Assembly (NCBI GenBank): GCA_022446795.1
Contig: JAKVBX010000002.1
Location: forward strand, 117,513-181,512
Direction: 5' to 3'
Source of the DNA: Phycisphaerales bacterium
GTDB lineage: Bacteria > Planctomycetota > Phycisphaerae > Phycisphaerales > SM1A02
Length of the DNA stretch: 64,000 nucleotides
The notes below the pieces were generated by a model that had not been told where the DNA came from, did no database searches, and worked only from the letters and a program-made list of their open reading frames with translations. This document shows, in pieces, positions 1 through 64,000 of this stretch (its first letter is position 1; each line of letters opens with the position of its first letter). The translations under genes were made by a program, and so were the position numbers.

Positions 1-1788
1 TGTCGCCTGGTCCCCGCGGTAGAAGCAAGCCTGGGCGAGATCTTCCCCGAGATCCGGGAGAACGCCGAGGCGATCGCCGACGTGATCCGAGACGAGGAAC
101 TGGCCTTTCTCCGTACGCTGGAACGTGGACTGGTCCTCTTCGAGCAGGCGGCCCAGGCGGCCGCTGACCAGAAGATCTCCGGTGAAGCCGCCTTCGCACT
201 GCATGACACCTACGGATTCCCGATCGACCTGACGGAGTTGATGGCCCGCGAGCGCGACCTCGTCGTTGATCGCGACGACTACGAGACGCACATGAACGCG
301 GCGCGGGAGCGATCACGCGCCTCCACGGGCGGCCCCCAGTCCATGAGCCTGCCCCCGGATGCGATTGCCCGGTTGTCACAGGATGCCGTGGCCGCCACCG
401 ATGACTCCCCCAAGTACGCCATGGGAACACTGGACGGTCACGTCAAGGCCATCTGGGACGGGAACGAGTTCATCAACCAACTCGAGGTCGGTGTTCCGGC
501 CGGGCTTGTCCTCGACCGAACGTCGTTCTATGCGGAACAGGGTGGACAGGTCGGCGATACCGGCGTCGTGACCGCGGGCGGCTCCACGTTCACGGTCAAC
601 AGCACGCATCGGTTCGGTGAATTCGTGCTCCACGAGGGCGAGGTCTCCGGCGAAGCCCTGCCCGTGAACGCCCCCATCGTCTCGACGGTCGACGCCGAAC
701 GTCGAGCGAGCATTGAGCAGAACCATACGAGCACGCACCTGCTCAACCACGCGCTTCGGGCCGTCCTCGGTGATGGCGTCGAGCAGAAGGGCTCCCTCGT
801 GGCCTCGGATCGCCTGCGTTTCGACTTCTCGCACCGCAGTGCACCGACACCCGATGAACTGGAACAGATCGAGAATCGGGTCCGCGAAGCCATCGACCGG
901 GACCTTGGCGTTCACGCGGCCGAGGTGCCACTCGATACCGCGATGACGATCAACGGGGTGCGGGCGGTCTTCGGAGAGCGATACCCCGACCCGGTCCGCG
1001 TCGTGAGCATCGGGGCCGATGTCGGTGAGTTGGTCGAGAACCCGGGAAATCCCGACTGGATGGAATGCTCCATCGAATTCTGCGGCGGTACGCACCTGGA
1101 ACGCACGGGTGCGGCCGGCGGATTCGTCATCGTCCAGGAGCAGGCGCTCGCGGCAGGTATCCGACGGATCGCCGCCCTGACCGGTTCGGCCGCTGCGCAA
1201 GCTACCGATGAGGCTCGGGCCCTGCAGGCACAGGTTGAAGCCGCTGCCGAGTGTGATGATGCGCAACTCGTGGAGCAGGTCGACGAACTGGTGCGACGTG
1301 TTGATGAAGCAACCCTGGGACTGCTGGACCGGAATTCCATTCGGCAATCGCTCGAGGCGTTGCAGGGCCGGGTCAAGGCCGCCCGGAAGAGCGCTGCCAA
1401 GTCGTCGCGGAACGACGCCGTCGCCCTGGCCCGCACCATCGCCGAGTCGGCCGACGGAGACGTCATCACCAGCCTGCTGGACGGCGTGTCTGGACGGGAT
1501 GATCTGCTCTCGGCCATGGATACGATTCGGGGAAACCACCCGGAAGCCGCCTGCCTGCTGATGGGCACCGACCCGGATGCCGGCAAGGTTGTCATGGTGG
1601 CCCGCGTACCAGAGGGACTGATCGCGCGCGGGCTCAAGGCCGGTGACTGGGTGAAGCATGTCGCTGGACTCTGTGGCGGCGGTGGTGGTGGCCGGCCCGA
1701 CATGGCGCAAGCCGGGGGCTCCAAACCTGAACAGGCCCCGGCCGCGGTCGAAGACGCCCGGCAGTGGGCGATGGACCGTCTGTCGTGA
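1..1788 (+). CDS. alaS: Alanine--tRNA ligase, C-terminal part (5' end outside window)
   Basis: Charges tRNA-Ala with alanine in the cytoplasm and edits misacylated tRNA. The frame is open from base 1, so the catalytic N-terminus lies outside the window. The visible part covers the end of the central region, then the editing domain with the zinc-binding HTSTH motif (724-738) and the CGGTH motif (1081-1095), and the C-Ala tail with a glycine run followed by RPDMAQAGG (about 1675-1725). These are the family hallmarks. The stop codon overlaps the start of the next gene in a GTGA arrangement, which suggests translational coupling. Identity is certain; only the length is unknown. Confidence 0.97.
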   Translation, partial: CRLVPAVEASLGEIFPEIRENAEAIADVIRDEELAFLRTLERGLVLFEQAAQAAADQKISGEAAFALHDTYGFPIDLTELMARERDLVVDRDDYETHMNAARERSRASTGGPQSMSLPPDAIARLSQDAVAATDDSPKYAMGTLDGHVKAIWDGNEFINQLEVGVPAGLVLDRTSFYAEQGGQVGDTGVVTAGGSTFTVNSTHRFGEFVLHEGEVSGEALPVNAPIVSTVDAERRASIEQNHTSTHLLNHALRAVLGDGVEQKGSLVASDRLRFDFSHRSAPTPDELEQIENRVREAIDRDLGVHAAEVPLDTAMTINGVRAVFGERYPDPVRVVSIGADVGELVENPGNPDWMECSIEFCGGTHLERTGAAGGFVIVQEQALAAGIRRIAALTGSAAAQATDEARALQAQVEAAAECDDAQLVEQVDELVRRVDEATLGLLDRNSIRQSLEALQGRVKAARKSAAKSSRNDAVALARTIAESADGDVITSLLDGVSGRDDLLSAMDTIRGNHPEAACLLMGTDPDAGKVVMVARVPEGLIARGLKAGDWVKHVAGLCGGGGGGRPDMAQAGGSKPEQAPAAVEDARQWAMDRLS

Positions 1789-2738
1789 CTGGCCACGCTG
1801 ATCCAACTCGTCGAGGAGTGCTCCATGGTGCCGCCGCACTGGCCGCTGGTGGCGTGCTCTCCAGTTGCACCCGTTCAACTGATACCAAGCCGGAGAAGAC
1901 GTCCATGACCCAGGAGTCCACCGTGTACCCGATCTCGCTGGCCCAGTGGTCGCTGCATCGCACGATCCGAAGCGACGAGCTCGACCCCCTGGATTTCGCC
2001 CAGGTCACCCGGGACACCTACGGCCTTGGCGGCGTGGAATATGTCAACTCGTTCTTCAAGGATCGAGTCACCGACACCGCCTACCTGTCGCAATTGCGGA
2101 AGCGGGCGGCAGACCATGGAGTCGAGAGCCTCCTGATCATGGTCGACGGTGAGGGCGCCATGGGTGCGGCCACTGATGCGGAACTCCAGCAGACCGTCGA
2201 CAACCACCGACGCTGGCTGGACGCCGCCAAGTTCCTGGGATGCCACAGCATCCGGGTCAATGCACAATCGGAAGGAACGCCCGAGGAACAGCATGCTCGC
2301 TGCGTCCGCGGCTTCCAGATGCTCCTCCCCCATGCCGAGCACCTGGACATGGATGTCATCATCGAGAACCACGGCGGCCTGTCCAGTAATGGACAGTGGC
2401 TGGCCGAGTTGATCGTCAAGGTTGATCACCCGCGGCTGGGGACGTTGCCCGACTTCGGCAACTTCATCCTCGATTGGAACACCAGGGAAAGCTATGACCG
2501 CTACGTCGGCGTGGCTGAGCTCATTCCCTATGCCAAGGCGTTGAGCGCGAAAAGTCATGACTTTGACGACAGCGGCGAGGAAATCAACACGGACTATGCC
2601 CGGATGATGAAGATCACCCGGGACGCGGGCTATGACGGCTGGGTCGGCATCGAGTACGAGGGTGAGACGCTCTCGGAACACGACGGCATCATGCGCACCC
2701 GGGACCTGCTGGTCCGAAACGGTTGCCGCGTCAGCTGA
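1785..2738 (+). CDS. Exported sugar phosphate isomerase/epimerase-like TIM barrel protein
   Basis: A 317-residue protein of the xylose isomerase-like TIM barrel (AP endonuclease 2) superfamily. The N-terminus reads like a Tat lipoprotein signal: twin arginine in PTRRGVLHG, a hydrophobic stretch, then LSSC as lipobox. Likely metal ligands are the acidic and histidine residues in IIENHGG, PDFGNF, KSHDFDD and GIEYEG. I chose the GTG at 1785 because it overlaps the alaS stop by four bases and places the RR near the start; an in-frame GTG at 1764 is possible. The substrate is unknown. Planctomycetes carry many exported paralogues, often near Gfo/Idh/MocA enzymes of sugar catabolism. Confidence 0.82.
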   Translation: MTGHADPTRRGVLHGAAALAAGGVLSSCTRSTDTKPEKTSMTQESTVYPISLAQWSLHRTIRSDELDPLDFAQVTRDTYGLGGVEYVNSFFKDRVTDTAYLSQLRKRAADHGVESLLIMVDGEGAMGAATDAELQQTVDNHRRWLDAAKFLGCHSIRVNAQSEGTPEEQHARCVRGFQMLLPHAEHLDMDVIIENHGGLSSNGQWLAELIVKVDHPRLGTLPDFGNFILDWNTRESYDRYVGVAELIPYAKALSAKSHDFDDSGEEINTDYARMMKITRDAGYDGWVGIEYEGETLSEHDGIMRTRDLLVRNGCRVS

Positions 2739-2751
2739 CGGAGACCAGGCG

Positions 2752-3780
2752 ATGCGTGCACTGATCATCGAGACGAAGGGTTCCCCGGTCACACCCAACA
2801 TCCGGTACGTCGAGGACTACCCCACGCCGTCCCCACGGGCTGGAGAACTGCTCGTACGGACGGAAGCCTCTTCACTCAACCACCTGGACCTCTGGGTCGG
2901 CCGCGGCCTGCCCGGCGCGGAGGACTTCCCGAGGATCAGTGGCTCCGATGGCTGTGGCCGAGTCGAGGCCACCGGCGACGGTGTCCACCCGGACTGGGTG
3001 GGTCGACGGGTCATCATCAATGCCGCTGTTCCCGCTCCGCAGGCCGCGCACCCGGATCACGCACCCGCGCTGCCGATGCTGCACATGATCGGCGAGGCAT
3101 CCGACGGATGCCATGCCGAGTATTTCACGGTTCCCGCGAGCAATGCACTGGATGTTGGTGATCACGACCCCGTGAACGCCGCGGCCTATGGGCTCACTCA
3201 TCTCACCGCCTGGCGGATGATGGTGACCCGATCCGGGCTCCAGCCCGGCCAGTGGGTACTGATCACCGGCATCGGTGGAGGCCTGGCCCTGGCGGCGCTC
3301 CACCTGGCCAATCACCTTGGGTGTCGCACGATCGTCACCTCCCGACACCAGTGGAAGCTCGACCGCGCCCGTGAACTGGGCGCACACCATGGCATCCTGG
3401 ATTCCGGGGAAGACTGGTCCCGGGAGGCACGATCGATCACGGGCAAGCGAGGGGTCGACGTCTGTGTCGAGTCCGTCGGCCAGGCCGTTCATTCTTCCGT
3501 ACTCAAGTCGCTGGCTCGCGGCGGCATCATGACCACGTGTGGCGCCACGACCGGGCCAGCCGCAACAACCGACCTGATGAGGATCTTCTGGAATCAGCTT
3601 TCCATCATGGGCTCCACCATGGGCGACATGGAGGAGTTCCGCCAGTCGACCGCCCTCTTCCAATCAGGCGCCATCTCCCCAGTGATCGACCAGGTGATCG
3701 ACGCCTCCTCCGGGCAGGAGGCCTGGGCCCGGCTCGAATCCGGTGATCAGTTCGGGAAGATCGTGCTGAACTGGACGTGA
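2752..3780 (+). CDS. MDR-superfamily zinc-type/quinone oxidoreductase-like dehydrogenase
   Basis: 342 residues with the medium-chain dehydrogenase/reductase layout: an N-terminal GroES-like fold (SSLNHLDLWVGRG, then GSDGCGRVEATG) and a Rossmann domain whose nucleotide loop is GIGGGLA. The classical structural-zinc cysteine cluster is not visible and the first catalytic-zinc cysteine is replaced (SSLN), so it probably works like the quinone oxidoreductase branch with NAD(P)H. The start ATG follows GGAGA by a few bases, 13 bp after the preceding gene, so the two are probably co-transcribed. The substrate cannot be inferred. Confidence 0.85.
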   Translation: MRALIIETKGSPVTPNIRYVEDYPTPSPRAGELLVRTEASSLNHLDLWVGRGLPGAEDFPRISGSDGCGRVEATGDGVHPDWVGRRVIINAAVPAPQAAHPDHAPALPMLHMIGEASDGCHAEYFTVPASNALDVGDHDPVNAAAYGLTHLTAWRMMVTRSGLQPGQWVLITGIGGGLALAALHLANHLGCRTIVTSRHQWKLDRARELGAHHGILDSGEDWSREARSITGKRGVDVCVESVGQAVHSSVLKSLARGGIMTTCGATTGPAATTDLMRIFWNQLSIMGSTMGDMEEFRQSTALFQSGAISPVIDQVIDASSGQEAWARLESGDQFGKIVLNWT

Positions 3781-3788
3781 TTTCGCCC

Positions 3789-3804
3789 TAGTCTGTGTAC
3801 AGAC
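3789..3804 (+). promoter_or_regulatory. Candidate -10 element and inverted repeat before the M20 gene
   Basis: TAGTCT (3789-3794) is a plausible -10, and CTGAAC lies 17 bp upstream as a weak -35. It overlaps an inverted repeat, GTCTGT/ACAGAC (3791-3804), that could be an operator. The start codon at 3814 has no clear Shine-Dalgarno. Confidence 0.35.
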
Positions 3805-3813
3805 CTGTTCTCC

Positions 3814-5079
3814 ATGTCCTCATCCACACCAGCCATCATGAGATCTGATTTCCCGGATGCCCTCCAGGAAGACGTGGATGCCGCCCTGGTGGGCGCGCAC
3901 GAGGAAATGGTCACCTTCCGCCGCGACCTGCACGCCCATCCTGAACTGGCCGGCGAGGAACATCGCACGACCGATCAGATTGCGAATCGTCTTCAGAAAG
4001 CCGGGCTGGTGCTGCGTGATCTCCCCGGGACAGGAGTCGTCGCCGACCTGCTCACCGGCGCCCCGGACGACCGGTGGCTGGCGCTCCGCGCCGATATCGA
4101 CTGCGTCCCCGTAGCGGATGAAAAGGACGTGCCCTGGCGGTCCACTCGCGACGGACGATGCCACGCCTGTGGACATGATGCCCATGCGACCATGGTGCTG
4201 TTCGTCGCGGAGGCCCTGGCCCGGCAGCGAGCCGGAATCGAAGCCAGCAAGCCAGCGGCCAATCTTCGATTCCTGTTCCAGCCTGCAGAGGAAACGGCCA
4301 CGGGCGCCGTGGAACTGATCGAAGCCGGAGCCGTCACCGATGTCCAGGACCTGCTCGCCCTCCACTGCGACCCGTTCCTCGACGTTGGTCAAGTCGCGAT
4401 CCGAACCGGTCCGATCACATCCAACATGCGGACGTTCAAGATCACGATCACTGGAGAAGGTGGGCACTCCGCCCGTCCGCACGACGTGATCGATCCCGTA
4501 CCGGCCGCGACCAACGTGGTCTCCATGCTCTATCAACTGGCACCACGCAGCATGGACAGCCGATACCCCATGTGCCTCACGGTGACGAGCATTACCGCGG
4601 GGCAGGCGTTCAATGCCATCCCGGGGGAAGCCGTGATCTGCGGCACGCTGCGAACCGGCCGAGCGGCTGACGACAAGCGGGTGCGGCATGCCATGGAACG
4701 CTGCATTGATGGTGTCTGCCAGGCGACAGGGTGCGAATTCGAGATCGAGTATCCCTATGCCACGCCCGCCACGAACAACCACGAGACCTGTACCGCCCTG
4801 ATCGAGCAGTCGGCACGCCGAGTGCTGGACCCGGATGGCCTGCTCCGAATGGGACTGCCCAGCCTGGGGGGCGAGGACTTCGCTTATTACCAGCAGGTCG
4901 TCCCCGCCGCGATGGCGAAGATTGGAACGGGAAGCGGACCCCTGGAAGATCGTCGGCCACTCCATTCACCGCTGTTCGATATCGACGAATCGGCCCTTCC
5001 CCTGGGCGCCCGGCTCCTGGCCGGTGCGGCGATCCTGGGCCTGGGGCCGTCACACGAGGCCGAGAACCACCACAATTAG
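3814..5079 (+). CDS. M20 family amidohydrolase (hippurate/IAA-amino acid hydrolase type)
   Basis: 421 residues of the M20D metallopeptidase/amidohydrolase family, which cleaves N-acyl amino acids and related amides with a two-metal centre. Visible motifs are FRRDLHAHPELAGEE, the metal-binding ALRADIDCVP and HACGHDAHATM, QPAEETATGA, LHCDP, and SLGGEDFAYY near the C-terminus. The dimerisation insert lies around residues 205-310 (GEGGHSARPHDVIDP). There is no signal peptide, so it should be cytosolic. It is followed 24 bp later by the GCS2 ligase gene and may be co-transcribed with it. Exact substrate unknown. Confidence 0.93.
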   Translation: MSSSTPAIMRSDFPDALQEDVDAALVGAHEEMVTFRRDLHAHPELAGEEHRTTDQIANRLQKAGLVLRDLPGTGVVADLLTGAPDDRWLALRADIDCVPVADEKDVPWRSTRDGRCHACGHDAHATMVLFVAEALARQRAGIEASKPAANLRFLFQPAEETATGAVELIEAGAVTDVQDLLALHCDPFLDVGQVAIRTGPITSNMRTFKITITGEGGHSARPHDVIDPVPAATNVVSMLYQLAPRSMDSRYPMCLTVTSITAGQAFNAIPGEAVICGTLRTGRAADDKRVRHAMERCIDGVCQATGCEFEIEYPYATPATNNHETCTALIEQSARRVLDPDGLLRMGLPSLGGEDFAYYQQVVPAAMAKIGTGSGPLEDRRPLHSPLFDIDESALPLGARLLAGAAILGLGPSHEAENHHN

Positions 5080-5103
5080 CTGCCTTCAACGGAGAGTGCC
5101 ACC

Positions 5104-6246
5104 ATGGCCCTGCGATTCAAGCCCAGTCCGGACCCTACGCTCGGTGTCGAAATCGAGTTGGGCCTGATCAACAAGGACTCGCTCGAACTCGTGATGGACG
5201 TTCCGCAGCTCCTGGAGAAGTGTCCCCGGGAATGGGAAGACTCCGTCAAGCCCGAGTTCATGCGCAGTTACCTGGAGTTCAACACCGGGGTCTGCAACAC
5301 GGTGGCTGATGTTCGACGGGATCTCTCGGAGAAGCTCCACTGGGGCTACGAGGAAGCCGGCAAGATGGGCCACACCCTCCTGTGGAGCGGAACCCACCCC
5401 ATCAGTCACTGGAAGGACCAGAAGCTCACCGAGGACGAGCGCTACGAGTGGCTGATGGAGACGATGCAGTTCGTCGCCCGCCGCCTGGTCGTGTTCGGCC
5501 TGCATGTGCACGTCGGTGTCGACTCAGGGGACAAGGCGATCCAGATGTGCGATCGGCTCCTGCGGCACCTGCCGGTTCTGCTGGCCCTGTCCTCCAACGC
5601 GCCACACTGGTGTGGTCGAAACACCGGCCTGCATTCCTATCGATCCAAGGTCATGGAGTCACTGCCCACCGCAGGTCTTCCGGAGACCATGCGGAACTGG
5701 TCGGAGTACAACTGGCTGACCGACCACCTGATCGCGACGGACTTCATCCACTCGCCCCGGGAAATCTGGTGGGATGTCCGCCCCGTGGCTCGATTCGGGA
5801 CCGTCGAGATCCGCGTCATGGACACACCGATATCGATGGAGCACCTGCTCGGGCTCGTCGCCATGACCCAGTGCATCGTCGCTGGCCTCTCCGACGAGAT
5901 TGATCGCGGGATGTACCTGGTGGACTGCCACCCCATGATCGCCCGGCAGAACAAGTGGCATGCCGCACGCTACGGACTGGAAGCCACCCTGGCGGATCCC
6001 GACACGATGCTGGCGATTCCCGCCAGGCAGCAGGCCCGGCTGCTCCTGGATCTCTGCAAGCCGGTCGCCGATCGACTGGGGTGTGCGGAAGAACTGGGGT
6101 ACATCAACTCCATCATCGAGGACGGCACGGGCTCAGCCATCCAGCGACGCGTGCATGATCAGACGGATGGTGACATGCACGAGGTGATCAAGGCGACGCT
6201 TGAGGCGACTGGTTCGCCTTGGGAGACAACCCCCGCGGCGCCCTGA
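5104..6246 (+). CDS. Carboxylate-amine ligase, GCS2/YbdK family (glutamate-cysteine ligase-like)
   Basis: 380 residues. The N-terminal GVEIELGLI is the hallmark of the glutamate-cysteine ligase 2 family, followed by GLHVHVGVDSGDKAI and the arginine/glutamate-rich FGTVEIRVMDTP active-site strand. Members join glutamate to cysteine or to other amines using ATP; E. coli YbdK is a weak glutamate-cysteine ligase. The start follows GGAGAGTGCCACC. The last 59 bases overlap the 3' end of tmk on the opposite strand. Whether it makes gamma-glutamylcysteine or another dipeptide is not decidable here. Confidence 0.9.
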   Translation: MALRFKPSPDPTLGVEIELGLINKDSLELVMDVPQLLEKCPREWEDSVKPEFMRSYLEFNTGVCNTVADVRRDLSEKLHWGYEEAGKMGHTLLWSGTHPISHWKDQKLTEDERYEWLMETMQFVARRLVVFGLHVHVGVDSGDKAIQMCDRLLRHLPVLLALSSNAPHWCGRNTGLHSYRSKVMESLPTAGLPETMRNWSEYNWLTDHLIATDFIHSPREIWWDVRPVARFGTVEIRVMDTPISMEHLLGLVAMTQCIVAGLSDEIDRGMYLVDCHPMIARQNKWHAARYGLEATLADPDTMLAIPARQQARLLLDLCKPVADRLGCAEELGYINSIIEDGTGSAIQRRVHDQTDGDMHEVIKATLEATGSPWETTPAAP

Positions 6247-6883
6247 GCACCGACAGTCGATCCTCGAGCGACTCCATGACGGTGGTATAGACCGTCTCCT
6301 CATCAGGACGAGCATCGACCAGGATGTAGTGGTCGGGATTCCGCTGGACCTGCTCCAGGTACCCCGCCCGGACGCGGGCATGGAAGGTCTCGCCCTTGCG
6401 CTCCATTCGATCGAGGAGTGGGTTGAGTCGCCGTGAGGCCGTCTCCGGATCGACATCGAAGACGACGGTCAGGTCAGGCATCCAGCCCCCGACCGCAACA
6501 TTCCCGACCAGGTCGATCGATTCCACCGGCAGGCCACCACCGGCGCCCTGGTAGGCATGCGTACTGCTGATGAAGCGATCCGCCAGCACCAGGTCGCCTC
6601 GCTCGAGGGCCGGCTGCACCACCTCCTCGACGATCTGCGCCCGACTGGCCATGTACAGCAGCATCTCGCAGGTCAGCGTCATCTCCTCGTGAGCGACATC
6701 GAGCAGGACCTCCCGGATCCGTTCGCCGATAGGCGTCCCGCCCGGCTCCCGGAGCTCGGTCACAGGGACACCGATCCCCTTCACCCAGGCCGAGAAGCGG
6801 CGGAACTGGGTGCTCTTGCCGGAGCCGTCAGGGCCATCGAACACGATGAACCGACCTCGGAGCAAATCGAGCCACTGCGCCAT
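6188..6883 (-). CDS. tmk: Thymidylate kinase
   Basis: 231 residues. Phosphorylates dTMP to dTDP for DNA synthesis. The P-loop FDGPDGSGKST is near residue 15, REPGGTPIGE follows, the DR(F/Y) substrate motif appears as LADRFISSTHAYQGAGGG, and FDVDPETASRR introduces the lid. Length is slightly above the usual 205-215 because of a C-terminal extension that overlaps the convergent GCS2 gene by 59 bp. The start ATG lies six bases after TATAGT with no Shine-Dalgarno, so the transcript is probably leaderless. Confidence 0.96.
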   Translation of the reverse strand: MAQWLDLLRGRFIVFDGPDGSGKSTQFRRFSAWVKGIGVPVTELREPGGTPIGERIREVLLDVAHEEMTLTCEMLLYMASRAQIVEEVVQPALERGDLVLADRFISSTHAYQGAGGGLPVESIDLVGNVAVGGWMPDLTVVFDVDPETASRRLNPLLDRMERKGETFHARVRAGYLEQVQRNPDHYILVDARPDEETVYTTVMESLEDRLSVLRAPRGLSPKANQSPQASP

Positions 6884-6889
6884 TCCGGA

Positions 6890-6895
6890 ACTATA
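6890..6895 (-). promoter_or_regulatory. -10 element TATAGT of tmk (leaderless geometry)
   Basis: TATAGT on the minus strand ends 6 nt before the tmk ATG, so the expected transcription start coincides with the start codon. Confidence 0.6.
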
Positions 6896-6942
6896 CCCCG
6901 CACGAGCGATCTCCAGTCATTTCCGGATGGCGGGAGGCCCCG

Positions 6943-6948
6943 TACCAT
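6943..6948 (+). promoter_or_regulatory. -10 element TACCAT before the 6955 gene (leaderless geometry)
   Basis: TACCAT ends 6 nt before ATG 6955. A purine-rich GGGAGG lies upstream of it and so could not serve as a ribosome site for a transcript starting here. Confidence 0.5.
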
Positions 6949-6954
6949 CCCCGC

Positions 6955-7461
6955 ATGCGGGTTCTGGTACGCCAGTTGAATCGACGACGGGTCGGGATGA
7001 TCGAGGTCGACGCGGAGGCGAAGCCCGCTCGAACCACGACCACCGATACCAATGCCGAGGTCTACCTGGACTGGGAGCGGGCTCATGACGATTCCGGCCA
7101 CCTCAGGAGATGCATCGTCTGCGGCTCGGAAGACCTGTTCCGGCACAAGACGTTTCCCCAGATCACGCCATTCGTCATCGTCCTGGCCTTCGCACTGAGC
7201 CTCATCGGGGTCCTGGGGTTCGTCACCGATGTCGCCATCCTGATCGGCATGACCGGCGTGCTGCTGCTGGATATCGCCATCCTGTTCTTCGCTCGAACAA
7301 GACTGCTGTGCTATCGATGTCGATCACAGTATCGGGATGTCGAGATCGCTGACTACCACCACCACTGGGACCGCAGTACCGAGGCCCGTTCCCGTCGGGA
7401 ACGGGAGCCTCGACCGACCGAGCCGTCGGGCCGGCACCGCAATCGTGATGAGTTCCGCTGA
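6955..7461 (+). CDS. Membrane protein with split zinc ribbon, function unknown
   Basis: 168 residues. A CIVCGSEDLF knuckle sits before two hydrophobic segments (about residues 71-90 and 93-112), and a second CYRCRSQYRD knuckle follows them, so the two CxxC pairs could meet on the cytoplasmic face as one zinc ribbon. The C-terminal 40 residues are Arg/Glu-rich and probably disordered. I see no enzyme motif. Similar small zinc-ribbon membrane proteins are common in planctomycetes. An alternative start is the ATG at 6997, but the leaderless -10 favours 6955. Confidence 0.72.
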   Translation: MRVLVRQLNRRRVGMIEVDAEAKPARTTTTDTNAEVYLDWERAHDDSGHLRRCIVCGSEDLFRHKTFPQITPFVIVLAFALSLIGVLGFVTDVAILIGMTGVLLLDIAILFFARTRLLCYRCRSQYRDVEIADYHHHWDRSTEARSRREREPRPTEPSGRHRNRDEFR

Positions 7462-7466
7462 GCCCG

Positions 7467-9137
7467 TCAGGCGTTCCGCCTGACGATGTTCTCCATGACG
7501 ATGAAGAACGCCAGTACGAACGAGACCAGGAAGCCGACGAAGCCGATCCAGCCCAGCACCGAACCCTGCTTGTCGGCCGCCAGTACGAGCACCGACGAGG
7601 CCAGGATCATCGCAGCGATCAGCAGCGTGTAGGACAGCTGTCGGCTGGAGTGCTTCATCGTCCGCGTCAACTGCTGAAGACCATCGATCTCGACGCCCAC
7701 GCGGACCTCGTTCCGCGAGAACCGCTCCAGGATCGAGGAGACCCGATGCGGCAGATGCTCAGCCAGCTTGATGTACTTCGTCGTCGAGTTCTTGAGTCGT
7801 GTCCAGATCGCCTCGCGGGAATACTGTCGCTTGACCAGGGCCTCAAGCTGCGGCTGGGCATAGCCGACCAGGTCGAATTCCGGGTCCAGGTCTTCTCCGA
7901 CCCCCTCGATCGTGGAGAGCGCCTTGATCATGAGCACGATGTCGCCGGGACACTGGATGCGATGCTTTCGCAAGCCGTCCGCAAAGCTCTGGAGCACGGC
8001 AGACATCTGGATCTTCTCGAATGACACACCCGTGAACTGATCCATGAAGTCCTGCAGATCACGACGGACCGCTCGTGGCGAGATCGTCTCTTCCCGAACA
8101 TTGCCCAGCGCGATGAAGGCCTCGTAGACCTTGCCGATATCGCTGGTGGCCACGCCATAGAGCAGGTTGGCCAACTCGTTGACAGTCTCGTGATCGACGC
8201 GACCCGCCATCCCGCAGTCAATGAAGCACAGCCGCTGGTCATCCAGCCAGAACATGTTGCCCGGGTGCGGATCAGCATGGAAGAAGCCGATATCGAGGAC
8301 CTGGCGGAGAATGCTCCCCGCGCCGATCTCCACGATCTTCTTGCGTTCCTCGGGACTGAGATTGGCCTGCTTCCAGTGAGAGAGTTGCGTGCCCTTGATC
8401 TCCTCGAGACCAAGCACGCGGTTCCGGGTCACGGACCAGTACACCTCGGGGAAGTAGGTACTGGGTTCATCCTCGAGTCGGCGGCGGAACGTTTCGATGT
8501 TGCGAGCCTCGTGCATGAGGTCCAGTTCGTGGCCCATGGCCTGCTGGAACTCCTCCACGACGGCAACGGCATCGAATGGAAGATCGGGGTGATGCCGGGC
8601 GACCCACTCGGCGACCGAGTGCAGGATCTCCAGGTCCTCGGTCACGATGCGGGCGATCCCCGGACGGAGCACCTTCAGCACGATGGGCTGGCCGTCCTTG
8701 AGAACCGCGCGGTGCGCCTGTGCCATCGATGCGGCCGCCATCGGGACCTCATCGATGGACTGAAAGAACTCGTCGAAGTCCCCGAGGTCTTCAAGCATCT
8801 GCTTCTTGATCTCGGGCCAGGGGACACTCGGAACGTTGTCCTGCAGGTGCTGGAATTCCTCGATGTACTCCGGCGGCAGGATGTCGGGCCTCGTGCTGAG
8901 GACCTGACCGAGCTTGATGAACGTGGGTCCCAGGGCTTCCAGCGCCAGCCGCAGCCGCTTGGGTCGACCCATCCGCTGGATTTCCTCGCTCGGACCTCGA
9001 TGGAATACGCGGCGACCTCGTTCAAGCAAAAGGTCGAGCTTGGCGTCCTCGAAGAACTCGCGGAACCCGAATTGGACGAGCACCGACAACATTTCCCGGT
9101 ATCGCCCGGCATGTCGCACAAATTGCAACATTGACAT
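7467..9137 (-). CDS. ABC1/UbiB family atypical protein kinase-like membrane protein
   Basis: 556 residues of the ABC1/ADCK/UbiB family, ATPases that support isoprenoid-quinone biosynthesis or lipid handling. Visible: the family-specific KLGQ motif in FIKLGQVLSTRPDILP (about 70-90), the alanine-rich nucleotide loop MAAASMAQAHRA, the catalytic lysine in IVLKVLRPGI, the FFHADPHPGNMFW catalytic loop and CFIDCGMAG as the metal-binding site. Two hydrophobic helices close the protein (about 500-550). Planctomycetes generally use menaquinone, so a ubiquinone-specific role is unlikely and I give no ubiB symbol. GAGGAG precedes the ATG. Confidence 0.94.
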   Translation of the reverse strand: MSMLQFVRHAGRYREMLSVLVQFGFREFFEDAKLDLLLERGRRVFHRGPSEEIQRMGRPKRLRLALEALGPTFIKLGQVLSTRPDILPPEYIEEFQHLQDNVPSVPWPEIKKQMLEDLGDFDEFFQSIDEVPMAAASMAQAHRAVLKDGQPIVLKVLRPGIARIVTEDLEILHSVAEWVARHHPDLPFDAVAVVEEFQQAMGHELDLMHEARNIETFRRRLEDEPSTYFPEVYWSVTRNRVLGLEEIKGTQLSHWKQANLSPEERKKIVEIGAGSILRQVLDIGFFHADPHPGNMFWLDDQRLCFIDCGMAGRVDHETVNELANLLYGVATSDIGKVYEAFIALGNVREETISPRAVRRDLQDFMDQFTGVSFEKIQMSAVLQSFADGLRKHRIQCPGDIVLMIKALSTIEGVGEDLDPEFDLVGYAQPQLEALVKRQYSREAIWTRLKNSTTKYIKLAEHLPHRVSSILERFSRNEVRVGVEIDGLQQLTRTMKHSSRQLSYTLLIAAMILASSVLVLAADKQGSVLGWIGFVGFLVSFVLAFFIVMENIVRRNA

Positions 9138-9658
9138 GAATAGCTCCTCGAACGAGAAAACAGCCGAGGCGGCACTATACAGGCTCCGACCCGCCTCCTC
9201 GGACCTCGGCCCGGTCGATTTCGCCCCTCGGCAGGCCCAGCCGGTTCGAGACCACCCCCGTGGTCAACGAAGACCGGTCAGGAGGGCGACGGCCCCGTTG
9301 GATCCGGTATTCCTTCGCTCTTTGGTGATGTTCCACTTGCCCGGCCGGGATTCCGGAGAACACTCGAACTGGATGGTCAATCGCAACGACCAATTCGGAG
9401 ACCGGCTTCGCCGACTGCACGTCCGCCAGGACGCCCGGGTCATTCCGGCGCCGCGGCCGTGTGAGATGTCCTTCGCAGCACGGGTATGGGCCGTGCTCCT
9501 CACTGCCATCGAGCGACTTCTGGGGGGATGTTGTACACGGCGAAACAAGGGGTGTGAACGGGAACACTGATCTGAGCCGACCGGCATCAGACCTTCCTAC
9601 GAACGCCCCGCCGATGCGGGGCGTTGTGCATTTACGGAGCGTGAGAGGAAGCGCAGAC
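9138..9658. other. 521-bp intergenic region with a perfect hairpin
   Basis: Divergent region between the UbiB-like gene and the 9659 gene. It holds the UbiB-like gene's leader with TATAGT (9174-9179, minus) and a perfect hairpin near the right end. I compared it with the conserved cores of tmRNA, RNase P and SRP RNA and found no match. No credible ORF is present. The middle (about 9200-9590) shows nothing I can name. Confidence 0.6.
9602..9625 (+). promoter_or_regulatory. Perfect 10-bp stem-loop, terminator or leader hairpin
   Basis: AACGCCCCGC, loop CGAT, then the exact reverse complement GCGGGGCGTT. It is 33 nt upstream of ATG 9659 and is followed by a T-poor tail (GTGCATTTA), so it could be a 5' leader element or the end of an upstream non-coding transcript. 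Confidence 0.55.
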
Positions 9659-10357
9659 ATGAAACGGGATGAGCACGAATTCGACGACTACCAGCCCATT
9701 GGAACCAATGACGAACAGGCGGCACTGGTATCCCCGAACTGGGCACGGTTGATCCGCCACGCGCAGATGAACCGCCTCATCATCGACGGCGTGCCCGGCT
9801 GGACAGCGCTCACGGCGGTCGCCGCCATGTTGGAATCGCCCTCCATGGAAGTCCTGCTTGGACTGGACACCGGTATCCAGGTCACGCAGTTGCAGGCTCC
9901 CGATGTCGACCCCGCGACCCTGCCACTGCGGTATGCCGTCTGCGTGGACGGCCCCATCGAACAACCGGATGCCGATGCCATCGAGGAGGCACTGCTCTCG
10001 GGCGCTTCCCTCCTGGAGGCGGATATTCGAACAGCGGCATCGGTCCTGTCACGAAGTGGCGTCATCGAGGTCCAGTCGAGATCGGATACCCCGCTGCTGG
10101 CGGTCGTCGCCGAGATGATCCGTCGGTTCCTCGCCCGTCGACTCCAGTGCGAGCACACCCACCTCCCACTGCCGGATGCCGGGATCATCGATTCACTGAT
10201 CTCGGCCACGGGACGGTTGGCCGTCCGGCCCATCGAGACCGAGATCTACGAGGACTTCGTCGACCTCGGCCTGGTGCTGCCGGAAACCGAGGAAATCGGT
10301 CCCGCCACAACCTCGATCGTGTTTGACCGCACCAGCCGGACGTGGCATATCGACTGA
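9659..10357 (+). CDS. Hypothetical cytoplasmic protein, 232 aa
   Basis: I do not recognise this protein. It is acidic, with no signal peptide or membrane segment and no cysteine cluster. The middle (about residues 85-160) alternates strands and helices (VQSRSDTPLLAVVAEMIRRFLARR). I chose the ATG at 9659 because GAGAGGAAG precedes it and the protein then opens with an acidic MKRDEHEFDDYQP; the frame extends upstream to 9461 but that part includes the hairpin and looks non-coding. It stands alone, with the AtoE-like gene next on the same strand. Confidence 0.6.
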   Translation: MKRDEHEFDDYQPIGTNDEQAALVSPNWARLIRHAQMNRLIIDGVPGWTALTAVAAMLESPSMEVLLGLDTGIQVTQLQAPDVDPATLPLRYAVCVDGPIEQPDADAIEEALLSGASLLEADIRTAASVLSRSGVIEVQSRSDTPLLAVVAEMIRRFLARRLQCEHTHLPLPDAGIIDSLISATGRLAVRPIETEIYEDFVDLGLVLPETEEIGPATTSIVFDRTSRTWHID

Positions 10358-10407
10358 TCCGGCCCCCGGGGAATCGGTCACCTCGCACGCAACCGGAGCG
10401 GGTCTCC

Positions 10408-10413
10408 TACCAT
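10408..10413 (+). promoter_or_regulatory. -10 element TACCAT before the AtoE-like gene (leaderless geometry)
   Basis: TACCAT ends 7 nt before ATG 10421, with no Shine-Dalgarno between. Confidence 0.5.
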
Positions 10414-10420
10414 CCGCGTC

Positions 10421-11818
10421 ATGGTCGCTCGACTGGGCCTTTTCCTGAGCCGCACGATCGGTCGCTGCATGCCCGATCCGTTGATCCTCGCCCTCGGGCT
10501 GACGATCATCACCGCCATCCTCGCGCTGGTCTTTGGCTACGTTGACCTCGACCGGAGCACCGCCAGTACCACGTTGCTGAACGATTGGTGGAGCGGCGGG
10601 ATCTGGAAGTTCCTGTCCTTCAGCATGCAGATGGCGCTCATTCTGGTCACCGGGTATGCCCTGGCGGACAGCCCCGCCGTCCGACGCCTGATCTCCTCCA
10701 TCTCCCGACTCCCCCGCACGCCGGCCCAGGCGGCCGCGCTGGTGGGCTTCGTCGCGGCCGCAACCGGCCTGCTCAACTGGGGACTGGGCCTGATCGTCGG
10801 CGCCCTGCTGGCCCGTGATGTCGGCCGATCAATGGAAGCTCGTGGTCGCCCCGCTCACTTTCCGCTCCTGTGTGCCGCAGGTTATGTCGGGCTGCTGGTC
10901 TGGCACGGCGGCCTGTCCGGCTCGGCAGCGATCAAGACCAGTACCGCCGAAGAAGCGAAGGGCATTCTCGGGCCGGAACTGATGACCGACCTGGCCGCAC
11001 AGGGATTCCCGGACGGCATTCCACTGGATGCGACGACCTTCTCCGGTCTGAACCTGATCGTGAGTGGTGGCCTGCTGGTAATCGTGCCGCTGGTGCTCTG
11101 GCTGCTGGCCCCGCGGGAGGCAGACTGTCGATCGCTGACGCAAGTCGGCGCCACGCCGATGAAGGACCTGCCACCAGAACCGATTTCCACCGGTGAAAGT
11201 TGGGGCGCCATCGGCACGATCCTGTCCATGGCCGTGGCCGTCGCCCTGATCGCCGGCTTCCTGATGTTCCTGACCGACGAGAACAAGGGGATTTTCCGGC
11301 TCGGTCCCAACCAGTTCAACGCGGTCATGCTCGGGATCGGCCTGGTCCTGCATGGGTCCCCCATCGCGTACGCCCGGTCCATCGAGCGGGCCGCCCGTGG
11401 CTGTGCCGGCATCCTCATCCAGTTCCCGCTCTACGCAGGCATCCTCGCGATACTCAAGGAGTCCGGGCTGATGGCGGACGTCGCCCAGTTCGCGGCAGAA
11501 GCAGCCACGGACGTCACCTTGCCGCTCTACACCTTCCTCTCGGCCGGCGTGGTGAACTTCTTCGTTCCCTCAGGTGGTGGCCAATGGGGCGTCCAGGGGC
11601 CCATCGCCATCCAGACGGCCATTGAAGCTGGCGTTCCCCTGCCCAAGATGCTCATGGCGGTCAGCTACGGCGATGAACTGACGAACATGCTGCAGCCCTT
11701 CTGGGCACTGCCGCTGCTGGCCATCACCGGTGTCCGCGCCCGCGACATCGTCGGCTACACGGCCATCGTCATGCTCGCCGCCGGCCTGTGGATGGCGCTG
11801 TGGTTGCTGGTGTGGTAA
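10421..11818 (+). CDS. Short-chain fatty acid transporter, AtoE family
   Basis: 465 residues, close to the size of E. coli AtoE, strongly hydrophobic with roughly ten to twelve membrane segments. The sequences GLLNWGLGLIVGALLARDVGR and LLVWHGGLSGSA, and FFVPSGGGQWGVQGP near the C-terminus, match the family's conserved loops. It should import butyrate/acetoacetate-type acids across the inner membrane. It is followed after 10 bp by a crotonase-fold gene, consistent with uptake and breakdown of short acids. Confidence 0.9.
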   Translation: MVARLGLFLSRTIGRCMPDPLILALGLTIITAILALVFGYVDLDRSTASTTLLNDWWSGGIWKFLSFSMQMALILVTGYALADSPAVRRLISSISRLPRTPAQAAALVGFVAAATGLLNWGLGLIVGALLARDVGRSMEARGRPAHFPLLCAAGYVGLLVWHGGLSGSAAIKTSTAEEAKGILGPELMTDLAAQGFPDGIPLDATTFSGLNLIVSGGLLVIVPLVLWLLAPREADCRSLTQVGATPMKDLPPEPISTGESWGAIGTILSMAVAVALIAGFLMFLTDENKGIFRLGPNQFNAVMLGIGLVLHGSPIAYARSIERAARGCAGILIQFPLYAGILAILKESGLMADVAQFAAEAATDVTLPLYTFLSAGVVNFFVPSGGGQWGVQGPIAIQTAIEAGVPLPKMLMAVSYGDELTNMLQPFWALPLLAITGVRARDIVGYTAIVMLAAGLWMALWLLVW

Positions 11819-11828
11819 CGGAGGCGTC

Positions 11829-12578
11829 ATGACTCACGAAACACACGTCCACCTGGAGCAGGATGGTCCGATCGCGTCGCTCTGGCTCGATGGACCAGCA
11901 CAGCGAAATGCACTGGCCCGAAGCACCATGACCAGGCTGTGCGAGGAACTGGAACGCCTGGAGACCTGCCCCGACATCGCCGTCGTACTGCTCAGGGGTC
12001 GGGGCGAGTCCTTCTGTGCCGGGTTCGACCTGGGCCCGGTTGTGGATGAACCGGCGCTCCTGGGCGAGTTCATCCCGGGCCTGAGCCAGTTGCTCAAGCG
12101 AATGCGACAGCACCGCGCCGTGATCGTGGCTGGAGTCCAGGGCGCCGCCATCGCCGGCGGCTGCGCCATCGTCAGCGCCTGCGACCTGGTGGTCGCTTCG
12201 CCAGGGGCCAAGTTGGGATACCCGGTACACGCGCTTGGCCTCTCGCCAGTCGTCAGTGCGCCGACACTGGCACAGGCCGTCGGTGATGGCGCGGCACGGT
12301 CACTGCTGCTCTCGGGACGCCTGATCTCCGGCACCGAGGCACATCAGCTTGGCCTGGCAACGCACCTGCATGATGATCCCGTGAAGGCCTCTGGCGATCT
12401 GGCGAGCACGATCAGTGGTCACTCGCCCCAGGCCCTCGAGGCGACGAAGGCCTGGCTCAATGAACTGGACGGCAGCCTCGACGAGGACCGGTTCGACGGC
12501 CCCGTTGCCGGATCCGCTCCACTGGCAACGGATGCAGAGTCCATGTCTCTTCTTCGGAAGCGGTGGATGCGACGCTGA
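11829..12578 (+). CDS. Enoyl-CoA hydratase/isomerase (crotonase) fold protein lacking both catalytic Glu
   Basis: 249 residues of the crotonase superfamily. The oxyanion-hole segments are clear: FCAGFDLGP and IAGGCAIVSACDLV. The two glutamates that do syn-hydration in classical hydratases would fall in GGC-A-IV and GYP-V-HALG; here they are alanine and valine. It may therefore be a different superfamily member (isomerase, thioesterase-like or another acyl-CoA enzyme) rather than a hydratase. It starts 10 bp after the AtoE-like transporter, with GGAGG of ACGGAGGCGTC in front of the ATG, so the two form an operon. Confidence 0.85.
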   Translation: MTHETHVHLEQDGPIASLWLDGPAQRNALARSTMTRLCEELERLETCPDIAVVLLRGRGESFCAGFDLGPVVDEPALLGEFIPGLSQLLKRMRQHRAVIVAGVQGAAIAGGCAIVSACDLVVASPGAKLGYPVHALGLSPVVSAPTLAQAVGDGAARSLLLSGRLISGTEAHQLGLATHLHDDPVKASGDLASTISGHSPQALEATKAWLNELDGSLDEDRFDGPVAGSAPLATDAESMSLLRKRWMRR

Positions 12579-12596
12579 AACGTCCGGACCGGAACG

Positions 12597-13910
12597 CTAC
12601 TTCTTGGAACTCGTGAATTCCCTGCTGGCCGCCGGGTTCATGCCCAGTTGGACGTAGTCACGGCGGAAGAAGAAGTTGATGATCCAGTCCAGGAGCACCC
12701 GGATCTTGCGACCGAATCCCGGCATCTTGCTCAGGTAGATGGCCCGCCACATGGCCCAGGCCATGAAGCCCTCGACCTTGATGCCCTTGAACTCCATCAC
12801 GCCCTTGTGATGACCCAGCGGGACCAGGATGCCCAATACGCTCACGTCACCCGGCGTCAACGCTTCACCACGATGTGCTGCTGCGATGTTGTGGGCCAGT
12901 TGCTTGGCCTGTCGAATGGCGATCTGGGCCAGCGGCGGCATGGGCTTTCCGCTGGGACCGGGAACACCCGCGCAATCCCCGAGCGCCCAGACGTTGTCAT
13001 AGCCCTTGACCTGGTAGGTCGGCTCACAGTCGACACCGGCATGGCTGTTCAAGGGCAGGTCGGTGAATTCCTTGAGCACGGGATTGGGCGCAATACCCGC
13101 GGTCCAGATGACCGTGGAACACGAGATCCGCTCGTCATTGGACGTGATCACGTGGTCCGCATGGACCTCCTTGACCGATTCGCCCGTTCGCAGTTCGATC
13201 CCGCGACCGGTCATGGTCTTCGTCGCCCATCGGATCAGGTTGTCCGGCAGGATGGACAGGATCTTCGGCGCGAGCTCGATGACGGTGAACTGGCAGTCCG
13301 ATGGCTTGATGTTGGCATACATCGAGGTGGCGCCACGGACGAAGACCTCGAGCTCACCGACGACCTCGATGCCGGTGACATTGCCTCCAACGACGATGAA
13401 GTGGAGCAGTCGCTTGCGCTCCTCCGGATCGTCACAGGCATTGGCCAGTTCCAGCAACTCAACCGCGCGATCGCGGAGGGCGATGGCATCGCTCATGTGC
13501 TTGACTTCGAAGGCGTGCTCCTGCACACCGCTGCAGACGTCCTCGGGAAAGATCCGGGTGACGCTTCCGAGTGCGACCACGAGGTGGTCATATTCCAGTT
13601 CACGATCCCGATCATCACCGCACAACTGGAGGCGGACCTTGTTGGCCTTGGTATCCAACCCCTTGATCTCGCCCATGAGGAGCTCGCTCTTCCGGGAAAA
13701 CTCACGGATCGGAACGGTGCAGTGTCGCGGCTCCAGCGCCCCCGTCCCGGCCTCGACCAGCAACGGATAGAACACGAAGTAGTTGTTGCGGTCAATCACG
13801 ATCACCTCAGCATCGAAGCTGAGGTTTCGATCCGCCAGGTGCTTGGCCACGTAGGCACCGGCAAAGCCGCCACCGAGAATGACAATCCGCGGTCGTCGTT
13901 TTTCAGCCAT
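12597..13910 (-). CDS. Type II NADH dehydrogenase (NDH-2-like FAD oxidoreductase)
   Basis: 437 residues. Passes electrons from NADH to membrane quinone without pumping protons. The FAD dinucleotide fold is GGGFAGAYVAKHL near the N-terminus, the NADH fold is VVGGNVTGIEVVGEL near residue 175, and the second FAD motif WALGDCAGVP is near 320. IRQAKQLAHNI and the hydrophobic C-terminal region (FMAWAMWRAIYL, then LLDWIINFFF) agree with a membrane-anchored NDH-2. GAGGAGG precedes the ATG, and TATGAT further upstream is a likely -10. Confidence 0.92.
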   Translation of the reverse strand: MAEKRRPRIVILGGGFAGAYVAKHLADRNLSFDAEVIVIDRNNYFVFYPLLVEAGTGALEPRHCTVPIREFSRKSELLMGEIKGLDTKANKVRLQLCGDDRDRELEYDHLVVALGSVTRIFPEDVCSGVQEHAFEVKHMSDAIALRDRAVELLELANACDDPEERKRLLHFIVVGGNVTGIEVVGELEVFVRGATSMYANIKPSDCQFTVIELAPKILSILPDNLIRWATKTMTGRGIELRTGESVKEVHADHVITSNDERISCSTVIWTAGIAPNPVLKEFTDLPLNSHAGVDCEPTYQVKGYDNVWALGDCAGVPGPSGKPMPPLAQIAIRQAKQLAHNIAAAHRGEALTPGDVSVLGILVPLGHHKGVMEFKGIKVEGFMAWAMWRAIYLSKMPGFGRKIRVLLDWIINFFFRRDYVQLGMNPAASREFTSSKK

Positions 13911-13969
13911 CGGGTCCCTCCTCGGTGATCTGCCGGGCTGGCATCATAGCGGAGCCCGTCACCGTCGCA

Positions 13970-14413
13970 TCAGGGTCCGCCGCCGCCACTGGGCAGGGTG
14001 GGAGGCAGACCGCTCTTGCGATCAAAAACATCGTCAAGCCCATGTGGATATTCCGGTTCCATCCCCGGCTGGAAGGTGACGATCATCTCGATCACGAGAC
14101 AACTCGACCAGACCACGGGAACCGCCGTGATCAGGCAACCGGCGACCGCCAGGCGTTTCGCCGTCTTGACGTCCAGGCGAGCCGCGTACTCGCACACGAT
14201 GATGACGAAGGCGACGATCGTGAACTTGAAGACGCTCATCCCCATCTGCCCGCCGTGCTTGATCACCAGGTCGGCCAGCGGGTTGATCTCCAGGCCGCCG
14301 AAGTACAGGATCACGCGAGTCAGGACGACGTCCAGGGCGGACAGGAAGACCAGCCAGAGATAGAGGTTCGGGAAATGAACCCCGATGATCTTCTTGCGTT
14401 GCCGGTCGATCAT
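13970..14413 (-). CDS. Small four-helix membrane protein
   Basis: 147 residues with about four hydrophobic segments (LWLVFLSALDVVLTRVILYF, FKFTIVAFVIIVC, AVAGCLITAVPVVWSSCLVI). The INPLADLVIKHGG segment after the first helix recalls the small DUF5658-type membrane proteins, but I cannot confirm this. The last 30 residues are Gly/Pro-rich. It starts 14 bp after the thiC stop on the same strand, so it is probably the second gene of a thiC operon. Function unknown. Confidence 0.65.
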   Translation of the reverse strand: MIDRQRKKIIGVHFPNLYLWLVFLSALDVVLTRVILYFGGLEINPLADLVIKHGGQMGMSVFKFTIVAFVIIVCEYAARLDVKTAKRLAVAGCLITAVPVVWSSCLVIEMIVTFQPGMEPEYPHGLDDVFDRKSGLPPTLPSGGGGP

Positions 14414-14427
14414 GAAGGCCCCCGCAA

Positions 14428-16329
14428 TCAGATCACGGAATCATGCTTCGGGACGTTGGTGACCTCGGACGTGTCCAGTCGGACCAGTTGCTCGACCCCC
14501 TGGTCCTGCTGGATCTTCTGGGCCTCCGACGCATCGGTGTTCTCGCTGTGGCACGCCGGGGCGGCTGATTCCCCGGTGACCTCCCGACGGACCTTCGACG
14601 CCAGTCGATGGATCTCCGCCGGGTCGAGTACACCACGCTGCTCGAGGATCTGCTTCTGCTCCTCGGTGAGCGAATCGCTGATCTTGGGCTTGTCCCACGC
14701 GTAGTCTTCCGCCTGACCGGACTGGAATTCCTGGATTTCCTTGCTGATACGAACGCTGCACCAGTCGTGTCCGCACATGGCACAGAAATCGGTATCGACG
14801 TCCAGGTCTTCGTCGTGCAGGGCCCTCGCGGTATCGGGATCGAAGCTCAATTCGAAGTGTCGCTCCCAGTTCAAGGCCGCCCGGGCCTTGGTCAGCTCGT
14901 CATCACGATCGCGTGTCCCCGGAATGCCCAGCGCGATATCGGCGGCATGGGCGGCGATGCGATACGCGATGCACCCCTGCTTGACGTCATCGCGCTTGGG
15001 AAGACCAAGGTGCTCCTTCGGCGTGACATAACAGAGCATCGAGGCGCCGTGATAGGCCGCGTTGCAGGCACCGATGCACGACGTGATGTGGTCGTATCCC
15101 GGGAAGATGTCCGTCACCAGCGGCCCGAGAACATAGAACGGAGCGCCATGGCAGAGCCGCCGCTGGAGCTTCATGTTGAACTCGACCTGGTCCAGTGGGA
15201 CATGCCCCGGGCCCTCGACCATCACCTGGACCCCGTGCCGCCACGCCCGCTCCGTCAACTCGCCCAGCGTCTCCAACTCGGACAGCTGCGCCTGGTCGGT
15301 CGCGTCGCCGAGCCCACCGGGACGCAGGCCGTCGCCGATCGAGAATGACACGTCGAAGCGCCGCATGATCTGGCAGATGTCATCCCACAGCTCGTACATC
15401 GGGTTCTCCCGACCGTGGTGGATCATCCACTTGGCCAGGAGGGAGCCGCCGCGGGACACGATGCCGATGAGCCGATTGCGAACGAACTTGAGATGACCGT
15501 GTCGCACGCCCGCGTGGATCGTGAAGTAGTCCACGCCCTGCTGGGCCTGGTGTTCCAGCATCTCCAGGATCGCCTTGTCGTCAAGATCCTCGATCTTGCG
15601 GCCAATGATCATCGAGTAGATCGGCACGGTTCCGATCGGGACCTTCGAATGCCGAATGAGCGCCTCCCGACAGGCATCAAGATCGCCGCCGGTCGAGAGG
15701 TCCATCACGGTATCGCCGCCCCACTTCTCGGCCCATCGCAACTTCTCCAGTTCCGCCTCCGTCCCCGAGCTGACCGGTGAGGCACCCATGTTGGCGTTGA
15801 CCTTCGTCAGCGATGCCCGCCCGATGCACATCGGATCCAGTTCATATTCCAGGTGACGGATATTGGCCGGGATGATGAGACGACCGGACGCCACCTCGTC
15901 ACGGATCTGCATTGCCGTCAGGTGCGGTTCCCGCTCGGCGACACGCTCCATCTCCGGGGTCACGGTTCCCAGTCGTGCATGCTCCAACTGCGTCACGGGT
16001 TCGAATCCCGGGACGGGTACGGCGCGGATCGGCTGATCGCCCTGGTTGTGACCGTGGCAGCCGTCGGGATGTGTTTCGATCGTCCAGCCTTCCGGGAGGA
16101 AGTCCCAGGCCGTCTTCTTCGAAGCCGCTGGCATGCCCGGCGTATCGGGACTGCTGAAGCTCAACGGCCCACCGATGTCTGCCGCGTTGGCAAAGCTGCC
16201 TGGCGTCGTCCCCACTCGATCCGTGGACGGATCGTCGGCCCCGTGCATGGGCAGGGCCTGGCGGAAACCATCGTCATCAAACTGGTCGAACTGACTCGGG
16301 GTGGTGGACGTGCTCTGGGATTGGATCAT
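14428..16329 (-). CDS. thiC: Phosphomethylpyrimidine synthase ThiC
   Basis: 633 residues. Radical-SAM enzyme that converts aminoimidazole ribotide to HMP phosphate in thiamine synthesis. Core markers are [41 protein letters not shown], the [11 protein letters not shown] segment, and the C-terminal [4Fe-4S] ligands in CAMCGHDWC. The first 80 and the last 60 residues are not conserved. TAGACT (16354-16359, minus) would give a leader of only about 17-24 nt, too short for a TPP riboswitch, and I see no THI-box consensus upstream. Confidence 0.97.
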
Positions 16330-16353
16330 GATCTCTGTTCTCCGGATCGGGGC

Positions 16354-16359
16354 AGTCTA
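16354..16359 (-). promoter_or_regulatory. Candidate -10 (TAGACT) of thiC
   Basis: TAGACT lies 24 nt upstream of the thiC ATG on the minus strand; CCGGAG in between can serve as ribosome site. Confidence 0.4.
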
Positions 16360-16405
16360 TCAGCCGGGCGGGCCCACTGACCCGACAAGGCCGGGGGGCT
16401 GAGCC

Positions 16406-16411
16406 TACAAT
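16406..16411 (+). promoter_or_regulatory. Candidate -10 (TACAAT) of the DUF4097-like lipoprotein gene
   Basis: TACAAT lies 16 nt before ATG 16428, giving a very short leader. It is divergent from the thiC promoter 50 bp away. Confidence 0.45.
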
Positions 16412-16427
16412 CGCACCCGAGCCAATC

Positions 16428-17213
16428 ATGCGACAACCCCCGACCTCCCGATGCACCCGACTGCTCATGGCCGCCATCGCCGGCACCATGCTTCTGCTGG
16501 GTGGTTGCACGCATTTTGCCTTTGGAACACGAACCTCGCTGGAGGTCGACGGCCCCGTGGTCGTCGACATCGTGACATTCGCCGGAGATGTCACGATTCG
16601 ATCCACAGGTAACGCACCTGGCGAACCCTACGTGCTGGTCAAACCCTCGGCAACCCACGGCTTTCACCGGATGGGTGATGCCCAGGCCTCGCTGGATGAG
16701 ATTGACTGGTCCGTTGAGACCGTCGAGGAAGGTGGGCGAACGGTCGTCCGCGTTCGAGCTGACACGCTTTACCCGGAATCCGGCATGCAGCGACTGCATG
16801 TGACCGTCTCGGCCGCGGATGTCGATGGCCTGCGAGTCAAGACGCGACTTGGCGACGTCGATGTCCTGGACATCCAAGGCCCCATCGACATCGATACCAC
16901 CCGGGGCGACATCTCGATCGTGACCAACCGACCCCTGCACGGACCGATCTCGGCGATGACAACCGAGGGCGACATCACGCTGCGAGCCCCACCGCAGACC
17001 AGCGGGCGACTGGACTTCTTCACGGGTGATGGTCGCGTGACCTGCAGCGTGCCGGACAGCAAGCTGCGAGTTACGGGCCGAACTGGCGAACGCAGCTTCC
17101 AGGGCATCCTGAACGATGGCCATGAACCCATCACACTGCGAACCAATGATGGACGGGTTCGTGTCGTCGTCAAGACGTACCCGTACCAACAGAGTTCTCT
17201 GCTGTTCGATTGA
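16428..17213 (+). CDS. DUF4097-like beta-solenoid lipoprotein
   Basis: 261 residues. A lipoprotein signal is clear: basic N-terminus, hydrophobic LLMAAIAGTMLLLGG, then the lipobox cysteine in LLGGC at about residue 27. The body is almost all short beta strands with repeated GD-type turns (RLGDVDVLDIQGPIDIDTTR, RGDISIV, EGDITLR, GDGRVTC), typical of DUF4097/adhesin-like right-handed solenoids. Probably anchored in an outer or inner membrane leaflet. It is followed after 10 bp by rlmE, with which it is likely co-transcribed; no functional link is evident. Confidence 0.75.
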   Translation: MRQPPTSRCTRLLMAAIAGTMLLLGGCTHFAFGTRTSLEVDGPVVVDIVTFAGDVTIRSTGNAPGEPYVLVKPSATHGFHRMGDAQASLDEIDWSVETVEEGGRTVVRVRADTLYPESGMQRLHVTVSAADVDGLRVKTRLGDVDVLDIQGPIDIDTTRGDISIVTNRPLHGPISAMTTEGDITLRAPPQTSGRLDFFTGDGRVTCSVPDSKLRVTGRTGERSFQGILNDGHEPITLRTNDGRVRVVVKTYPYQQSSLLFD

Positions 17214-17223
17214 CGGAACCAGG

Positions 17224-17898
17224 ATGCCACGCGAGGTACAGGATCACTGGTTCCGTGAGGCGAAGCGACTGGGATGGCGTTCCCGGGCCGCGTTCAAGCT
17301 GACGGAAATCGATGACAAGCGCAAGATCCTCGTGCCCAAGGCCCGTGTTCTTGACCTGGGATGTGCACCGGGATCCTGGCTCCAGGTCGCGGCCAAGCGA
17401 GTCGGGACCGGAGGACTGGTCGTCGGCGTTGACCTGCAGCCGGTCACCGGTGGATTCAAAGGCGCCCCGGTACACGTGATCAAGGGCGATGCCTTCCAAC
17501 TGGATGGCGACATGCTTGCTGAGATCGGTCTCGAGCCGGACCTGGTATTCGATGTGATCCTGAGCGACATGGCACCGGCCACGACCGGCCAACGCGATAC
17601 GGATCACTACGGATCCATGCGGCTGTGTGACCTGGTCCTCACGACCGCCACCGGTCGGCTCAAGGCTGGCGGAAACCTCGTCATGAAGACCTTCGAGGGA
17701 CCTGGCTCACGTGACCTGGTTGATCGAATGAAGTCCATCTTCCAGACCGTTCGCCCTGCCAAGCCGAAGGCATCGCGTTCCAACTCCCGCGAGATGTTCC
17801 TGGTGGGCATGGATCGGAATGCCGACGTGTCATCGCAGGAGCGTCACACGGCTGCACCGGGCGGTCCGCCCCCACCCACGTCAGGCTGGGGCGACTGA
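17224..17898 (+). CDS. rlmE: 23S rRNA 2'-O-ribose methyltransferase RlmE (FtsJ/RrmJ)
   Basis: 224 residues. Uses SAM to methylate the ribose of U2552 (E. coli numbering) in the ribosomal A loop. The FtsJ hallmarks are present: FREAKRLGWRSRAAFKLTEID, SAM motif VLDLGCAPGSWLQVA, VVGVDLQPV, the catalytic-aspartate motif VILSDMAPATTG, and NLVMKTFEGPG with the catalytic lysine, then SRSNSREMFLVG. The K-D-K-E tetrad is complete. A C-terminal tail of about 30 residues is extra. ATG 17224 is preceded by ACGGAACCAGG. Confidence 0.95.
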   Translation: MPREVQDHWFREAKRLGWRSRAAFKLTEIDDKRKILVPKARVLDLGCAPGSWLQVAAKRVGTGGLVVGVDLQPVTGGFKGAPVHVIKGDAFQLDGDMLAEIGLEPDLVFDVILSDMAPATTGQRDTDHYGSMRLCDLVLTTATGRLKAGGNLVMKTFEGPGSRDLVDRMKSIFQTVRPAKPKASRSNSREMFLVGMDRNADVSSQERHTAAPGGPPPPTSGWGD

Positions 17899-17900
17899 CC

Positions 17901-18449
17901 TCAGGCCGCGTATCCGGCCTCGACCAACTTCAAGACGACCGATCGCACATCGACTTCCAGGGGAAGCGTGCCAATCACGTCTTCGTAGCCCGGGGGTGGT
18001 GTTGTCGCCCAACCACGGGCCTGCCAGCGTTCGAGCAGTCCCTTGGCGGTCTTCATCGCCTGATCCACGTGCCCTGGTTCCAGGCCATCAAGGCTCACGG
18101 CCTGGGTAGCGGATTGACCCGCCTTTTCGTCGCCCGTGGATGACTGAAGGCCCAGGGCGTCTGCCAGCAGACCGCCCAATGACGCCAGGCCCTCTACGGC
18201 TGCTCGCGGTGCCGCCATGAGCGTGTCCAGGACCGGATTCGTCGCCGACTGTCTTTCCAGGAGCAGCAGGAGGTCATTCACATCAACGATGCCGTCATCA
18301 TTGAGATCCGCATGCGAATCCGATTCGCCCCAGTTGCGGATGATGTCCTCGATCGTCACCTCGTCCGAAACCTGGTCATCCCCCCGGGGTGACGCCACGG
18401 CCTCTGGCTTGGTGATCGTGACAGGATTATTGGACGTGAGTTCGATCAT
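17901..18449 (-). CDS. EF-hand/dockerin-like calcium loop protein without signal peptide
   Basis: 182 residues, unrecognised apart from one dockerin/EF-hand calcium loop near residue 46-60 (ADLNDDGIVDVNDLLLLL), with Asp/Asn at positions 1, 3, 5, 9 and 12 and Gly at 6. In this lineage such loops are usually at the C-terminus of secreted proteins; here the loop is N-terminal and no signal peptide is present. The rest is helical with a low-complexity middle. GAGGAG precedes the ATG. It ends 2 bp from the convergent rlmE stop. Confidence 0.6.
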   Translation of the reverse strand: MIELTSNNPVTITKPEAVASPRGDDQVSDEVTIEDIIRNWGESDSHADLNDDGIVDVNDLLLLLERQSATNPVLDTLMAAPRAAVEGLASLGGLLADALGLQSSTGDEKAGQSATQAVSLDGLEPGHVDQAMKTAKGLLERWQARGWATTPPPGYEDVIGTLPLEVDVRSVVLKLVEAGYAA

Positions 18450-18568
18450 GGCTGGCTCCTCGTGATCTTCACAAGGTCCGCCGCAATCGCAATGCCGGTC
18501 CGACAGACCGTATCAACCGCACCATGGCGCAGGTGATGCCGACCGCCGCGCAAGAACCGCTTGCTCGC

Positions 18569-19594
18569 TCAAACGCCTGCCGTGATACCCGCTGCGGCGA
18601 TGATCCGCTCGGCGGTTCGCACCGCTGCACTTCCTGCTTCCGCGTCCACGTCAGGTCGGACGCCGGTCCGGACCGAGTTCAGGAAGTCCTCTGCCTGCAG
18701 CCGCAGGGGTTCGGCATCCTCGACAACCAGGTCCTCGAAGCTGACGAGGTCAAGGTAGTTGACGTCAGACAGATCCTCGCCCGCCTGGAGCCTTGAACGG
18801 ATGTCATCCAACTGCGTCGCATTGGCCGAGCGACGCACGACCGTCCCGGTTCGCGTGACGAAGTCCGCCGACACGTACAGGTCCTCGCAGATGATCCGGA
18901 GCTTCCGCTCGGTCTTCAGGGCCAGGCGACTGGCTGTCACGTTGGCGACACATCGATCCCCGAGATCATCCGGGGAATAGGTCAGCCGCACATTGCAGAC
19001 ATCCTCGGCCTCTGACAGCACGGCGACGGCATTGGCCTGGATGTCCTCCGGCTCACGACCGATCAACATCGTCAGCAGGTCCAGGTCGTGAATCATCATG
19101 TCCAGGACGACGCCCACGTCAACGCTCCGGAACGTCATCGGCGAGATGCGATGAAGTTCAAGGTGCCTCGGTCGGAACTCGCCCAGGTTCCGGATCGCTC
19201 GCATCACCGGGTCATAACGCACCACGTGACCGACCTGGAGTGAGACGCCCTTGCGGTTGGCGGCGTCGGCAATGGCCGACGCATCCTCGGCCGTCGGTGC
19301 CAGGGGCTTCTCGATGAGACAGGACACGCCGGCGTCGATCAACTGTTCCGCCGCCTCACGGTGGTGAATGGTCGGTGTCGCGATGGTGACGGCCTCGACG
19401 CCCAGGTCGATCAACTCCGCCACGGTCTCCAGCGGACGACCACCCCACTCGTCGGTGATGTCGCTGCGTCGTGATTCGTCGGCATCAACAACGCCGACCA
19501 GTTCGGCATTGGGCAATTGGGCATAGATCCTGGCATGGTGTCGACCCATCCGGCCTACGCCCACGACGCCACAACGAACTGGTGTACTCGACAT
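18569..19594 (-). CDS. Gfo/Idh/MocA family NAD(P)-dependent oxidoreductase
   Basis: 341 residues. The N-terminal Rossmann fold opens with VGVGRMGRHHARIY, then TIATPTIHH, and the catalytic lysine motif LIEKPLAPT. The middle DMMIHDLDLLTML carries the conserved histidine. No signal peptide, so it is a cytosolic sugar or cyclitol dehydrogenase; the substrate is unknown. UDP-N-acetyl sugar oxidases such as WlbA look similar. GGAGG precedes the start and TAGGAT (minus, about 19619) is a likely -10. A 118-bp gap separates it from the EF-hand gene and shows no feature. Confidence 0.9.
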   Translation of the reverse strand: MSSTPVRCGVVGVGRMGRHHARIYAQLPNAELVGVVDADESRRSDITDEWGGRPLETVAELIDLGVEAVTIATPTIHHREAAEQLIDAGVSCLIEKPLAPTAEDASAIADAANRKGVSLQVGHVVRYDPVMRAIRNLGEFRPRHLELHRISPMTFRSVDVGVVLDMMIHDLDLLTMLIGREPEDIQANAVAVLSEAEDVCNVRLTYSPDDLGDRCVANVTASRLALKTERKLRIICEDLYVSADFVTRTGTVVRRSANATQLDDIRSRLQAGEDLSDVNYLDLVSFEDLVVEDAEPLRLQAEDFLNSVRTGVRPDVDAEAGSAAVRTAERIIAAAGITAGV

Positions 19595-19648
19595 CGTTCC
19601 GTCCCTCCAGAACGGGGCATCCTAGCAGTTTGCCCGCCAGGCAACGGC

Positions 19649-20821
19649 TCATGAGTCCCCTGTACCGTCCGATGAACCATGGTCCGAAAGGGGAATGTCC
19701 CCCGTATCCGGCCAGTCGGGTGACGGTGGTGGCTCCGAACGAGGGCCGACCGTCTCCATCCCGACCGCCGCGTTCATGGATTCACGCTTCGCCTTCTTCC
19801 GCTCGGGCCGCGTGGCTTCCATCTGCTTGATGCGAACCGACCATCGCGCGCGGTTGATCAACTGCATGAGCGAGAGAAAGACCACGAAGAACATCACCCA
19901 CCAGAGGCCCAGGAAGACGACCAGGATCAGGGCATGCAGCCCGCCATAGGGGGAAGCGGAGATCCCCTCGGTGACATGCGCCGGGTATGGGGCGATCCAG
20001 ATGGCGATCGAGTAGATCGGGAACAGGAAGGCCGCGAAGAGAAACTGCCCCGCGCTCCGCCGCATGTAGAGGTCCTTGGCGACGACCGACAGGAGATAGA
20101 GCGCCCCGACGATCCCGACTCCGGCCAGGACGAACATCACGCAGGTGGCCGCGTACACCACGCCCTCGGCCCCGCCCACTTTGTCCTTGAGCAGGGCCCA
20201 GGTCAACAGGAACCCGATCGGCCAGCACCACTGGGAGATCTTGACCGCACGCCGCAGCGTCTTCAGAGGTGACAACCCACCATCAATCGTCGACGGCAGT
20301 GCGACGAACAGGCCGCCGGCCCAGGCCGTGGACGTGATGAACATGATCATCGTGTACTCGTGACCCGGCACGTTCGCGACCAGGACCACCAGTTGCATGA
20401 AGAGCGAAACAAACGTCGCACCCGCGAGGACCAGCAGGCTGCTTTGCCAGGTGGCGGACTGCAGCAGTGAATCCGGGACCAGCACGGGGTCCATGTACTG
20501 GCGAACCGCGGGTCGGTAGGGCGCCCCGCACTCGGGACAGCGGCCCGCGGGCGGCAGGCCCACGAGCAGGTAGCCGCACCCGCCGCACTTGGGCGGTGGT
20601 GCCGGCTTCGACTTCTTCTCGGGCGGATCGAATGGACCGTCGCCGCCTGCAGCCTCCGGTGGCGGGAACTCCGGTGCCCCGCACTCCGGGCACCGGGCGG
20701 GCCGCTCCAGGCCCCGCAGGGGATAGTCACACTCACGACAGAATCGGTCCGTGTCCCGGCGGCGATCTTCCTCAGGATGTTGGGACTGGAGATGCTCCAG
20801 GAAGCGTTCGTCGATGGGCAT
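19649..20821 (-). CDS. Multi-pass membrane protein with two zinc ribbons
   Basis: 390 residues. Two N-terminal zinc ribbons of the same design, CRECDYPLRGL...RCPECGAPE (about 28-50) and CGGCGYLLVGL...RCPECGAPY (about 79-102), are separated by a Pro/Lys-rich linker. Six or more hydrophobic segments follow from about residue 120 to 325, and the C-terminal 60 residues are charged and Ser/Asp-rich. The spacing CxxC-YxLxGL-CPECG is very common in Phycisphaerae membrane proteins. No enzyme motif seen. GGGAGG precedes the ATG. The gap to purQ is 20 bp, so it may be the downstream member of a purQ transcript. Confidence 0.7.
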   Translation of the reverse strand: MPIDERFLEHLQSQHPEEDRRRDTDRFCRECDYPLRGLERPARCPECGAPEFPPPEAAGGDGPFDPPEKKSKPAPPPKCGGCGYLLVGLPPAGRCPECGAPYRPAVRQYMDPVLVPDSLLQSATWQSSLLVLAGATFVSLFMQLVVLVANVPGHEYTMIMFITSTAWAGGLFVALPSTIDGGLSPLKTLRRAVKISQWCWPIGFLLTWALLKDKVGGAEGVVYAATCVMFVLAGVGIVGALYLLSVVAKDLYMRRSAGQFLFAAFLFPIYSIAIWIAPYPAHVTEGISASPYGGLHALILVVFLGLWWVMFFVVFLSLMQLINRARWSVRIKQMEATRPERKKAKRESMNAAVGMETVGPRSEPPPSPDWPDTGDIPLSDHGSSDGTGDS

Positions 20822-20841
20822 CGTCGCCTCCCGTTATCGCA

Positions 20842-21660
20842 TCATGCCGAGACCGTGGCCGGGCGTCCTGCCGTGACCCAGGAGACCGCATTTCGGAACA
20901 TCGCCAATCCAGGCGGATCACCACGTCGGTCCGACTCATCCAGGCGGGTCCAGTAGGGATGCTGGGTCCATCGCGTGTATCGCTCCGGATGCGGCATGAG
21001 ACCGAGGATCAGGCCCGAGGCATCGCAGATGCCCGCCACGTGTCCCTCGGATCCGTTGGGATCATCATCTGAGGCATACCGAACAGCAATACGTCCGGCA
21101 CGTTCAAGATCATCAAGTCGACCACCGGAAACGAATCGCCCTTCACCATGCGCGATGGGCAGCAGCGAGGCATCGGGTTCGGGTTCAAGCCCCCGCGTCC
21201 AGACACACACGGTCTCGGCCGGGTACTCGACACGCACCCAGCGATCGATGAACCGCGCAGACTCGTTGTCAACCAACGCGACTTCCGAGGAGGCGGGCGT
21301 CGTCGGCCACGCTTCCCCGGCCTCCGGACCGGGCAGGAGGCCCGCCTGGACCGCGATCTGGAATCCGTTGCACGGTGCGATCATGGGCGCCCCACGCTCC
21401 ACGGCACGAAGCAGTCCCTCCCAGAGGTGCGATCGGATGACCTGGGCAGCAATACGCCCCGCGGCAACCGCGTCACCGTAGGAGAAGCCACCCGGCAGGC
21501 CGATGAGTTCCGCTTCGTCCAGCATCCCCGGCGAGGCCGCCAGGCGATTCACATGGACACGACGGGCGTCTGCACCGGCCAGCGTGAAGGCCTCGCAGAG
21601 TTCCTCATCACAGTTGATACCGGGGGCAGTGACTACCAACGCCAGGGGTCGATCGGACAT
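20842..21660 (-). CDS. purQ: FGAM synthase glutaminase subunit PurQ
   Basis: 272 residues, longer than the roughly 230-residue Bacillus type. Supplies ammonia from glutamine to PurL in the fourth step of purine synthesis. Class-I glutamine amidotransferase motifs are visible: IGLPGGFSYGD, the catalytic cysteine C97 in APCNGFQ, and the histidine/glutamate pair in LMPHPER. It is not adjacent to purL, which lies about 4 kb away on the same strand. The ATG is 6 nt after TACAAT without a Shine-Dalgarno, so a leaderless transcript is likely. Confidence 0.95.
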   Translation of the reverse strand: MSDRPLALVVTAPGINCDEELCEAFTLAGADARRVHVNRLAASPGMLDEAELIGLPGGFSYGDAVAAGRIAAQVIRSHLWEGLLRAVERGAPMIAPCNGFQIAVQAGLLPGPEAGEAWPTTPASSEVALVDNESARFIDRWVRVEYPAETVCVWTRGLEPEPDASLLPIAHGEGRFVSGGRLDDLERAGRIAVRYASDDDPNGSEGHVAGICDASGLILGLMPHPERYTRWTQHPYWTRLDESDRRGDPPGLAMFRNAVSWVTAGRPATVSA

Positions 21661-21666
21661 GTGTTC

Positions 21667-21672
21667 ATTGTA
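21667..21672 (-). promoter_or_regulatory. -10 element TACAAT of purQ (leaderless geometry)
   Basis: TACAAT on the minus strand ends 6 nt before the purQ ATG at 21660. Confidence 0.55.
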
Positions 21673-21692
21673 CGGGGGACGCGACGGCCATC

Positions 21693-21721
21693 TTGCTGGC
21701 TTGCCCGCGGATCGTCATACT
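21693..21721 (+). promoter_or_regulatory. galE promoter, -35 TTGCTG and -10 CATACT
   Basis: TTGCTG (21693-21698) and CATACT (21716-21721) are separated by exactly 17 bp; the ATG is 11 nt further on, leaving a leader of only a few bases. Confidence 0.5.
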
Positions 21722-21732
21722 GACCCACGCCC

Positions 21733-22728
21733 ATGAGCCTCCCCCCGCCACAATGCGTGCTCGTGACCGGTGGTGCCGGATACGTGGGCTCTCACGCGGC
21801 CCTCGAACTGCTGCGAGCCGGCCACCAGGTCATCATCGTGGACACGCTGGAGAGATCCTCCGGGGAGGCGATCGAACGCCTCCGCAGGATCGGCGACATC
21901 GAGTTCATCCAGGGGGACTGCGGTGACCCGGAAATCGTCGCCCAGCCGCTGTCCCGAGCAGACACCGTGATGCACTTCGCGGCCTACGCTCGGGTGGAAG
22001 AGTCGATCGAATGCCCGGAGCGATACCAGCACAACAACGTCGAGGTCACCCGTTCGTTGCTGAAGTCAGCCATCAAGGCCGGCGTCTCACGATTCATCTT
22101 CTCGAGCACCTGCGCGGTCTATGGCAGCCCTGGCCCGGAGCATCTCCCCGTCACGGAAAACGCTCCGATGGATCCGCAGAACCCCTACGGCGACACCAAG
22201 GTCCAGGCGGAAGCCGTGCTGGCCGCCGCATCTGCACCCCATCCCTTTGCCACCGGCGTGCTCCGCTACTTCAACGTGATCGGTGCTGACGCCGACGGTG
22301 CGCTGGCGGAACCGGTGGTCGAAGCACGACTGCTGTGCGCCTGTCTGCAGGCCGCCCGGGGTGAACGGGACCACTTCACGATCAATGGAACCGACTACGA
22401 CACACCGGATGGAACCGCCGTCCGGGACTTCGTCCATGTCACCGATATCGCTGGAGCGCATGGCTCTCTGATGACGGCCCTCGAGGATGGCCAGCACCTC
22501 GTGTGCAACGTCGGATGTGGTCATGGCACCAGCGTGCGTGACATCGTGCAGGCCGTCGAAGCCGTGTGCGGGCACCCGATCAGCGTGGTGGAAGGCCCCC
22601 GACGTCCCGGCGACATCCCGGCCACCTGGGCCGACACGACTCGGATTCGCGAGACGCTCAACTGGTCGCCTCGATACGACGACATCGCGGCGATGGTGTC
22701 CACCTCCTGGAACGCCGATCGCGCATGA
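21733..22728 (+). CDS. galE: UDP-glucose 4-epimerase
   Basis: 331 residues of the extended short-chain dehydrogenase family; interconverts UDP-glucose and UDP-galactose with bound NAD. The nucleotide motif is VTGGAGYVGSHAALEL at the N-terminus, followed by the MHFAAYARVEES segment, FSSTCAVYG with the active-site Ser/Thr, the catalytic pair in NPYGDTK, and LRYFNVIGAD. The length fits GalE. It could act on another UDP-hexose, since GalE and WbpP-type enzymes look alike at this level. It is monocistronic and its 3' end faces the secreted repeat protein gene 25 bp away. Confidence 0.88.
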   Translation: MSLPPPQCVLVTGGAGYVGSHAALELLRAGHQVIIVDTLERSSGEAIERLRRIGDIEFIQGDCGDPEIVAQPLSRADTVMHFAAYARVEESIECPERYQHNNVEVTRSLLKSAIKAGVSRFIFSSTCAVYGSPGPEHLPVTENAPMDPQNPYGDTKVQAEAVLAAASAPHPFATGVLRYFNVIGADADGALAEPVVEARLLCACLQAARGERDHFTINGTDYDTPDGTAVRDFVHVTDIAGAHGSLMTALEDGQHLVCNVGCGHGTSVRDIVQAVEAVCGHPISVVEGPRRPGDIPATWADTTRIRETLNWSPRYDDIAAMVSTSWNADRA

Positions 22729-22753
22729 TCGAAAACGACTCGATTCGAACCGA

Positions 22754-24391
22754 TTACGGACAGATCGTGCCGAACGCGTTCACCACGTAGATCAAGTCCG
22801 TGATATTGATCACGCCGTTGCCATCAACATCCCCGGGACAGGTGGCCGGGCAGGTCAGGCAGACGGAACCGATCCCGAGGAACGTTCCGCCCAGGGCCGT
22901 GCACACGGAATCGCTGGTCAACGTGCAGCCGCTCACCACGCAGCAGGCCCCCCGGGTCGTCTGAGAGCAATTGACACAATCCCCGCCGACACCCAGCCAG
23001 GCACCCCCCAGCGCCGTGCAGTCAGTCTCGTCGGTATCCACGCAACCACTCGTCACGCAGCACGGGCCCGTCAGGTTGGCCACGCAGCCGGCACATGGGG
23101 TCCCGACACCCATCCAGGTACCGCCCAGCGATGTGCAGTCCGCATCGGTCGTAGCCAGGCAGCCGCTCGCCACGCAACAGGCACCGGTTGACGGTGGCGT
23201 GGCGCAGGTGGCACAAGTCGTTCCGCTGCCCAGGAACGTGCCACCAAGCGCGGCACAATCCGTTGAGGTCGTCAGGGCACAACCGTTCTCGACACAACAC
23301 GCCCCAGTGGACGTGCAGAAGGAACAATCGACTCCATCTCCCAGCCACGTGCCGCCAGAAGCGACACAAGCCGATTCCGTCGTCGTTGAACAAGTGGATC
23401 CCACGCAGCAGGCACCAGTCGGATCGGTCGGACAGGCCGAGCACAACGTGCCATCACCGAGCCAGTTGCCGCCGACGGCCGTACACGCATCCTGGGTCGA
23501 AATCGTACATCCCGCTGACTCGCAACACGCACCAGTGACACCATGCAGCCCCAGTGAGTGGTAGAGGCCAGCGGCAACGGCGGTCATGGCCTGGCTGGGC
23601 GGCGTGCTCTGTCCCTCGGAGTTCAATCCCCAGGCCACCACGGTGCCATCCGCCTTCACGGCCAGGCTGTGGTATCCACCCGCGGCAACCTGGACGTACG
23701 TCCCGGCCGGCGGCGTGCACTGTCCGTAGTAGTCGGATCCCCAGCAGACGATCGTTCCGTCAGTTGCCAATGCCACCGTGTGGTAGATGCCCGCATCGAT
23801 CTGCGAGAACGTGCCAGCGGGAACCACCGTCTGGCCGTAGAAGGACTGGCCCCAGGCCACGGCCGTGCCATCAGACTTCAAGGCGACGCTGTGGTAACCA
23901 CCAGCGGCAATATTCGTGTAGACGCCGGCAGGTGATGTCGCCTGGCCGTAGTGATCGGCGCCCCAGCAGGCGATGGTCCCGTTGGACTCCAGTGCCAGGG
24001 AATGGTCCTTGCCCGCTGCGATCCGTGTGTATGTCCCGGTGAGCGGAATATTCGTCTGCTGGGACCACTGCGCGCCCCAGGCGGCCAGCGTGCCGTCGGT
24101 CTTCAGGCCGACCGTGTGGAAGTTGCCGGCAACAACCTGCGTCCAGGCCCCGTTCTGGGGTGTTGACTGTCCGTAGGTGTCGGATCCCCAGCACGCGATC
24201 GTTCCATCGATCTTCAATCCAACGGAGTGGTAGGCGCCACACGAGATCTGGCTGAAGGTCCCGGTCGGCACCGCTGTCTGGTTCTCGTTGTTGCGACCCC
24301 AACCGGTGATGTCACCAGCACCCAGTACCGGCGGCACCATCACCAACAGGGCCATGCCAATACACAGGCCAAGGACTGTTCTGTTCGTCAT
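22754..24391 (-). CDS. Secreted RCC1-propeller / six-cysteine-repeat / dockerin protein
   Basis: 545 residues in three parts after a signal peptide (MTNRTVLGLCIGMALLVMVP..LGA). Part one is seven RCC1-like blades of about 38 residues, each with an AGxYHSVALKxDGTxxxWG core. Part two is six tandem repeats of about 37 residues, each with six cysteines in the order CC-x4-C, C, then CxxC, with a GGxWLGxG turn. Part three is a single dockerin-like calcium loop (GDVDGNGVINITDL) near the C-terminus. Probably an extracellular or surface protein with adhesive or scaffold role. I chose ATG 24391 because GGGGAG precedes it; the frame extends upstream to 24463 without plausible signal. Confidence 0.8.
   Translation of the reverse strand: MTNRTVLGLCIGMALLVMVPPVLGAGDITGWGRNNENQTAVPTGTFSQISCGAYHSVGLKIDGTIACWGSDTYGQSTPQNGAWTQVVAGNFHTVGLKTDGTLAAWGAQWSQQTNIPLTGTYTRIAAGKDHSLALESNGTIACWGADHYGQATSPAGVYTNIAAGGYHSVALKSDGTAVAWGQSFYGQTVVPAGTFSQIDAGIYHTVALATDGTIVCWGSDYYGQCTPPAGTYVQVAAGGYHSLAVKADGTVVAWGLNSEGQSTPPSQAMTAVAAGLYHSLGLHGVTGACCESAGCTISTQDACTAVGGNWLGDGTLCSACPTDPTGACCVGSTCSTTTESACVASGGTWLGDGVDCSFCTSTGACCVENGCALTTSTDCAALGGTFLGSGTTCATCATPPSTGACCVASGCLATTDADCTSLGGTWMGVGTPCAGCVANLTGPCCVTSGCVDTDETDCTALGGAWLGVGGDCVNCSQTTRGACCVVSGCTLTSDSVCTALGGTFLGIGSVCLTCPATCPGDVDGNGVINITDLIYVVNAFGTICP
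22860..23555 (-). repeat. Six tandem six-cysteine repeats (protein-level) in the secreted repeat protein
   Basis: Six copies of a module of about 37 codons. Each has the order TGACC, x4 or so, C, a Cys about eight residues later, GGxWLGxG, then CxxC. DNA copies are diverged, so the array is not recent. Confidence 0.75.
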
Positions 24392-24615
24392 CACGCTCCC
24401 CCTCACCCTGCGGCGTGCGATTCCAAGGCCACGACGCAAATCAACGCTGACTCGGGACGCCAACCGACAAATTCGCCGGGAACGACCCGATACGGAGGCC
24501 CTGGCCTACGGCAGACCTGCGGGTTCCGCATCGGTGGAGGATAGCCTTGCCATCGCGGATTTCGGATGACGTAAGTCCATATCGGACAGGTATTTTCGTG
24601 GCTGAAACTGCCTGT

Positions 24616-24652
24616 CTTACCAGGCTTAACAATTGCCTTACCCAGATTAACA
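24616..24652. promoter_or_regulatory. Pair of 16-nt direct repeats, 21-bp period
   Basis: CTTACCAGGCTTAACA (24616-24631) and CTTACCCAGATTAACA (24637-24652) share 13 of 16 bases and begin 21 bp apart, i.e. two helical turns. This is the pattern expected of a dimeric regulator's operator or activator site upstream of the secreted repeat protein gene. Confidence 0.45.
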
Positions 24653-24672
24653 GCCGGCTTTAATCTGCTCGC

Positions 24673-24714
24673 CCGAAGGGGTTTTAGGTGCTCTTGGGGG
24701 TCCTAAGGCTTCGG
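24673..24714 (-). terminator. Bipartite hairpin after purL, possible terminator
   Basis: CCGAAG (24673-24678) pairs with CTTCGG (24709-24714), and inside it TTAGG (24684-24688) with CCTAA (24702-24706). It lies 46 bp past the purL stop; there is no clear U-run. Confidence 0.35.
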
Positions 24715-24759
24715 TTCCTCGCCGCCCAGGACAGCCAGCGGAGCGGCCCTGGTCACCGG

Positions 24760-27675
24760 TCAGATGACCAGGCTGTCGGCCCAGGCCGCGTGCAGATCAT
24801 CCATCGAGAGATCGATGTCCCCCAGGGCCAGTCGCCGCCGGGAGGTGAACGTCCCGAGCACCGTCATCGGATGTGCCCCCAGCGCCGCCCGAACCTCGTC
24901 CACCCGATCCGGGCAGATCTCGAGCAGGTAACGCGACGGCGTCTCGGCGAAGCAGGCCGTTGCGAGATCATGTGGGCCGCGGAGGTCGTCAGCCTCCAGC
25001 GAAACGCCGAGACCACCGGCCATCGCCATTTCAACCGCTGCGACCAGGAGACCACCTTCACTGCAGTCGTGCGCACTGAACACCAGGCCCTGGTCGATCA
25101 ACGATGCCACGACCCGGGCCCGATCCGGGCCCGAGGTCAGATCGGTCACAGGCAGACTGCGGTCACCGGCGAGCCCCGGTTCCAGCGACAGCACATGCGA
25201 TCCGCCCAGTGACCCAGTCGTCTCCCCGACGCACACGAGCACGTTCGATGCCGCCTTGGCGTCCATCGTCACGCATCGTTCGATATCGGGAACCGGGCCC
25301 ATGCCGGAGATCAACAACGTCGGCGGAATCCGGATCGTCTCACCGTCTTCCGTCGTGAACTGGTTGTTCAGCGAGTCCTTGCCCGAGATGAACGGCGTGC
25401 GATAGGCCTTGGCCCCGTCATAGCACCCCTCGGCAGCGCGAACCAGCAGACCCAGTCGCTCCGGGTCGTCACAGCCAGGCCAGCAGAAGTTGTCCAGGAT
25501 GGCGATCCGCTCTGGATCCGTTCCCACGCAGACCAGGTTCCTCACGCATTCGTCGATGGCCGCCAGCACCATCAGGTAGGGATCGCTTTCCCATCCCGTG
25601 GCCAGGCCATTGCCGATGCCAAGGCCCCGCGACGAGCCCGGAACGGGTTGGATGACCGCCGCATCGCCGGGACCATTGCCCCGCACGCCAACCATCGGCC
25701 GGATGACGCTGCGACCCTGCACCTCGTGGTCGTATTGCTCAATGATGCGATGGCGGGAACAGATGTTCGGATGGGCCAGCAACGCCCGAAGCAGCGACTC
25801 GATGTCCCCCTCCGCCGTTCCCGCGGACGCCTGCGGCGGCGGTGACCACGCGGCCACGCGAGTCAACTGGGGCAGACCGTTGTGCAGGAGGTCCATCGAC
25901 AGGCGGCCGACTTCAACGCCGTGATGACGCAGGATCAACTCGCAGTTGTCCGTGCCGAAGACACCGAGGTTGCACATCTCGACCTCGTGGGCGTCGCAGA
26001 TGGCCTGGAGCGCCTCGACGTTGTGTTCCGGCACGGCGAGCACCATCCGTTCCTGCGCCTCGGAGATCCAGATCTCGCTGGCGGTCAGGCCGGCATACTT
26101 CAAAGGCGCCTGGTCCAGGTCGACCTGGGCGCCGATGGCTTCACCCATCTCACCCACGGCACTGGAGAACCCGCCGGCACCGCAGTCGGTGATGGCGGCA
26201 TACAGCGGCCCACCCTCGACATCACGCGCCTCGAGGATGGCATCAAGCAGTTTTTTCTCGGTAACGGCATTGCCGATCTGGACGGCATGCGAGAACTCAT
26301 CCGCGTGGGAATCCGTCAATTCAGCGGAAGAGAACGTCGCGCCGTGAATACCGTCACGGCCCGTGCGGCCGCCCATCGCAATGATGCGATCCCCGGGCCG
26401 CGGGTCACCGCTGACCAGCTCCCGCGGCATGATTCCAATGCACCCGCAGAACACCAGGGGATTCCCGATGTGGCGATCATCAAACCAGACCGCCCCATTG
26501 AGCGTGGGAATACCCATGCGATTGCCGTAGTCCCGAACGCCGGCCACGACCCGCGACAGGATTCGTCTTGGATGCAGGCAGCCCGAGGGGACCGGGCGAT
26601 CGGTCTCCGGCGCCCAGCCATCCAACCTCGCGACACAGAAGATGTCGGTTGCCGCGATGGGCTTGGCCGCCAGGCCCGTTCCGATCACATCACGGATGCA
26701 CCCACCGATCCCGGTCGCGGCACCGCCATAGGGCTCCAGCGCCGAGGGATGATTGTGTGTTTCCGCCTTGAAGCAGACCGCATGGTCATCGTCGAAGGAG
26801 ACGATGCCGGCATTGTCGACGAAGACCGACAGGCACCAGTCGATGCCATCGGCCATGAGCTCGTGAGTCGCCGCGGCAACGGTCGACTTGAGCAGGTTTT
26901 CGATGCGGACACGACCATCATCGAGCTGGACATGACCGGGGCGATCGCCCCCTGGCAATGGTCCGTCGTAGTCAATGGTCGACTTGAGGGTCTTGTGCAC
27001 GCAGTGTTCGGACCACGTCTGGGCCAGGGTCTCCAGCTCGATCTCCCGGGGATCGCGACCAATGGACTCGTAGAACGATTGGATCGCCCGCATCTCCTCC
27101 AGGCTGAGGAAGAGGTGCCCCTCGCGGGAGAGTTGCTGGAGTTGGGCGTCATCAAGCCCTCGCAGCGTGACCGTGGGCATCTCGACCTGCCGGTCGGCGC
27201 CACTGGGAAAAGACTCTGGATGAAATGGCCCCTCGTGAACGTGGTGGATCAGCGTGTTCGCCAGGCAGTCCCTGGCCAGGTCGCGGGCCGCCTCCGCTGG
27301 AATCCCTTCCATGTCGTAGCGGACACCGGTTCGAACGGAAATGGACCGACCCAACAGGCTGCGAAGCGCCAACTCGACCGCGTCAGCATCCGGGTCCATC
27401 ACGCCCGGGAGCGGATGCACCTCGATGATCGAGTGACTTCCACCACCGCGAGCACCGGAGATGGACTCCTCCGTGACGGGATTGCCCAGGAGATCACGCT
27501 GAACGGTTTCCAGCTCCGCATCATTCAGTTCGCCGTCGAGCAGGTACACGCGAGCGCATCGAATGGTCGACGGCAGAGGATCCACGCCTGCAGCCCGTGC
27601 CACGGCCAGTGCGGCTCGGCCTCGGGCGTCATCCACCCCGTCACGGGGCGCGACTTCGATGCGGTGGATCACCAT
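24760..27675 (-). CDS. purL: FGAM synthase PurL with two N-terminal PurS-like domains fused
   Basis: 971 residues. Converts FGAR to FGAM with ATP and ammonia from PurQ. The first 165 residues are two successive PurS-like modules (IHRIEVAPRDGVDDARG... and IIEVHPLPGVMDPDAD...), so a PurS dimer is encoded in one chain. The PurL body begins at FLSLEEMRAIQSFYESIGRDP, with LAQTWSEHCVHKT, FKAETHNHPSALEPYGGAATGIGG, and ISGKDSLNNQF further on. There is no glutaminase domain; PurQ is separate. I chose ATG 27675 because homology starts there. The upstream 82 codons of open frame overlap rnhA in another frame. Confidence 0.93.
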   Translation of the reverse strand: MVIHRIEVAPRDGVDDARGRAALAVARAAGVDPLPSTIRCARVYLLDGELNDAELETVQRDLLGNPVTEESISGARGGGSHSIIEVHPLPGVMDPDADAVELALRSLLGRSISVRTGVRYDMEGIPAEAARDLARDCLANTLIHHVHEGPFHPESFPSGADRQVEMPTVTLRGLDDAQLQQLSREGHLFLSLEEMRAIQSFYESIGRDPREIELETLAQTWSEHCVHKTLKSTIDYDGPLPGGDRPGHVQLDDGRVRIENLLKSTVAAATHELMADGIDWCLSVFVDNAGIVSFDDDHAVCFKAETHNHPSALEPYGGAATGIGGCIRDVIGTGLAAKPIAATDIFCVARLDGWAPETDRPVPSGCLHPRRILSRVVAGVRDYGNRMGIPTLNGAVWFDDRHIGNPLVFCGCIGIMPRELVSGDPRPGDRIIAMGGRTGRDGIHGATFSSAELTDSHADEFSHAVQIGNAVTEKKLLDAILEARDVEGGPLYAAITDCGAGGFSSAVGEMGEAIGAQVDLDQAPLKYAGLTASEIWISEAQERMVLAVPEHNVEALQAICDAHEVEMCNLGVFGTDNCELILRHHGVEVGRLSMDLLHNGLPQLTRVAAWSPPPQASAGTAEGDIESLLRALLAHPNICSRHRIIEQYDHEVQGRSVIRPMVGVRGNGPGDAAVIQPVPGSSRGLGIGNGLATGWESDPYLMVLAAIDECVRNLVCVGTDPERIAILDNFCWPGCDDPERLGLLVRAAEGCYDGAKAYRTPFISGKDSLNNQFTTEDGETIRIPPTLLISGMGPVPDIERCVTMDAKAASNVLVCVGETTGSLGGSHVLSLEPGLAGDRSLPVTDLTSGPDRARVVASLIDQGLVFSAHDCSEGGLLVAAVEMAMAGGLGVSLEADDLRGPHDLATACFAETPSRYLLEICPDRVDEVRAALGAHPMTVLGTFTSRRRLALGDIDLSMDDLHAAWADSLVI

Positions 27676-27724
27676 TGGCCCAAGGGTAGCGTCCCGTCGG
27701 ACTCGGCGCCCATCCACCTGGACT

Positions 27725-28183
27725 TCATCCACGGGCGGCCTCATCACGGCCCTGCACCGCCATCCGATCACACCGTTCGTTCTCGGGGTGATCGTTGTGG
27801 CCGCGAACCCAGTGCGTCGTGATGTCGTGGACCTCCCTGGCCTGGTCCAGTTCCTTCCAGAGATCCAGGTTGAGCACGGGCTGGTTCTTCGGCCGCTTCC
27901 AGCCTCGTCGCTTCCAGCCATCGATCCACTCGGCGAGGCCCTTCACGACGTACTGGCTGTCCGAGTAGAGGTCGACCCGGGACGGCCTCTTGAGACGACG
28001 AAGGCCCTCGAGGACCGCCAGCAGCTCCATCCGATTGTTGGTGGTGGCCGGATCCCCGCCGTACTCGACCGCCTCCTCGCCCCCGGGGAGCGACCGGAGG
28101 ATGTAGGCCCAGCCCCCGGGACCAGGGTTGCCGGAGCAGGCACCATCGGTAAAAAGGGCCACATGCGGCCTGGAATCGGTCAT
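27725..28183 (-). CDS. rnhA: Ribonuclease HI
   Basis: 152 residues, the normal size. Cleaves the RNA strand of RNA-DNA hybrids. All catalytic carboxylates are visible: the first Asp in LFTDGACSGNPGPGG, the Glu in NNRMELLAVLEGL, the Asp in LYSDSQYVVKGL, and the HWVRGHNDHPENERCD loop with the last Asp. WIDGWKRRGWKRPKNQPV is the basic handle. It is 49 bp upstream of purL on the same strand and may be co-transcribed. GATAGT (28194-28199, minus) sits 10 nt before the ATG. Confidence 0.96.
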   Translation of the reverse strand: MTDSRPHVALFTDGACSGNPGPGGWAYILRSLPGGEEAVEYGGDPATTNNRMELLAVLEGLRRLKRPSRVDLYSDSQYVVKGLAEWIDGWKRRGWKRPKNQPVLNLDLWKELDQAREVHDITTHWVRGHNDHPENERCDRMAVQGRDEAARG

Positions 28184-28193
28184 CAGGGGGGAG

Positions 28194-28199
28194 ACTATC
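28194..28199 (-). promoter_or_regulatory. Candidate -10 (GATAGT) of rnhA
   Basis: GATAGT lies 10 nt before the rnhA ATG on the minus strand, leaving a leader of only a few bases. Confidence 0.4.
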
Positions 28200-28260
28200 A
28201 GGCCCTGGCCACTCCTGGCCCCCCGGCAGGCGATATCCCCGCTTCCTGGCCCGTAGCGGC

Positions 28261-28289
28261 TTGGCCTCGGGACCCGGTACTGCTAGACT
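28261..28289 (+). promoter_or_regulatory. rpsL promoter, -35 TTGGCC and -10 TAGACT
   Basis: TTGGCC (28261-28266) and TAGACT (28284-28289) are separated by 17 bp. CAGGAG precedes the GTG start of rpsL. Confidence 0.5.
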
Positions 28290-28316
28290 GCTGGACTTGT
28301 TTTCAGGAGCGCCCGA

Positions 28317-28691
28317 GTGCCGACGATCAATCAACTCGTCCGTAAACCCCGCCGAACGCCGAAGGTGAAGTCCAAGGTCCGTGACATGGACGCCTGCCCG
28401 CAGCGCCGTGGTGTCTGCTTGCTGGTTCGTACCGTCACGCCGAAGAAGCCCAACTCGGCCCTTCGGAAGGTGGCCAGGGTTCGCCTGTCCAACGGCAAGG
28501 AAGTCACCGCGTACATCGGTGGCGAAGGCCACAACCTCCAGGAGCACTCGATTGTGCTCGTTCGCGGCGGTCGTGTGCGTGACCTTCCTGGTGTCCGCTA
28601 CCACGTCGTTCGTGGGTCGCTGGATACCCTCGGTGTTGATGACCGCAAGCAGGGCCGTTCGAAGTACGGCGTGAAGCGCGGCAAGAAGTGA
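28317..28691 (+). CDS. rpsL: 30S ribosomal protein S12
   Basis: 124 residues, full length. Sits at the decoding centre of the small subunit. Begins with GTG after CAGGAGCGCCCGA; the protein opens [11 protein letters not shown] and carries [29 protein letters not shown], with the K43 and K88 region residues that matter for streptomycin response in the wild-type form (KKPNSALRK and [14 protein letters not shown]). It heads an rpsL-rpsG pair separated by a structured 148-bp spacer. Confidence 0.98.
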
Positions 28692-28698
28692 TCTACTC

Positions 28699-28749
28699 CC
28701 ACGGCCGATGGCCGTGGATTTCAATCAAGGGATCACCCCAGGTGATCCC
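28699..28749 (+). promoter_or_regulatory. Two adjacent perfect hairpins in the rpsL-rpsG spacer
   Basis: CCACGGCC, loop GAT, GGCCGTGG (28699-28717), then GGGATCACC, loop CCA, GGTGATCCC (28729-28749). In E. coli the S12-S7 spacer is where S7 binds to repress its own operon, so this may be a translational operator; a partial terminator is the alternative. Confidence 0.5.
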
Positions 28750-28839
28750 AGGCAAGTAACCGCGATCAACCGACCCCGACTGTGGAGATCGCGGTGAACA
28801 GATGGCCCCAACCGGGGCGGATGAGCCAGGGAGGTCGAC

Positions 28840-29334
28840 ATGGCCGGACGTATTACCAAGGCGGAACAGCAGCTCAAGGGCGATCCTCGACACGGGGACA
28901 AGGTCCTTAGCCGCTTCATCAACTGCATCATGCAAGACGGCAAGAAGTCCGTCGCCACGCGAGTGGTGTACGACGCGCTCGACAAGATCCAGGCTCGGAT
29001 GGAGAAGGAAAAGCGTGAGAACCTTCCCGAGACGTCGATCGAGACCTTCCACAAGGCCATCGACAACGTCAAGCCCAACGTCGAGGTCCGCTCCAAGCGT
29101 GTCGGTGGTGCCAACTACCAGGTCCCGATGCCGGTGACCCAGCGTCGCCGCCAGAGCCTGGCCTTCCGCTGGATCATCACGGCCACGCGAGCCGAAAAGG
29201 GCAAGCCCATGGCCGATCGACTGGCTCGCGAGCTCTTCGATGCCGCCTGCGGCGAGGGCAAGGCCGTCAACGTGCGTGAACAGACCCACCGCATGGCCGA
29301 GGCCAACAAGGCGTTCTCCCACTTCGCCTGGTGA
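28840..29334 (+). CDS. rpsG: 30S ribosomal protein S7
   Basis: 164 residues, slightly longer than the common 156. Nucleates assembly of the 30S head. It opens with a basic arm, then the KVLSRFINCIMQDGKKSVAT segment, VEVRSKRVGGANYQVPMPV and the typical RRRQSLAFRWI. The ATG is preceded by AGGGAGG. In most bacteria fusA and tuf follow; here the next gene is an unrelated exported protein, so the str operon is split. Confidence 0.98.
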   Translation: MAGRITKAEQQLKGDPRHGDKVLSRFINCIMQDGKKSVATRVVYDALDKIQARMEKEKRENLPETSIETFHKAIDNVKPNVEVRSKRVGGANYQVPMPVTQRRRQSLAFRWIITATRAEKGKPMADRLARELFDAACGEGKAVNVREQTHRMAEANKAFSHFAW

Positions 29335-29356
29335 TCCCCCGCTCCCCTGCGACGAG

Positions 29357-29362
29357 TACGAT
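29357..29362 (+). promoter_or_regulatory. -10 element TACGAT before the 29369 gene (leaderless geometry)
   Basis: TACGAT ends 6 nt before ATG 29369, with no Shine-Dalgarno between, just after the rpsG stop. Confidence 0.5.
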
Positions 29363-29368
29363 GTGGGC

Positions 29369-30220
29369 ATGCCTGCGCGCTGGATGATCGCCATCCTGCT
29401 GCTGGTCCCCGCTGCTCCATGCTGGAGCCTGGACCAGGACCCGACCCCCGCCGCTGCCGTGGGTCGCGCGGTCCGACAGCTTGCGCAGGAAGCCAAGAAG
29501 GAAACCCCAGCGCCACCACGACAGCAGGCGGACTTCTTCGGTGGCTTCGAATGGGAAACAGATGGCGAAGAGGCCACCAAGCGGCTGCTGAAACCACAGG
29601 ACCGTGATGACCGCATCGACGGCTACATCCGCTGGCAACTCACGGCGATTGCTGATCCGTCCTCGATCCCCGATGGCCGACACTTCCAGCGAATGCTCGA
29701 GCGGCTCCCCCCGCTGCCGACCAACCCGCGATCGGACGAACGGACCATTCGGAAGTTCGAACAGGAAGTCAACCGTCGGTACCCGACCGAGGAAACCGTG
29801 GCAAAGGCCATGGCCGCCTGGCAGGAACTCGACCAGCAATCGCGGCAGCAGGAAACCTGGGCCGAGCCGGGACGGGCGCTGCGGCGATGGATCATCGAGC
29901 ACGCACCGGACAACACCGCGCGGCTCCAGGCGATGCTGGAATCCGTGCATGCCGAGATTGCTGCTGGTTGGAATCCCAACCGCCACATGCGCCAACTCGA
30001 AGACCTGTGCGGACAGTTGGGCAATCGGCAGGCCCTCGATGAAAAGGGAATCGCGGACTTCGCCAAGCTGGCCAACTCCCTGACGAAGACCCGGAAACCA
30101 CTGGCCTCGAACGCCCAGGCCGAGGAACTCGTCTTCACGGTCAACGTGAGCTACGTCGCGATTCGCGACTACGACGTCAATCGCTGGGTCAAGCGACTGC
30201 GATACGGGGCAGCCCCGTGA
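29369..30220 (+). CDS. Exported helical protein of unknown function
   Basis: 283 residues. I do not recognise it. The N-terminus MPARWMIAILLLVPAAPCWS is a signal peptide, cleaved near residue 20. The mature part is helical, charged and Gln/Arg/Glu-rich, with several tryptophans, no cysteine cluster and no repeat. Its 3' end overlaps the ThiF-like gene start by four bases (GTGA), so the two are translationally coupled. That links it to the adenylyltransferase by position only. Confidence 0.65.
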   Translation: MPARWMIAILLLVPAAPCWSLDQDPTPAAAVGRAVRQLAQEAKKETPAPPRQQADFFGGFEWETDGEEATKRLLKPQDRDDRIDGYIRWQLTAIADPSSIPDGRHFQRMLERLPPLPTNPRSDERTIRKFEQEVNRRYPTEETVAKAMAAWQELDQQSRQQETWAEPGRALRRWIIEHAPDNTARLQAMLESVHAEIAAGWNPNRHMRQLEDLCGQLGNRQALDEKGIADFAKLANSLTKTRKPLASNAQAEELVFTVNVSYVAIRDYDVNRWVKRLRYGAAP

Positions 30221-31311
30221 CGAGCATGTCTCGTTATCACCGGCAGGAACTCCTCCCCCAGTTGGGCGAAGCGGGACAGCAGCGACTCGCGGCTTCATGC
30301 GTGCTGATCGCGGGATGCGGCGCCCTGGGATGCACGATCGCCGACCTGCTGGCCAGAGCCGGGGTCGGACGGCTGCGGATCATCGATCGCGACCTGGTCG
30401 AGACCACCAACCTCCAGCGACAGGTCCTGTTCAGTGAATCCGATGTCGGCTTGCCCAAGGCGACGGCAGCCGCCAACCGACTTCGATCGGTGAACTCGAG
30501 CATCGAAATCGAGGCGCACGTCGTCGACCTGAATGCGACCTCCATCAAGCGACTCACGACGGGCTGCGATGTCATCGTCGACGGCCTGGACAACTTCGAA
30601 ACGCGATACCTGCTCAATGACCTGGCCGTCTCGACCGGCGTGCCATTCGTCTATGGCGGCGCCGTCGGTACGGAAGGCCTGTCCCTGGCCATCCTGCCCG
30701 TCACCGGGGGCGACTCCGCTTCACCGTGGTCAACCGACCAGTCGACCGCCTGCCTGCGATGTCTCTTCCCCGAGCCACCCGCGGCCGGTGTGACGGCGAC
30801 CTGTGATACCGCGGGCGTACTGGGACCGCTGGCCGTCACCGTGGCCGCACATGAAGCCATGCAGGTCATCAAGATCCTCGCAGGATGCCTTGATGACCTG
30901 GACCGCTCGGTCCTGAGCATCGACGCCTGGCGAAACGACATCCGTCGGCTGGCGCCACCCTCGCCGAATCCAGACTGCCCCTGCTGCGGACAGGGCCAGT
31001 TCGAGTGGCTCAACGGTGAACGTGGCCATCAGACCACGATGCTCTGCGGTCGCGACGCGGTCCAGGTCCTGCCCGGCACCACGGCGGCGCCGCAGGCCGA
31101 CGGACACCTGCAGGAACTCTCCCGACGCCTGTCGGCACACGGCACCTTCACCTGCCGTGACGGTGTGCTGCGTGGAACACTCCGCGAGGAACGTAGTGAC
31201 GCCGGCGATCCCATCGAGCTCACCGTGTTCGAAGATCTGCGAGCCATGGTCGGTCGCATCGAGTCGTCCGAGCGTGCCCGGGCCATCTACGATCGCTACA
31301 TCGGTGCCTGA
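30217..31311 (+). CDS. ThiF/MoeB/HesA-family E1-like adenylyltransferase
   Basis: 364 residues. Activates the C-terminal glycine of a ubiquitin-like sulfur carrier (ThiS or MoaD type) by adenylation. Visible: MSRYHRQELLPQLGEAGQQRL, the nucleotide loop GCGALGCTIADLLARAGVG, DRDLVETTNLQRQ, and the conserved CLRC...CPCCG cysteine pairs for structural zinc. The C-terminal 90 residues (TTMLCGRDAVQV...ARAIYDRYIG) match the tail of Bacillus-type ThiF/MoeB proteins. No carrier gene or rhodanese is nearby, so thiamine versus molybdopterin role is open. It overlaps the preceding gene by four bases. Confidence 0.9.
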   Translation: MTSMSRYHRQELLPQLGEAGQQRLAASCVLIAGCGALGCTIADLLARAGVGRLRIIDRDLVETTNLQRQVLFSESDVGLPKATAAANRLRSVNSSIEIEAHVVDLNATSIKRLTTGCDVIVDGLDNFETRYLLNDLAVSTGVPFVYGGAVGTEGLSLAILPVTGGDSASPWSTDQSTACLRCLFPEPPAAGVTATCDTAGVLGPLAVTVAAHEAMQVIKILAGCLDDLDRSVLSIDAWRNDIRRLAPPSPNPDCPCCGQGQFEWLNGERGHQTTMLCGRDAVQVLPGTTAAPQADGHLQELSRRLSAHGTFTCRDGVLRGTLREERSDAGDPIELTVFEDLRAMVGRIESSERARAIYDRYIGA

Positions 31312-31356
31312 CCGACCTGCTGGGCAACTGGTGTTCACGACCAGGCAGGCTGGCGG

Positions 31357-31362
31357 TACGAT
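31357..31362 (+). promoter_or_regulatory. -10 element TACGAT before the nitroreductase (leaderless geometry)
   Basis: TACGAT ends 8 nt before ATG 31371, with no Shine-Dalgarno. Confidence 0.45.
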
Positions 31363-31370
31363 CCGCCACC

Positions 31371-32102
31371 ATGAATGACACCATTGACCTGATGATGCGA
31401 CACCGGTCCATCCGGCAGTTCACCGATGAGCCCGTGTCCGAGGACCATGTCCAGCAGGCGGTCGCCGCCGGCCAGATGGCCTCGACCAGCGCCGCGATCC
31501 AGTCGTATTGCGTGATTCGCGTTCAAGACATGGAACGGCGCAAGACCCTGGTCGGCCTGACGGGTGACCAGACCAAGGTCGCCCGATGCGGCGCATTCTT
31601 CGTCATCTGTGGTGATGTCCGCCGCCACCGCCTGATCGGCCAGCGGGACGGGATGCCCTATGACACGCAATGCGAGGCCTTCCTCCTGGCCGTCGTCGAT
31701 GCCACGCTGTTCGCCCAGAACATGGTGCTGGCTTTCGAGTCCATGGGGTACGGCATCTGCTACATCGGTGGGCTTCGAAACAACCTGGCTGATGTCTCCG
31801 CGCTGCTGTCCATGCCGGAGGGCCTGTATCCGCTCTTTGGCCTGTGTGTCGGACGGCCCGCCCAGGACCCCATGATCCGCCCCCGCCTCCCCCAGCAGAG
31901 CGTGCTGTTTGACGACGCGTACCCGGATGATGACGCGATGCTGGCGGAGATCGAGGCCTATGACGCCACCATGCTCGATTACTTCCGGCAGCGCGGTGCG
32001 GGCGATCGGACCTGGTCCGTCGAGACCGCCAGCAAGTTCCAGCAGCCCCGGCGTGTTGACATCGGCCCGTACTACCGCCGCCAGGGGGCCAACCTGGATT
32101 GA
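31371..32102 (+). CDS. Oxygen-insensitive NAD(P)H nitroreductase, NfsA/FRP type
   Basis: 243 residues, the size of NfsA. An FMN flavoprotein that reduces nitroaromatics or quinones by two electrons. It opens with IDLMMRHRSIRQFTDEPV, the FMN-binding family signature, and has ASTSAAIQSYCVIRV and FESMGYGICYIGGLRNN, with LFGLCVGRPAQDP near residue 160. The C-terminal VETASKFQQPRRV resembles the NADPH-binding arm of NfsA. Its physiological substrate is unknown. Monocistronic by position. Confidence 0.92.
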   Translation: MNDTIDLMMRHRSIRQFTDEPVSEDHVQQAVAAGQMASTSAAIQSYCVIRVQDMERRKTLVGLTGDQTKVARCGAFFVICGDVRRHRLIGQRDGMPYDTQCEAFLLAVVDATLFAQNMVLAFESMGYGICYIGGLRNNLADVSALLSMPEGLYPLFGLCVGRPAQDPMIRPRLPQQSVLFDDAYPDDDAMLAEIEAYDATMLDYFRQRGAGDRTWSVETASKFQQPRRVDIGPYYRRQGANLD

Positions 32103-32127
32103 CCGGGCATACCGAGGCCTTCGGCGG

Positions 32128-32133
32128 TAGTCT
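32128..32133 (+). promoter_or_regulatory. Candidate -10 (TAGTCT) of the Tat-exported oxidoreductase
   Basis: TAGTCT lies 39 nt upstream of ATG 32173; the leader then carries GAGGAGGAG, a strong ribosome site. Confidence 0.4.
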
Positions 32134-32172
32134 GTCTGGTTGATTCAATCCCATCGCGAGGAGGAGCACACC

Positions 32173-33522
32173 ATGGCCACTGCCGGTTCATCACGCCGTC
32201 GATTCCTGAAGACCTCTGCTGCCGGGGTCAGTGCCACGCTGCTTCCCGCGGCCTCGTGGGGCCGCGTCCTGGGCGCCAACGATCGACTGAACATGGCGGT
32301 GATCGGCACGGGCGGCATGGGAACCGGCCACACGCAACGACTCGTGGATCGAAAGCAGGCCGAGAACATCGATGTGATCGGCGTCTGCGATGTGTATCGC
32401 CGCCGGCTCAACAACGCGATGCGGATGATCGACAAGGGGTCCGACAGCGGGACCATGGAATACCGCGAGATCATCGACAACCCGGATGTCGACGCCGTCC
32501 TCATCGCGACCCCGGACCACTGGCATACGAAGATCGCCATCGAGGCCATGGAGAACGGCAAGGACGTCTACTGCGAGAAGCCGCTCTCTCACACGATCCC
32601 CCAGGCCCTGGCGTGTCGTGATGCCGTCAAGCGCACTGGTCGAACGCTGCAGGTGGGCCCGCAGGGCACCAGCGACGGGAACTTCTGGGCGGCCCGGCAG
32701 GCCATTGCAGACGGACGGATCGGCAAACCCGTCTGGAGCCAGGGCGCCTACTGCCGCAACTCCCGGGGCGGTCAGTTCAACTGGCCCATGCAGTCCGATG
32801 CCGGACCACGAAACGATCCGGCCGCTGAAGGTTACGTCTGGTGGGATCGCTGGCTGGGCCATGAGCACGACCTGGCGCCGAAGATCGATTGGAATGCCGA
32901 CCACTTCTTCCGGTTCCGGAAGTACTTCGCCTACAACGGTGGGCTCGCGACGGACCTGCTGTATCACCGGCTGTCCCCGCTCATGCTCGCCATCGCCGGT
33001 CACTCCGGCGAGTATCCCAAGCGCGTCGTCGCCAGTGGCGGCATCTACCTGGAGAAGGACGAACGGGATATCCCGGACACCTTCTTCATGATGGTCGACT
33101 ACCCCAGCGAGCACACGGTCGTGCTGTCCAGCGTCATGACCAATGATGACACCTGGCCCTACGTGATCCGTGGCCAGTACGCCACGATGGAATTCGGCAA
33201 TGGCATCGACCTGAACGAGCAGGGCGTCTGGTCCAACGAGTTCCGAGACAAGAACCAGATCGAAACCAGGACGGTCCAGGGCGAGGATGGCAAGGAACGA
33301 CAGGAACCCGCCCGCGGCCAGGCCGCGGTCCACCTCAACTCCGTCCCACGGCGGGATCACATGGGCAACTTCTTCGATGCCGTCCGCAATGGTGATCAGC
33401 TCGCCTGCGATGTCGACCTGGGCTGCAGCGTGATGGTCGCCATCAAGATGGGCGTCGAGGCCTATCGGCAGGACAAGGTCATGACCTGGGATGCCGAACA
33501 AGAACAGATGATTGCCACATGA
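32173..33522 (+). CDS. Tat-exported Gfo/Idh/MocA family oxidoreductase
   Basis: 449 residues. A Tat signal is clear (SSRRRFLKTSAAGVSATLLP), so the folded, cofactor-loaded enzyme is exported. The Rossmann motif is VIGTGGMGTGHTQ, then IATPDHWHTKIAIEAMENGKDVYCEKPL with the catalytic lysine. The long middle region with YVWWDRWLGH and the C-terminal RRDHMGNFFDAVRNGDQ are typical of planctomycete exported members acting on sugars. I chose ATG 32173 for its GAGGAGGAG site. Its stop overlaps the next start by ATGA, so it is coupled to the PH-domain gene. Confidence 0.9.
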   Translation: MATAGSSRRRFLKTSAAGVSATLLPAASWGRVLGANDRLNMAVIGTGGMGTGHTQRLVDRKQAENIDVIGVCDVYRRRLNNAMRMIDKGSDSGTMEYREIIDNPDVDAVLIATPDHWHTKIAIEAMENGKDVYCEKPLSHTIPQALACRDAVKRTGRTLQVGPQGTSDGNFWAARQAIADGRIGKPVWSQGAYCRNSRGGQFNWPMQSDAGPRNDPAAEGYVWWDRWLGHEHDLAPKIDWNADHFFRFRKYFAYNGGLATDLLYHRLSPLMLAIAGHSGEYPKRVVASGGIYLEKDERDIPDTFFMMVDYPSEHTVVLSSVMTNDDTWPYVIRGQYATMEFGNGIDLNEQGVWSNEFRDKNQIETRTVQGEDGKERQEPARGQAAVHLNSVPRRDHMGNFFDAVRNGDQLACDVDLGCSVMVAIKMGVEAYRQDKVMTWDAEQEQMIAT

Positions 33523-34085
33523 GCGACGAGTTCCGGAATGAGCATGTGATCGCGGAAGCCACCTTCCGCAAGAAGTCGATCATCACGTACCAGATCGCCA
33601 GTACGTCGATCGCCCTGCTGCTCACGGTCGTGGGCATCGTTCTTATTCCGATTGCCATCCTGATCATCAAGTTGATCGGACCCAAGATCGTGGACACGTG
33701 GGCGTGCACACTCACGAACCGGGCGGTACACGTGAAGAAGGGCTTCTTCGTCAAGGTGAAGAAGACGATCCCCCTCGAGAAGATCACTGATGTCGGTTCC
33801 GTGCAGGGACCGGTCATGCGACATTTCGACCTCCATGCCCTGAGCTTCGAAACCGCCGGACAATCCGGTGGATCCTCCGGCGGCGCACTGGTCAAGCTGC
33901 TGGGTATTGACGACTCCGAGTCGTTCCGGGACCTGGTCCTGGACACCCGGGACGCCACCGGTGTCGCCACTGGTTCGGCATCGCCCGGCTCAACCACGCC
34001 AGGCGTTGATTCAGACCAGGACCTGCTCCGCGAGATCCGCGACAGCCTGCTCCGGATCGAGGACCACATCAGCCAGGGCGACTGA
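33519..34085 (+). CDS. Membrane protein with bacterial PH (DUF304-like) domain
   Basis: 188 residues. One or two hydrophobic segments (about 22-52, IASTSIALLLTVVGIVLIPIAILIIKLIG) precede a YdbS/DUF304-like PH fold: CTLTNRAVHVKKGFFVKVKKTIPLEKITDVGSVQGPVMRHF. Such domains carry the conserved pattern of a strand with T-N-R, then a P-L-E-K-I-T-D turn. The C-terminal 60 residues are linker-like and end in a short amphipathic helix. Coupled by ATGA to the exported oxidoreductase gene. Function in membrane association is inferred only. Confidence 0.82.
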   Translation: MSDEFRNEHVIAEATFRKKSIITYQIASTSIALLLTVVGIVLIPIAILIIKLIGPKIVDTWACTLTNRAVHVKKGFFVKVKKTIPLEKITDVGSVQGPVMRHFDLHALSFETAGQSGGSSGGALVKLLGIDDSESFRDLVLDTRDATGVATGSASPGSTTPGVDSDQDLLREIRDSLLRIEDHISQGD

Positions 34086-34111
34086 GCCCCGCCGACCCGG
34101 GCCCGAGCCAC

Positions 34112-34366
34112 TCACAACACGATCTTCACGGCCTCATGGCCGCGGAGGGCCTCGTAGAGTTGAAGCCGGTCCTCCTCGCTGGCGACCTCCAGGGCCACGA
34201 CGAGGGTCACCCACTTGCCCCCGGTACTGCTCCGGCCAGGCGTGACCTTGGCGGGGCGATCGCCCAGGACCCCCTCGATGGCAGCCCGCAATTGGGCCTC
34301 ATCGGCTCCAATCACGCGATATTCCCACTCGCAGGGGTATTTCAGCTCCAATCGGGGGCCGTCCAT
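34112..34366 (-). CDS. DUF493/UPF0250 family small protein (YbeD-like)
   Basis: 84 residues. RLELKYPCEWEYRVIGADEAQLRAAIEGVLGD followed by KWVTLVVALEVASEEDRLQLYEALRGHEAVKIVL is the ferredoxin-like ACT-type fold of YbeD: an opening PCEWEYRVIG strand and a long C-terminal helix. In E. coli ybeD lies beside the lipoate genes, but its role is unsettled and none is nearby here. I chose ATG 34366 (AAGGAG upstream) over the TTG at 34417, which adds 17 unrelated residues. Confidence 0.8.
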   Translation of the reverse strand: MDGPRLELKYPCEWEYRVIGADEAQLRAAIEGVLGDRPAKVTPGRSSTGGKWVTLVVALEVASEEDRLQLYEALRGHEAVKIVL

Positions 34367-34597
34367 GCCGTCTCGGGCTCCTTCGTCCTCTGGCCAAATA
34401 GGGGGATATCCGGGCAACGCCGCACATCATGCCGAGGAGCGTCGTACCGAGACGGTAGTCGAACCAACCCCGGGCGGGCACCGGATTCCGTCCGGACCGG
34501 GCACCAGAGCTGTCAGAAGGCCCATTTGACGAAGGAACTGGCCGCCAAGGCGTGGATTCACGGACCTTGAACGAGGCCATCGCAGTAAACTTGCCAG

Positions 34598-34618
34598 TCC
34601 TGTGCCAGCGGCACAGGA
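34598..34618 (+). promoter_or_regulatory. 9-bp stem-loop in the leader of the giant metalloprotease
   Basis: TCCTGTGCC, loop AGC, GGCACAGGA: perfect inverted repeat ending 33 nt before ATG 34652. Either a 5'-UTR hairpin or a DNA operator. Confidence 0.5.
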
Positions 34619-34651
34619 GACCCCTATTTCGACAACGAAGGAGTTTGAATC

Positions 34652-37600
34652 ATGTCAATGCGACATACCCTGCTGGCCGCAGGTTGCCTGGCCACCCTCG
34701 GGGCCATCGCCACCCAGGCGCATGCCCTACAGGAATCGACTGAGTCGATGCCTGCCGAGACGGTGATGGCACCCAGTGGCAGCAGCAGCAGGCCGGATTT
34801 CCCCAGCTTTGACAGCGTGACCAAGAACTACACGCAGGTCGTCTCCACGGCTGATGGCAAGGCAGGGATGTACACGCTTTTCGTCAACAACAAGGACAGC
34901 AAGGTCCTGGCCGAACTGCCCCGCAACTTCGAGCGGCAGAAGGTGTTCATCGCATACACGGTTGCCGGTGGTACGCCGACCGCTGGTGTCCAGACCGGCG
35001 ACATGTACGCCTACTGGAAGCGATTCGGGAAGCGACTGGCCCTGATTCAACCCAACTACGAAGTACGCACGACCGGTGATACCCAGTCCAAGGCTGGGTA
35101 CCGACGCGTCCACACCGACCGGGTCATCCTCGATGTCCCGATCGTCACCATGGGCCCCAAGGGTGGTCCGGTCATCGACCTGACCTCGCTCCTGGTGAAC
35201 CAGTCAACCAAGTTCTTCGGTGGCGCAACGGCTGGTGCCAACACGCGACTCGCCAAGATCGCCAAGGCCAAAGCCTTCCCCAAGAACGTGGAACTCGCCT
35301 TCGAGATGCCCCTCCGCAGCGGGCAGTTCGGAACGATCTACTACTCCTTCGCCGAAATCCCGGAGAACACCGGCTACAAGCCGCGTGAAGCCGATGAACG
35401 ACTCGGTTACTTCGTCACCTCCCACCGGGACATCGGTGACGCCGCCAGCGAGTCGCCCTGGAAGCGGTACATCAACCGTTGGCATCTCCAGAAGGCTGAT
35501 CCCAAGCTCAAGCTGAGCCCGCCCAAGGAACCCATCGTGTTCTACATCGAGCACACCACGCCGGTCCGCTATCGGCGATGGGTCCGTGATGGCGCCCTGG
35601 AATGGAACAAGGCCTTCGAGAAGGTCGGCATTGTCAATGCCATCGAGGTCTACCAGCAGGATGAAGCCACTGGTGCCCACATGGAGAAGGACCCCGAGGA
35701 TGCTCGTTACAACTTCATCCTCTGGACCAACTCCGACATGGGCTTCGCCATTGGCCCCAGCCGGGTTCACCCGAAGACCGGCCAGATTCTCGATGCCGAC
35801 ATCGTGATGGACGAAGGTTTCATCACGGGTTGGTCCAAGACCTGGGAGAGCCTCATTCCCCAGATGGCCATGGAGAACTTCGGCCCCGAAACGTACGCGT
35901 GGCTCGAGTCCCGTCCCAATTGGGATCCGCGGGTCACCCTCGTGCCGCCGTCACAGCAGGAATCCGTCCGGCAGCAGCTGGCACGCGAAGCGGTTCTCCG
36001 CGCCAATGGCAAACTGCCTGATCATCACGAGATGATGACTTCCGGCGACCCGACCCTGATGGGTGACGATGCCTTTGACGGCCTGGCCGGCCGGGTCAGC
36101 CAGATCAACGGCGCCTGCCAGCACGCCTCGTGCAAGGCCTTTGACGTCGCCCTGTTCCGGTTGAACTACGACATGATCATGAATCTCGAGCAGCCCGTCT
36201 CCATGGACGACGAGGATGGCGAGAAGAAGGATGATCCCATCAGTGGTGTCTGGAACGGCATGGCCGAGTTCAGTGGCCCCGAGGGCATGTCCCAGGAGCT
36301 GCCGTTCACCATGGATCTGCAGCTTCAGTCCGACAACTCGGTCACGGGTTCGACGGAATGGGGTCCCATGGGTGCCCAGGAGATCGCGGGTGAATGGAAC
36401 CCGAAGAAGTCCACGCTGTCGCTGATGCCCGTCGAATCCGAGGGCGATGACGAGCCGCTCGTGATGACCCTTGACGATGGCAAGCTCACCGGCAAGATGA
36501 GCGAGGACAGCTTTACCCTCAACCTCTGGGCCGAGCGTGAAGCGCCCGTCTCAGGCGACTGGGCTCACGATGGTGACCACGACCACTCCGACGACGAGGG
36601 CGACGAAGATGCCCACGATCACGAGGACGAGGAAGACGATCACGATCACGAGGAAGAGGACAGCAAGCCTGCTCGGGCAACCGGCAAGGCCACCAAGAAG
36701 GGTGATGTCCAGCTCATTGATGGTGTGCCCGAGAGCTTCATCGGTCCCCAGTTGAAGGACGTGATCATGCATGAGGTCGGACACACGATCGGCCTGCGTC
36801 ACAACTTCAAGGGATCACGTATCTACGATCTCGACGAGATGAACGACCCGGACATGAAGGGACAGGCCATCGGCGGTTCCGTCATGGACTACCTCCCGGT
36901 CAACATCAACTACGGCGAGGATGCCAACCAGGGTGACTACACCATGGTCACCATTGGTCCCTATGACTACTGGGTCATCGAGTACGGCTACGGATCCAAC
37001 CCCAAGGAGGTCCTGAAGCGAGTCGCCGAGCCGCAGCTGGCCTATGCGACGGACGAAGACACCTGGGGCCCGGATCCCACGGCCCGACGATTCGACAATG
37101 CCAAGAATCCGCTCGACTACGCGGACTCCCAGATGGCGCTCGTTCGTCACCTGCGTGGCAAGATCATCGAGGAGATGGTCGAGGACGGCGAAAGCTGGGC
37201 AGAGGCTCGCAAGGCGTATGAACTGCTCCTTGGCAAGCACGCCGCTGCCGTTGGCATCGCATCCAACTGGATCGGTGGCAGCTACCTCAACCGTGACAAG
37301 AAGGGCGATCCGGAAGGCCGACGTCCGATCGAGAACATCCCGGCTGATCAGCAGCGTCGTGCTCTGGCATTCGTGCTGGACAACACCATGCCTGATGACT
37401 CCTACGGGCTGAGCTCGGATCTCCTGCACCGCATGACTGTCGACAAGTGGTACGACGGTGGCGGCATGCGATTCCTGTCACAGGACGAGACCTTCCCGGT
37501 CCACGGTCGGATCTCCGGCGTGCAGTCCATGGCGCTGTCCCAGGTCATGAATCCCACGACCCTTCAGCGCATCTATGACAACGAGTTCCGGGCGATGGGT

Positions 37601-38023
37601 GAGGAAGACGTTCTCTCCGTCCCCGAGACGATGGAAGCGGTCCGGGCCGCTGTCTGGATTGAGCTCGAGGCCACCCCTCGCGGCAACACCAACCGGCAGC
37701 CCTACATCTCGAGCCTCCGCCGCAACCTGCAGCGGAACCACGTCGATCGCCTGATCGACATGAGCATGCCCGCCAACGGCATGGGCTCGGCCGCGGCCCC
37801 GGTCTCGAACCTGAGCCGCATGCATCTGCGAGAGATTCTCGCGGACATCGATGGCGTCAAGACCAAGGGCATGGACGACTACTCCAAGGCCCACCTGGCC
37901 GAGGCCCGCTCGAAGATCGAGCGTGCCCTGGACGCCCAGTATCTCTACAACGTCGATGATCTCGGTGGCGGGAGCATTGACCTCAGTTCGTTCTTCATGC
38001 AGGAGAACGAATCGAAGGAGTAG
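34652..38023 (+). CDS. Giant secreted zinc metalloprotease, DUF5117/DUF4953 type, with acidic His-rich insert
   Basis: 1123 residues with a signal peptide (LLAAGCLATLGAIATQAHA). The N-terminal third is the DUF5117 region (YTLFVNNKDSKVLAELPRNF). The active site is HEVGHTIGLRHNF at 707-719, the extended metzincin-like HExxHxxGxxH. Between about residue 527 and 632 lies an extra beta-rich domain (ISGVWNGMAEF...), then an insert at 639-670 of 32 residues of which 7 are His and 21 Asp/Glu, just before the zinc helix. GAPGS-type SVMDYLP follows as the Met-turn. AAGGAG precedes the ATG. Probably a periplasmic or surface protease of broad specificity. Confidence 0.9.
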   Translation: MSMRHTLLAAGCLATLGAIATQAHALQESTESMPAETVMAPSGSSSRPDFPSFDSVTKNYTQVVSTADGKAGMYTLFVNNKDSKVLAELPRNFERQKVFIAYTVAGGTPTAGVQTGDMYAYWKRFGKRLALIQPNYEVRTTGDTQSKAGYRRVHTDRVILDVPIVTMGPKGGPVIDLTSLLVNQSTKFFGGATAGANTRLAKIAKAKAFPKNVELAFEMPLRSGQFGTIYYSFAEIPENTGYKPREADERLGYFVTSHRDIGDAASESPWKRYINRWHLQKADPKLKLSPPKEPIVFYIEHTTPVRYRRWVRDGALEWNKAFEKVGIVNAIEVYQQDEATGAHMEKDPEDARYNFILWTNSDMGFAIGPSRVHPKTGQILDADIVMDEGFITGWSKTWESLIPQMAMENFGPETYAWLESRPNWDPRVTLVPPSQQESVRQQLAREAVLRANGKLPDHHEMMTSGDPTLMGDDAFDGLAGRVSQINGACQHASCKAFDVALFRLNYDMIMNLEQPVSMDDEDGEKKDDPISGVWNGMAEFSGPEGMSQELPFTMDLQLQSDNSVTGSTEWGPMGAQEIAGEWNPKKSTLSLMPVESEGDDEPLVMTLDDGKLTGKMSEDSFTLNLWAEREAPVSGDWAHDGDHDHSDDEGDEDAHDHEDEEDDHDHEEEDSKPARATGKATKKGDVQLIDGVPESFIGPQLKDVIMHEVGHTIGLRHNFKGSRIYDLDEMNDPDMKGQAIGGSVMDYLPVNINYGEDANQGDYTMVTIGPYDYWVIEYGYGSNPKEVLKRVAEPQLAYATDEDTWGPDPTARRFDNAKNPLDYADSQMALVRHLRGKIIEEMVEDGESWAEARKAYELLLGKHAAAVGIASNWIGGSYLNRDKKGDPEGRRPIENIPADQQRRALAFVLDNTMPDDSYGLSSDLLHRMTVDKWYDGGGMRFLSQDETFPVHGRISGVQSMALSQVMNPTTLQRIYDNEFRAMGEEDVLSVPETMEAVRAAVWIELEATPRGNTNRQPYISSLRRNLQRNHVDRLIDMSMPANGMGSAAAPVSNLSRMHLREILADIDGVKTKGMDDYSKAHLAEARSKIERALDAQYLYNVDDLGGGSIDLSSFFMQENESKE
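36565..36660 (+). repeat. Low-complexity His/Asp/Glu tract in the metalloprotease
   Basis: Codons 639-670 encode a run rich in HDHD, DDEGDED and HEDEEDDHD: 7 His and 21 acidic of 32. It is a GAC/CAC/GAG/GAT low-complexity stretch at the DNA level. Confidence 0.85.
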
Positions 38024-38055
38024 GGATCTCGTTTCGTCAATATCCTTCGTTGAAC

Positions 38056-38088
38056 GAGGACCGCCCCGGATCATCCGGGGCGGTTCTC
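38056..38088 (+). terminator. Strong 15-bp terminator hairpin after the metalloprotease
   Basis: GAGGACCGCCCCGGA, loop TCA, then its near-perfect complement TCCGGGGCGGTTCTC; 15 pairs including one G-U. It lies 32 bp past the stop and is followed by only a weak T-stretch. Confidence 0.7.
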
Positions 38089-38124
38089 CATTCCGGGGGA
38101 CATGATGACGGCCGGCTGAAGCCG

Positions 38125-38130
38125 TACACT
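38125..38130 (+). promoter_or_regulatory. -10 element TACACT before the M24 gene (leaderless geometry)
   Basis: TACACT ends 6 nt before ATG 38137, with no Shine-Dalgarno between. Confidence 0.55.
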
Positions 38131-38136
38131 CTCGAC

Positions 38137-39294
38137 ATGTCCTCCACCGCCATCGTCATGGCCGGCATTCCCAGCGTGAACCGCAGTCTCTACCGGGAGA
38201 TGCAGTTCAGCGTGGGTGACCCCGCGGCCCTCATCCGTTTTCCCGGCAACGACTCCGAGCGACGGCTGCTGATCCTCCGGGATATCGAGATGGAGCGGGC
38301 GCGTGAACAGGCCGCCGCAGACGAGATCGCCTGCCCCGCGGACTTCGCCCCGGCAAGTGGACTCTCCGGTGATCGCGAAACCGCCACGGCCCAGGCCGTG
38401 GCCGAGTGCCTGAAGCGGGCCGGTGTCAATCAAATCACCTCGGATCGAACGCTGCCCCTGAGTTTCGTCGACGAGATCCGAAAGGTGAACATCGAGATCA
38501 GCTACGACCCCGACCTGGGTGTCATCGATCGACGACGAAAACGCCCTGACGAAATCGAACACCTCCGACAGGCCCAACGGGATACCGAGACAGCCATCCG
38601 CATGGCCTGTGAGACGATCGCCGCCGCCACCCCGGATCGCGACGGCGTGCTGCAGCACGATAAAGAGACGCTGACCTCGGAACGCGTGCGAGCGATGATC
38701 GACCTGCACCTGCTTCGGATGGGATACGAGACAACACCCAGCATCGTCGCGGGCGGTCCCCAGGGTGGCGACTGCCATCAGCGGGGCTCCGGACCACTGC
38801 GGACTGGTGAACCGGTCATCATCGATGTCTTCCCACGAAACCAGACCACGCTGTACGTCGGCGATTGCACACGATGCGTGGTTCATGGCGAGATTCCTCC
38901 GGTGATCGCCTCGATGCATGCCGCCATCGTGGAAGCCAAGGCCGCGGCCACCGCGGCGACACGAAGTGGTGTGACTGGTGAAGCGGTTCACCAGGCGACC
39001 CTCGGCGTGATCCACGCGCACGGCTTCGCCTCCGGGCTGCCCGCAGCCGATGATCCCGATGATCGGATTGCCATGGTGCACGGAACGGGACATGGCGTCG
39101 GCCTGGATGTTCATGAGCCACCGCTGTTGGACTTCGGCGGCCCGGTCCTGGTCGACGGCGATGCCCTCACGATCGAGCCAGGACTCTACGCACCAGCCAT
39201 CGGCGGCTTGCGGGTCGAGGACATGGTGATCGCCACGGCGTCCGGTGCTGAGAATCTCAACACGCTGCCCGAGGGACTGGACTGGTCTACCTGA
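38137..39294 (+). CDS. M24 family metallopeptidase (Xaa-Pro aminopeptidase-like)
   Basis: 385 residues with a creatinase-type N-terminal half and a pita-bread catalytic half from about residue 150. Metal ligands are in VIIDVFPRN, GTGHGVGLDVHEPP and LTIEPGLY, near the C-terminus with GGLRVEDMV. It removes N-terminal residues before proline or acts on small peptides. I chose ATG 38137 because the TACACT promoter is in the right place and the frame upstream (to 38050) crosses the terminator hairpin. Confidence 0.9.
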   Translation: MSSTAIVMAGIPSVNRSLYREMQFSVGDPAALIRFPGNDSERRLLILRDIEMERAREQAAADEIACPADFAPASGLSGDRETATAQAVAECLKRAGVNQITSDRTLPLSFVDEIRKVNIEISYDPDLGVIDRRRKRPDEIEHLRQAQRDTETAIRMACETIAAATPDRDGVLQHDKETLTSERVRAMIDLHLLRMGYETTPSIVAGGPQGGDCHQRGSGPLRTGEPVIIDVFPRNQTTLYVGDCTRCVVHGEIPPVIASMHAAIVEAKAAATAATRSGVTGEAVHQATLGVIHAHGFASGLPAADDPDDRIAMVHGTGHGVGLDVHEPPLLDFGGPVLVDGDALTIEPGLYAPAIGGLRVEDMVIATASGAENLNTLPEGLDWST

Positions 39295-39295
39295 G

Positions 39296-41281
39296 TCACT
39301 CGGACCTGGCGGTCAACAGTGGCATGGGGCAGTCAATCGACTCGGCAATGGCACGCAGGAGCTCCGCTTCGCGCGGGGTCGTCTGACCGTCATGCAGGAT
39401 GCAGATCTCGCATGCTTCCAGGAAGCTCTTGCGATCCGTGAATCGAACCGTTCGAACCTCCCGAAGCGCTGACCTCAGGGTGCGAAGCGTCAGGCTGCGG
39501 GGATCCGGTAGATCTTCCCGCCACCCGAGGTGGTCCGTTGCCGCAGCAAAGGCGGCCTCGGCCTCATCCTCATCCTCGGCGCCGCTGCAGGCAAGCGTCG
39601 CAAGTACCGTGTTGACCGCTGGACGACGAGCCCTCAGCTGCGCCCGCGCCCGTCGCTCGGCACCGGGCTTGTGGTACCGCTCCTCGAGGTGACGGTCGAG
39701 GATCGTGTCGACGACCCACTCCCACTGGTCCAACTTGCCGTCAAGACGAACCAGCATGTCCAGGGTCGAACGGAACTGCTTGTACTGGTTCTCGCTCATC
39801 TGTGACAGGGCCGGTATGCACAGGTCCAGGAGTGGCATGCGGGCCCAGGCATCAAGCGTCCTCATCTGCTCTTCCAGCCGCTGCAGCGACTTGAACTCGA
39901 ACTCGTTGAGGATCTCCTTGAGCTTGTTCCACTGCAGCGCACGATCACTCTCATCCTGGTCCAGGATCAGGCTGAAGACGACCAGTCTCGCAGTCGCGGC
40001 GGAATGCGCCGCATCCTTCACGGGTTCCGGAATACTCCCGAGGATGTGACTCGATTGCTCCAGGCTCTGCTTATCCACGGTCCCGATCTTGGACATGGCG
40101 TCATCCAGGACGGAGCCAAGGATGACCGCACCGAGGACATCCCGGGTCGCCTGCTGCCGATCGACACCCGACTGCGTCACGGGTTCGACGAGCGGCTTGG
40201 GCCTGTCGATCTTCTTCAGGCGTTGCTCCTGCAGTTGCCTGCGAACCTGTTCGACCGTCATGCCCTCGACACGGGCAATGCGTTCCGAGAGTGGTGGATG
40301 AGTCGCGAACATCGAGTTCATCGCCTTGGCGAAGAACATGTGGCTGATCTCCGACGCCTTCTCCGGGAGATCCTCCGCATGGCCCCGTCCAACACTTGAG
40401 ATCATCCGCAAGGCACCACCGATGCCATCCGGATTGCGGGTGTACTGGACCGCCGAGGCGTCGGCCAGGAACTCACGCTGACGAGACACCGCAGCCTGGA
40501 CCAGTCGACCGAAAAAAGTACCGATGAACCCGCACAAGGCCATGGCCAGGCCGAAGAGCATGATGGCGATGCCGATGGCGGCGCCCCCGCCATCATTCTT
40601 GGAGGAAGACCGCCCACCGGATCGCATGGTCAACGGTCCGATGAACCGAACCATCAGCCAACCAGTCACACCCAATACCATCAGCCCGTGGATCACGCCG
40701 ATCAGGCGGATGTTGATCCGCATGTCACCATTGAAGATATGACTGAACTCATGGGCGACCACGCCCTGCAGTTCATCCCGACTCAGGGTGTTGATGGTCC
40801 CTCGGTTGAGGCTGATCACCGCGTCGTTGGGCGACCAGCCTGCTGCAAAGGCATTGATGGAGTCGTCCTCCAGGATGTAGAGCGGTGGAACCGGCGTGCC
40901 GCTGGCAATCGCCATTTCCTCGACCACGTTCTGGGCAACGCGTTCCCGATGATTCCGGGTAGCGGGGTTCAACTGCTTCGCACCGAGCATGTCGGCGACA
41001 ACCCGCCCACCGGAACGAAGCTCGATGATCTTGAACAGGCTGGATCCGCCGACCAGCAGAATCACCACGCCGGCCACGATCGCGAGCACGCCACCATTCC
41101 AGTACTGGACCTGAAGTTCCTGGAATCCCTGTTCCTCATCAAACCCGCTCGCATTGAAGACCACCATGGCCACGGCATAGAGCACCACGGTCATCAAGAT
41201 GATGCCGGAGACGAAGCAGGTCACCAGGAGCCCGGTCCGCTTCCGCGCCTTGTCCTGCTGCTCGAAGAAGTTGGTTGACAT
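39296..41281 (-). CDS. M48 family membrane metalloprotease (HtpX-like) with TerB-like C-terminus
   Basis: 661 residues. Two N-terminal membrane segments (about 18-45 and 60-85), then the M48 domain with VVAHEFSHIFNGDMRI as zinc helix and, some 70 residues later, REFLADASAVQYTRNPDGI carrying the third ligand. Two further hydrophobic segments lie between. From about residue 330 a long helical region ends in a TerB-like module (CEICILHDGQTTPREAELLRAIAESIDCPMP). Likely involved in membrane-protein quality control. It lies 39 bp downstream of LemA, a common pairing. Confidence 0.9.
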   Translation of the reverse strand: MSTNFFEQQDKARKRTGLLVTCFVSGIILMTVVLYAVAMVVFNASGFDEEQGFQELQVQYWNGGVLAIVAGVVILLVGGSSLFKIIELRSGGRVVADMLGAKQLNPATRNHRERVAQNVVEEMAIASGTPVPPLYILEDDSINAFAAGWSPNDAVISLNRGTINTLSRDELQGVVAHEFSHIFNGDMRINIRLIGVIHGLMVLGVTGWLMVRFIGPLTMRSGGRSSSKNDGGGAAIGIAIMLFGLAMALCGFIGTFFGRLVQAAVSRQREFLADASAVQYTRNPDGIGGALRMISSVGRGHAEDLPEKASEISHMFFAKAMNSMFATHPPLSERIARVEGMTVEQVRRQLQEQRLKKIDRPKPLVEPVTQSGVDRQQATRDVLGAVILGSVLDDAMSKIGTVDKQSLEQSSHILGSIPEPVKDAAHSAATARLVVFSLILDQDESDRALQWNKLKEILNEFEFKSLQRLEEQMRTLDAWARMPLLDLCIPALSQMSENQYKQFRSTLDMLVRLDGKLDQWEWVVDTILDRHLEERYHKPGAERRARAQLRARRPAVNTVLATLACSGAEDEDEAEAAFAAATDHLGWREDLPDPRSLTLRTLRSALREVRTVRFTDRKSFLEACEICILHDGQTTPREAELLRAIAESIDCPMPLLTARSE

Positions 41282-41320
41282 GGCAGCCGTCCCCCCGGGC
41301 CGTCAGGGCCCGGATGCGCC

Positions 41321-41956
41321 TCAGGTGAAACTCACGGACGGGGCTTCCTTCTCAGCGGGGTCCTCGATCTCGAACATGTCTGCCTCGGCGAAGTTGAACA
41401 TGCCAGCGACGATGCTGGACGGGAACTGCTCCCGGCGGACGTTGTAGACCATGACTGAGTCGTTGTACGCCTGTCGAGCGAAGGCGATCTTGTTCTCCGT
41501 CGTGGTCAGTTCCTCCTGGACCTGCATCATGTTCTGGCTGGCCTTGAGGTCGGGATAGGCTTCCATGGTCACCATGAGCCGCCCGAGCGCGCCGGACAGC
41601 GCGCCCTCGGCCTGCGACAGGGCCTTGACCGCACCACCACCAACCGGACTGGAAGACGCGGCCTTGACAGCCGCCATGGCGTGATTGCGAGCCTCGGTGA
41701 CCGCCGTGAGCGTTCCGGCCTCATGAGCCATGTAGCCCTTGGCGGTTTCGACCAGGTTGGGAATCAGATCATGGCGGCGTTTGAGCTGCACATCGATCTG
41801 GGCAAATCCGTTCTTGACGCGATTGCGGTCCCGCACCAAGGCGTTGTACATGCCGATGACGATGCCGATGAGCAGAAGCAGCCCACCCACGACGGCAATG
41901 GCGATGATCGCGCCGGTTCCAAGTGCGAGGAAGATCGGTACTGGTACGTCGGTCAT
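41321..41956 (-). CDS. LemA family membrane protein
   Basis: 211 residues. One N-terminal membrane helix (ALGTGAIIAIAVVGGLLLLIGIVIGM), then the LemA helical bundle: YNALVRDRNRVKNGFAQIDVQLKRRHDLIPNLVETAKGYM is the family signature, followed by LMVTMEAYPDLKASQNM and YNDSVMVYNVRREQFPSSIVAGMF. LemA proteins often sit beside M48 proteases, as here. I chose ATG 41956, preceded by GGAGGA. The frame continues upstream to 42064, but that Met/Ile-rich stretch is the shadow of the His-rich tail of the preceding gene. Confidence 0.92.
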   Translation of the reverse strand: MTDVPVPIFLALGTGAIIAIAVVGGLLLLIGIVIGMYNALVRDRNRVKNGFAQIDVQLKRRHDLIPNLVETAKGYMAHEAGTLTAVTEARNHAMAAVKAASSSPVGGGAVKALSQAEGALSGALGRLMVTMEAYPDLKASQNMMQVQEELTTTENKIAFARQAYNDSVMVYNVRREQFPSSIVAGMFNFAEADMFEIEDPAEKEAPSVSFT

Positions 41957-41981
41957 AACAGGTCCTCCGTGGATAATCGGC

Positions 41982-42074
41982 TCAGTGATCATGATCATGA
42001 TTCCCATGATCGTGATCTCCATGATCGTGATCTCCATGATCGTGGCCGTGGCCACCGTGATCATGATCGTGTCC
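41982..42074 (-). repeat. Tandem short repeat encoding a His/Asp/Gly tail
   Basis: A 15-bp unit, close to CATGATCGTGATCTC on the plus strand, recurs several times and encodes a 31-residue tail of His, Asp and Gly with 13 histidines. The repetition invites copy-number slippage. Confidence 0.8.
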
Positions 42075-44195
42075 CCCGTGTTCCAGGTTCAACTGGTACT
42101 CGATATCTGACATCATCTGGGTGCGACCGTTCATGAAGACAACGGCCACCTGGGATCCGGACCTCATGGCGGCCAGGACATCGGTTCCGGGATGAGGGCT
42201 CTTCATCACGTTCTTCCCAGCACCGTGGTATTCAATCATGCCCATGTCCGGCATCGGTGCCAGGAAGTGCTGGTCCACCAGTTCCTGGAGTGACTGGGGC
42301 ATGTCACCATCATGCTGCGAGGCCCACACCTGGGTCGCACGTTGGATCTGCCTAACGTCGGCCTGTGCTTTCACGTGCTCGGCCTGGCTACGAGCCTGAT
42401 CCAGGGCAGGCATCATCACGCCAACCATCGAGCCCATCATGGCCCCCAGGATCATGGGCGAAGTCATCAGTTCACCAACCATGGCCGTGACATGCAGCAC
42501 GACGGAGCGGGAACCGGTTCCCGCCATGACCAGGTCATCACCATCAACGCGGGTCGTCACCAGTGTCGGGCGAGCGGCGGACTCCAACCGGTCGAAGGCC
42601 GGCATGATGGTCTCGATTCCGTCGATGACCGTGTTCCGCGGAATGGCGTAGTTTCCGATGGCGGTCATCAACCCGGCCGTCAGTCCATATCCCATGGAGA
42701 GACGGGCCCCCGTGTCGAGATACTGAAGCCGCTGGACGTTGCCGACACCACGCTCATGAACGGCGAGGAAGTTCGGGTTGGACAGGATGGAAGACGTTGA
42801 CTTGAGTTGCGACGCGCCGATCTTCACGGTTTCCGGAGTCATCCCGATGATCAATTGATCGTCCGCAACACCAAAGGACAACTGGACCGGAACCGGCAAC
42901 CCCGGGAAGGCCAACGTCAATACCTGAACATCGTCGCCGGCAGACCAGTCGACCAGTCGAACGTAGCCCTCGACCTGCCGGGCGATCTGCATGTTGATGT
43001 TGGAGGCCAGTGTCGCCAGGCTCTTCTTCATGCCCGCGGCATCAGACAGTCCCACCAGCGCGGTCAGGGAGAACAGGCCTCCACCGCCACTGCTGTTGGA
43101 CCGATACACGGCGACCGTATCCCCCAGGTAGTCGAAGAACTCGGTCTTGAGATTGATGCCCAGGACCTGCTGCGCCATCATGTTGCCGGCGTCCACGGGA
43201 GACATCGGCTTGCCATCCGGGCCTGGTGGCATCTGGCCGGGCGGCATGGCGCCTGCCAGGAGACCATCGATGAAGTTCGGCACGGCTGACAGCTTGACAT
43301 GGTGAAGATCGAATGCCGTTGCATCGTTGGGGATCATGCGCAGCTGCGCGTCCCCGAGGCCACCGTCGGGAAGGAACTCGCCATAGTGCTTCTTGACATT
43401 CGTGACACGACCCGCGAGAAATCCCGTGGTCGAATCACTACCGCAGCCGATGGTGATATCCATCGCGTCCGGGCCCCAGAACCCCAACTTGGTGAAGATC
43501 TTGAAGCCGATCTGGGCCTGCTCGGAATTTCCCATCGTCGCCACCATGGGCGTCAGGGCCGCCGAAATCGAATCAAGGTTGACGCCCAGTCCCAGCATGG
43601 GCGTCGCCCCGGCAGGCAATCCCAGTACCGAGAGATCCGGTGCCGCATCGCCAGGCTCGGCATTGATGCTCATGACAACGGCATCCTCGCCGCCAACCTG
43701 GGTCTGTCCCAGGTAGACCGGTGGATCGGACTTGCCCAGGCTGCCCATCAGCATCACTTTCGGCTTGCCCGCGACCGGAAGCAGCGGCGGTGCCCCCTTC
43801 GTCTGGAAGAGTGCGCGGAGTCGAGCAGCGATATCGGAAACCGAAGCGCCAGAGTTGCCATGCACCGACAGTTGAATCGAGCCGGGGAACCGCTCGCTGC
43901 CGTCGGGGGCGGATGGGTTCCACTGGAAACTCATCCTGCTCACCAGGGCCTGGTACAGCAGATTGACCGCGATGCCCTGCGCCTCCACGCCATCGGTCGG
44001 CAGGCTCAATCCATGTCGCTCCAGGCTGACGAGGGCCTTGTGGAGACCCGAGTCAAGATCATCTGCCAGGAGGTTGTCCACGCCAGCGGAATAGACCCAG
44101 ATGGCCGGCTTTTCAGCAGCCAGGGCTGACGGACCTACCGCTCCAGCGATGGCGAAAATGGCGACCAGCACAAGACGACTCAAGAATGTCAACAT
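41982..44195 (-). CDS. Exported protein with pseudopilin-like segment and His-rich C-terminal tail
   Basis: 737 residues. A signal peptide (MLTFLSRLVLVAIFAIAGAVGPSALAA) is followed by a long region I do not recognise. Around residues 575-660 a weakly hydrophobic stretch followed by DQARSQAEHVKAQADVRQIQ...QHDGDMPQSLQELVD resembles the C-terminal half of type II secretion pseudopilins. The last 31 residues (707-737) contain 13 His in HDHDHG-like units, a likely zinc, nickel or copper tract. It is first in an operon with LemA and M48, 25 bp before LemA. GGAAGGAAGAG precedes the ATG, and TACAAT (44258-44263, minus) is a likely -10. Confidence 0.75.
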   Translation of the reverse strand: MLTFLSRLVLVAIFAIAGAVGPSALAAEKPAIWVYSAGVDNLLADDLDSGLHKALVSLERHGLSLPTDGVEAQGIAVNLLYQALVSRMSFQWNPSAPDGSERFPGSIQLSVHGNSGASVSDIAARLRALFQTKGAPPLLPVAGKPKVMLMGSLGKSDPPVYLGQTQVGGEDAVVMSINAEPGDAAPDLSVLGLPAGATPMLGLGVNLDSISAALTPMVATMGNSEQAQIGFKIFTKLGFWGPDAMDITIGCGSDSTTGFLAGRVTNVKKHYGEFLPDGGLGDAQLRMIPNDATAFDLHHVKLSAVPNFIDGLLAGAMPPGQMPPGPDGKPMSPVDAGNMMAQQVLGINLKTEFFDYLGDTVAVYRSNSSGGGGLFSLTALVGLSDAAGMKKSLATLASNINMQIARQVEGYVRLVDWSAGDDVQVLTLAFPGLPVPVQLSFGVADDQLIIGMTPETVKIGASQLKSTSSILSNPNFLAVHERGVGNVQRLQYLDTGARLSMGYGLTAGLMTAIGNYAIPRNTVIDGIETIMPAFDRLESAARPTLVTTRVDGDDLVMAGTGSRSVVLHVTAMVGELMTSPMILGAMMGSMVGVMMPALDQARSQAEHVKAQADVRQIQRATQVWASQHDGDMPQSLQELVDQHFLAPMPDMGMIEYHGAGKNVMKSPHPGTDVLAAMRSGSQVAVVFMNGRTQMMSDIEYQLNLEHGGHDHDHGGHGHDHGDHDHGDHDHGNHDHDH

Positions 44196-44257
44196 GTCTC
44201 TTCCTTCCACGGGCAGCGTGAGCAGGTGCCCCGATTGCCGCTGAACCCAAGGCGAGG

Positions 44258-44263
44258 ATTGTA
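44258..44263 (-). promoter_or_regulatory. Candidate -10 (TACAAT) of the His-tail/LemA/M48 operon
   Basis: TACAAT on the minus strand, about 62 nt upstream of the ATG at 44195. Confidence 0.45.
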
Positions 44264-44400
44264 CCACGCCCCATTTCGCGATTCCTCGTCGCCGCAATGC
44301 CTTCGCAAGGGGGCTGGGCGCAGCACGTTCCACGGAATCTGTCACAATCCCCCTGGGCCGCGGCCAGACCCGGCCGGCGTCTCAACAGGTCACCACCCCC

Positions 44401-46287
44401 ATGTCACTTCGCTGGAAACTCGTTCTCTCGATCGGCATCCCGGTGCTGGTGGTGTACAGCATCCTGATCTGGGTGCAGTTCAATACGCTTCGCGACACGT
44501 CGTTGGCGCATGCCCGCCAGTCCGCACGATTGACGGCGGAGTCCTGGGCCAACCAGTTCAATGGTCAGTTGTACGGCGTTGCCCAGGCGGTCGATGCCAT
44601 CGCGGCTGCCGTCGCCGTCCATCCGGAACCAGGTGAGGAAGATCTCTATCAATACAACGAGCAGTTGATGGATCAGAACGGCCTTGTGGCCGGGTCGGCG
44701 GTCGCCTTCGAACCTGGACGATGGCAACCAGGCATCGAGCGGTACTCCCCTTATTCCTGGGAAGCCCAGGGCGTCCGCAGCCGTCGTGATCTCGCAAAGG
44801 AATACGACTACATCGATCGCGAGTGGTACCGGGTCGGCGCCGATGGATCCGCTGGATGGACCGAGCCCTATGACGGCCCCGTCTTCGGTTCGTTGCTGGT
44901 GACCTACAGCACGCCCGTCATGCGCGACGGAACGGTCATCGGTGTGGTCGCCGCCGACATCGCCCTCCTGCCGCTCCAGCGTCGACTCCGGGAGGATGGG
45001 CCGGATGATCTCTCCACGCTCCTGACCTCTCCCACGGGACAGTTCATCGTCCATCCCGATGCGAGCCTGATCCTGTCAGCCTCCCTGGACAGTGAAGCCG
45101 AACGAACCGGTACCGTCGGTCTGTCCGCCTGGGCCCGGGACGCTGCCGCCGGCCGGGAGGGATTCCAGCGACTGAAAGGCTATCCCCTCAATCGTGACCA
45201 CTGGCTGCTGTACGCCCCGGTCGAGTCGGCAGACTGGTCGATGGCCACGGCAGTTGCCGAGGAGGACATCCTGGCGCCGGTTCATCGCCAACTGGTCCTG
45301 AACCTCTCCTTGATGGGCGCCGGGCTCGTTGCCCTGCTGGGCATCATCTTCTTCACGGGCTTCCGCATCGTCCGCCCCGTGCGGCGCCTCGCCCAGGCCG
45401 TCCGCCAACTGGGCGGCGGCGACCTTGACGTTCGAGTCGACCCGCCACCGGGTCGTGATGAAATCGGTGCGCTCGCCCGTGGGTTCAATGACATGACCGG
45501 TCGCCTGCAGGAGAACATCCGCGTGCTGGCCGAGGAAACAGCCGCTCGCGAACGGGTCGAGGGCGAGATTCGACTCGCTCGCCGGATCCAGGAGATGCTC
45601 CTGCCGGACGCCTTCCCCGCACTGTCGAATCGAGATGACGTCGAGGTCTGGGCCGTCAATGAACCCGCCCGCGTCGTCGCCGGCGATTTCTTCGACGTGA
45701 TCGAACACGAGAATCGGATCACCGTCGTGATGGCCGATGTGTCCGGCAAGGGCGCCGGCGCCGCCATGTTCATGGCGATGGCCCGGACGATCATCCGGAT
45801 CAGCGATGCTGACCAGGTTCCACTCACCGAACTGGTCCAGGGCTTGAATGACCGGCTCTACCCGGATTCGCATGGTGCGATGTTCGTCACCATGGTGATC
45901 CTTCGTTACGACACGACGACGGGTGTCCTGGAACTCGTCAATGGCGGACATCCCCCGCCCATCCGGGTGGGTGAGACCATCGAAACCGTCGGGCAATCGA
46001 CTGGACCGCTCGTTGGTGCCATACCCGAGGCCACCTGGACCACCATGACGACAGCGCTCGCTCCAGGCGATCGCCTGCTCCTGTATACCGATGGGGTCAC
46101 GGAAGCCGCCGACAGTCGGAAGGAACAGCTTGGCGAAGAGGGCCTGCTCGATCTGCTGCGTGAACCGGCGCTGCGCGACGCCTCCCCGGGTCAACTCTGC
46201 AAGGGACTCGTTGAAGCGATCCAGGAACGGGAGTCCGGGAACGCCTCCGACGACATCACGGTGCTGGTGCTTGCCCGGCCGCGGTGA
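44401..46287 (+). CDS. Membrane PP2C/SpoIIE-type phosphatase with Cache and HAMP domains
   Basis: 628 residues. An N-terminal helix (about 8-25), a periplasmic Cache-type sensor to about residue 300 (YIDREWYRVGADGSAGWTEPYDGPVFGSLLVTYSTPV), a second helix (about 300-325), a HAMP domain (RPVRRLAQAVRQLGGGDLDVRVDPPPGRDEI), a short coiled coil with ARRIQEMLLPDAFP, and a C-terminal SpoIIE/RsbU phosphatase with VVAGDFFDVIE, MADVSGKGAGAAMFMA, NGGHPPP and LLLYTDGVTEA. The metal-binding aspartates are intact. It senses an extracellular signal and likely dephosphorylates an anti-sigma antagonist, but no such partner is in the window. Confidence 0.93.
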   Translation: MSLRWKLVLSIGIPVLVVYSILIWVQFNTLRDTSLAHARQSARLTAESWANQFNGQLYGVAQAVDAIAAAVAVHPEPGEEDLYQYNEQLMDQNGLVAGSAVAFEPGRWQPGIERYSPYSWEAQGVRSRRDLAKEYDYIDREWYRVGADGSAGWTEPYDGPVFGSLLVTYSTPVMRDGTVIGVVAADIALLPLQRRLREDGPDDLSTLLTSPTGQFIVHPDASLILSASLDSEAERTGTVGLSAWARDAAAGREGFQRLKGYPLNRDHWLLYAPVESADWSMATAVAEEDILAPVHRQLVLNLSLMGAGLVALLGIIFFTGFRIVRPVRRLAQAVRQLGGGDLDVRVDPPPGRDEIGALARGFNDMTGRLQENIRVLAEETAARERVEGEIRLARRIQEMLLPDAFPALSNRDDVEVWAVNEPARVVAGDFFDVIEHENRITVVMADVSGKGAGAAMFMAMARTIIRISDADQVPLTELVQGLNDRLYPDSHGAMFVTMVILRYDTTTGVLELVNGGHPPPIRVGETIETVGQSTGPLVGAIPEATWTTMTTALAPGDRLLLYTDGVTEAADSRKEQLGEEGLLDLLREPALRDASPGQLCKGLVEAIQERESGNASDDITVLVLARPR

Positions 46288-46290
46288 GGC

Positions 46291-47001
46291 TCAACCCGCC
46301 GCAGCGGCGTCCGCCAGGACGGTGGCGTGGCTCGGCGCGACTCGACCACCGGGAATCGACGTATCTCCCGCCATCATCTTCTTCAGGGCCTCGGCCTTGC
46401 CCGCGCCCACGACCTGCCACATGATCCGGTGAGCGCGATCGATGAGCGGATAGGTGAGCGTCATCCGACGCCGACCCTGGTAGGTCCCAGCCGTCAGCGC
46501 CACGTCCCGATCCGTCACGTCGAGGACGGCGTCTCCGGGGACCAGCGACGCGGTATGACCATCGGGTCCCAGTCCCAGGTGAATGATGTCGAGCCGAGCA
46601 GGCGTGCCACAGACCTCAACCAGAAGTTCGGCATAGCGGGCAGCAGCCGCCTCCAGGTCCGGATCATTGACCGGCATCGGATGCGTCCGACTGGCCAACT
46701 CCGGGCGAACGGCCAGGACATGCTCGCGAAGGTGCGTGAGGTTGCGATCATCATCGCCCTCCGGCGCGATCCGCTCATCCACCTGGAACAACCAGACGGA
46801 TTCCCACGGGAGATCATCACGCCGCGCCAGCGACTCCAGCATGGGCCACGGCGAATGACCACCGGACACCGCCATGGCACAACGGCCGCGAGCGTCAACC
46901 GATGCCCGGATGGCATCCGCCAACCACTCTTCACCGTGGGTGGCCACTGCTTCAGATGTCGGGAAGACCTCGATCTCCGGCCCCTGGCGCCCGTCGCTCA
47001 T
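46291..47001 (-). CDS. pgl: 6-phosphogluconolactonase
   Basis: 236 residues. Hydrolyses 6-phosphogluconolactone, second step of the oxidative pentose phosphate pathway. NagB-like fold with AVSGGHSPWPMLESLA, VWLFQVDERIAPEGDDDRN, and DIIHLGLGPDGHTASLVPG carrying the phosphate and catalytic residues. It is the last gene of the pentose phosphate operon and overlaps the histidine phosphatase stop by ATGA. That context makes pgl far more likely than a glucosamine-phosphate deaminase. Confidence 0.95.
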   Translation of the reverse strand: MSDGRQGPEIEVFPTSEAVATHGEEWLADAIRASVDARGRCAMAVSGGHSPWPMLESLARRDDLPWESVWLFQVDERIAPEGDDDRNLTHLREHVLAVRPELASRTHPMPVNDPDLEAAAARYAELLVEVCGTPARLDIIHLGLGPDGHTASLVPGDAVLDVTDRDVALTAGTYQGRRRMTLTYPLIDRAHRIMWQVVGAGKAEALKKMMAGDTSIPGGRVAPSHATVLADAAAAG

Positions 47002-47597
47002 TCGATCGCCTCCACGACGGCCTGCACGCTCTGGTTCCAGACGAGAGTCGTCGTGTACTCGTGCTCATAGCCCAGGACGCAGTACGTCCCCGTACCCAGG
47101 GTGAAGCAACGCCCCTCGGTCGGCTGGAGTCCCAGCCAGGTGGCCGCCATGACCCGCAGCACGTGGCCATGGGCGAAGAGCGCCACGTCGCCGCCGGCCT
47201 CCTTGGCTCGCTCGATGACACGCTGGCACCGGTTGCCGACCTCTGCCGCTGCTTCCCCCCCGGGCGTCTGTCCATTCCAGATGGTCCAGCCCGGTTGCTC
47301 CTTGCGGATATCCGGTGTCGTCCGTCCCTCGTAGCTGCCGTAGTTCCACTCGGACAGGTCCTCGCACGTCTCGGCCTGGGACTTGAAACCCGCCAGTTCG
47401 CAGGTCCGCTGGGCCCGCTGGCGTGGACTGACCAGCACCAGCGAGAAGCTCTTGCCAGCAAGCGATCGACCCAGCAACCGCGCCATGTCCTCACCACGCG
47501 GGGTCAACGGGATGTCCGTGAAACTGGTGTGCTGCCCCGAAAGACTCCACTCGGTCTCGGCATGTCGCAGCAGCCACAGCCTGGTTCCACCAATCAT
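46998..47597 (-). CDS. Histidine phosphatase resembling yeast Shb17 sedoheptulose-1,7-bisphosphatase
   Basis: 199 residues. The catalytic histidine is H12 in LLRHAETEW and the second is H143 in LFAHGHVLR, with R11 and R61 as phosphate binders. SGQHTSFTDIPLTPRGE (residues 20-36), LSEWNYGSYEGRTT, WTIWNGQTPGGE and the AHGHVLR...WLGL run match the features I know of the Shb17 branch, not of cofactor-dependent phosphoglycerate mutases. The gene is overlapped by four bases with zwf upstream (ATGA) and with pgl downstream (ATGA), between two pentose phosphate enzymes. I chose ATG 47597, because the longer frame to 47687 lies inside zwf. Confidence 0.82.
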   Translation of the reverse strand: MIGGTRLWLLRHAETEWSLSGQHTSFTDIPLTPRGEDMARLLGRSLAGKSFSLVLVSPRQRAQRTCELAGFKSQAETCEDLSEWNYGSYEGRTTPDIRKEQPGWTIWNGQTPGGEAAAEVGNRCQRVIERAKEAGGDVALFAHGHVLRVMAATWLGLQPTEGRCFTLGTGTYCVLGYEHEYTTTLVWNQSVQAVVEAIE

Positions 47598-49000
47598 GCG
47601 TTCACCAGTTCCTCTACGGGCTTCAGCACGGGAGCGTGCCAACCATACTTGTGATGCAGCAGGGCATCGGCTTCCGTCGGTCCCCACGTGCCCGGTTCAT
47701 AGTCGATCACCGGGGTCACGTCGCCCAGGATCGGATCGACCACCTTCCAGGCGGTCTCGACCTCGTCCACGCGTGCAAACAGCGTGGACTCCCCGGCGAT
47801 CGCGTCACCGATCAGGCGCTCATAGGCGCTCATCTCATCGGGCTGCTCATGCTGGGCGATCAGTTCCAGGGGTTGGCCGACCATCTCCTCGCCGATCTTC
47901 TTCGCGCGAACACCGATGGCGACCACGGTATTGGGCTTGAACTGGAATCGGAAGTAATTGCGGTTCGACTCATGACAGTCCCGGAACAACTTCTGGGGTG
48001 GCTGCTTCATCTCCACGACCACCTCGGTCGCCGTTACCGGCATGTTCTTGCCAGCGCGGATGTAGAACGGGACATCGGCCCATCGCCAGGAGTCGATCTT
48101 GAGGCGAACCGCGGCATAGGTCTCGGTCGTCGAATCCGGCTTGACACCGGGTTCGTCCAGGAAACCCTTGAAGCGACCTCGCACGACATCCTTGGGCGTC
48201 AACGGCTTGATCGACTGGAACAAGCGAACCTTGGCATCACGCAACGACTCTTCATTCGACGCTGCCGGGGGATCCATCGTCAGGATGGCCAGCACCTGCA
48301 TCATGTGATTCTGGATGACATCGCGAATGGTGCCCGCCTCGTCGTAGAACGCCCCGCGGCCTTCCACACCGAAGTCCTCGGCCATGGTGATCTGCACCGA
48401 CTTCACGTAGTTGCGGTTCCACACCGGCTCCATGAAGGTGTTGCCGAATCGGAAGTACCCGAGGTTCAGCAACGGCTCCTTGCCCAGGTAATGATCGATC
48501 CGGAAGATGCCCTCTTCCGGGAAGACCTCGTAGAGGACCCGGTTCAGTTCCTGGGCGGTTTCCAGGTTTCGACCGAAGGGCTTCTCCACGACCACGCCGG
48601 CATTCTCGGCGCACCCGGAGGCCTTGAGGGCCTGGGTCACCATCTCGAAGATACTCGGTGGAATCGCCAGGTAGTGCAGCGGCCGCTTGGCCTTGCCCAG
48701 GGCCGAATGCAGTTTCTGGAACGTCTCCGGATCGGAGTAGTCACCGCTGACATATCCCATGCGATCGGCCAGCCGCTTGAAGACGGCGTCGTCAATGGGG
48801 ACTTCACCGTACTTCTCGATCCCGTCGCGGGCTCGTTCCACCAGCGCCGACACATCAATGTCGTCCCGGGCGATCCCGATGACAGGCACCTTGAGGTGGC
48901 CGCGGCTTTCCATCATGTACAACGATGGGAAGAGCTTCTTGTGAGCCAGGTCGCCCGTGGCGCCGAACAGGATGAAGATGTCGCAGGCCGGCCGACTCAC
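47594..49000 (-). CDS. zwf: Glucose-6-phosphate 1-dehydrogenase
   Basis: 468 residues, a little shorter than the 480-500 usual. Oxidises glucose-6-phosphate to the lactone with NADP. Nucleotide motif FGATGDLAHKKLFPSLY, the active-site RIDHYLGKEPLLNL with the catalytic histidine and lysine, and the conserved NRNYVKSVQITMAEDFGVEGRG. The C-terminal half has the substrate strands VPFYIRAGKNMPV and PVIDYEPGTWGP. It overlaps gnd by ATGA (48997-49000) and the histidine phosphatase by ATGA, so it is in the middle of the operon. Confidence 0.96.
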   Translation of the reverse strand: MSRPACDIFILFGATGDLAHKKLFPSLYMMESRGHLKVPVIGIARDDIDVSALVERARDGIEKYGEVPIDDAVFKRLADRMGYVSGDYSDPETFQKLHSALGKAKRPLHYLAIPPSIFEMVTQALKASGCAENAGVVVEKPFGRNLETAQELNRVLYEVFPEEGIFRIDHYLGKEPLLNLGYFRFGNTFMEPVWNRNYVKSVQITMAEDFGVEGRGAFYDEAGTIRDVIQNHMMQVLAILTMDPPAASNEESLRDAKVRLFQSIKPLTPKDVVRGRFKGFLDEPGVKPDSTTETYAAVRLKIDSWRWADVPFYIRAGKNMPVTATEVVVEMKQPPQKLFRDCHESNRNYFRFQFKPNTVVAIGVRAKKIGEEMVGQPLELIAQHEQPDEMSAYERLIGDAIAGESTLFARVDEVETAWKVVDPILGDVTPVIDYEPGTWGPTEADALLHHKYGWHAPVLKPVEELVNA

Positions 49001-50022
49001 TTGGCTGCCGCCTTCTCGTGATGGCCACCGAACTGGAATCGCATCGCGGACAGCAGCTTGTCACCAAAGTCCGACTCCCCACGCGAGGTGAATCGCTCGA
49101 AGAGTGCCGTGGCGAGAACCGGGGCGGGGCTTCCTGAATCGATCGCCGCCTGCAGGGTCCAGCGACCTTCACCCGAGTCGGAGACGCGACCCGCGAACTC
49201 GTGCAGGTCCGGACTGTCCAACAGGGCCTTGGCGGTCAGGTCGAGCAACCAGGACGCGATGACGCTTCCGCGTCGCCAGACTTCCGCGATATCCGCGAGG
49301 TTCAGTTCGAACTGGTAGTACTTGGGATCACGAAGCGGCGTGGTCTCGGCATCATCGGTCTGTTGCTTCAGCCCGACGTTCCCATGCTTCAGGATGTTCA
49401 GGCCCTCCGCATAGGCCGCCATGATGCCGTACTCGATGCCGTTGTGAACCATCTTGACGAAGTGACCGGCCCCGGTCGGACCACAGTGCAGGTACCCATG
49501 CTCTGCCGTTCCACCGTGGCCCTCACGCCCGGGTGTGCGCTCGGCCTCGTCGATGGACGGGGCCAGCGTGGACAGGATCGAATCGATGTGCTCCACCGCC
49601 TCGGTATGACCGCCGATCATCATGCAGTACCCGCGATCGAGACCCCAGACGCCGCCACTCACTCCGACATCGACATAGTGAATGCCCTTGTCCGTGAGGT
49701 GCTCCGCCCGGTCGATGTCATCGCGATAGTAGGAGTTGCCGCCGTCGATCAGGATGTCACCCTTCGACAGGAGCGCCGCCACCTTGTGGACCGTGTCATC
49801 GACGAAGGCCGCGGGGATCATCATCCAGACGACCCGGGGACCATCGAGGGCCGCCACGAAGTCCTCCAGGGTCTTGGTTCCCGTCGCGCCCTCGCCAGCC
49901 AGTTCATCCACGGCGTCCGAATGCACGTCGTAGACCACGCACTGATGGCCATCCTTCATGAGCCGACGAACCATGTTCGCACCCATGCGTCCCAGGCCGA
50001 TCATTCCCATCTGCATCTTCAC
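48997..50022 (-). CDS. gnd: 6-phosphogluconate dehydrogenase, short (GndA/YqeC) type
   Basis: 341 residues. Oxidatively decarboxylates 6-phosphogluconate to ribulose-5-phosphate. The Rossmann motif GLGRMGANMVRRLM opens the protein, then DVGVSGGVWGLDRGYCMMIGG with the substrate-binding loop and GHFVKMVHNGIEYG. Length and motif fit the shorter YqeC/GndA branch (about 300-340 residues, often NAD-linked), not the 470-residue E. coli type. It lies 36 bp after the rpiB-tal fusion and overlaps zwf by four bases. Confidence 0.94.
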   Translation of the reverse strand: MKMQMGMIGLGRMGANMVRRLMKDGHQCVVYDVHSDAVDELAGEGATGTKTLEDFVAALDGPRVVWMMIPAAFVDDTVHKVAALLSKGDILIDGGNSYYRDDIDRAEHLTDKGIHYVDVGVSGGVWGLDRGYCMMIGGHTEAVEHIDSILSTLAPSIDEAERTPGREGHGGTAEHGYLHCGPTGAGHFVKMVHNGIEYGIMAAYAEGLNILKHGNVGLKQQTDDAETTPLRDPKYYQFELNLADIAEVWRRGSVIASWLLDLTAKALLDSPDLHEFAGRVSDSGEGRWTLQAAIDSGSPAPVLATALFERFTSRGESDFGDKLLSAMRFQFGGHHEKAAAK

Positions 50023-50058
50023 TGCTCCTTCGCTTCCCCGGACCGGGGCCCGACGACG

Positions 50059-51594
50059 TCAGGCCGTCTGGAGGTTCTTGCTCTTCTCATCAATTGCCGC
50101 CATCAGATCGTGCCACGACTGGTTGAAGGAGTCACGGCCCTCGATCTGAAGTCGCTCGCCCAATGCCGCCACGTCGACGCCCGCGGCATTGCAGCGGGCA
50201 ATGATGTCATCCGCCTCGGCGATGGATGACTCTTCGAGCTTCCCGGTCACCTCGCCATGATCCGCAAAGGCCAGCAGGGTCTTCTCGGGAATCGTGTTGA
50301 CCGTTCCATCGGCCGCGAGCGCGGAGACGTAGTACGTGTCCGGCAGCGCCGGGTCCTTGGTGCTCGTGCTCGCGAAGAGCAGCTTCTGCGGGGTAGCGCC
50401 CTTGGCTGCCAATGCCTCCCAGCGGGGGCCGGAGAAGATCTCGAGCGAAGCCCGCCAGCACTGGACCGACGCGGCAACACCAAGACGATCCTTCAGATCA
50501 TCAGGCAGGTCGTTCATGGCCGCCTTGTCCCACCGGGAGACGAAGACGGATGCGACCGAGAACACCTTGAGGCTCTCGCCCGCCTCGGCACGACGCTCCA
50601 GGCCCTTGATGTAGGCCTCGGCCGCTCGCCGATACTGGGACTCCGAGAACAGCAGCGTGACGTTGATGTTGATGCCTCGCGAGATCAGTTCCTCGATCGC
50701 CGGCGCGCCCTCGGGCGTGCCCGGCACCTTGATCATGAGGTTGGGCGTAGCAGCCCGCGCGAAGAGCGAAGCACCCTGTTCGATCGTCGAATTGGTGTCA
50801 TTGGCCAGGAGCGGGGAGACCTCGAGTGAGCAGCACCCATCGGTCGCACCAGAAACATCCCAGGTCGTCCGGAACAGGCCCGCGGCCCGCTGGAGATCCT
50901 GGATGGCGAGCGTGAAGAAGATCTCCTCACGATCGGTCGTGCCACCAGCTCGCAGCGACTTGATCTCCTCGTCGTAGAGTTCGGTATCGGCGATGGCCTT
51001 GTCGAAGATCGATGGATTCGACGTCAATCCCGTCACCGAGAGTTCGTTGATGTACCTCGCCAACGTTCCGTTATCGAGAATGTCGCGGCGAATGTAGTCC
51101 AGCCAGATGCGCTGGCCCGTTTCGTGCAAGTCGTACATCGGATTCATGAATTGCTCCCTCGCCATTTGGATAACTTCGCCGAGTCGACGGCGATGGCGTT
51201 CCTCTCCCGTGAATTCAGCCTTGAGAAAAGCGGTCACGATCTCCTTGGCCGGTTCCACTCCCATGGTCCGGGCGCCAAGCGTGATGACATTGACCGCATC
51301 ATGTTCAACCATCTGGTGCGCGGTGTAGATATTCTCCGTCGACGACGCCCGAATCAGCGGCATCTTGTTCGCCGCCACGGTGACACCGGCGCCACTGCCG
51401 CACAGCAGGATGCCCCGGTCCGCTCGGCCCGCGCCGATTTCCTCGCACAGCGCCTTGGCGGCAATGGGGTAGTCCACCGAGTCGCCCGTCTGCGGACCGG
51501 CGAAGATGACCTCATGCCCCAGGTCGCGGGCGACCTCGGCCAGGGGGTCTCGCAATGGTCGCCCCGCGTGATCGCTGGCCATCACGATCCGCAT
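50059..51594 (-). CDS. RpiB-transaldolase fusion protein
   Basis: 511 residues in one frame. Residues 1-145 are a complete ribose-5-phosphate isomerase B: MRIVMASDHAGRPLRDPL, the catalytic C65 in GILLCGSGAGVTVAANK, and H98 in VEHDAVNVITLGAR. Residues about 150-511 are a full transaldolase of the actinobacterial type: NELSVTGLTSNPSIFDKA, the Schiff-base lysine K289 in NLMIKVPGTPEGAPAI, INVTLLFSESQYRRAA and VASVFVSRWD. The two catalytic sets are intact, so one chain should make ribose-5-phosphate and shuffle C3 units. It starts one base after the tkt stop (TGATG). Transaldolase fused to Pgi is known in actinobacteria; this partner is different. Confidence 0.93.
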   Translation of the reverse strand: MRIVMASDHAGRPLRDPLAEVARDLGHEVIFAGPQTGDSVDYPIAAKALCEEIGAGRADRGILLCGSGAGVTVAANKMPLIRASSTENIYTAHQMVEHDAVNVITLGARTMGVEPAKEIVTAFLKAEFTGEERHRRRLGEVIQMAREQFMNPMYDLHETGQRIWLDYIRRDILDNGTLARYINELSVTGLTSNPSIFDKAIADTELYDEEIKSLRAGGTTDREEIFFTLAIQDLQRAAGLFRTTWDVSGATDGCCSLEVSPLLANDTNSTIEQGASLFARAATPNLMIKVPGTPEGAPAIEELISRGININVTLLFSESQYRRAAEAYIKGLERRAEAGESLKVFSVASVFVSRWDKAAMNDLPDDLKDRLGVAASVQCWRASLEIFSGPRWEALAAKGATPQKLLFASTSTKDPALPDTYYVSALAADGTVNTIPEKTLLAFADHGEVTGKLEESSIAEADDIIARCNAAGVDVAALGERLQIEGRDSFNQSWHDLMAAIDEKSKNLQTA

Positions 51595-53645
51595 CAGTTC
51601 GCCCCTTCCATGATGCCCACGAGATCACGAACGCGATCGGCAACATGCTCCGGCGTGAATCCCAGTTCGGCATAGACCTTGGGGCCGGGCGCCGAGGCAC
51701 CAAAGCGTGACAGACCAATGACATCATCGGCCCACTCGTACCAGGGTTCCGGTGACGCCGCTTCAACAGCGACGATGGGTCGATCGCTGGGAACGATCTC
51801 CTCTCGATCCTCCAGGGGCAGGAAGCGGAACAGTTCGACGCAGGGCATCGACACGACGCGGACCTCGACACCCTCGCCGGCGAGCCGTTCGCGAGCCGCC
51901 ATGGCCAGGCCGACCTCGGAGCCGGTCGCGATGATCGTGGCACGATCACCATCCGCCACGACCGAGGCGCCACGGGACACGTCCGCCATTGCCGGGTCCT
52001 GGACAGGAAGTCCCTGCCGGGTCAGGACAATGCAACTGGGGCCGTGATGGCCAATGGCCTCGCGCCAGGCACCGATGCACTCCTGCGCATCGCCCGGTCG
52101 GAACGTGCGGAGGTTGGGCATCGTGCGAAGGCCGGCGAGATGTTCCACCGGCTGATGGGTCGGGCCGTCCTCGCCCAGAGCGATCGAATCATGCGTGAAG
52201 ATGAAGACCACCGGCAGGTGCATCAGCGCCGCCAGTCGTACGGGTTCACGCATGTAGTCCAGGAAGGAGAAGAACGTCGCGCAGTACGGTCGCAGTCCGC
52301 CATGCGCCGCCATGCCATTACAGATGGCGCCCATGGCATGCTCTCGCACGCCGAAGTGGATGTTTCGCCCCGTCCAGTCGCCGCTGTTGATATCACCGCT
52401 GCCATCGATGTTCGTATGCGTGGAGGGGGCCACGTCCGCGGAGCCGCCAACCAGTTCGGGCACCATTGCGGCAAGGGCATTGAGTACCTGTCCGCCGGAC
52501 TTGCGAGTGGCGACCGACTCCCCGGGCGTGAACTCGGGCATCGTGGCACCATCCCAACCGGCTGGCAGCCCTCCCTTCATGCACCGCTCCAGGTCGCGAG
52601 CCAGGTCGCCGTGGGCGGACTGGTACGACGCCCAGTCCGACTTCCACTGCTCATGTGCACTGGCCCGCTCGGCGACGGCCGCTCGCCAGTGATCAAGCAC
52701 CGGCCCGGGAACCTCGAAGGGTGGTGAACTCCAGCCAAGCGCCTTGCGGGTGGCCTCGATGTTGTCCTCGCCCAAGGGAGACCCATGAGCATGGAAGCTG
52801 TCCTGGACCGGGGAGCCATATCCGATGTGACTGCTGACGATCACCAGGCTCGGTCGATCGGTATCGGCCTTGGCCTGGTCGATGGCCGCGTTGAGCGCGT
52901 CGAGGTCATTGACATCATCGACGGTGATCACCTGCCACCGGCAGGCTTCGAACACGCCCTTGATGTCGGTATTGAGCTCCACCGGGGCCGGACCTTCCAG
53001 CGTGACCTCGTTGTCGTCATAGAAGACGATGAGCTTGCCGAGACCCAGTCGACCGGCGATGGAGGCCGCCTCGTACGAGATGCCTTCCATCAGGTCGCCT
53101 TCACCCGCCGTCACGTAGATGTGGTGATCGATGACCGTGTGGCCGTCGCGATTGAATCGCGCCGCCAGCATCCGCTCCGCCATCGCCATCCCGACACCGT
53201 TGGCCACACCCTGGCCCAGGGGGCCGGTGTTGATCTCGATCCCGGGGGTCATGTCCATCTCGGGATGGCCCGGCGTCTTGCTCTCCCATTGTCGGAACTG
53301 CTTCAGGTCCTCGATCGACAGGTCATACCCCGCCAGGTGCAGCGAGGCGTACTGGAGCATGCATGCATGCCCACCGGACATGATGAATCGATCACGATCC
53401 ATCCAACCCGGTGACCGGGGGTCGTATTTCATCTGGCGGGACCACAGCGTCCAGGCCAGTGGTGCGAGACCCATCGGCGTTCCGGGATGACCGGAGTTGG
53501 CCTTCTGGATCGAGTCGATCGCCAGGAACCGGATGGCATTGATGCAGTCCGCATCCATGCCGCTCGGCTCCGAGCCACCACTGGTCCTGCTCCGGATACC
53601 GACGTCCGGACGGACATCACCATCGTGGGAAACGGTCGATGACAT
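51594..53645 (-). CDS. tkt: Transketolase
   Basis: 683 residues, full length. Thiamine-diphosphate enzyme of the non-oxidative pentose phosphate pathway. FLAIDSIQKANSGHPGTPMG, GQGVANGVGMAMAERML with the GxGD-type cofactor segment (TAGEGDLMEGISYEAAS), and FTHDSIALGEDGPTHQPVEHL are the family hallmarks, with the catalytic glutamate in FGVREHAMGA. ATG 53645 follows AGGAGGGAA; a GTG at 53651 is possible. First gene of the minus-strand operon, with TAGGAT (53681-53686, minus) as a likely -10. Confidence 0.97.
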   Translation of the reverse strand: MSSTVSHDGDVRPDVGIRSRTSGGSEPSGMDADCINAIRFLAIDSIQKANSGHPGTPMGLAPLAWTLWSRQMKYDPRSPGWMDRDRFIMSGGHACMLQYASLHLAGYDLSIEDLKQFRQWESKTPGHPEMDMTPGIEINTGPLGQGVANGVGMAMAERMLAARFNRDGHTVIDHHIYVTAGEGDLMEGISYEAASIAGRLGLGKLIVFYDDNEVTLEGPAPVELNTDIKGVFEACRWQVITVDDVNDLDALNAAIDQAKADTDRPSLVIVSSHIGYGSPVQDSFHAHGSPLGEDNIEATRKALGWSSPPFEVPGPVLDHWRAAVAERASAHEQWKSDWASYQSAHGDLARDLERCMKGGLPAGWDGATMPEFTPGESVATRKSGGQVLNALAAMVPELVGGSADVAPSTHTNIDGSGDINSGDWTGRNIHFGVREHAMGAICNGMAAHGGLRPYCATFFSFLDYMREPVRLAALMHLPVVFIFTHDSIALGEDGPTHQPVEHLAGLRTMPNLRTFRPGDAQECIGAWREAIGHHGPSCIVLTRQGLPVQDPAMADVSRGASVVADGDRATIIATGSEVGLAMAARERLAGEGVEVRVVSMPCVELFRFLPLEDREEIVPSDRPIVAVEAASPEPWYEWADDVIGLSRFGASAPGPKVYAELGFTPEHVADRVRDLVGIMEGAN

Positions 53646-53680
53646 GGACACTTCCCTCCTCTTCTCACCGGCGAGGAGCC

Positions 53681-53686
53681 ATCCTA
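53681..53686 (-). promoter_or_regulatory. Candidate -10 (TAGGAT) of the pentose phosphate operon
   Basis: TAGGAT lies 35 nt upstream of the tkt ATG on the minus strand, in the 155-bp region shared with the divergent ROK kinase gene. Confidence 0.45.
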
Positions 53687-53800
53687 CCGCGCCCCCCGGA
53701 GGTGAACCGGCAGGATATCCCGGGGCCGACCTGATCGGGTAAGGTGGAGTGATTCGACCGATCCAGGACTGAAGCCCGCCCCCGGGGCCGGAGAAGAGCC

Positions 53801-54505
53801 ATGAATATCCTGGTCTGTGACGTGGGCGGAACGAGCGTCAAGATCCTGCTCACCGGTGAAACCCAGCGACGAAAGGCCCCTTCCGGCCCGGAGATGAAGG
53901 CCGAGGACATGGTCGCAACGGTCAAGGAACTGGCCGAAGGCTGGACGTGGGATGCCGTCTCCATCGGGTTTCCCGGTCCGGTCATCCACGGCCGGATCAT
54001 GTCGGAACCCTCCAACCTGGGCAAGGGCTGGATCGCGTTCGACTTCGAGGAAGCCTTCGGCTGCCCCGTCCGGATCGTCAACGATGCGGCGATGCAGGCC
54101 CTCGGGAGCTACCACGGTGGCCGGATGCTCTTCATGGGACTCGGCACGGGACTGGGGACCGCCATGATCGTCGACGGCATCCTCCAGCCCATGGAAGCCG
54201 GTCACCTGCCCTATCGAGACGGCAAGACCTACGAGGACTTCGTCGGCAAACGGGGATACAAGGAACTCGGCAAGAAGAAGTGGCATTCGGCCGTCATCGA
54301 TGTCATCACCCAGTTCAAGCGGGCCCTGGAGCCGGACTACATCGTGGTCGGCGGGGGTAACGTGAAGAAGTTCGACGCCTCCGATCTACCGGAGTATTGC
54401 GAGATCGGGGCCAACGCCAATGCCTTCACCGGCGGGTTCCGCCTCTGGGAAGATCGGATGCCCCACGGGATCGCCGTCTCGGGCTCCACCTCCGAATCCA
54501 GTTGA
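53801..54505 (+). CDS. ROK family kinase, polyphosphate-glucokinase-like
   Basis: 234 residues. Phosphate-1 loop VCDVGGTSVKILLTG at the N-terminus, then FPGPVIHGRI, NDAAMQALGSYHGG and LGTGLGTAMIVDGILQPMEAGHLPYRDGKTYEDFVG, with YIVVGGGNVKKF near residue 185. The ROK-specific zinc cluster CxCGxxGCxE is absent and the size is small, as in polyphosphate/ATP glucokinases (PPGK). It makes glucose-6-phosphate for the pgi and zwf steps encoded next to it. GGAGAAGAG precedes the ATG. It is 155 bp from the divergent tkt operon. Confidence 0.85.
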   Translation: MNILVCDVGGTSVKILLTGETQRRKAPSGPEMKAEDMVATVKELAEGWTWDAVSIGFPGPVIHGRIMSEPSNLGKGWIAFDFEEAFGCPVRIVNDAAMQALGSYHGGRMLFMGLGTGLGTAMIVDGILQPMEAGHLPYRDGKTYEDFVGKRGYKELGKKKWHSAVIDVITQFKRALEPDYIVVGGGNVKKFDASDLPEYCEIGANANAFTGGFRLWEDRMPHGIAVSGSTSESS

Positions 54506-54550
54506 GGATCGGCTCGACGACGCACCGCAAGCAGTGAGAAGGGAATCAGC

Positions 54551-56212
54551 ATGAGCACGACGTTGCATACCGGCGATATCACGACGGCCCCGGCCTGGTC
54601 CGCCCTGCAGAAGCACTACGACGAAACCAAGTCCGTCCACATGCGAAGCCTGTTCGAATCCGACCCCGGTCGATTCGATCGATTCTCGATGACCTTCAAT
54701 GACATGCTGGTGGACTTCTCCAAGCACCGGATCACGGAAGACACGCTTGGCCTCCTTCGACAATTGGCCTCCGAGGCCGGCGTCGAAGCGCTCCGTGATG
54801 CGATGTTCAATGGAGAGAAGATCAACACGTCGGAGAAGCGTGCCGTGCTGCACGTGGCGCTTCGGAATCGAAGCAATCGCCCCATCATGGTGGATGGCCA
54901 GGACGTGATGCCCGAGGTCAACAGCGTGCTGGAACAGATGCGGTCCTTCTGTGATGCCGTTCGCGGAGGAACCTGGCGAGGGTTCTCCGGCAAGCAGATC
55001 ACCGACATCGTCAACATCGGCATCGGTGGCTCGGACCTGGGCCCCGTCATGGTCACGGAGTCACTGAAACCCTACGGCCGTGATGATCTCCAGCCGCACT
55101 TCGTCTCCAACGTGGACAGCACGCATATTGCCGAGACGCTCAAGCACCTCGATCCCGAGACGACGATGTTCCTGGTCGCCTCGAAGACGTTTACGACCCA
55201 GGAGACCCTGACCAATGCTCACGCGGCACGGGACTGGTTCCTGGCCGTGGCTGGCGATGACGCGCATGTCGCCAAGCACTTCGTGGCCCTGTCCACCAAC
55301 CAGGCGGAAGTCGAGAAGTTCGGTATCGACCCGGCCAACATGTTCCGCTTCTGGGACTGGGTCGGCGGCCGCTATTCGTTCTGGTCGGCCATCGGACTGT
55401 CCATCGCCCTGACCATCGGCTTCGATCGATTCGAGGAGCTCCTGCAGGGCGCCCATGAGATGGATGAGCACTTCCGGACGACACCGCTGGAAGACAACAT
55501 CCCGGCAACCATGGGGCTGATCGGCGTCTGGTACAACAACTTCTACGGCTGCCAGACCCAGGCCATCCTTCCCTACGACCAGTACATGCACCGCTTCCCG
55601 GCCTACTTCCAGCAGGGAGACATGGAGAGCAACGGCAAGCATGTCGACCGGCAGGGCCACCACGTTCATTGTTCGACCGGTCCCATCATCTGGGGCGAAC
55701 CCGGGACCAACGGCCAGCACGCCTTCTACCAGTTGATCCACCAGGGTACGAAGATCGTTCCCTGCGACTTCATCGCCCCCATTCACACGCACAACCCGAT
55801 CGGGGAGCAGCACCGCATCCTGCTGTCGAACTTCTTCGCCCAGCCCGAGGCCCTGATGCGGGGCAAGACCGCCAAGGAGATCGAGGCCGAGTTGACCGCC
55901 TCAGGCCTGTCCCCCGCCGATGCGAAGGCCCTGACTCCCTACAAGGTCATGGAAGGCAATCACCCCTCGACCAGCATCATGTTCCGGACGCTCGATCCCA
56001 GGACACTTGGATCGCTGACCGCCCTGTATGAACACAAGATCTTCACCATGGGCGCGATCTGGAACATCAACTCCTTTGACCAGTGGGGTGTCGAACTCGG
56101 CAAGAAGCTCGCCCGGGCCATTCTGCCGGAACTCGAGGGAACCGACCATGTCGCTACCCACGACAGTTCGACCAACGGCCTGATCAACCACTACAAGACC
56201 CACCAGTCCTGA
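54551..56212 (+). CDS. pgi: Glucose-6-phosphate isomerase
   Basis: 553 residues, full length. Interconverts glucose-6-phosphate and fructose-6-phosphate. Signature runs include [43 protein letters not shown], and the C-terminal [32 protein letters not shown] with the catalytic lysine. GAAGGGAATCAGC precedes the ATG. It lies 45 bp after the ROK kinase and 26 bp before the debranching enzyme on the same strand, forming a glucose/glycogen-to-hexose-phosphate operon. Confidence 0.97.
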
Positions 56213-56238
56213 ACACGAACCGTGTGAATCGCGATACC

Positions 56239-58221
56239 ATGAACACGGTGAAACCCGAACCAGACGTCAAGACGGAATGGCTGCTGACCAATGGCCTTGG
56301 CGGCTACGCCATGGGTACTGCCGCGGGGATCAACACCCGCCGCTACCACGGCCTGCTGGTGGCATCGATGGCCCCTCCCGTCAACCGGATGGTGTGCCTG
56401 CACAGCACCATTGACCAGTTTCACCCCACCGGCGAAGAGAACGACTATGTCCCGCTGAGCACGCAGATGTTCGGCGATGACCAGACCCTGCACCCGGACG
56501 GCTGGCAACACCAGGTCGACTTCACTGGCGACGCCAAGGCGGCCACGTGGACGTGGACCACGCCCGAGGGGGTCACGATCCGACGAACGCTGAGCATGGA
56601 ACAGGGAGACAACGCCTGCCTCCTGGAGTGGACCTTCACCGGCCTCAAGCAGGAGGCCATGCTGACCGTGCGACCCATGGCCGTGATGCGGAGTTTCCAT
56701 GAACTGATGACGGATCATGCCCATGACCTTCGGTCGTCGGCGGAAGGTCGTCGATGCTATATCCAGCGAAACGGCATGGGACTGATCCTGGAGGCCAACC
56801 GCGGTCACTGGGAAGCGGCGTCGAGCTGGTGGGACAACTTCGACTACCCGGTCGATGCCCAGCGTGGCCAGGACCATCGCGAACGTGTCTTCTGCGGTGG
56901 TGTCCTGAGGGTCCTGGTCTCACCTGGCGAAACAACGCTCCGAGTCCACGTCGCCATGCAGGAGTCCCAGACATCCGGTTCGCAGTCCTGGCAACTGGAG
57001 TCCAGTGGTGACGACGTGGCTGACCGACTCGCCGCTGCGTGCAACCAGTTCGTCGTGTCCCGTGGTTGGGGCGACGGCGCCCCCAGCTCGGTCATCGCAG
57101 GCTACCCCTGGTTTGCCGATTGGGGTCGCGACAGCCTCATCAGCATGCCCGGGCTGTACCTGCAACATGGTCGCCTCGAGGAAGCCATCTCCCTGCTGAG
57201 TGGATTCGCCTCGAGAATCCAGCGAGGCATCATCCCGAACCGATTCGACGACTCGGCAGACGAGGCCTACTACAACACCGCGGACGCCAGCCTGTGGTTC
57301 ATCGATGCCGTCTGCCGGTGCATCAAGAAGGCTGGAGGCATCTCCAGTCACGCCGCATTCGACAGCCTGCTCGAGGCTTGTCGCTCGGTCATCAAGCACT
57401 ACCGGTCCGGAACGGACTACGGCATCAGGATCGACTTTGACGGACTGGTCATGGCCGGCATCCCCGGCGCCGCCGTCACGTGGATGGATGCCCGGGTGGA
57501 TGGCCAGGGCGTCACCCCGAGAATCGGCAAGCCCGTGGAACTCTCGGCCCTGTGGCACAACGCGCTCTGCAGCCTGGGAAGCGTCCTGGAGGATCCTGCG
57601 GAAGCCGCCGAGTACCAGGCCTCAGCAGCCCTGACTCGAAAGTCCTTCCGTGACCGCTTCTGGAACCAGGCGGACGCCTGCTGCTATGACGTGCTGATCC
57701 CCAGCACCGGCAACTGGCGCGGAGATGCCCACATCCGTCCCAACCAGCTGCTGGCGATGAGCCTGCCGCATCCGCCACTCACCGGCGATCAGGCCCAGTA
57801 CGTCCTGGACTGCGTCCGGCGGAACCTCCTGACACCCTATGGCCTTCGGACGCTGGCACCGACTGACCCGGAGTACCGCGGGCGATACGAAGGCGACATG
57901 GAATCCCGGGACCGGGCCTATCACAACGGAACCGTCTGGCCCTGGCTCATGGGCGCCTACTGCGACGGGCTTCGCAAGATCGCGGACAACCCGGAAGCTG
58001 TGGACCTGCAGATTCGGGAGTTGCTGTCACCGCTCGTGGCCTCATTGGACTCCGGGTGCCTCGGACAGGTTGCCGAGATCTACGACGGCGATGAACCCCA
58101 CCTGCCGCACGGCTGTCCTGCCCAGGCCTGGTCCGTCGCTGAGCTCACTCGCAGCTGGCCCCAGGACATCGCTGCTGGCGCGGTCGATCCCGACACGCCC
58201 TCGGCCGCCACGGTTTCCTGA
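56239..58221 (+). CDS. Glycogen debranching enzyme (amylo-alpha-1,6-glucosidase, GDE type)
   Basis: 660 residues. Hydrolyses alpha-1,6 branches of glycogen. The N-terminal bacterial GDE domain opens with TEWLLTNGLGGYAMGTAAGINTR-type residues and covers about 1-280; the C-terminal (alpha/alpha)6 GH133-like domain begins near residue 290 with AGYPWFADWGRDSLISMPGL, continues with ADASLWFIDAV, and has EGDMESRDRAYHNGTVWPWLMG near 555. The frame reaches back to 56083 inside pgi, but ATG 56239 is the natural start. No signal peptide, so it works on internal glycogen. Confidence 0.92.
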   Translation: MNTVKPEPDVKTEWLLTNGLGGYAMGTAAGINTRRYHGLLVASMAPPVNRMVCLHSTIDQFHPTGEENDYVPLSTQMFGDDQTLHPDGWQHQVDFTGDAKAATWTWTTPEGVTIRRTLSMEQGDNACLLEWTFTGLKQEAMLTVRPMAVMRSFHELMTDHAHDLRSSAEGRRCYIQRNGMGLILEANRGHWEAASSWWDNFDYPVDAQRGQDHRERVFCGGVLRVLVSPGETTLRVHVAMQESQTSGSQSWQLESSGDDVADRLAAACNQFVVSRGWGDGAPSSVIAGYPWFADWGRDSLISMPGLYLQHGRLEEAISLLSGFASRIQRGIIPNRFDDSADEAYYNTADASLWFIDAVCRCIKKAGGISSHAAFDSLLEACRSVIKHYRSGTDYGIRIDFDGLVMAGIPGAAVTWMDARVDGQGVTPRIGKPVELSALWHNALCSLGSVLEDPAEAAEYQASAALTRKSFRDRFWNQADACCYDVLIPSTGNWRGDAHIRPNQLLAMSLPHPPLTGDQAQYVLDCVRRNLLTPYGLRTLAPTDPEYRGRYEGDMESRDRAYHNGTVWPWLMGAYCDGLRKIADNPEAVDLQIRELLSPLVASLDSGCLGQVAEIYDGDEPHLPHGCPAQAWSVAELTRSWPQDIAAGAVDPDTPSAATVS

Positions 58222-58236
58222 GCCCAGGAAGACCCG

Positions 58237-59694
58237 CTAAAACTCGATCTGGAACTGTGCCCGGACCACCCACTGTCCGTTCTGGTTGCCGTAGTCAGGC
58301 TGCCATCCGTTCCCGACACCGGGCCACCGAGCTGACCCCGGGTTGGTATTGCCGTTCCCTGGTGATTGGTTGGCCCCGTTGCCACCATCGATGCTGGAGA
58401 ACGAGTAGCCGAAATCACACGCGACCTTGATGTCCTGGATCCCGATTGGCCACCAGTTGAATCCCACCGTCAATGTCGACAGGTGCCCCGTCTCTCCCGG
58501 CCGGGTCAACGAACCACGGTAGTCCTGGATGTCCCCCAGTTCGTAGCGACCGAAGAGTTGGAGATCCTCGAGCACCGTGATCCCGCCCTGCCCGACCCAT
58601 CCCCAGGAGTCCACCGATGGCTGATCGAACCCCCCGGCGGTGTCCCGGCCATTGGCCCAGACGAAGTAGGTGAATGCGGTCCAGCCCCGGTCGAACATCG
58701 AGAGGTCGACGGTGAAGCCCAGGCTGTCCTGGGCATGGACATTGCCATAACTGAACCCGCCCTCGGGCCCCGACTGCTGGAACCACTGGAAGGCTGCCCC
58801 GAGCATCAGGCCGAAGTGTTCTGCGTTCTGGTTGGTGAGCGAGGTGAACTGGGCGTATTCCCCCGCCAGCACGATGTTCGCTCGCGCCAGGATGCTCTGC
58901 ATGCCGGACTGGTAGGCACCGACGTTCTGCTGCCGCGGGCCGTCGTTGTACATCACGACCAGATGTACCCCGTCGCCATCCCAACCGATTTCCAGTCCCT
59001 CGGTCCAGCCATAGGTGAAGGCGTGGTTCACCATGGATCGATCCACCGTCAACAGGAAGACGCTGGGGACAATCTCCTCGCGGAGGTACGGACCCTTGTA
59101 CTGCCCGACCCGGAAGCGCAGGCCGTTCTCAAAGCGCTTCTGGACCCACATGTTCTCCATGAAGACAGCGCCTTCCGGTCCGCTGGCCTGTGACGCCATG
59201 TTCGTGGCCAGCGTCAGGCGATAGGTCAGCGAGGGATCAACCACGTGACCGAAGAAGTGCAGTTTCATGCGACGGATTTCAAAGCCGTAGGTGGCGGACT
59301 GGCCGTCCTGCTGACCTGGCATGGTGCTGCGGTGGTCGTACATCCACCGGAACTGGACCTGCCCCCGGAATCGCATTTCGAAACTGTCGTCGCTGGCCCG
59401 GACGTAGTAGCCGTTGTCGTAGCCCAGGTTCGCAACGGTTCCCTGCAGGCTCGAGCGGGTATCGGCATCTTCGAGGACCCCGGTCACCACCGCGCGGACA
59501 TCCTCGGCCCGCTCACGAGTCAACCAGTTCTCCTGGCGACCCGCCTCGATCGCATCGACCTGCTCCCAGATCGAGTCGATGCGAGCCTCGATCCGAGCCC
59601 GGGACTCCGCTGACGCATCGACATCCGCCCGGGCCAGTGCCGGCAGAAGGACCAACGCGAACAGACCGACCAGGGACCGGCTCCAAGCACTCAT
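58237..59694 (-). CDS. Phosphate-selective porin O/P-like outer membrane protein (second copy)
   Basis: 485 residues. Signal peptide WSRSLVGLFALVLLPALARA, a short N-terminal coiled coil, then a 16-strand-type OprO/OprP-like barrel ending in phenylalanine (FQIEF). Strands such as QVQFRWMYDHR, FEIRRMKLHFFGHVVDPSLTYRL and VGQYKGPYLREEIV, and the DIQDYRGSLTRPGETGHLSTLTVG turn, match its neighbour closely. ATG 59694 lies 6 nt after TACGGT, so it may be leaderless; the longer frame to 59883 has no signal. Substrate specificity is not predictable beyond anion/phosphate type. Confidence 0.85.
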   Translation of the reverse strand: MSAWSRSLVGLFALVLLPALARADVDASAESRARIEARIDSIWEQVDAIEAGRQENWLTRERAEDVRAVVTGVLEDADTRSSLQGTVANLGYDNGYYVRASDDSFEMRFRGQVQFRWMYDHRSTMPGQQDGQSATYGFEIRRMKLHFFGHVVDPSLTYRLTLATNMASQASGPEGAVFMENMWVQKRFENGLRFRVGQYKGPYLREEIVPSVFLLTVDRSMVNHAFTYGWTEGLEIGWDGDGVHLVVMYNDGPRQQNVGAYQSGMQSILARANIVLAGEYAQFTSLTNQNAEHFGLMLGAAFQWFQQSGPEGGFSYGNVHAQDSLGFTVDLSMFDRGWTAFTYFVWANGRDTAGGFDQPSVDSWGWVGQGGITVLEDLQLFGRYELGDIQDYRGSLTRPGETGHLSTLTVGFNWWPIGIQDIKVACDFGYSFSSIDGGNGANQSPGNGNTNPGSARWPGVGNGWQPDYGNQNGQWVVRAQFQIEF

Positions 59695-59700
59695 CCACCT

Positions 59701-59706
59701 ACCGTA
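59701..59706 (-). promoter_or_regulatory. -10 element TACGGT before the second porin (leaderless geometry)
   Basis: TACGGT on the minus strand ends 6 nt before ATG 59694; AGGTGG occupies the six bases and is too close to act as a ribosome site. Confidence 0.45.
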
Positions 59707-59845
59707 GCGGATGGGCCGCGACCCGGTCAGCGGACGTGATGGTCTGACGTGGGATTGACCCATCACGGCACCCATGCCTCGGCCCGGAATGACATGCAGC
59801 CACGTCCAACAGAACGCGGCTGCATGATCTGGAGTCAGCCGAGGC

Positions 59846-59867
59846 CCGGGCGGCGGCCACCGCCCGG
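59846..59867 (-). terminator. 8-bp GC hairpin after the first porin
   Basis: CCGGGCGG, loop CGGCCA, CCGCCCGG. It lies 20 bp past the stop of the upstream porin gene and separates the two paralogues; no U-run follows. Confidence 0.5.
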
Positions 59868-59887
59868 ACCAGGCAAGGAGCAATCGG

Positions 59888-61339
59888 TCAGAACAACAAC
59901 TGCATCTGGGCCCGAATCAGGATCTGGCCGTCGTTGTTGTCATAGTCACCAGCCCAGCCGGTTCCGGAGCTGACCCAGTCGGCACTGCCGGGGTTGGTGT
60001 TTGGATTCGCCGGATTCGTATTGGCCCCATCGCCGTTCGCCAGGTTGGAGAACGCGTAACCAAAGTCCGCCGAAATCTTGATGTGCTTGGTGCCCGTCGG
60101 CCACCAGTTGGCACCGAGCGTCAGTGTCGAGTTATGCCCCGTTTCCCCGGGAAGGGTGAGCGAGCCACGATAATCCTCGATGTCACCAACCTCGTAACGC
60201 GCGAAGAGCTCGACATCTTCCACCGGCATGATGCCACCTTGGACGACCCAGCCCCAGGAATCAAGCGAGGGCTCATCGTAGATGGCCGCGTGATTGGCAC
60301 CGTTGCCCCAGACGAAGTAGGTAAACGCCGTCCAACCGCTGCCGCCGACCGAAAGATCAACCGTGTAGCCGATGTTGTTTCGACCATCGATGTTGCCATA
60401 CTCGAAGGCGTTACCGGGGCTGTCGAAGTTGTACCACTCGACCGCCGCACCGATCATGGCACCGAACTCGGAGTTGCCGTACCCGGAGAGCGATCTGAAC
60501 ATCTGCCAGTCACCGGCGAGCTTCAGTTCCGCCCGGGCCGTCAGTGAGTTCTCACCCGCGGAGAACGCCTGCCCATTCAGCGACAGCGGACCATCGTTGT
60601 ACATGCCCTTGACCGAGAGCCAGTCATTGTTCCAGCCAAGCTCAAGGCCCTGGGTCCAGCCATAGGTAAAGGCGGTGTTCACCATGGATCGTTCCACGGT
60701 CAGCTGGGCGCTGCTTGAGACGAGTTCCTCACGCAGATACGGCGCCTTGAACTGTCCCACCTTGATGTACATGTCGTTTTCGAACTTCTTCTGGATCCAC
60801 GCATCCTCGGAGTAGAAGCCTGCACTGCCCCCGACTCGCGAGTTCCGCGTGTTCACGATGGACATCTTGTAGGTCCAGGATGGATCCAGGATGTGGCCGG
60901 AGAACTTCAGCTTGAATCGTCGGACCTCGAAGCCGTAGGCATTGGTCTGCTGGCTGTCATTGCCCTTGCGGTGGTTGAAGTCCCAGCGAACCTGCAACTG
61001 ACCGCCAACCTTGAGCTTGAACGAGTCATCACTCGACTGGATGAAGAAGCCTCCGTCATAGCCGGCGTTTATCGAGGTGCCCTGCAGGCTGGCCCGGGTA
61101 TCCGCATCCGCCAGGACATCCTGGACGAGTTCACGGATTTCCTCGGCACGATGTTCCGTCAGCCAATCGGATTCCCGTTCGGCTCGAAGGACATCCACTT
61201 CGCTCCGCAGCAACTCGACCATGTCACGCAACTGCTGAACGTCATCGTCGGCCACGGCAAGTCCCCCGGGCAGCAGGACAGACGTCAAGCTGGCCAAGCC
61301 TGCCGCCCAGAGGCCCCGCCGGGCATGAGTCATCTTCAT
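59888..61339 (-). CDS. Phosphate-selective porin O/P-like outer membrane protein (first copy)
   Basis: 483 residues, a paralogue of the next gene downstream. Signal peptide (LWAAGLASLTSVLLPGGLAVA), a coiled-coil segment DDDVQQLRDMVELLRSEVDVLRAE (about 31-54), then the barrel: GGQLQVRWDFNHR, FEVRRFKLKFSGHILDPSWTYKM, VGQFKAPYLREELV and DIEDYRGSLTLPGETGHNSTLTLG, ending in LLF as outer membrane barrels do. AAGGAG precedes the ATG. It likely imports anions; a Pho-box-like repeat lies 63 bp upstream. Confidence 0.87.
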   Translation of the reverse strand: MKMTHARRGLWAAGLASLTSVLLPGGLAVADDDVQQLRDMVELLRSEVDVLRAERESDWLTEHRAEEIRELVQDVLADADTRASLQGTSINAGYDGGFFIQSSDDSFKLKVGGQLQVRWDFNHRKGNDSQQTNAYGFEVRRFKLKFSGHILDPSWTYKMSIVNTRNSRVGGSAGFYSEDAWIQKKFENDMYIKVGQFKAPYLREELVSSSAQLTVERSMVNTAFTYGWTQGLELGWNNDWLSVKGMYNDGPLSLNGQAFSAGENSLTARAELKLAGDWQMFRSLSGYGNSEFGAMIGAAVEWYNFDSPGNAFEYGNIDGRNNIGYTVDLSVGGSGWTAFTYFVWGNGANHAAIYDEPSLDSWGWVVQGGIMPVEDVELFARYEVGDIEDYRGSLTLPGETGHNSTLTLGANWWPTGTKHIKISADFGYAFSNLANGDGANTNPANPNTNPGSADWVSSGTGWAGDYDNNDGQILIRAQMQLLF

Positions 61340-61401
61340 CTTCTTGAGCTCCTTGATCAGAGAGAGTGAACGTATTGATGCCTGAGACGATCCCCCCGCC
61401 G

Positions 61402-61418
61402 TGTTCAGGTCCTGTTCA
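61402..61418 (-). promoter_or_regulatory. Pho-box-like direct repeat (TGAACA, 11-bp period)
   Basis: On the minus strand TGAACA occurs twice with 5 bp between (61413-61418 and 61402-61407), an 11-bp period. That is the spacing of PhoB/PhoP boxes (E. coli TGTCA repeats, Bacillus TTAACA repeats). It lies 63 bp upstream of a phosphate-porin-like gene. Confidence 0.4.
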
Positions 61419-61630
61419 CGTTCTAGGCGCCGATTTACTAAGGCCGACAGTCTGCCACCCGGGACGCCACACCGATCCCGCTGCGACCGCTGGAAGTAAA
61501 TGCAAAGGAACGACTTAGCGAGACCGGGCCATCAGGCCCGGAAGCCAAGTCCAATGGCCAGCGTGTTGCCGTTCGCCCGGCAGCGTGGGCAGCATCCGGG
61601 CCGCGTCTCGGCGGAAGTCCATGCCCGAAG

Positions 61631-61636
61631 TACCCT
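61631..61636 (+). promoter_or_regulatory. -10 element TACCCT before the DUF4212 gene
   Basis: TACCCT ends 9 nt before ATG 61646, with no Shine-Dalgarno; leader of at most two or three bases. Confidence 0.4.
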
Positions 61637-61645
61637 GTAGGTCGC

Positions 61646-61927
<282 letters not shown>

Positions 61928-61930
61928 TCC

Positions 61931-63700
61931 GTGACCGTACAGGGCTGGACATTCCTGATCGTCGGGCTTTCCTTCACCCTGTACATCGCCATCGCGATCA
62001 TTACCCGGGCCAGGTCCACACGCGATTTCTACGTCGCCGCCAAGGAAGTCCATCCGGTAGCTAATGGCATGGCCACCGCGGCCGACTGGATGAGTGCCGC
62101 CTCCTTCATCGGAATGGCCGGGATCATCTCCTTCCTCGGCGCTGACGGGGCGGTCTACCTCATGGGATGGACCGGAGGATACGTCCTCCTCGCGCTTCTC
62201 CTGGCCCCCTACCTCCGGAAGTTCGGTCGTTTCACCGTGCCCGACTTCATCGGTGATCGGTACGAGGCTCGCACGGCGAGACTGGTCGCCGTCGTCTGCG
62301 CCATCTTCATTTCCTTTACCTACGTGTCTGGGCAGATGCGTGGTGTTGGAATCGTGTTCAGTCGATTCCTGGAGGTGGATATCGCTCTCGGGGTCGTGAT
62401 CGGAATGGCCCTGGTGTTCTTCTACGCGGTTCTCGGCGGCATGAAGGGCATCACCTACACCCAGGTAGCCCAGTACTGCGTGCTGATCTTCGCCTTCCTG
62501 GTACCGGCGATCTTCCTGTCATTGATGTTCGCTGATACCGCGCTCCCACAGCTTGGCCTCGGCCGTCTCGGGGACGATGGCCAGTCACTGCTCCAGCGCC
62601 TCGACGGGCTGAGTACCGAACTGGGGTTCGGGGCCTACACGGAGTACGGGGGATCGCTGATCAACATCGCGGCGATCACGGCGGCGCTCATGCTGGGCAC
62701 CGCCGGTCTGCCACATGTCATCATCCGCTTCTACACCGTGCGCAAGGTCCGCGATGCCCGGTCGTCAGCAGGCTGGGCCCTGCTCTTCATCGCCATCCTC
62801 TATACAACGGCGCCCGCCATCGCCGTCTTCTCACGGACCAATCTGCTCGAATCCGTCCCGGAAACGGCCTATGTCGAGTCGCCCGAGTGGCTGAAGACCT
62901 GGGAAGATGTCGGACTGATCGCCTGGGATGATCGGAACGGGGATGGGATCATCACCTATGCCCCGGGTGCGGCCTTTGCCGGCAAACCCATCTATGCGAA
63001 GGACCCCGAGACCAATGAGCCCCTCCGCGGCGAATTCGGTCAGCGGCTGATCACCAACGACTCCGCCGGAGACCACAACGAACTCTACGTTGATCGCGAC
63101 ATCATGGTGCTGGCGAACCCGGAGATCGCAGGCCTCCCGGACTGGGTCACCGCACTCGTCGCAGCCGGTGGCCTCGCGGCCGCCTTGTCCACGGCCGCTG
63201 GATTGCTGCTCGTGATCTCGTCCGCCGTGTCGCATGACCTGCTCAAGGGCGCGATCATGCCCAATATCAGCGAGAAGCGGGAACTGCTCGCCGCCCGGAT
63301 CGCGGCCGGCGGTGCCGTGGTGATCGCGGGTCTGATCGGAATCTGGCCACCGGACTACGTGGCCGCCATCGTGGCGTTCGCATTTGGCCTGGCCGCATCG
63401 TCCTTCTTCCCCGCCATCGTGATGGGTATCTTCTCGACTCGCATGAATGGCCCCGGTGCCATCAGCGGGATGATCGCAGGCATTGTCTTCACGACCGCCT
63501 ACATCATCTGGTTCAAGTTCTACGATCCCAGTTCGAACACGCCGGAAAACTGGTGGTTCGGCATCTCGCCCGAGGGCATCGGTGTCATCGGCATGCTGAT
63601 CAACTTCGGCGTGGCCATCCCCGTGGCCGCCCTGACCCGAGCGCCGTCACCGGCGATTCGCACCCTCGTACAGGACATTCGGGTTCCAGGGGATACCTGA
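61931..63700 (+). CDS. Sodium:solute symporter family permease (VC_2705/acetate permease-like)
   Basis: 589 residues with about thirteen membrane segments. GWTFLIVGLSFTLYIAIAI starts the protein; DFYVAAKEVHPVANGMATAADWMSAASFIGMAG is the SSS-family conserved loop, and TAGLPHVIIRFYTVRKVRDARSSAGW follows near residue 255. A periplasmic insert of about 90 residues (about 310-400) with repeated acidic turns is a feature of the branch that pairs with DUF4212. Close relatives carry monocarboxylates such as acetate or pyruvate; the substrate here is inferred only. GTG start, 3 bp after the DUF4212 stop. Confidence 0.93.
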   Translation: MTVQGWTFLIVGLSFTLYIAIAIITRARSTRDFYVAAKEVHPVANGMATAADWMSAASFIGMAGIISFLGADGAVYLMGWTGGYVLLALLLAPYLRKFGRFTVPDFIGDRYEARTARLVAVVCAIFISFTYVSGQMRGVGIVFSRFLEVDIALGVVIGMALVFFYAVLGGMKGITYTQVAQYCVLIFAFLVPAIFLSLMFADTALPQLGLGRLGDDGQSLLQRLDGLSTELGFGAYTEYGGSLINIAAITAALMLGTAGLPHVIIRFYTVRKVRDARSSAGWALLFIAILYTTAPAIAVFSRTNLLESVPETAYVESPEWLKTWEDVGLIAWDDRNGDGIITYAPGAAFAGKPIYAKDPETNEPLRGEFGQRLITNDSAGDHNELYVDRDIMVLANPEIAGLPDWVTALVAAGGLAAALSTAAGLLLVISSAVSHDLLKGAIMPNISEKRELLAARIAAGGAVVIAGLIGIWPPDYVAAIVAFAFGLAASSFFPAIVMGIFSTRMNGPGAISGMIAGIVFTTAYIIWFKFYDPSSNTPENWWFGISPEGIGVIGMLINFGVAIPVAALTRAPSPAIRTLVQDIRVPGDT

Positions 63701-63716
63701 ATCACGGGCCGGACCC

Positions 63717-63722
63717 TATCCT
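63717..63722 (+). promoter_or_regulatory. Candidate -10 (TATCCT) before the cytochrome gene
   Basis: TATCCT ends 10 nt before ATG 63733, with no Shine-Dalgarno. Confidence 0.4.
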
Positions 63723-63732
63723 TGGGTTCACC

Positions 63733-64000
63733 ATGATTCCCGCGGTCATCCTGGCAAGCATCCTGGCACCAGCGGCACCGACCCAGGCCGAACTGGCGGC
63801 TGATGTCCGTGGACTGCTGGCCGCGAAGTGCTTTGCCTGCCATGGACCTGATGCCGAGAGCCGAAAGGCCGGTCTTCGGCTCGATACCGAGGACGGGCAG
63901 CGACGGGCAGGCCGCAACGGTCCCGCGGTCACACCGGGCCTGCCAGCCAGCAGCCTCCTGCTGCAGCGCATCACACACTCCGATCCGGACACCCGAATGC
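63733..64000 (+). CDS. Planctomycete-type cytochrome c protein, N-terminal part (3' end outside window)
   Basis: The first 89 residues are visible; the frame runs off the window. A short hydrophobic signal (IPAVILASILAPAAPTQA) is followed by the PSCyt1-like motif LLAAKCFACHGPDAESRKAGLRLDTED, a CxxCH haem-c site with the GP..KAGLRLD continuation typical of planctomycete multi-domain proteins with DUF1549/DUF1553 or PSD1 domains downstream. Those domains would lie outside the window. TATCCT precedes the ATG. Confidence 0.85.
   Translation, partial: MIPAVILASILAPAAPTQAELAADVRGLLAAKCFACHGPDAESRKAGLRLDTEDGQRRAGRNGPAVTPGLPASSLLLQRITHSDPDTRM

Follow-up and report, generated by a model that had tools for sequence, protein, structure and literature searches.

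In a group of uncultured planctomycetes, two enzymes of the pentose-phosphate pathway, the isomerase RpiB and transaldolase (Tal), are made as one protein. The full-length fusion is present in 16 of 181 genomes of one planctomycete family, in four genera, and in none of them is it broken by an internal stop. The explanation that best fits all the evidence, and that we hold to be probable, is that loss of a stop codon created a bifunctional RpiB–Tal enzyme and that the same gene likely also gives free Tal from an internal start. We describe the gene in a 64,000-nucleotide stretch of DNA from a Phycisphaerales bacterium, here called the window, and compare it with its relatives across Planctomycetota.

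As the initial annotation had reported, RpiB and transaldolase share a single 511-residue chain. The gene is read from the minus strand (51594→50059), which that annotation had left unstated; a plus-strand reading of the same interval was ruled out, as it contains stops and no recognisable protein. Models of both families match the chain. In Pfam these are LacAB_rpiB at residues 3-139 (137 bits, cut-off 24.7) and TAL_FSA at residues 163-501 (232 bits, cut-off 27). In NCBIfam they are RpiB PRK05571 (NF004051; 149 bits, cut-off 135), transaldolase PRK03343 (NF002881; 412 bits, cut-off 367) and the TIGR00876 transaldolase model (263 bits, cut-off 234). The cut-off of the rpiB equivalog TIGR01120 was not reached (109 of 139). 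AlphaFold predicted the whole chain as a monomer with a mean pLDDT of 95 and a pTM of 0.92, and Foldseek matched its parts to Neisseria transaldolase (TMt 0.97) and Clostridium thermocellum RpiB (TMt 0.94); none of the top 50 chains matched both domains. The gene is the second in a minus-strand pentose-phosphate operon in the order tkt, fusion, gnd, zwf, a histidine-phosphatase-family gene and pgl. The histidine-phosphatase-family gene thus sits between zwf and pgl, within the pathway genes.

Table 1 The fused gene, its parts and the genes around it, in positions of the window.
Feature	Position	Strand	Details
Transketolase, tkt	51594..53651	minus	TIGR00232, 810 bits; TGA overlaps the ATG of the fusion (TGATG)
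Fused gene, rpiB~tal	50059..51594	minus	511 aa; ATG start; stop 50061-50059; no internal stop
RpiB domain, residues 1-147	51154..51594	minus	PF02502, 137 bits; PDB 3he8, 40% identical, TMt 0.94
Codons of Cys65 and His98	51402-51400; 51303-51301	minus	Within the RpiB domain
Internal Shine-Dalgarno-like GAGGGAG	51154..51160	minus	Contains the Arg146 AGG codon (51159-51157)
Internal ATG, Met150	51145..51147	minus	ATG/GTG in 14/16 homologues, ATT in the other two
Transaldolase domain, residues 150-511	50062..51147	minus	PF00923, 232 bits; PDB 7bbw, 40% identical, TMt 0.97
Codon of Schiff-base Lys289	50730-50728	minus	Within the transaldolase domain
6-Phosphogluconate dehydrogenase, gnd	48997..50022	minus	Short NAD-type; NF007161/TIGR00872 above cut-off
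Glucose-6-phosphate dehydrogenase, zwf	47594..49000	minus	TIGR00871, 483 bits
Histidine-phosphatase superfamily gene	46998..47687	minus	PF00300; true start probably downstream of 47687 (weak Shine-Dalgarno at the first start)
6-Phosphogluconolactonase, pgl	46291..47001	minus	TIGR01198, 151 bits
ROK-family, polyphosphate-glucokinase-like gene	53801..54505	plus	PF00480; best NCBIfam model NF045942 below cut-off; divergent from tkt
Glucose-6-phosphate isomerase, pgi	54551..56212	plus	Separate gene; NF001211, 870 bits

The junction between the two domains holds what looks like a second translation start. Residue 150 is where a stand-alone Tal begins, and Met150 may most simply be read as the ancestral Tal start codon. 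Across the 16 fused genes this codon is ATG in 12, GTG in two and ATT in two (g301). In the window, the Shine-Dalgarno-like sequence ahead of it pairs with the anti-Shine-Dalgarno at −7.7 kcal/mol, the strongest value among the gene's 46 ATG/GTG codons and similar to those of the true starts of tkt, zwf and the fusion; the corresponding sites are weaker in the two g51 genes (−3.2) and mixed in g303 (−5.0 to −9.1). The Arg146 codon within this sequence is AGG in all 14 genes with an internal ATG or GTG, and CGC in the two g301 genes. Elsewhere in the fusion genes AGG is rare (about 20 of 450 other Arg codons). Among the 115 four- or sixfold degenerate positions at which the 14 genes conserve the amino acid, AGG146 is the sole invariant codon, in genes whose synonymous divergence is close to saturation (pS about 0.7). 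The RNA around Met150 is moderately open, with an unpaired value of 0.48 compared with 0.68 at the main start.

Both AGG146 and Met150 could be passive leftovers of the old tal gene, or requirements of the linker, in which case only the full-length protein would be made. The two g301 genomes, fused and without an internal start, fit such an account, as do the weak g51 sites and the modest openness of the RNA. It leaves unexplained, however, why AGG stayed unchanged in 14 genes at such synonymous divergence while the other 114 degenerate codons all vary, and why so seldom used a codon should be the one kept. Moreover, start and AGG were lost together in g301, and the changes from Met to Val preserved a usable GTG. 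We consider passive retention doubtful, if still a real possibility. Probably, to judge from the pattern of codon conservation, selection keeps Tal initiation, so that one gene would supply RpiB–Tal plus free Tal. On the whole, we lean towards a single cistron that would encode both the bifunctional protein and free Tal, the internal site setting their ratio, with selection acting at a synonymous site and the fusion serving as the cell's only Rpi.

The second question is whether the RpiB domain of the fusion still works as a ribose-5-phosphate isomerase. The initial annotation had called both active sites intact. For the residues on which it based this, the statement stands: Cys65, His98 and Lys289 are invariant in the 16 fusions, and in the RpiB domain so are D8, H9, D41, R109, R133 and R137. 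Two other positions depart from it. Every fusion has Asp at the position of Asn99, and where Leishmania donovani RpiB has Glu149, the window's genus has Ala or Lys and the other three genera have Glu. The Asn that follows the catalytic His (Asn110' in C. immitis) has been called universally conserved (PMC3212906), and work on Leishmania RpiB, which describes the roles of the catalytic Cys and the ring-opening His, found that E149A inactivates the enzyme (PMC4783025). The Asp is also found in unfused relatives of the same subfamily, however, which makes it ancestral. The conserved Asn and Glu149 are features of the enzymes studied so far and no absolute criteria for the family. Further changes are Ser at the position of T67 in all fusions and, in one genus, H134 to Tyr together with Y42 to Phe, the latter also present in one of the two g51 genes.

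These substitutions leave room for the view that the RpiB domain no longer isomerises ribose-5-phosphate and has become a structural or dimerising module, or has a different sugar phosphate as its substrate, such as erythrulose-4-phosphate, which it would convert to erythrose-4-phosphate. The latter would make the fused activities a truly consecutive pair, as erythrose-4-phosphate is a transaldolase substrate, and the D-erythrulose-4-phosphate isomerase model NF051858 does match the fusion at 97 bits. This score (96.6 bits) is nevertheless far below the cut-off of 240, and the RpiB positions named above (C65, H98, D8, H9, D41, R109, R133 and R137) are all invariant. The cell also needs a source of ribose-5-phosphate, and the fused genomes hold no other PF02502 protein and, where tested, no RpiA. 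Finally, dN/dS is about 0.02-0.11 across both domains (about 0.03-0.11 for RpiB and 0.02-0.11 for Tal). Both are under strong purifying selection, and a value for RpiB as low as that of Tal speaks against decay of the RpiB domain. We consider a changed role unlikely and retain the reading that the fusion would carry both activities.

That the fusion itself is an assembly or sequencing artefact, through a missed stop or a frameshift, can be set aside with near certainty, since the identical in-frame junction recurs in 16 assemblies from four genera whose other 15 fusions are 59–87% identical to the window protein. The initial annotation had named such an error near position 51150 as one finding that would refute its reading, and had suggested searching Planctomycetota for ORFs that pair RpiB with Tal; the search, run on samples, settles the first point through the 16 in-frame fusions that it returned. 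In the window's genus all six genomes carry the fusion, the five others at 79–87% identity to the window, and three further genera have it at 59–64%. The full-length fusion was not found in the remaining genomes of the 181-genome family sample. Trees of both domains place the fusions in a single clade, with support of 99/95 for RpiB and, for Tal, of 75 in one tree and 99 in another. The fusion is a clade trait and no one-off. Four genomes of the fusion genera (G456, G520, G523 and G525) had no match for RpiB or for transaldolase, from either operon loss or an assembly gap. Our searches covered samples of Planctomycetota and plasmids: a scan of genome contigs returned one close relative (Phycisphaerales bacterium UBA3158) and one unrelated Tal, and in the plasmid collection 731 records matched, none over 80% of the query, so that no fusion was found there.

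Each of the 16 fused genomes has one PF02502 match and one PF00923 match, and both are the fusion. RpiA (PF06026) was not found in the seven fused genomes tested, and the same search was positive in eight control genomes. The fusion is the only Rpi and the only Tal detected in the fused genomes, with RpiA tested in seven of the 16. With both functions resting, as far as detected, on one gene, the clade allows a clean complementation test. Most of the unfused relatives that we examined have two RpiBs. One is about 50–56% identical to that of the fusion and in most cases lies directly behind tkt; the second is of the typical 'HNDANV' type. Their tal usually adjoins pgi, divergent from it. The presence of two RpiBs, one of them linked to tkt, suggests that the tkt-linked rpiB joined tal and that the spare RpiB then disappeared. 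Most likely, rpiB and tal stood side by side behind tkt in the ancestor shared by the four genera and became one gene there when the stop between them was lost; the separate rpiB and tal copies would have disappeared after the fusion.

Against this route, adjacent unfused rpiB and tal were seen only in anammox genomes and on one contig of doubtful origin, and were not seen in the unfused genera of the fusion's own family. That contig (C294 of G461; L073/L093) reads tkt-rpiB-TGA-tal, with rpiB and tal in one frame and one stop apart, and is possibly foreign to its assembly. It looks like an unfused precursor, but we do not rely on it, because its tal is truncated close to the end of the contig and its rpiB clusters, though weakly, with the anammox sequences.

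A second fusion of these enzymes came to light in another family. In a phylum-wide sample of 392 genomes, seven (L107-L113) encode RpiB, Tal and Pgi in one chain of ~1097 residues. Hydrazine synthase alpha was present in all five of these genomes that were tested, which identifies them as anammox bacteria. The triple fusion resembles the window's protein in that RpiB is N-terminal to Tal, with about 43% identity over the first 507 residues, and in that tkt lies just upstream where this could be seen. It differs in its third domain, Pgi, and in having no Met at the RpiB–Tal junction, and its genomes keep at least one other RpiB, unlike those of the window's clade. The Tal tree rejects a common origin of both fusion types (p-AU 5e-7); on the short RpiB tree by itself, the same one-clade test gave no rejection (p-AU 0.068). 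By the evidence of the Tal tree, the anammox triple fusion arose separately from RpiB–Tal. In one unfused anammox genome (G782; L121:1435-4790), a tal~pgi ORF directly follows rpiB, whose open frame slightly overlaps it, and this arrangement is a likely precursor route to the triple fusion. Apparent giant Tal ORFs of other families (L115, L116, L118 and L119) were rejected as RpiB fusions, since Pfam found in them only Tal or Tal plus Pgi.

Together, these observations suggest how the RpiB–Tal protein could work. Its N-terminal domain would interconvert ribulose-5-phosphate and ribose-5-phosphate, and its C-terminal domain, via Lys289, would exchange a dihydroxyacetone unit between sedoheptulose-7-phosphate/glyceraldehyde-3-phosphate and fructose-6-phosphate/erythrose-4-phosphate. 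Transketolase, encoded in the window's genus by the neighbouring gene that overlaps the fusion, condenses ribose-5-phosphate with xylulose-5-phosphate to give sedoheptulose-7-phosphate and glyceraldehyde-3-phosphate, which Tal consumes. It would thus join the two fused activities, using the product of RpiB and making the substrates of Tal, and the tkt - rpiB~tal - gnd - zwf - pgl operon would co-express the pathway. Since the fused activities flank this one step, direct channelling between them is not obvious, and would require transketolase to be close by. A tight three-enzyme complex seems dispensable, since tkt does not adjoin the fusion in the g303 and g51 loci that we read. Because RpiB works as a dimer, the fusion would be at least a homodimer carrying two Tal domains.

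In the window's genus and two others, the gene appears to have kept within its reading frame the ribosome-binding site and start codon of the former tal gene, and a shorter second product, free Tal of 362 residues, is probably also made. It is plausible, as the initial annotation proposed, that the fusion tunes flux or stoichiometry. A fixed 1:1 ratio is in doubt, however, as use of the retained internal start would add free Tal. The simplest account may be that the fusion was kept as harmless or as useful for co-assembly, and that the internal start preserves extra Tal. The retained start would illustrate, from comparative data, how one partner of a gene fusion can still be produced separately, and it cautions against assuming a 1:1 ratio for fused metabolic enzymes.

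Such gene-within-gene arrangements have precedents. Archaeal Cas11b (PMC11899642), two-polypeptide endolysins (PMC9430671) and the in-frame second protein of Rpn (PMC10327210) are all made by internal initiation, and in each, as we propose for the fusion, the internal start yields the C-terminal part separately. Those are defence or phage proteins characterised by experiment; the fusion is a metabolic protein known from sequence comparison.

Taken singly, the two domains of the window's protein resemble well-known enzymes. The RpiB domain is 40% and 36% identical to the stand-alone RpiBs of C. thermocellum (PDB 3he8) and T. cruzi (PDB 3k7o), with TMt values of 0.94 and 0.90 and the catalytic Cys and His conserved; it differs in being fused, in the replacements at N99 and T67 and, in the window's genus, in the loss of the Glu149 equivalent. 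The Tal domain belongs with the stand-alone Neisseria/Corynebacterium-type transaldolases (PDB 7bbw/3clm and 3r5e; NF002881), at 40% identity and a TMt of 0.97 and with the Schiff-base lysine aligned; it differs from the Neisseria enzyme in its fusion to RpiB and in having Thr188 in place of Cys. His157 and Thr188 of the fusion align with a Lys and a Cys of the Neisseria enzyme that we take to be its Lys-Cys (NOS) redox switch, and the switch appears to be absent from the fusion.

As a fusion, the closest known counterpart is the transaldolase/phosphoglucose isomerase (NF007080, PRK09533), which has a Tal of the same broad subfamily, likewise fused to a sugar-phosphate isomerase of central carbon metabolism. 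The window's protein is no variant of it, in agreement with the initial annotation: the partner here is an N-terminal RpiB, pgi is a separate gene on the opposite strand, the 511-residue protein has no PGI match, and it scores 377 bits where the NF007080 cut-off is 712. The annotation also knew of no well-described RpiB–transaldolase fusion. We likewise found no description of one in the open-access literature searched, nor of the anammox triple fusion in the literature searched, yet the annotation's picture was incomplete: RpiB–Tal is the trait of a clade, is the only Rpi and Tal detected there, keeps an internal Tal start codon in 14 of its 16 genes, and stands beside a separate triple fusion. 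Within Planctomycetota, RpiB and Tal would thus have been joined at least twice independently, once together with Pgi, and with the known Tal–Pgi this makes the joining of these enzymes a recurrent event.
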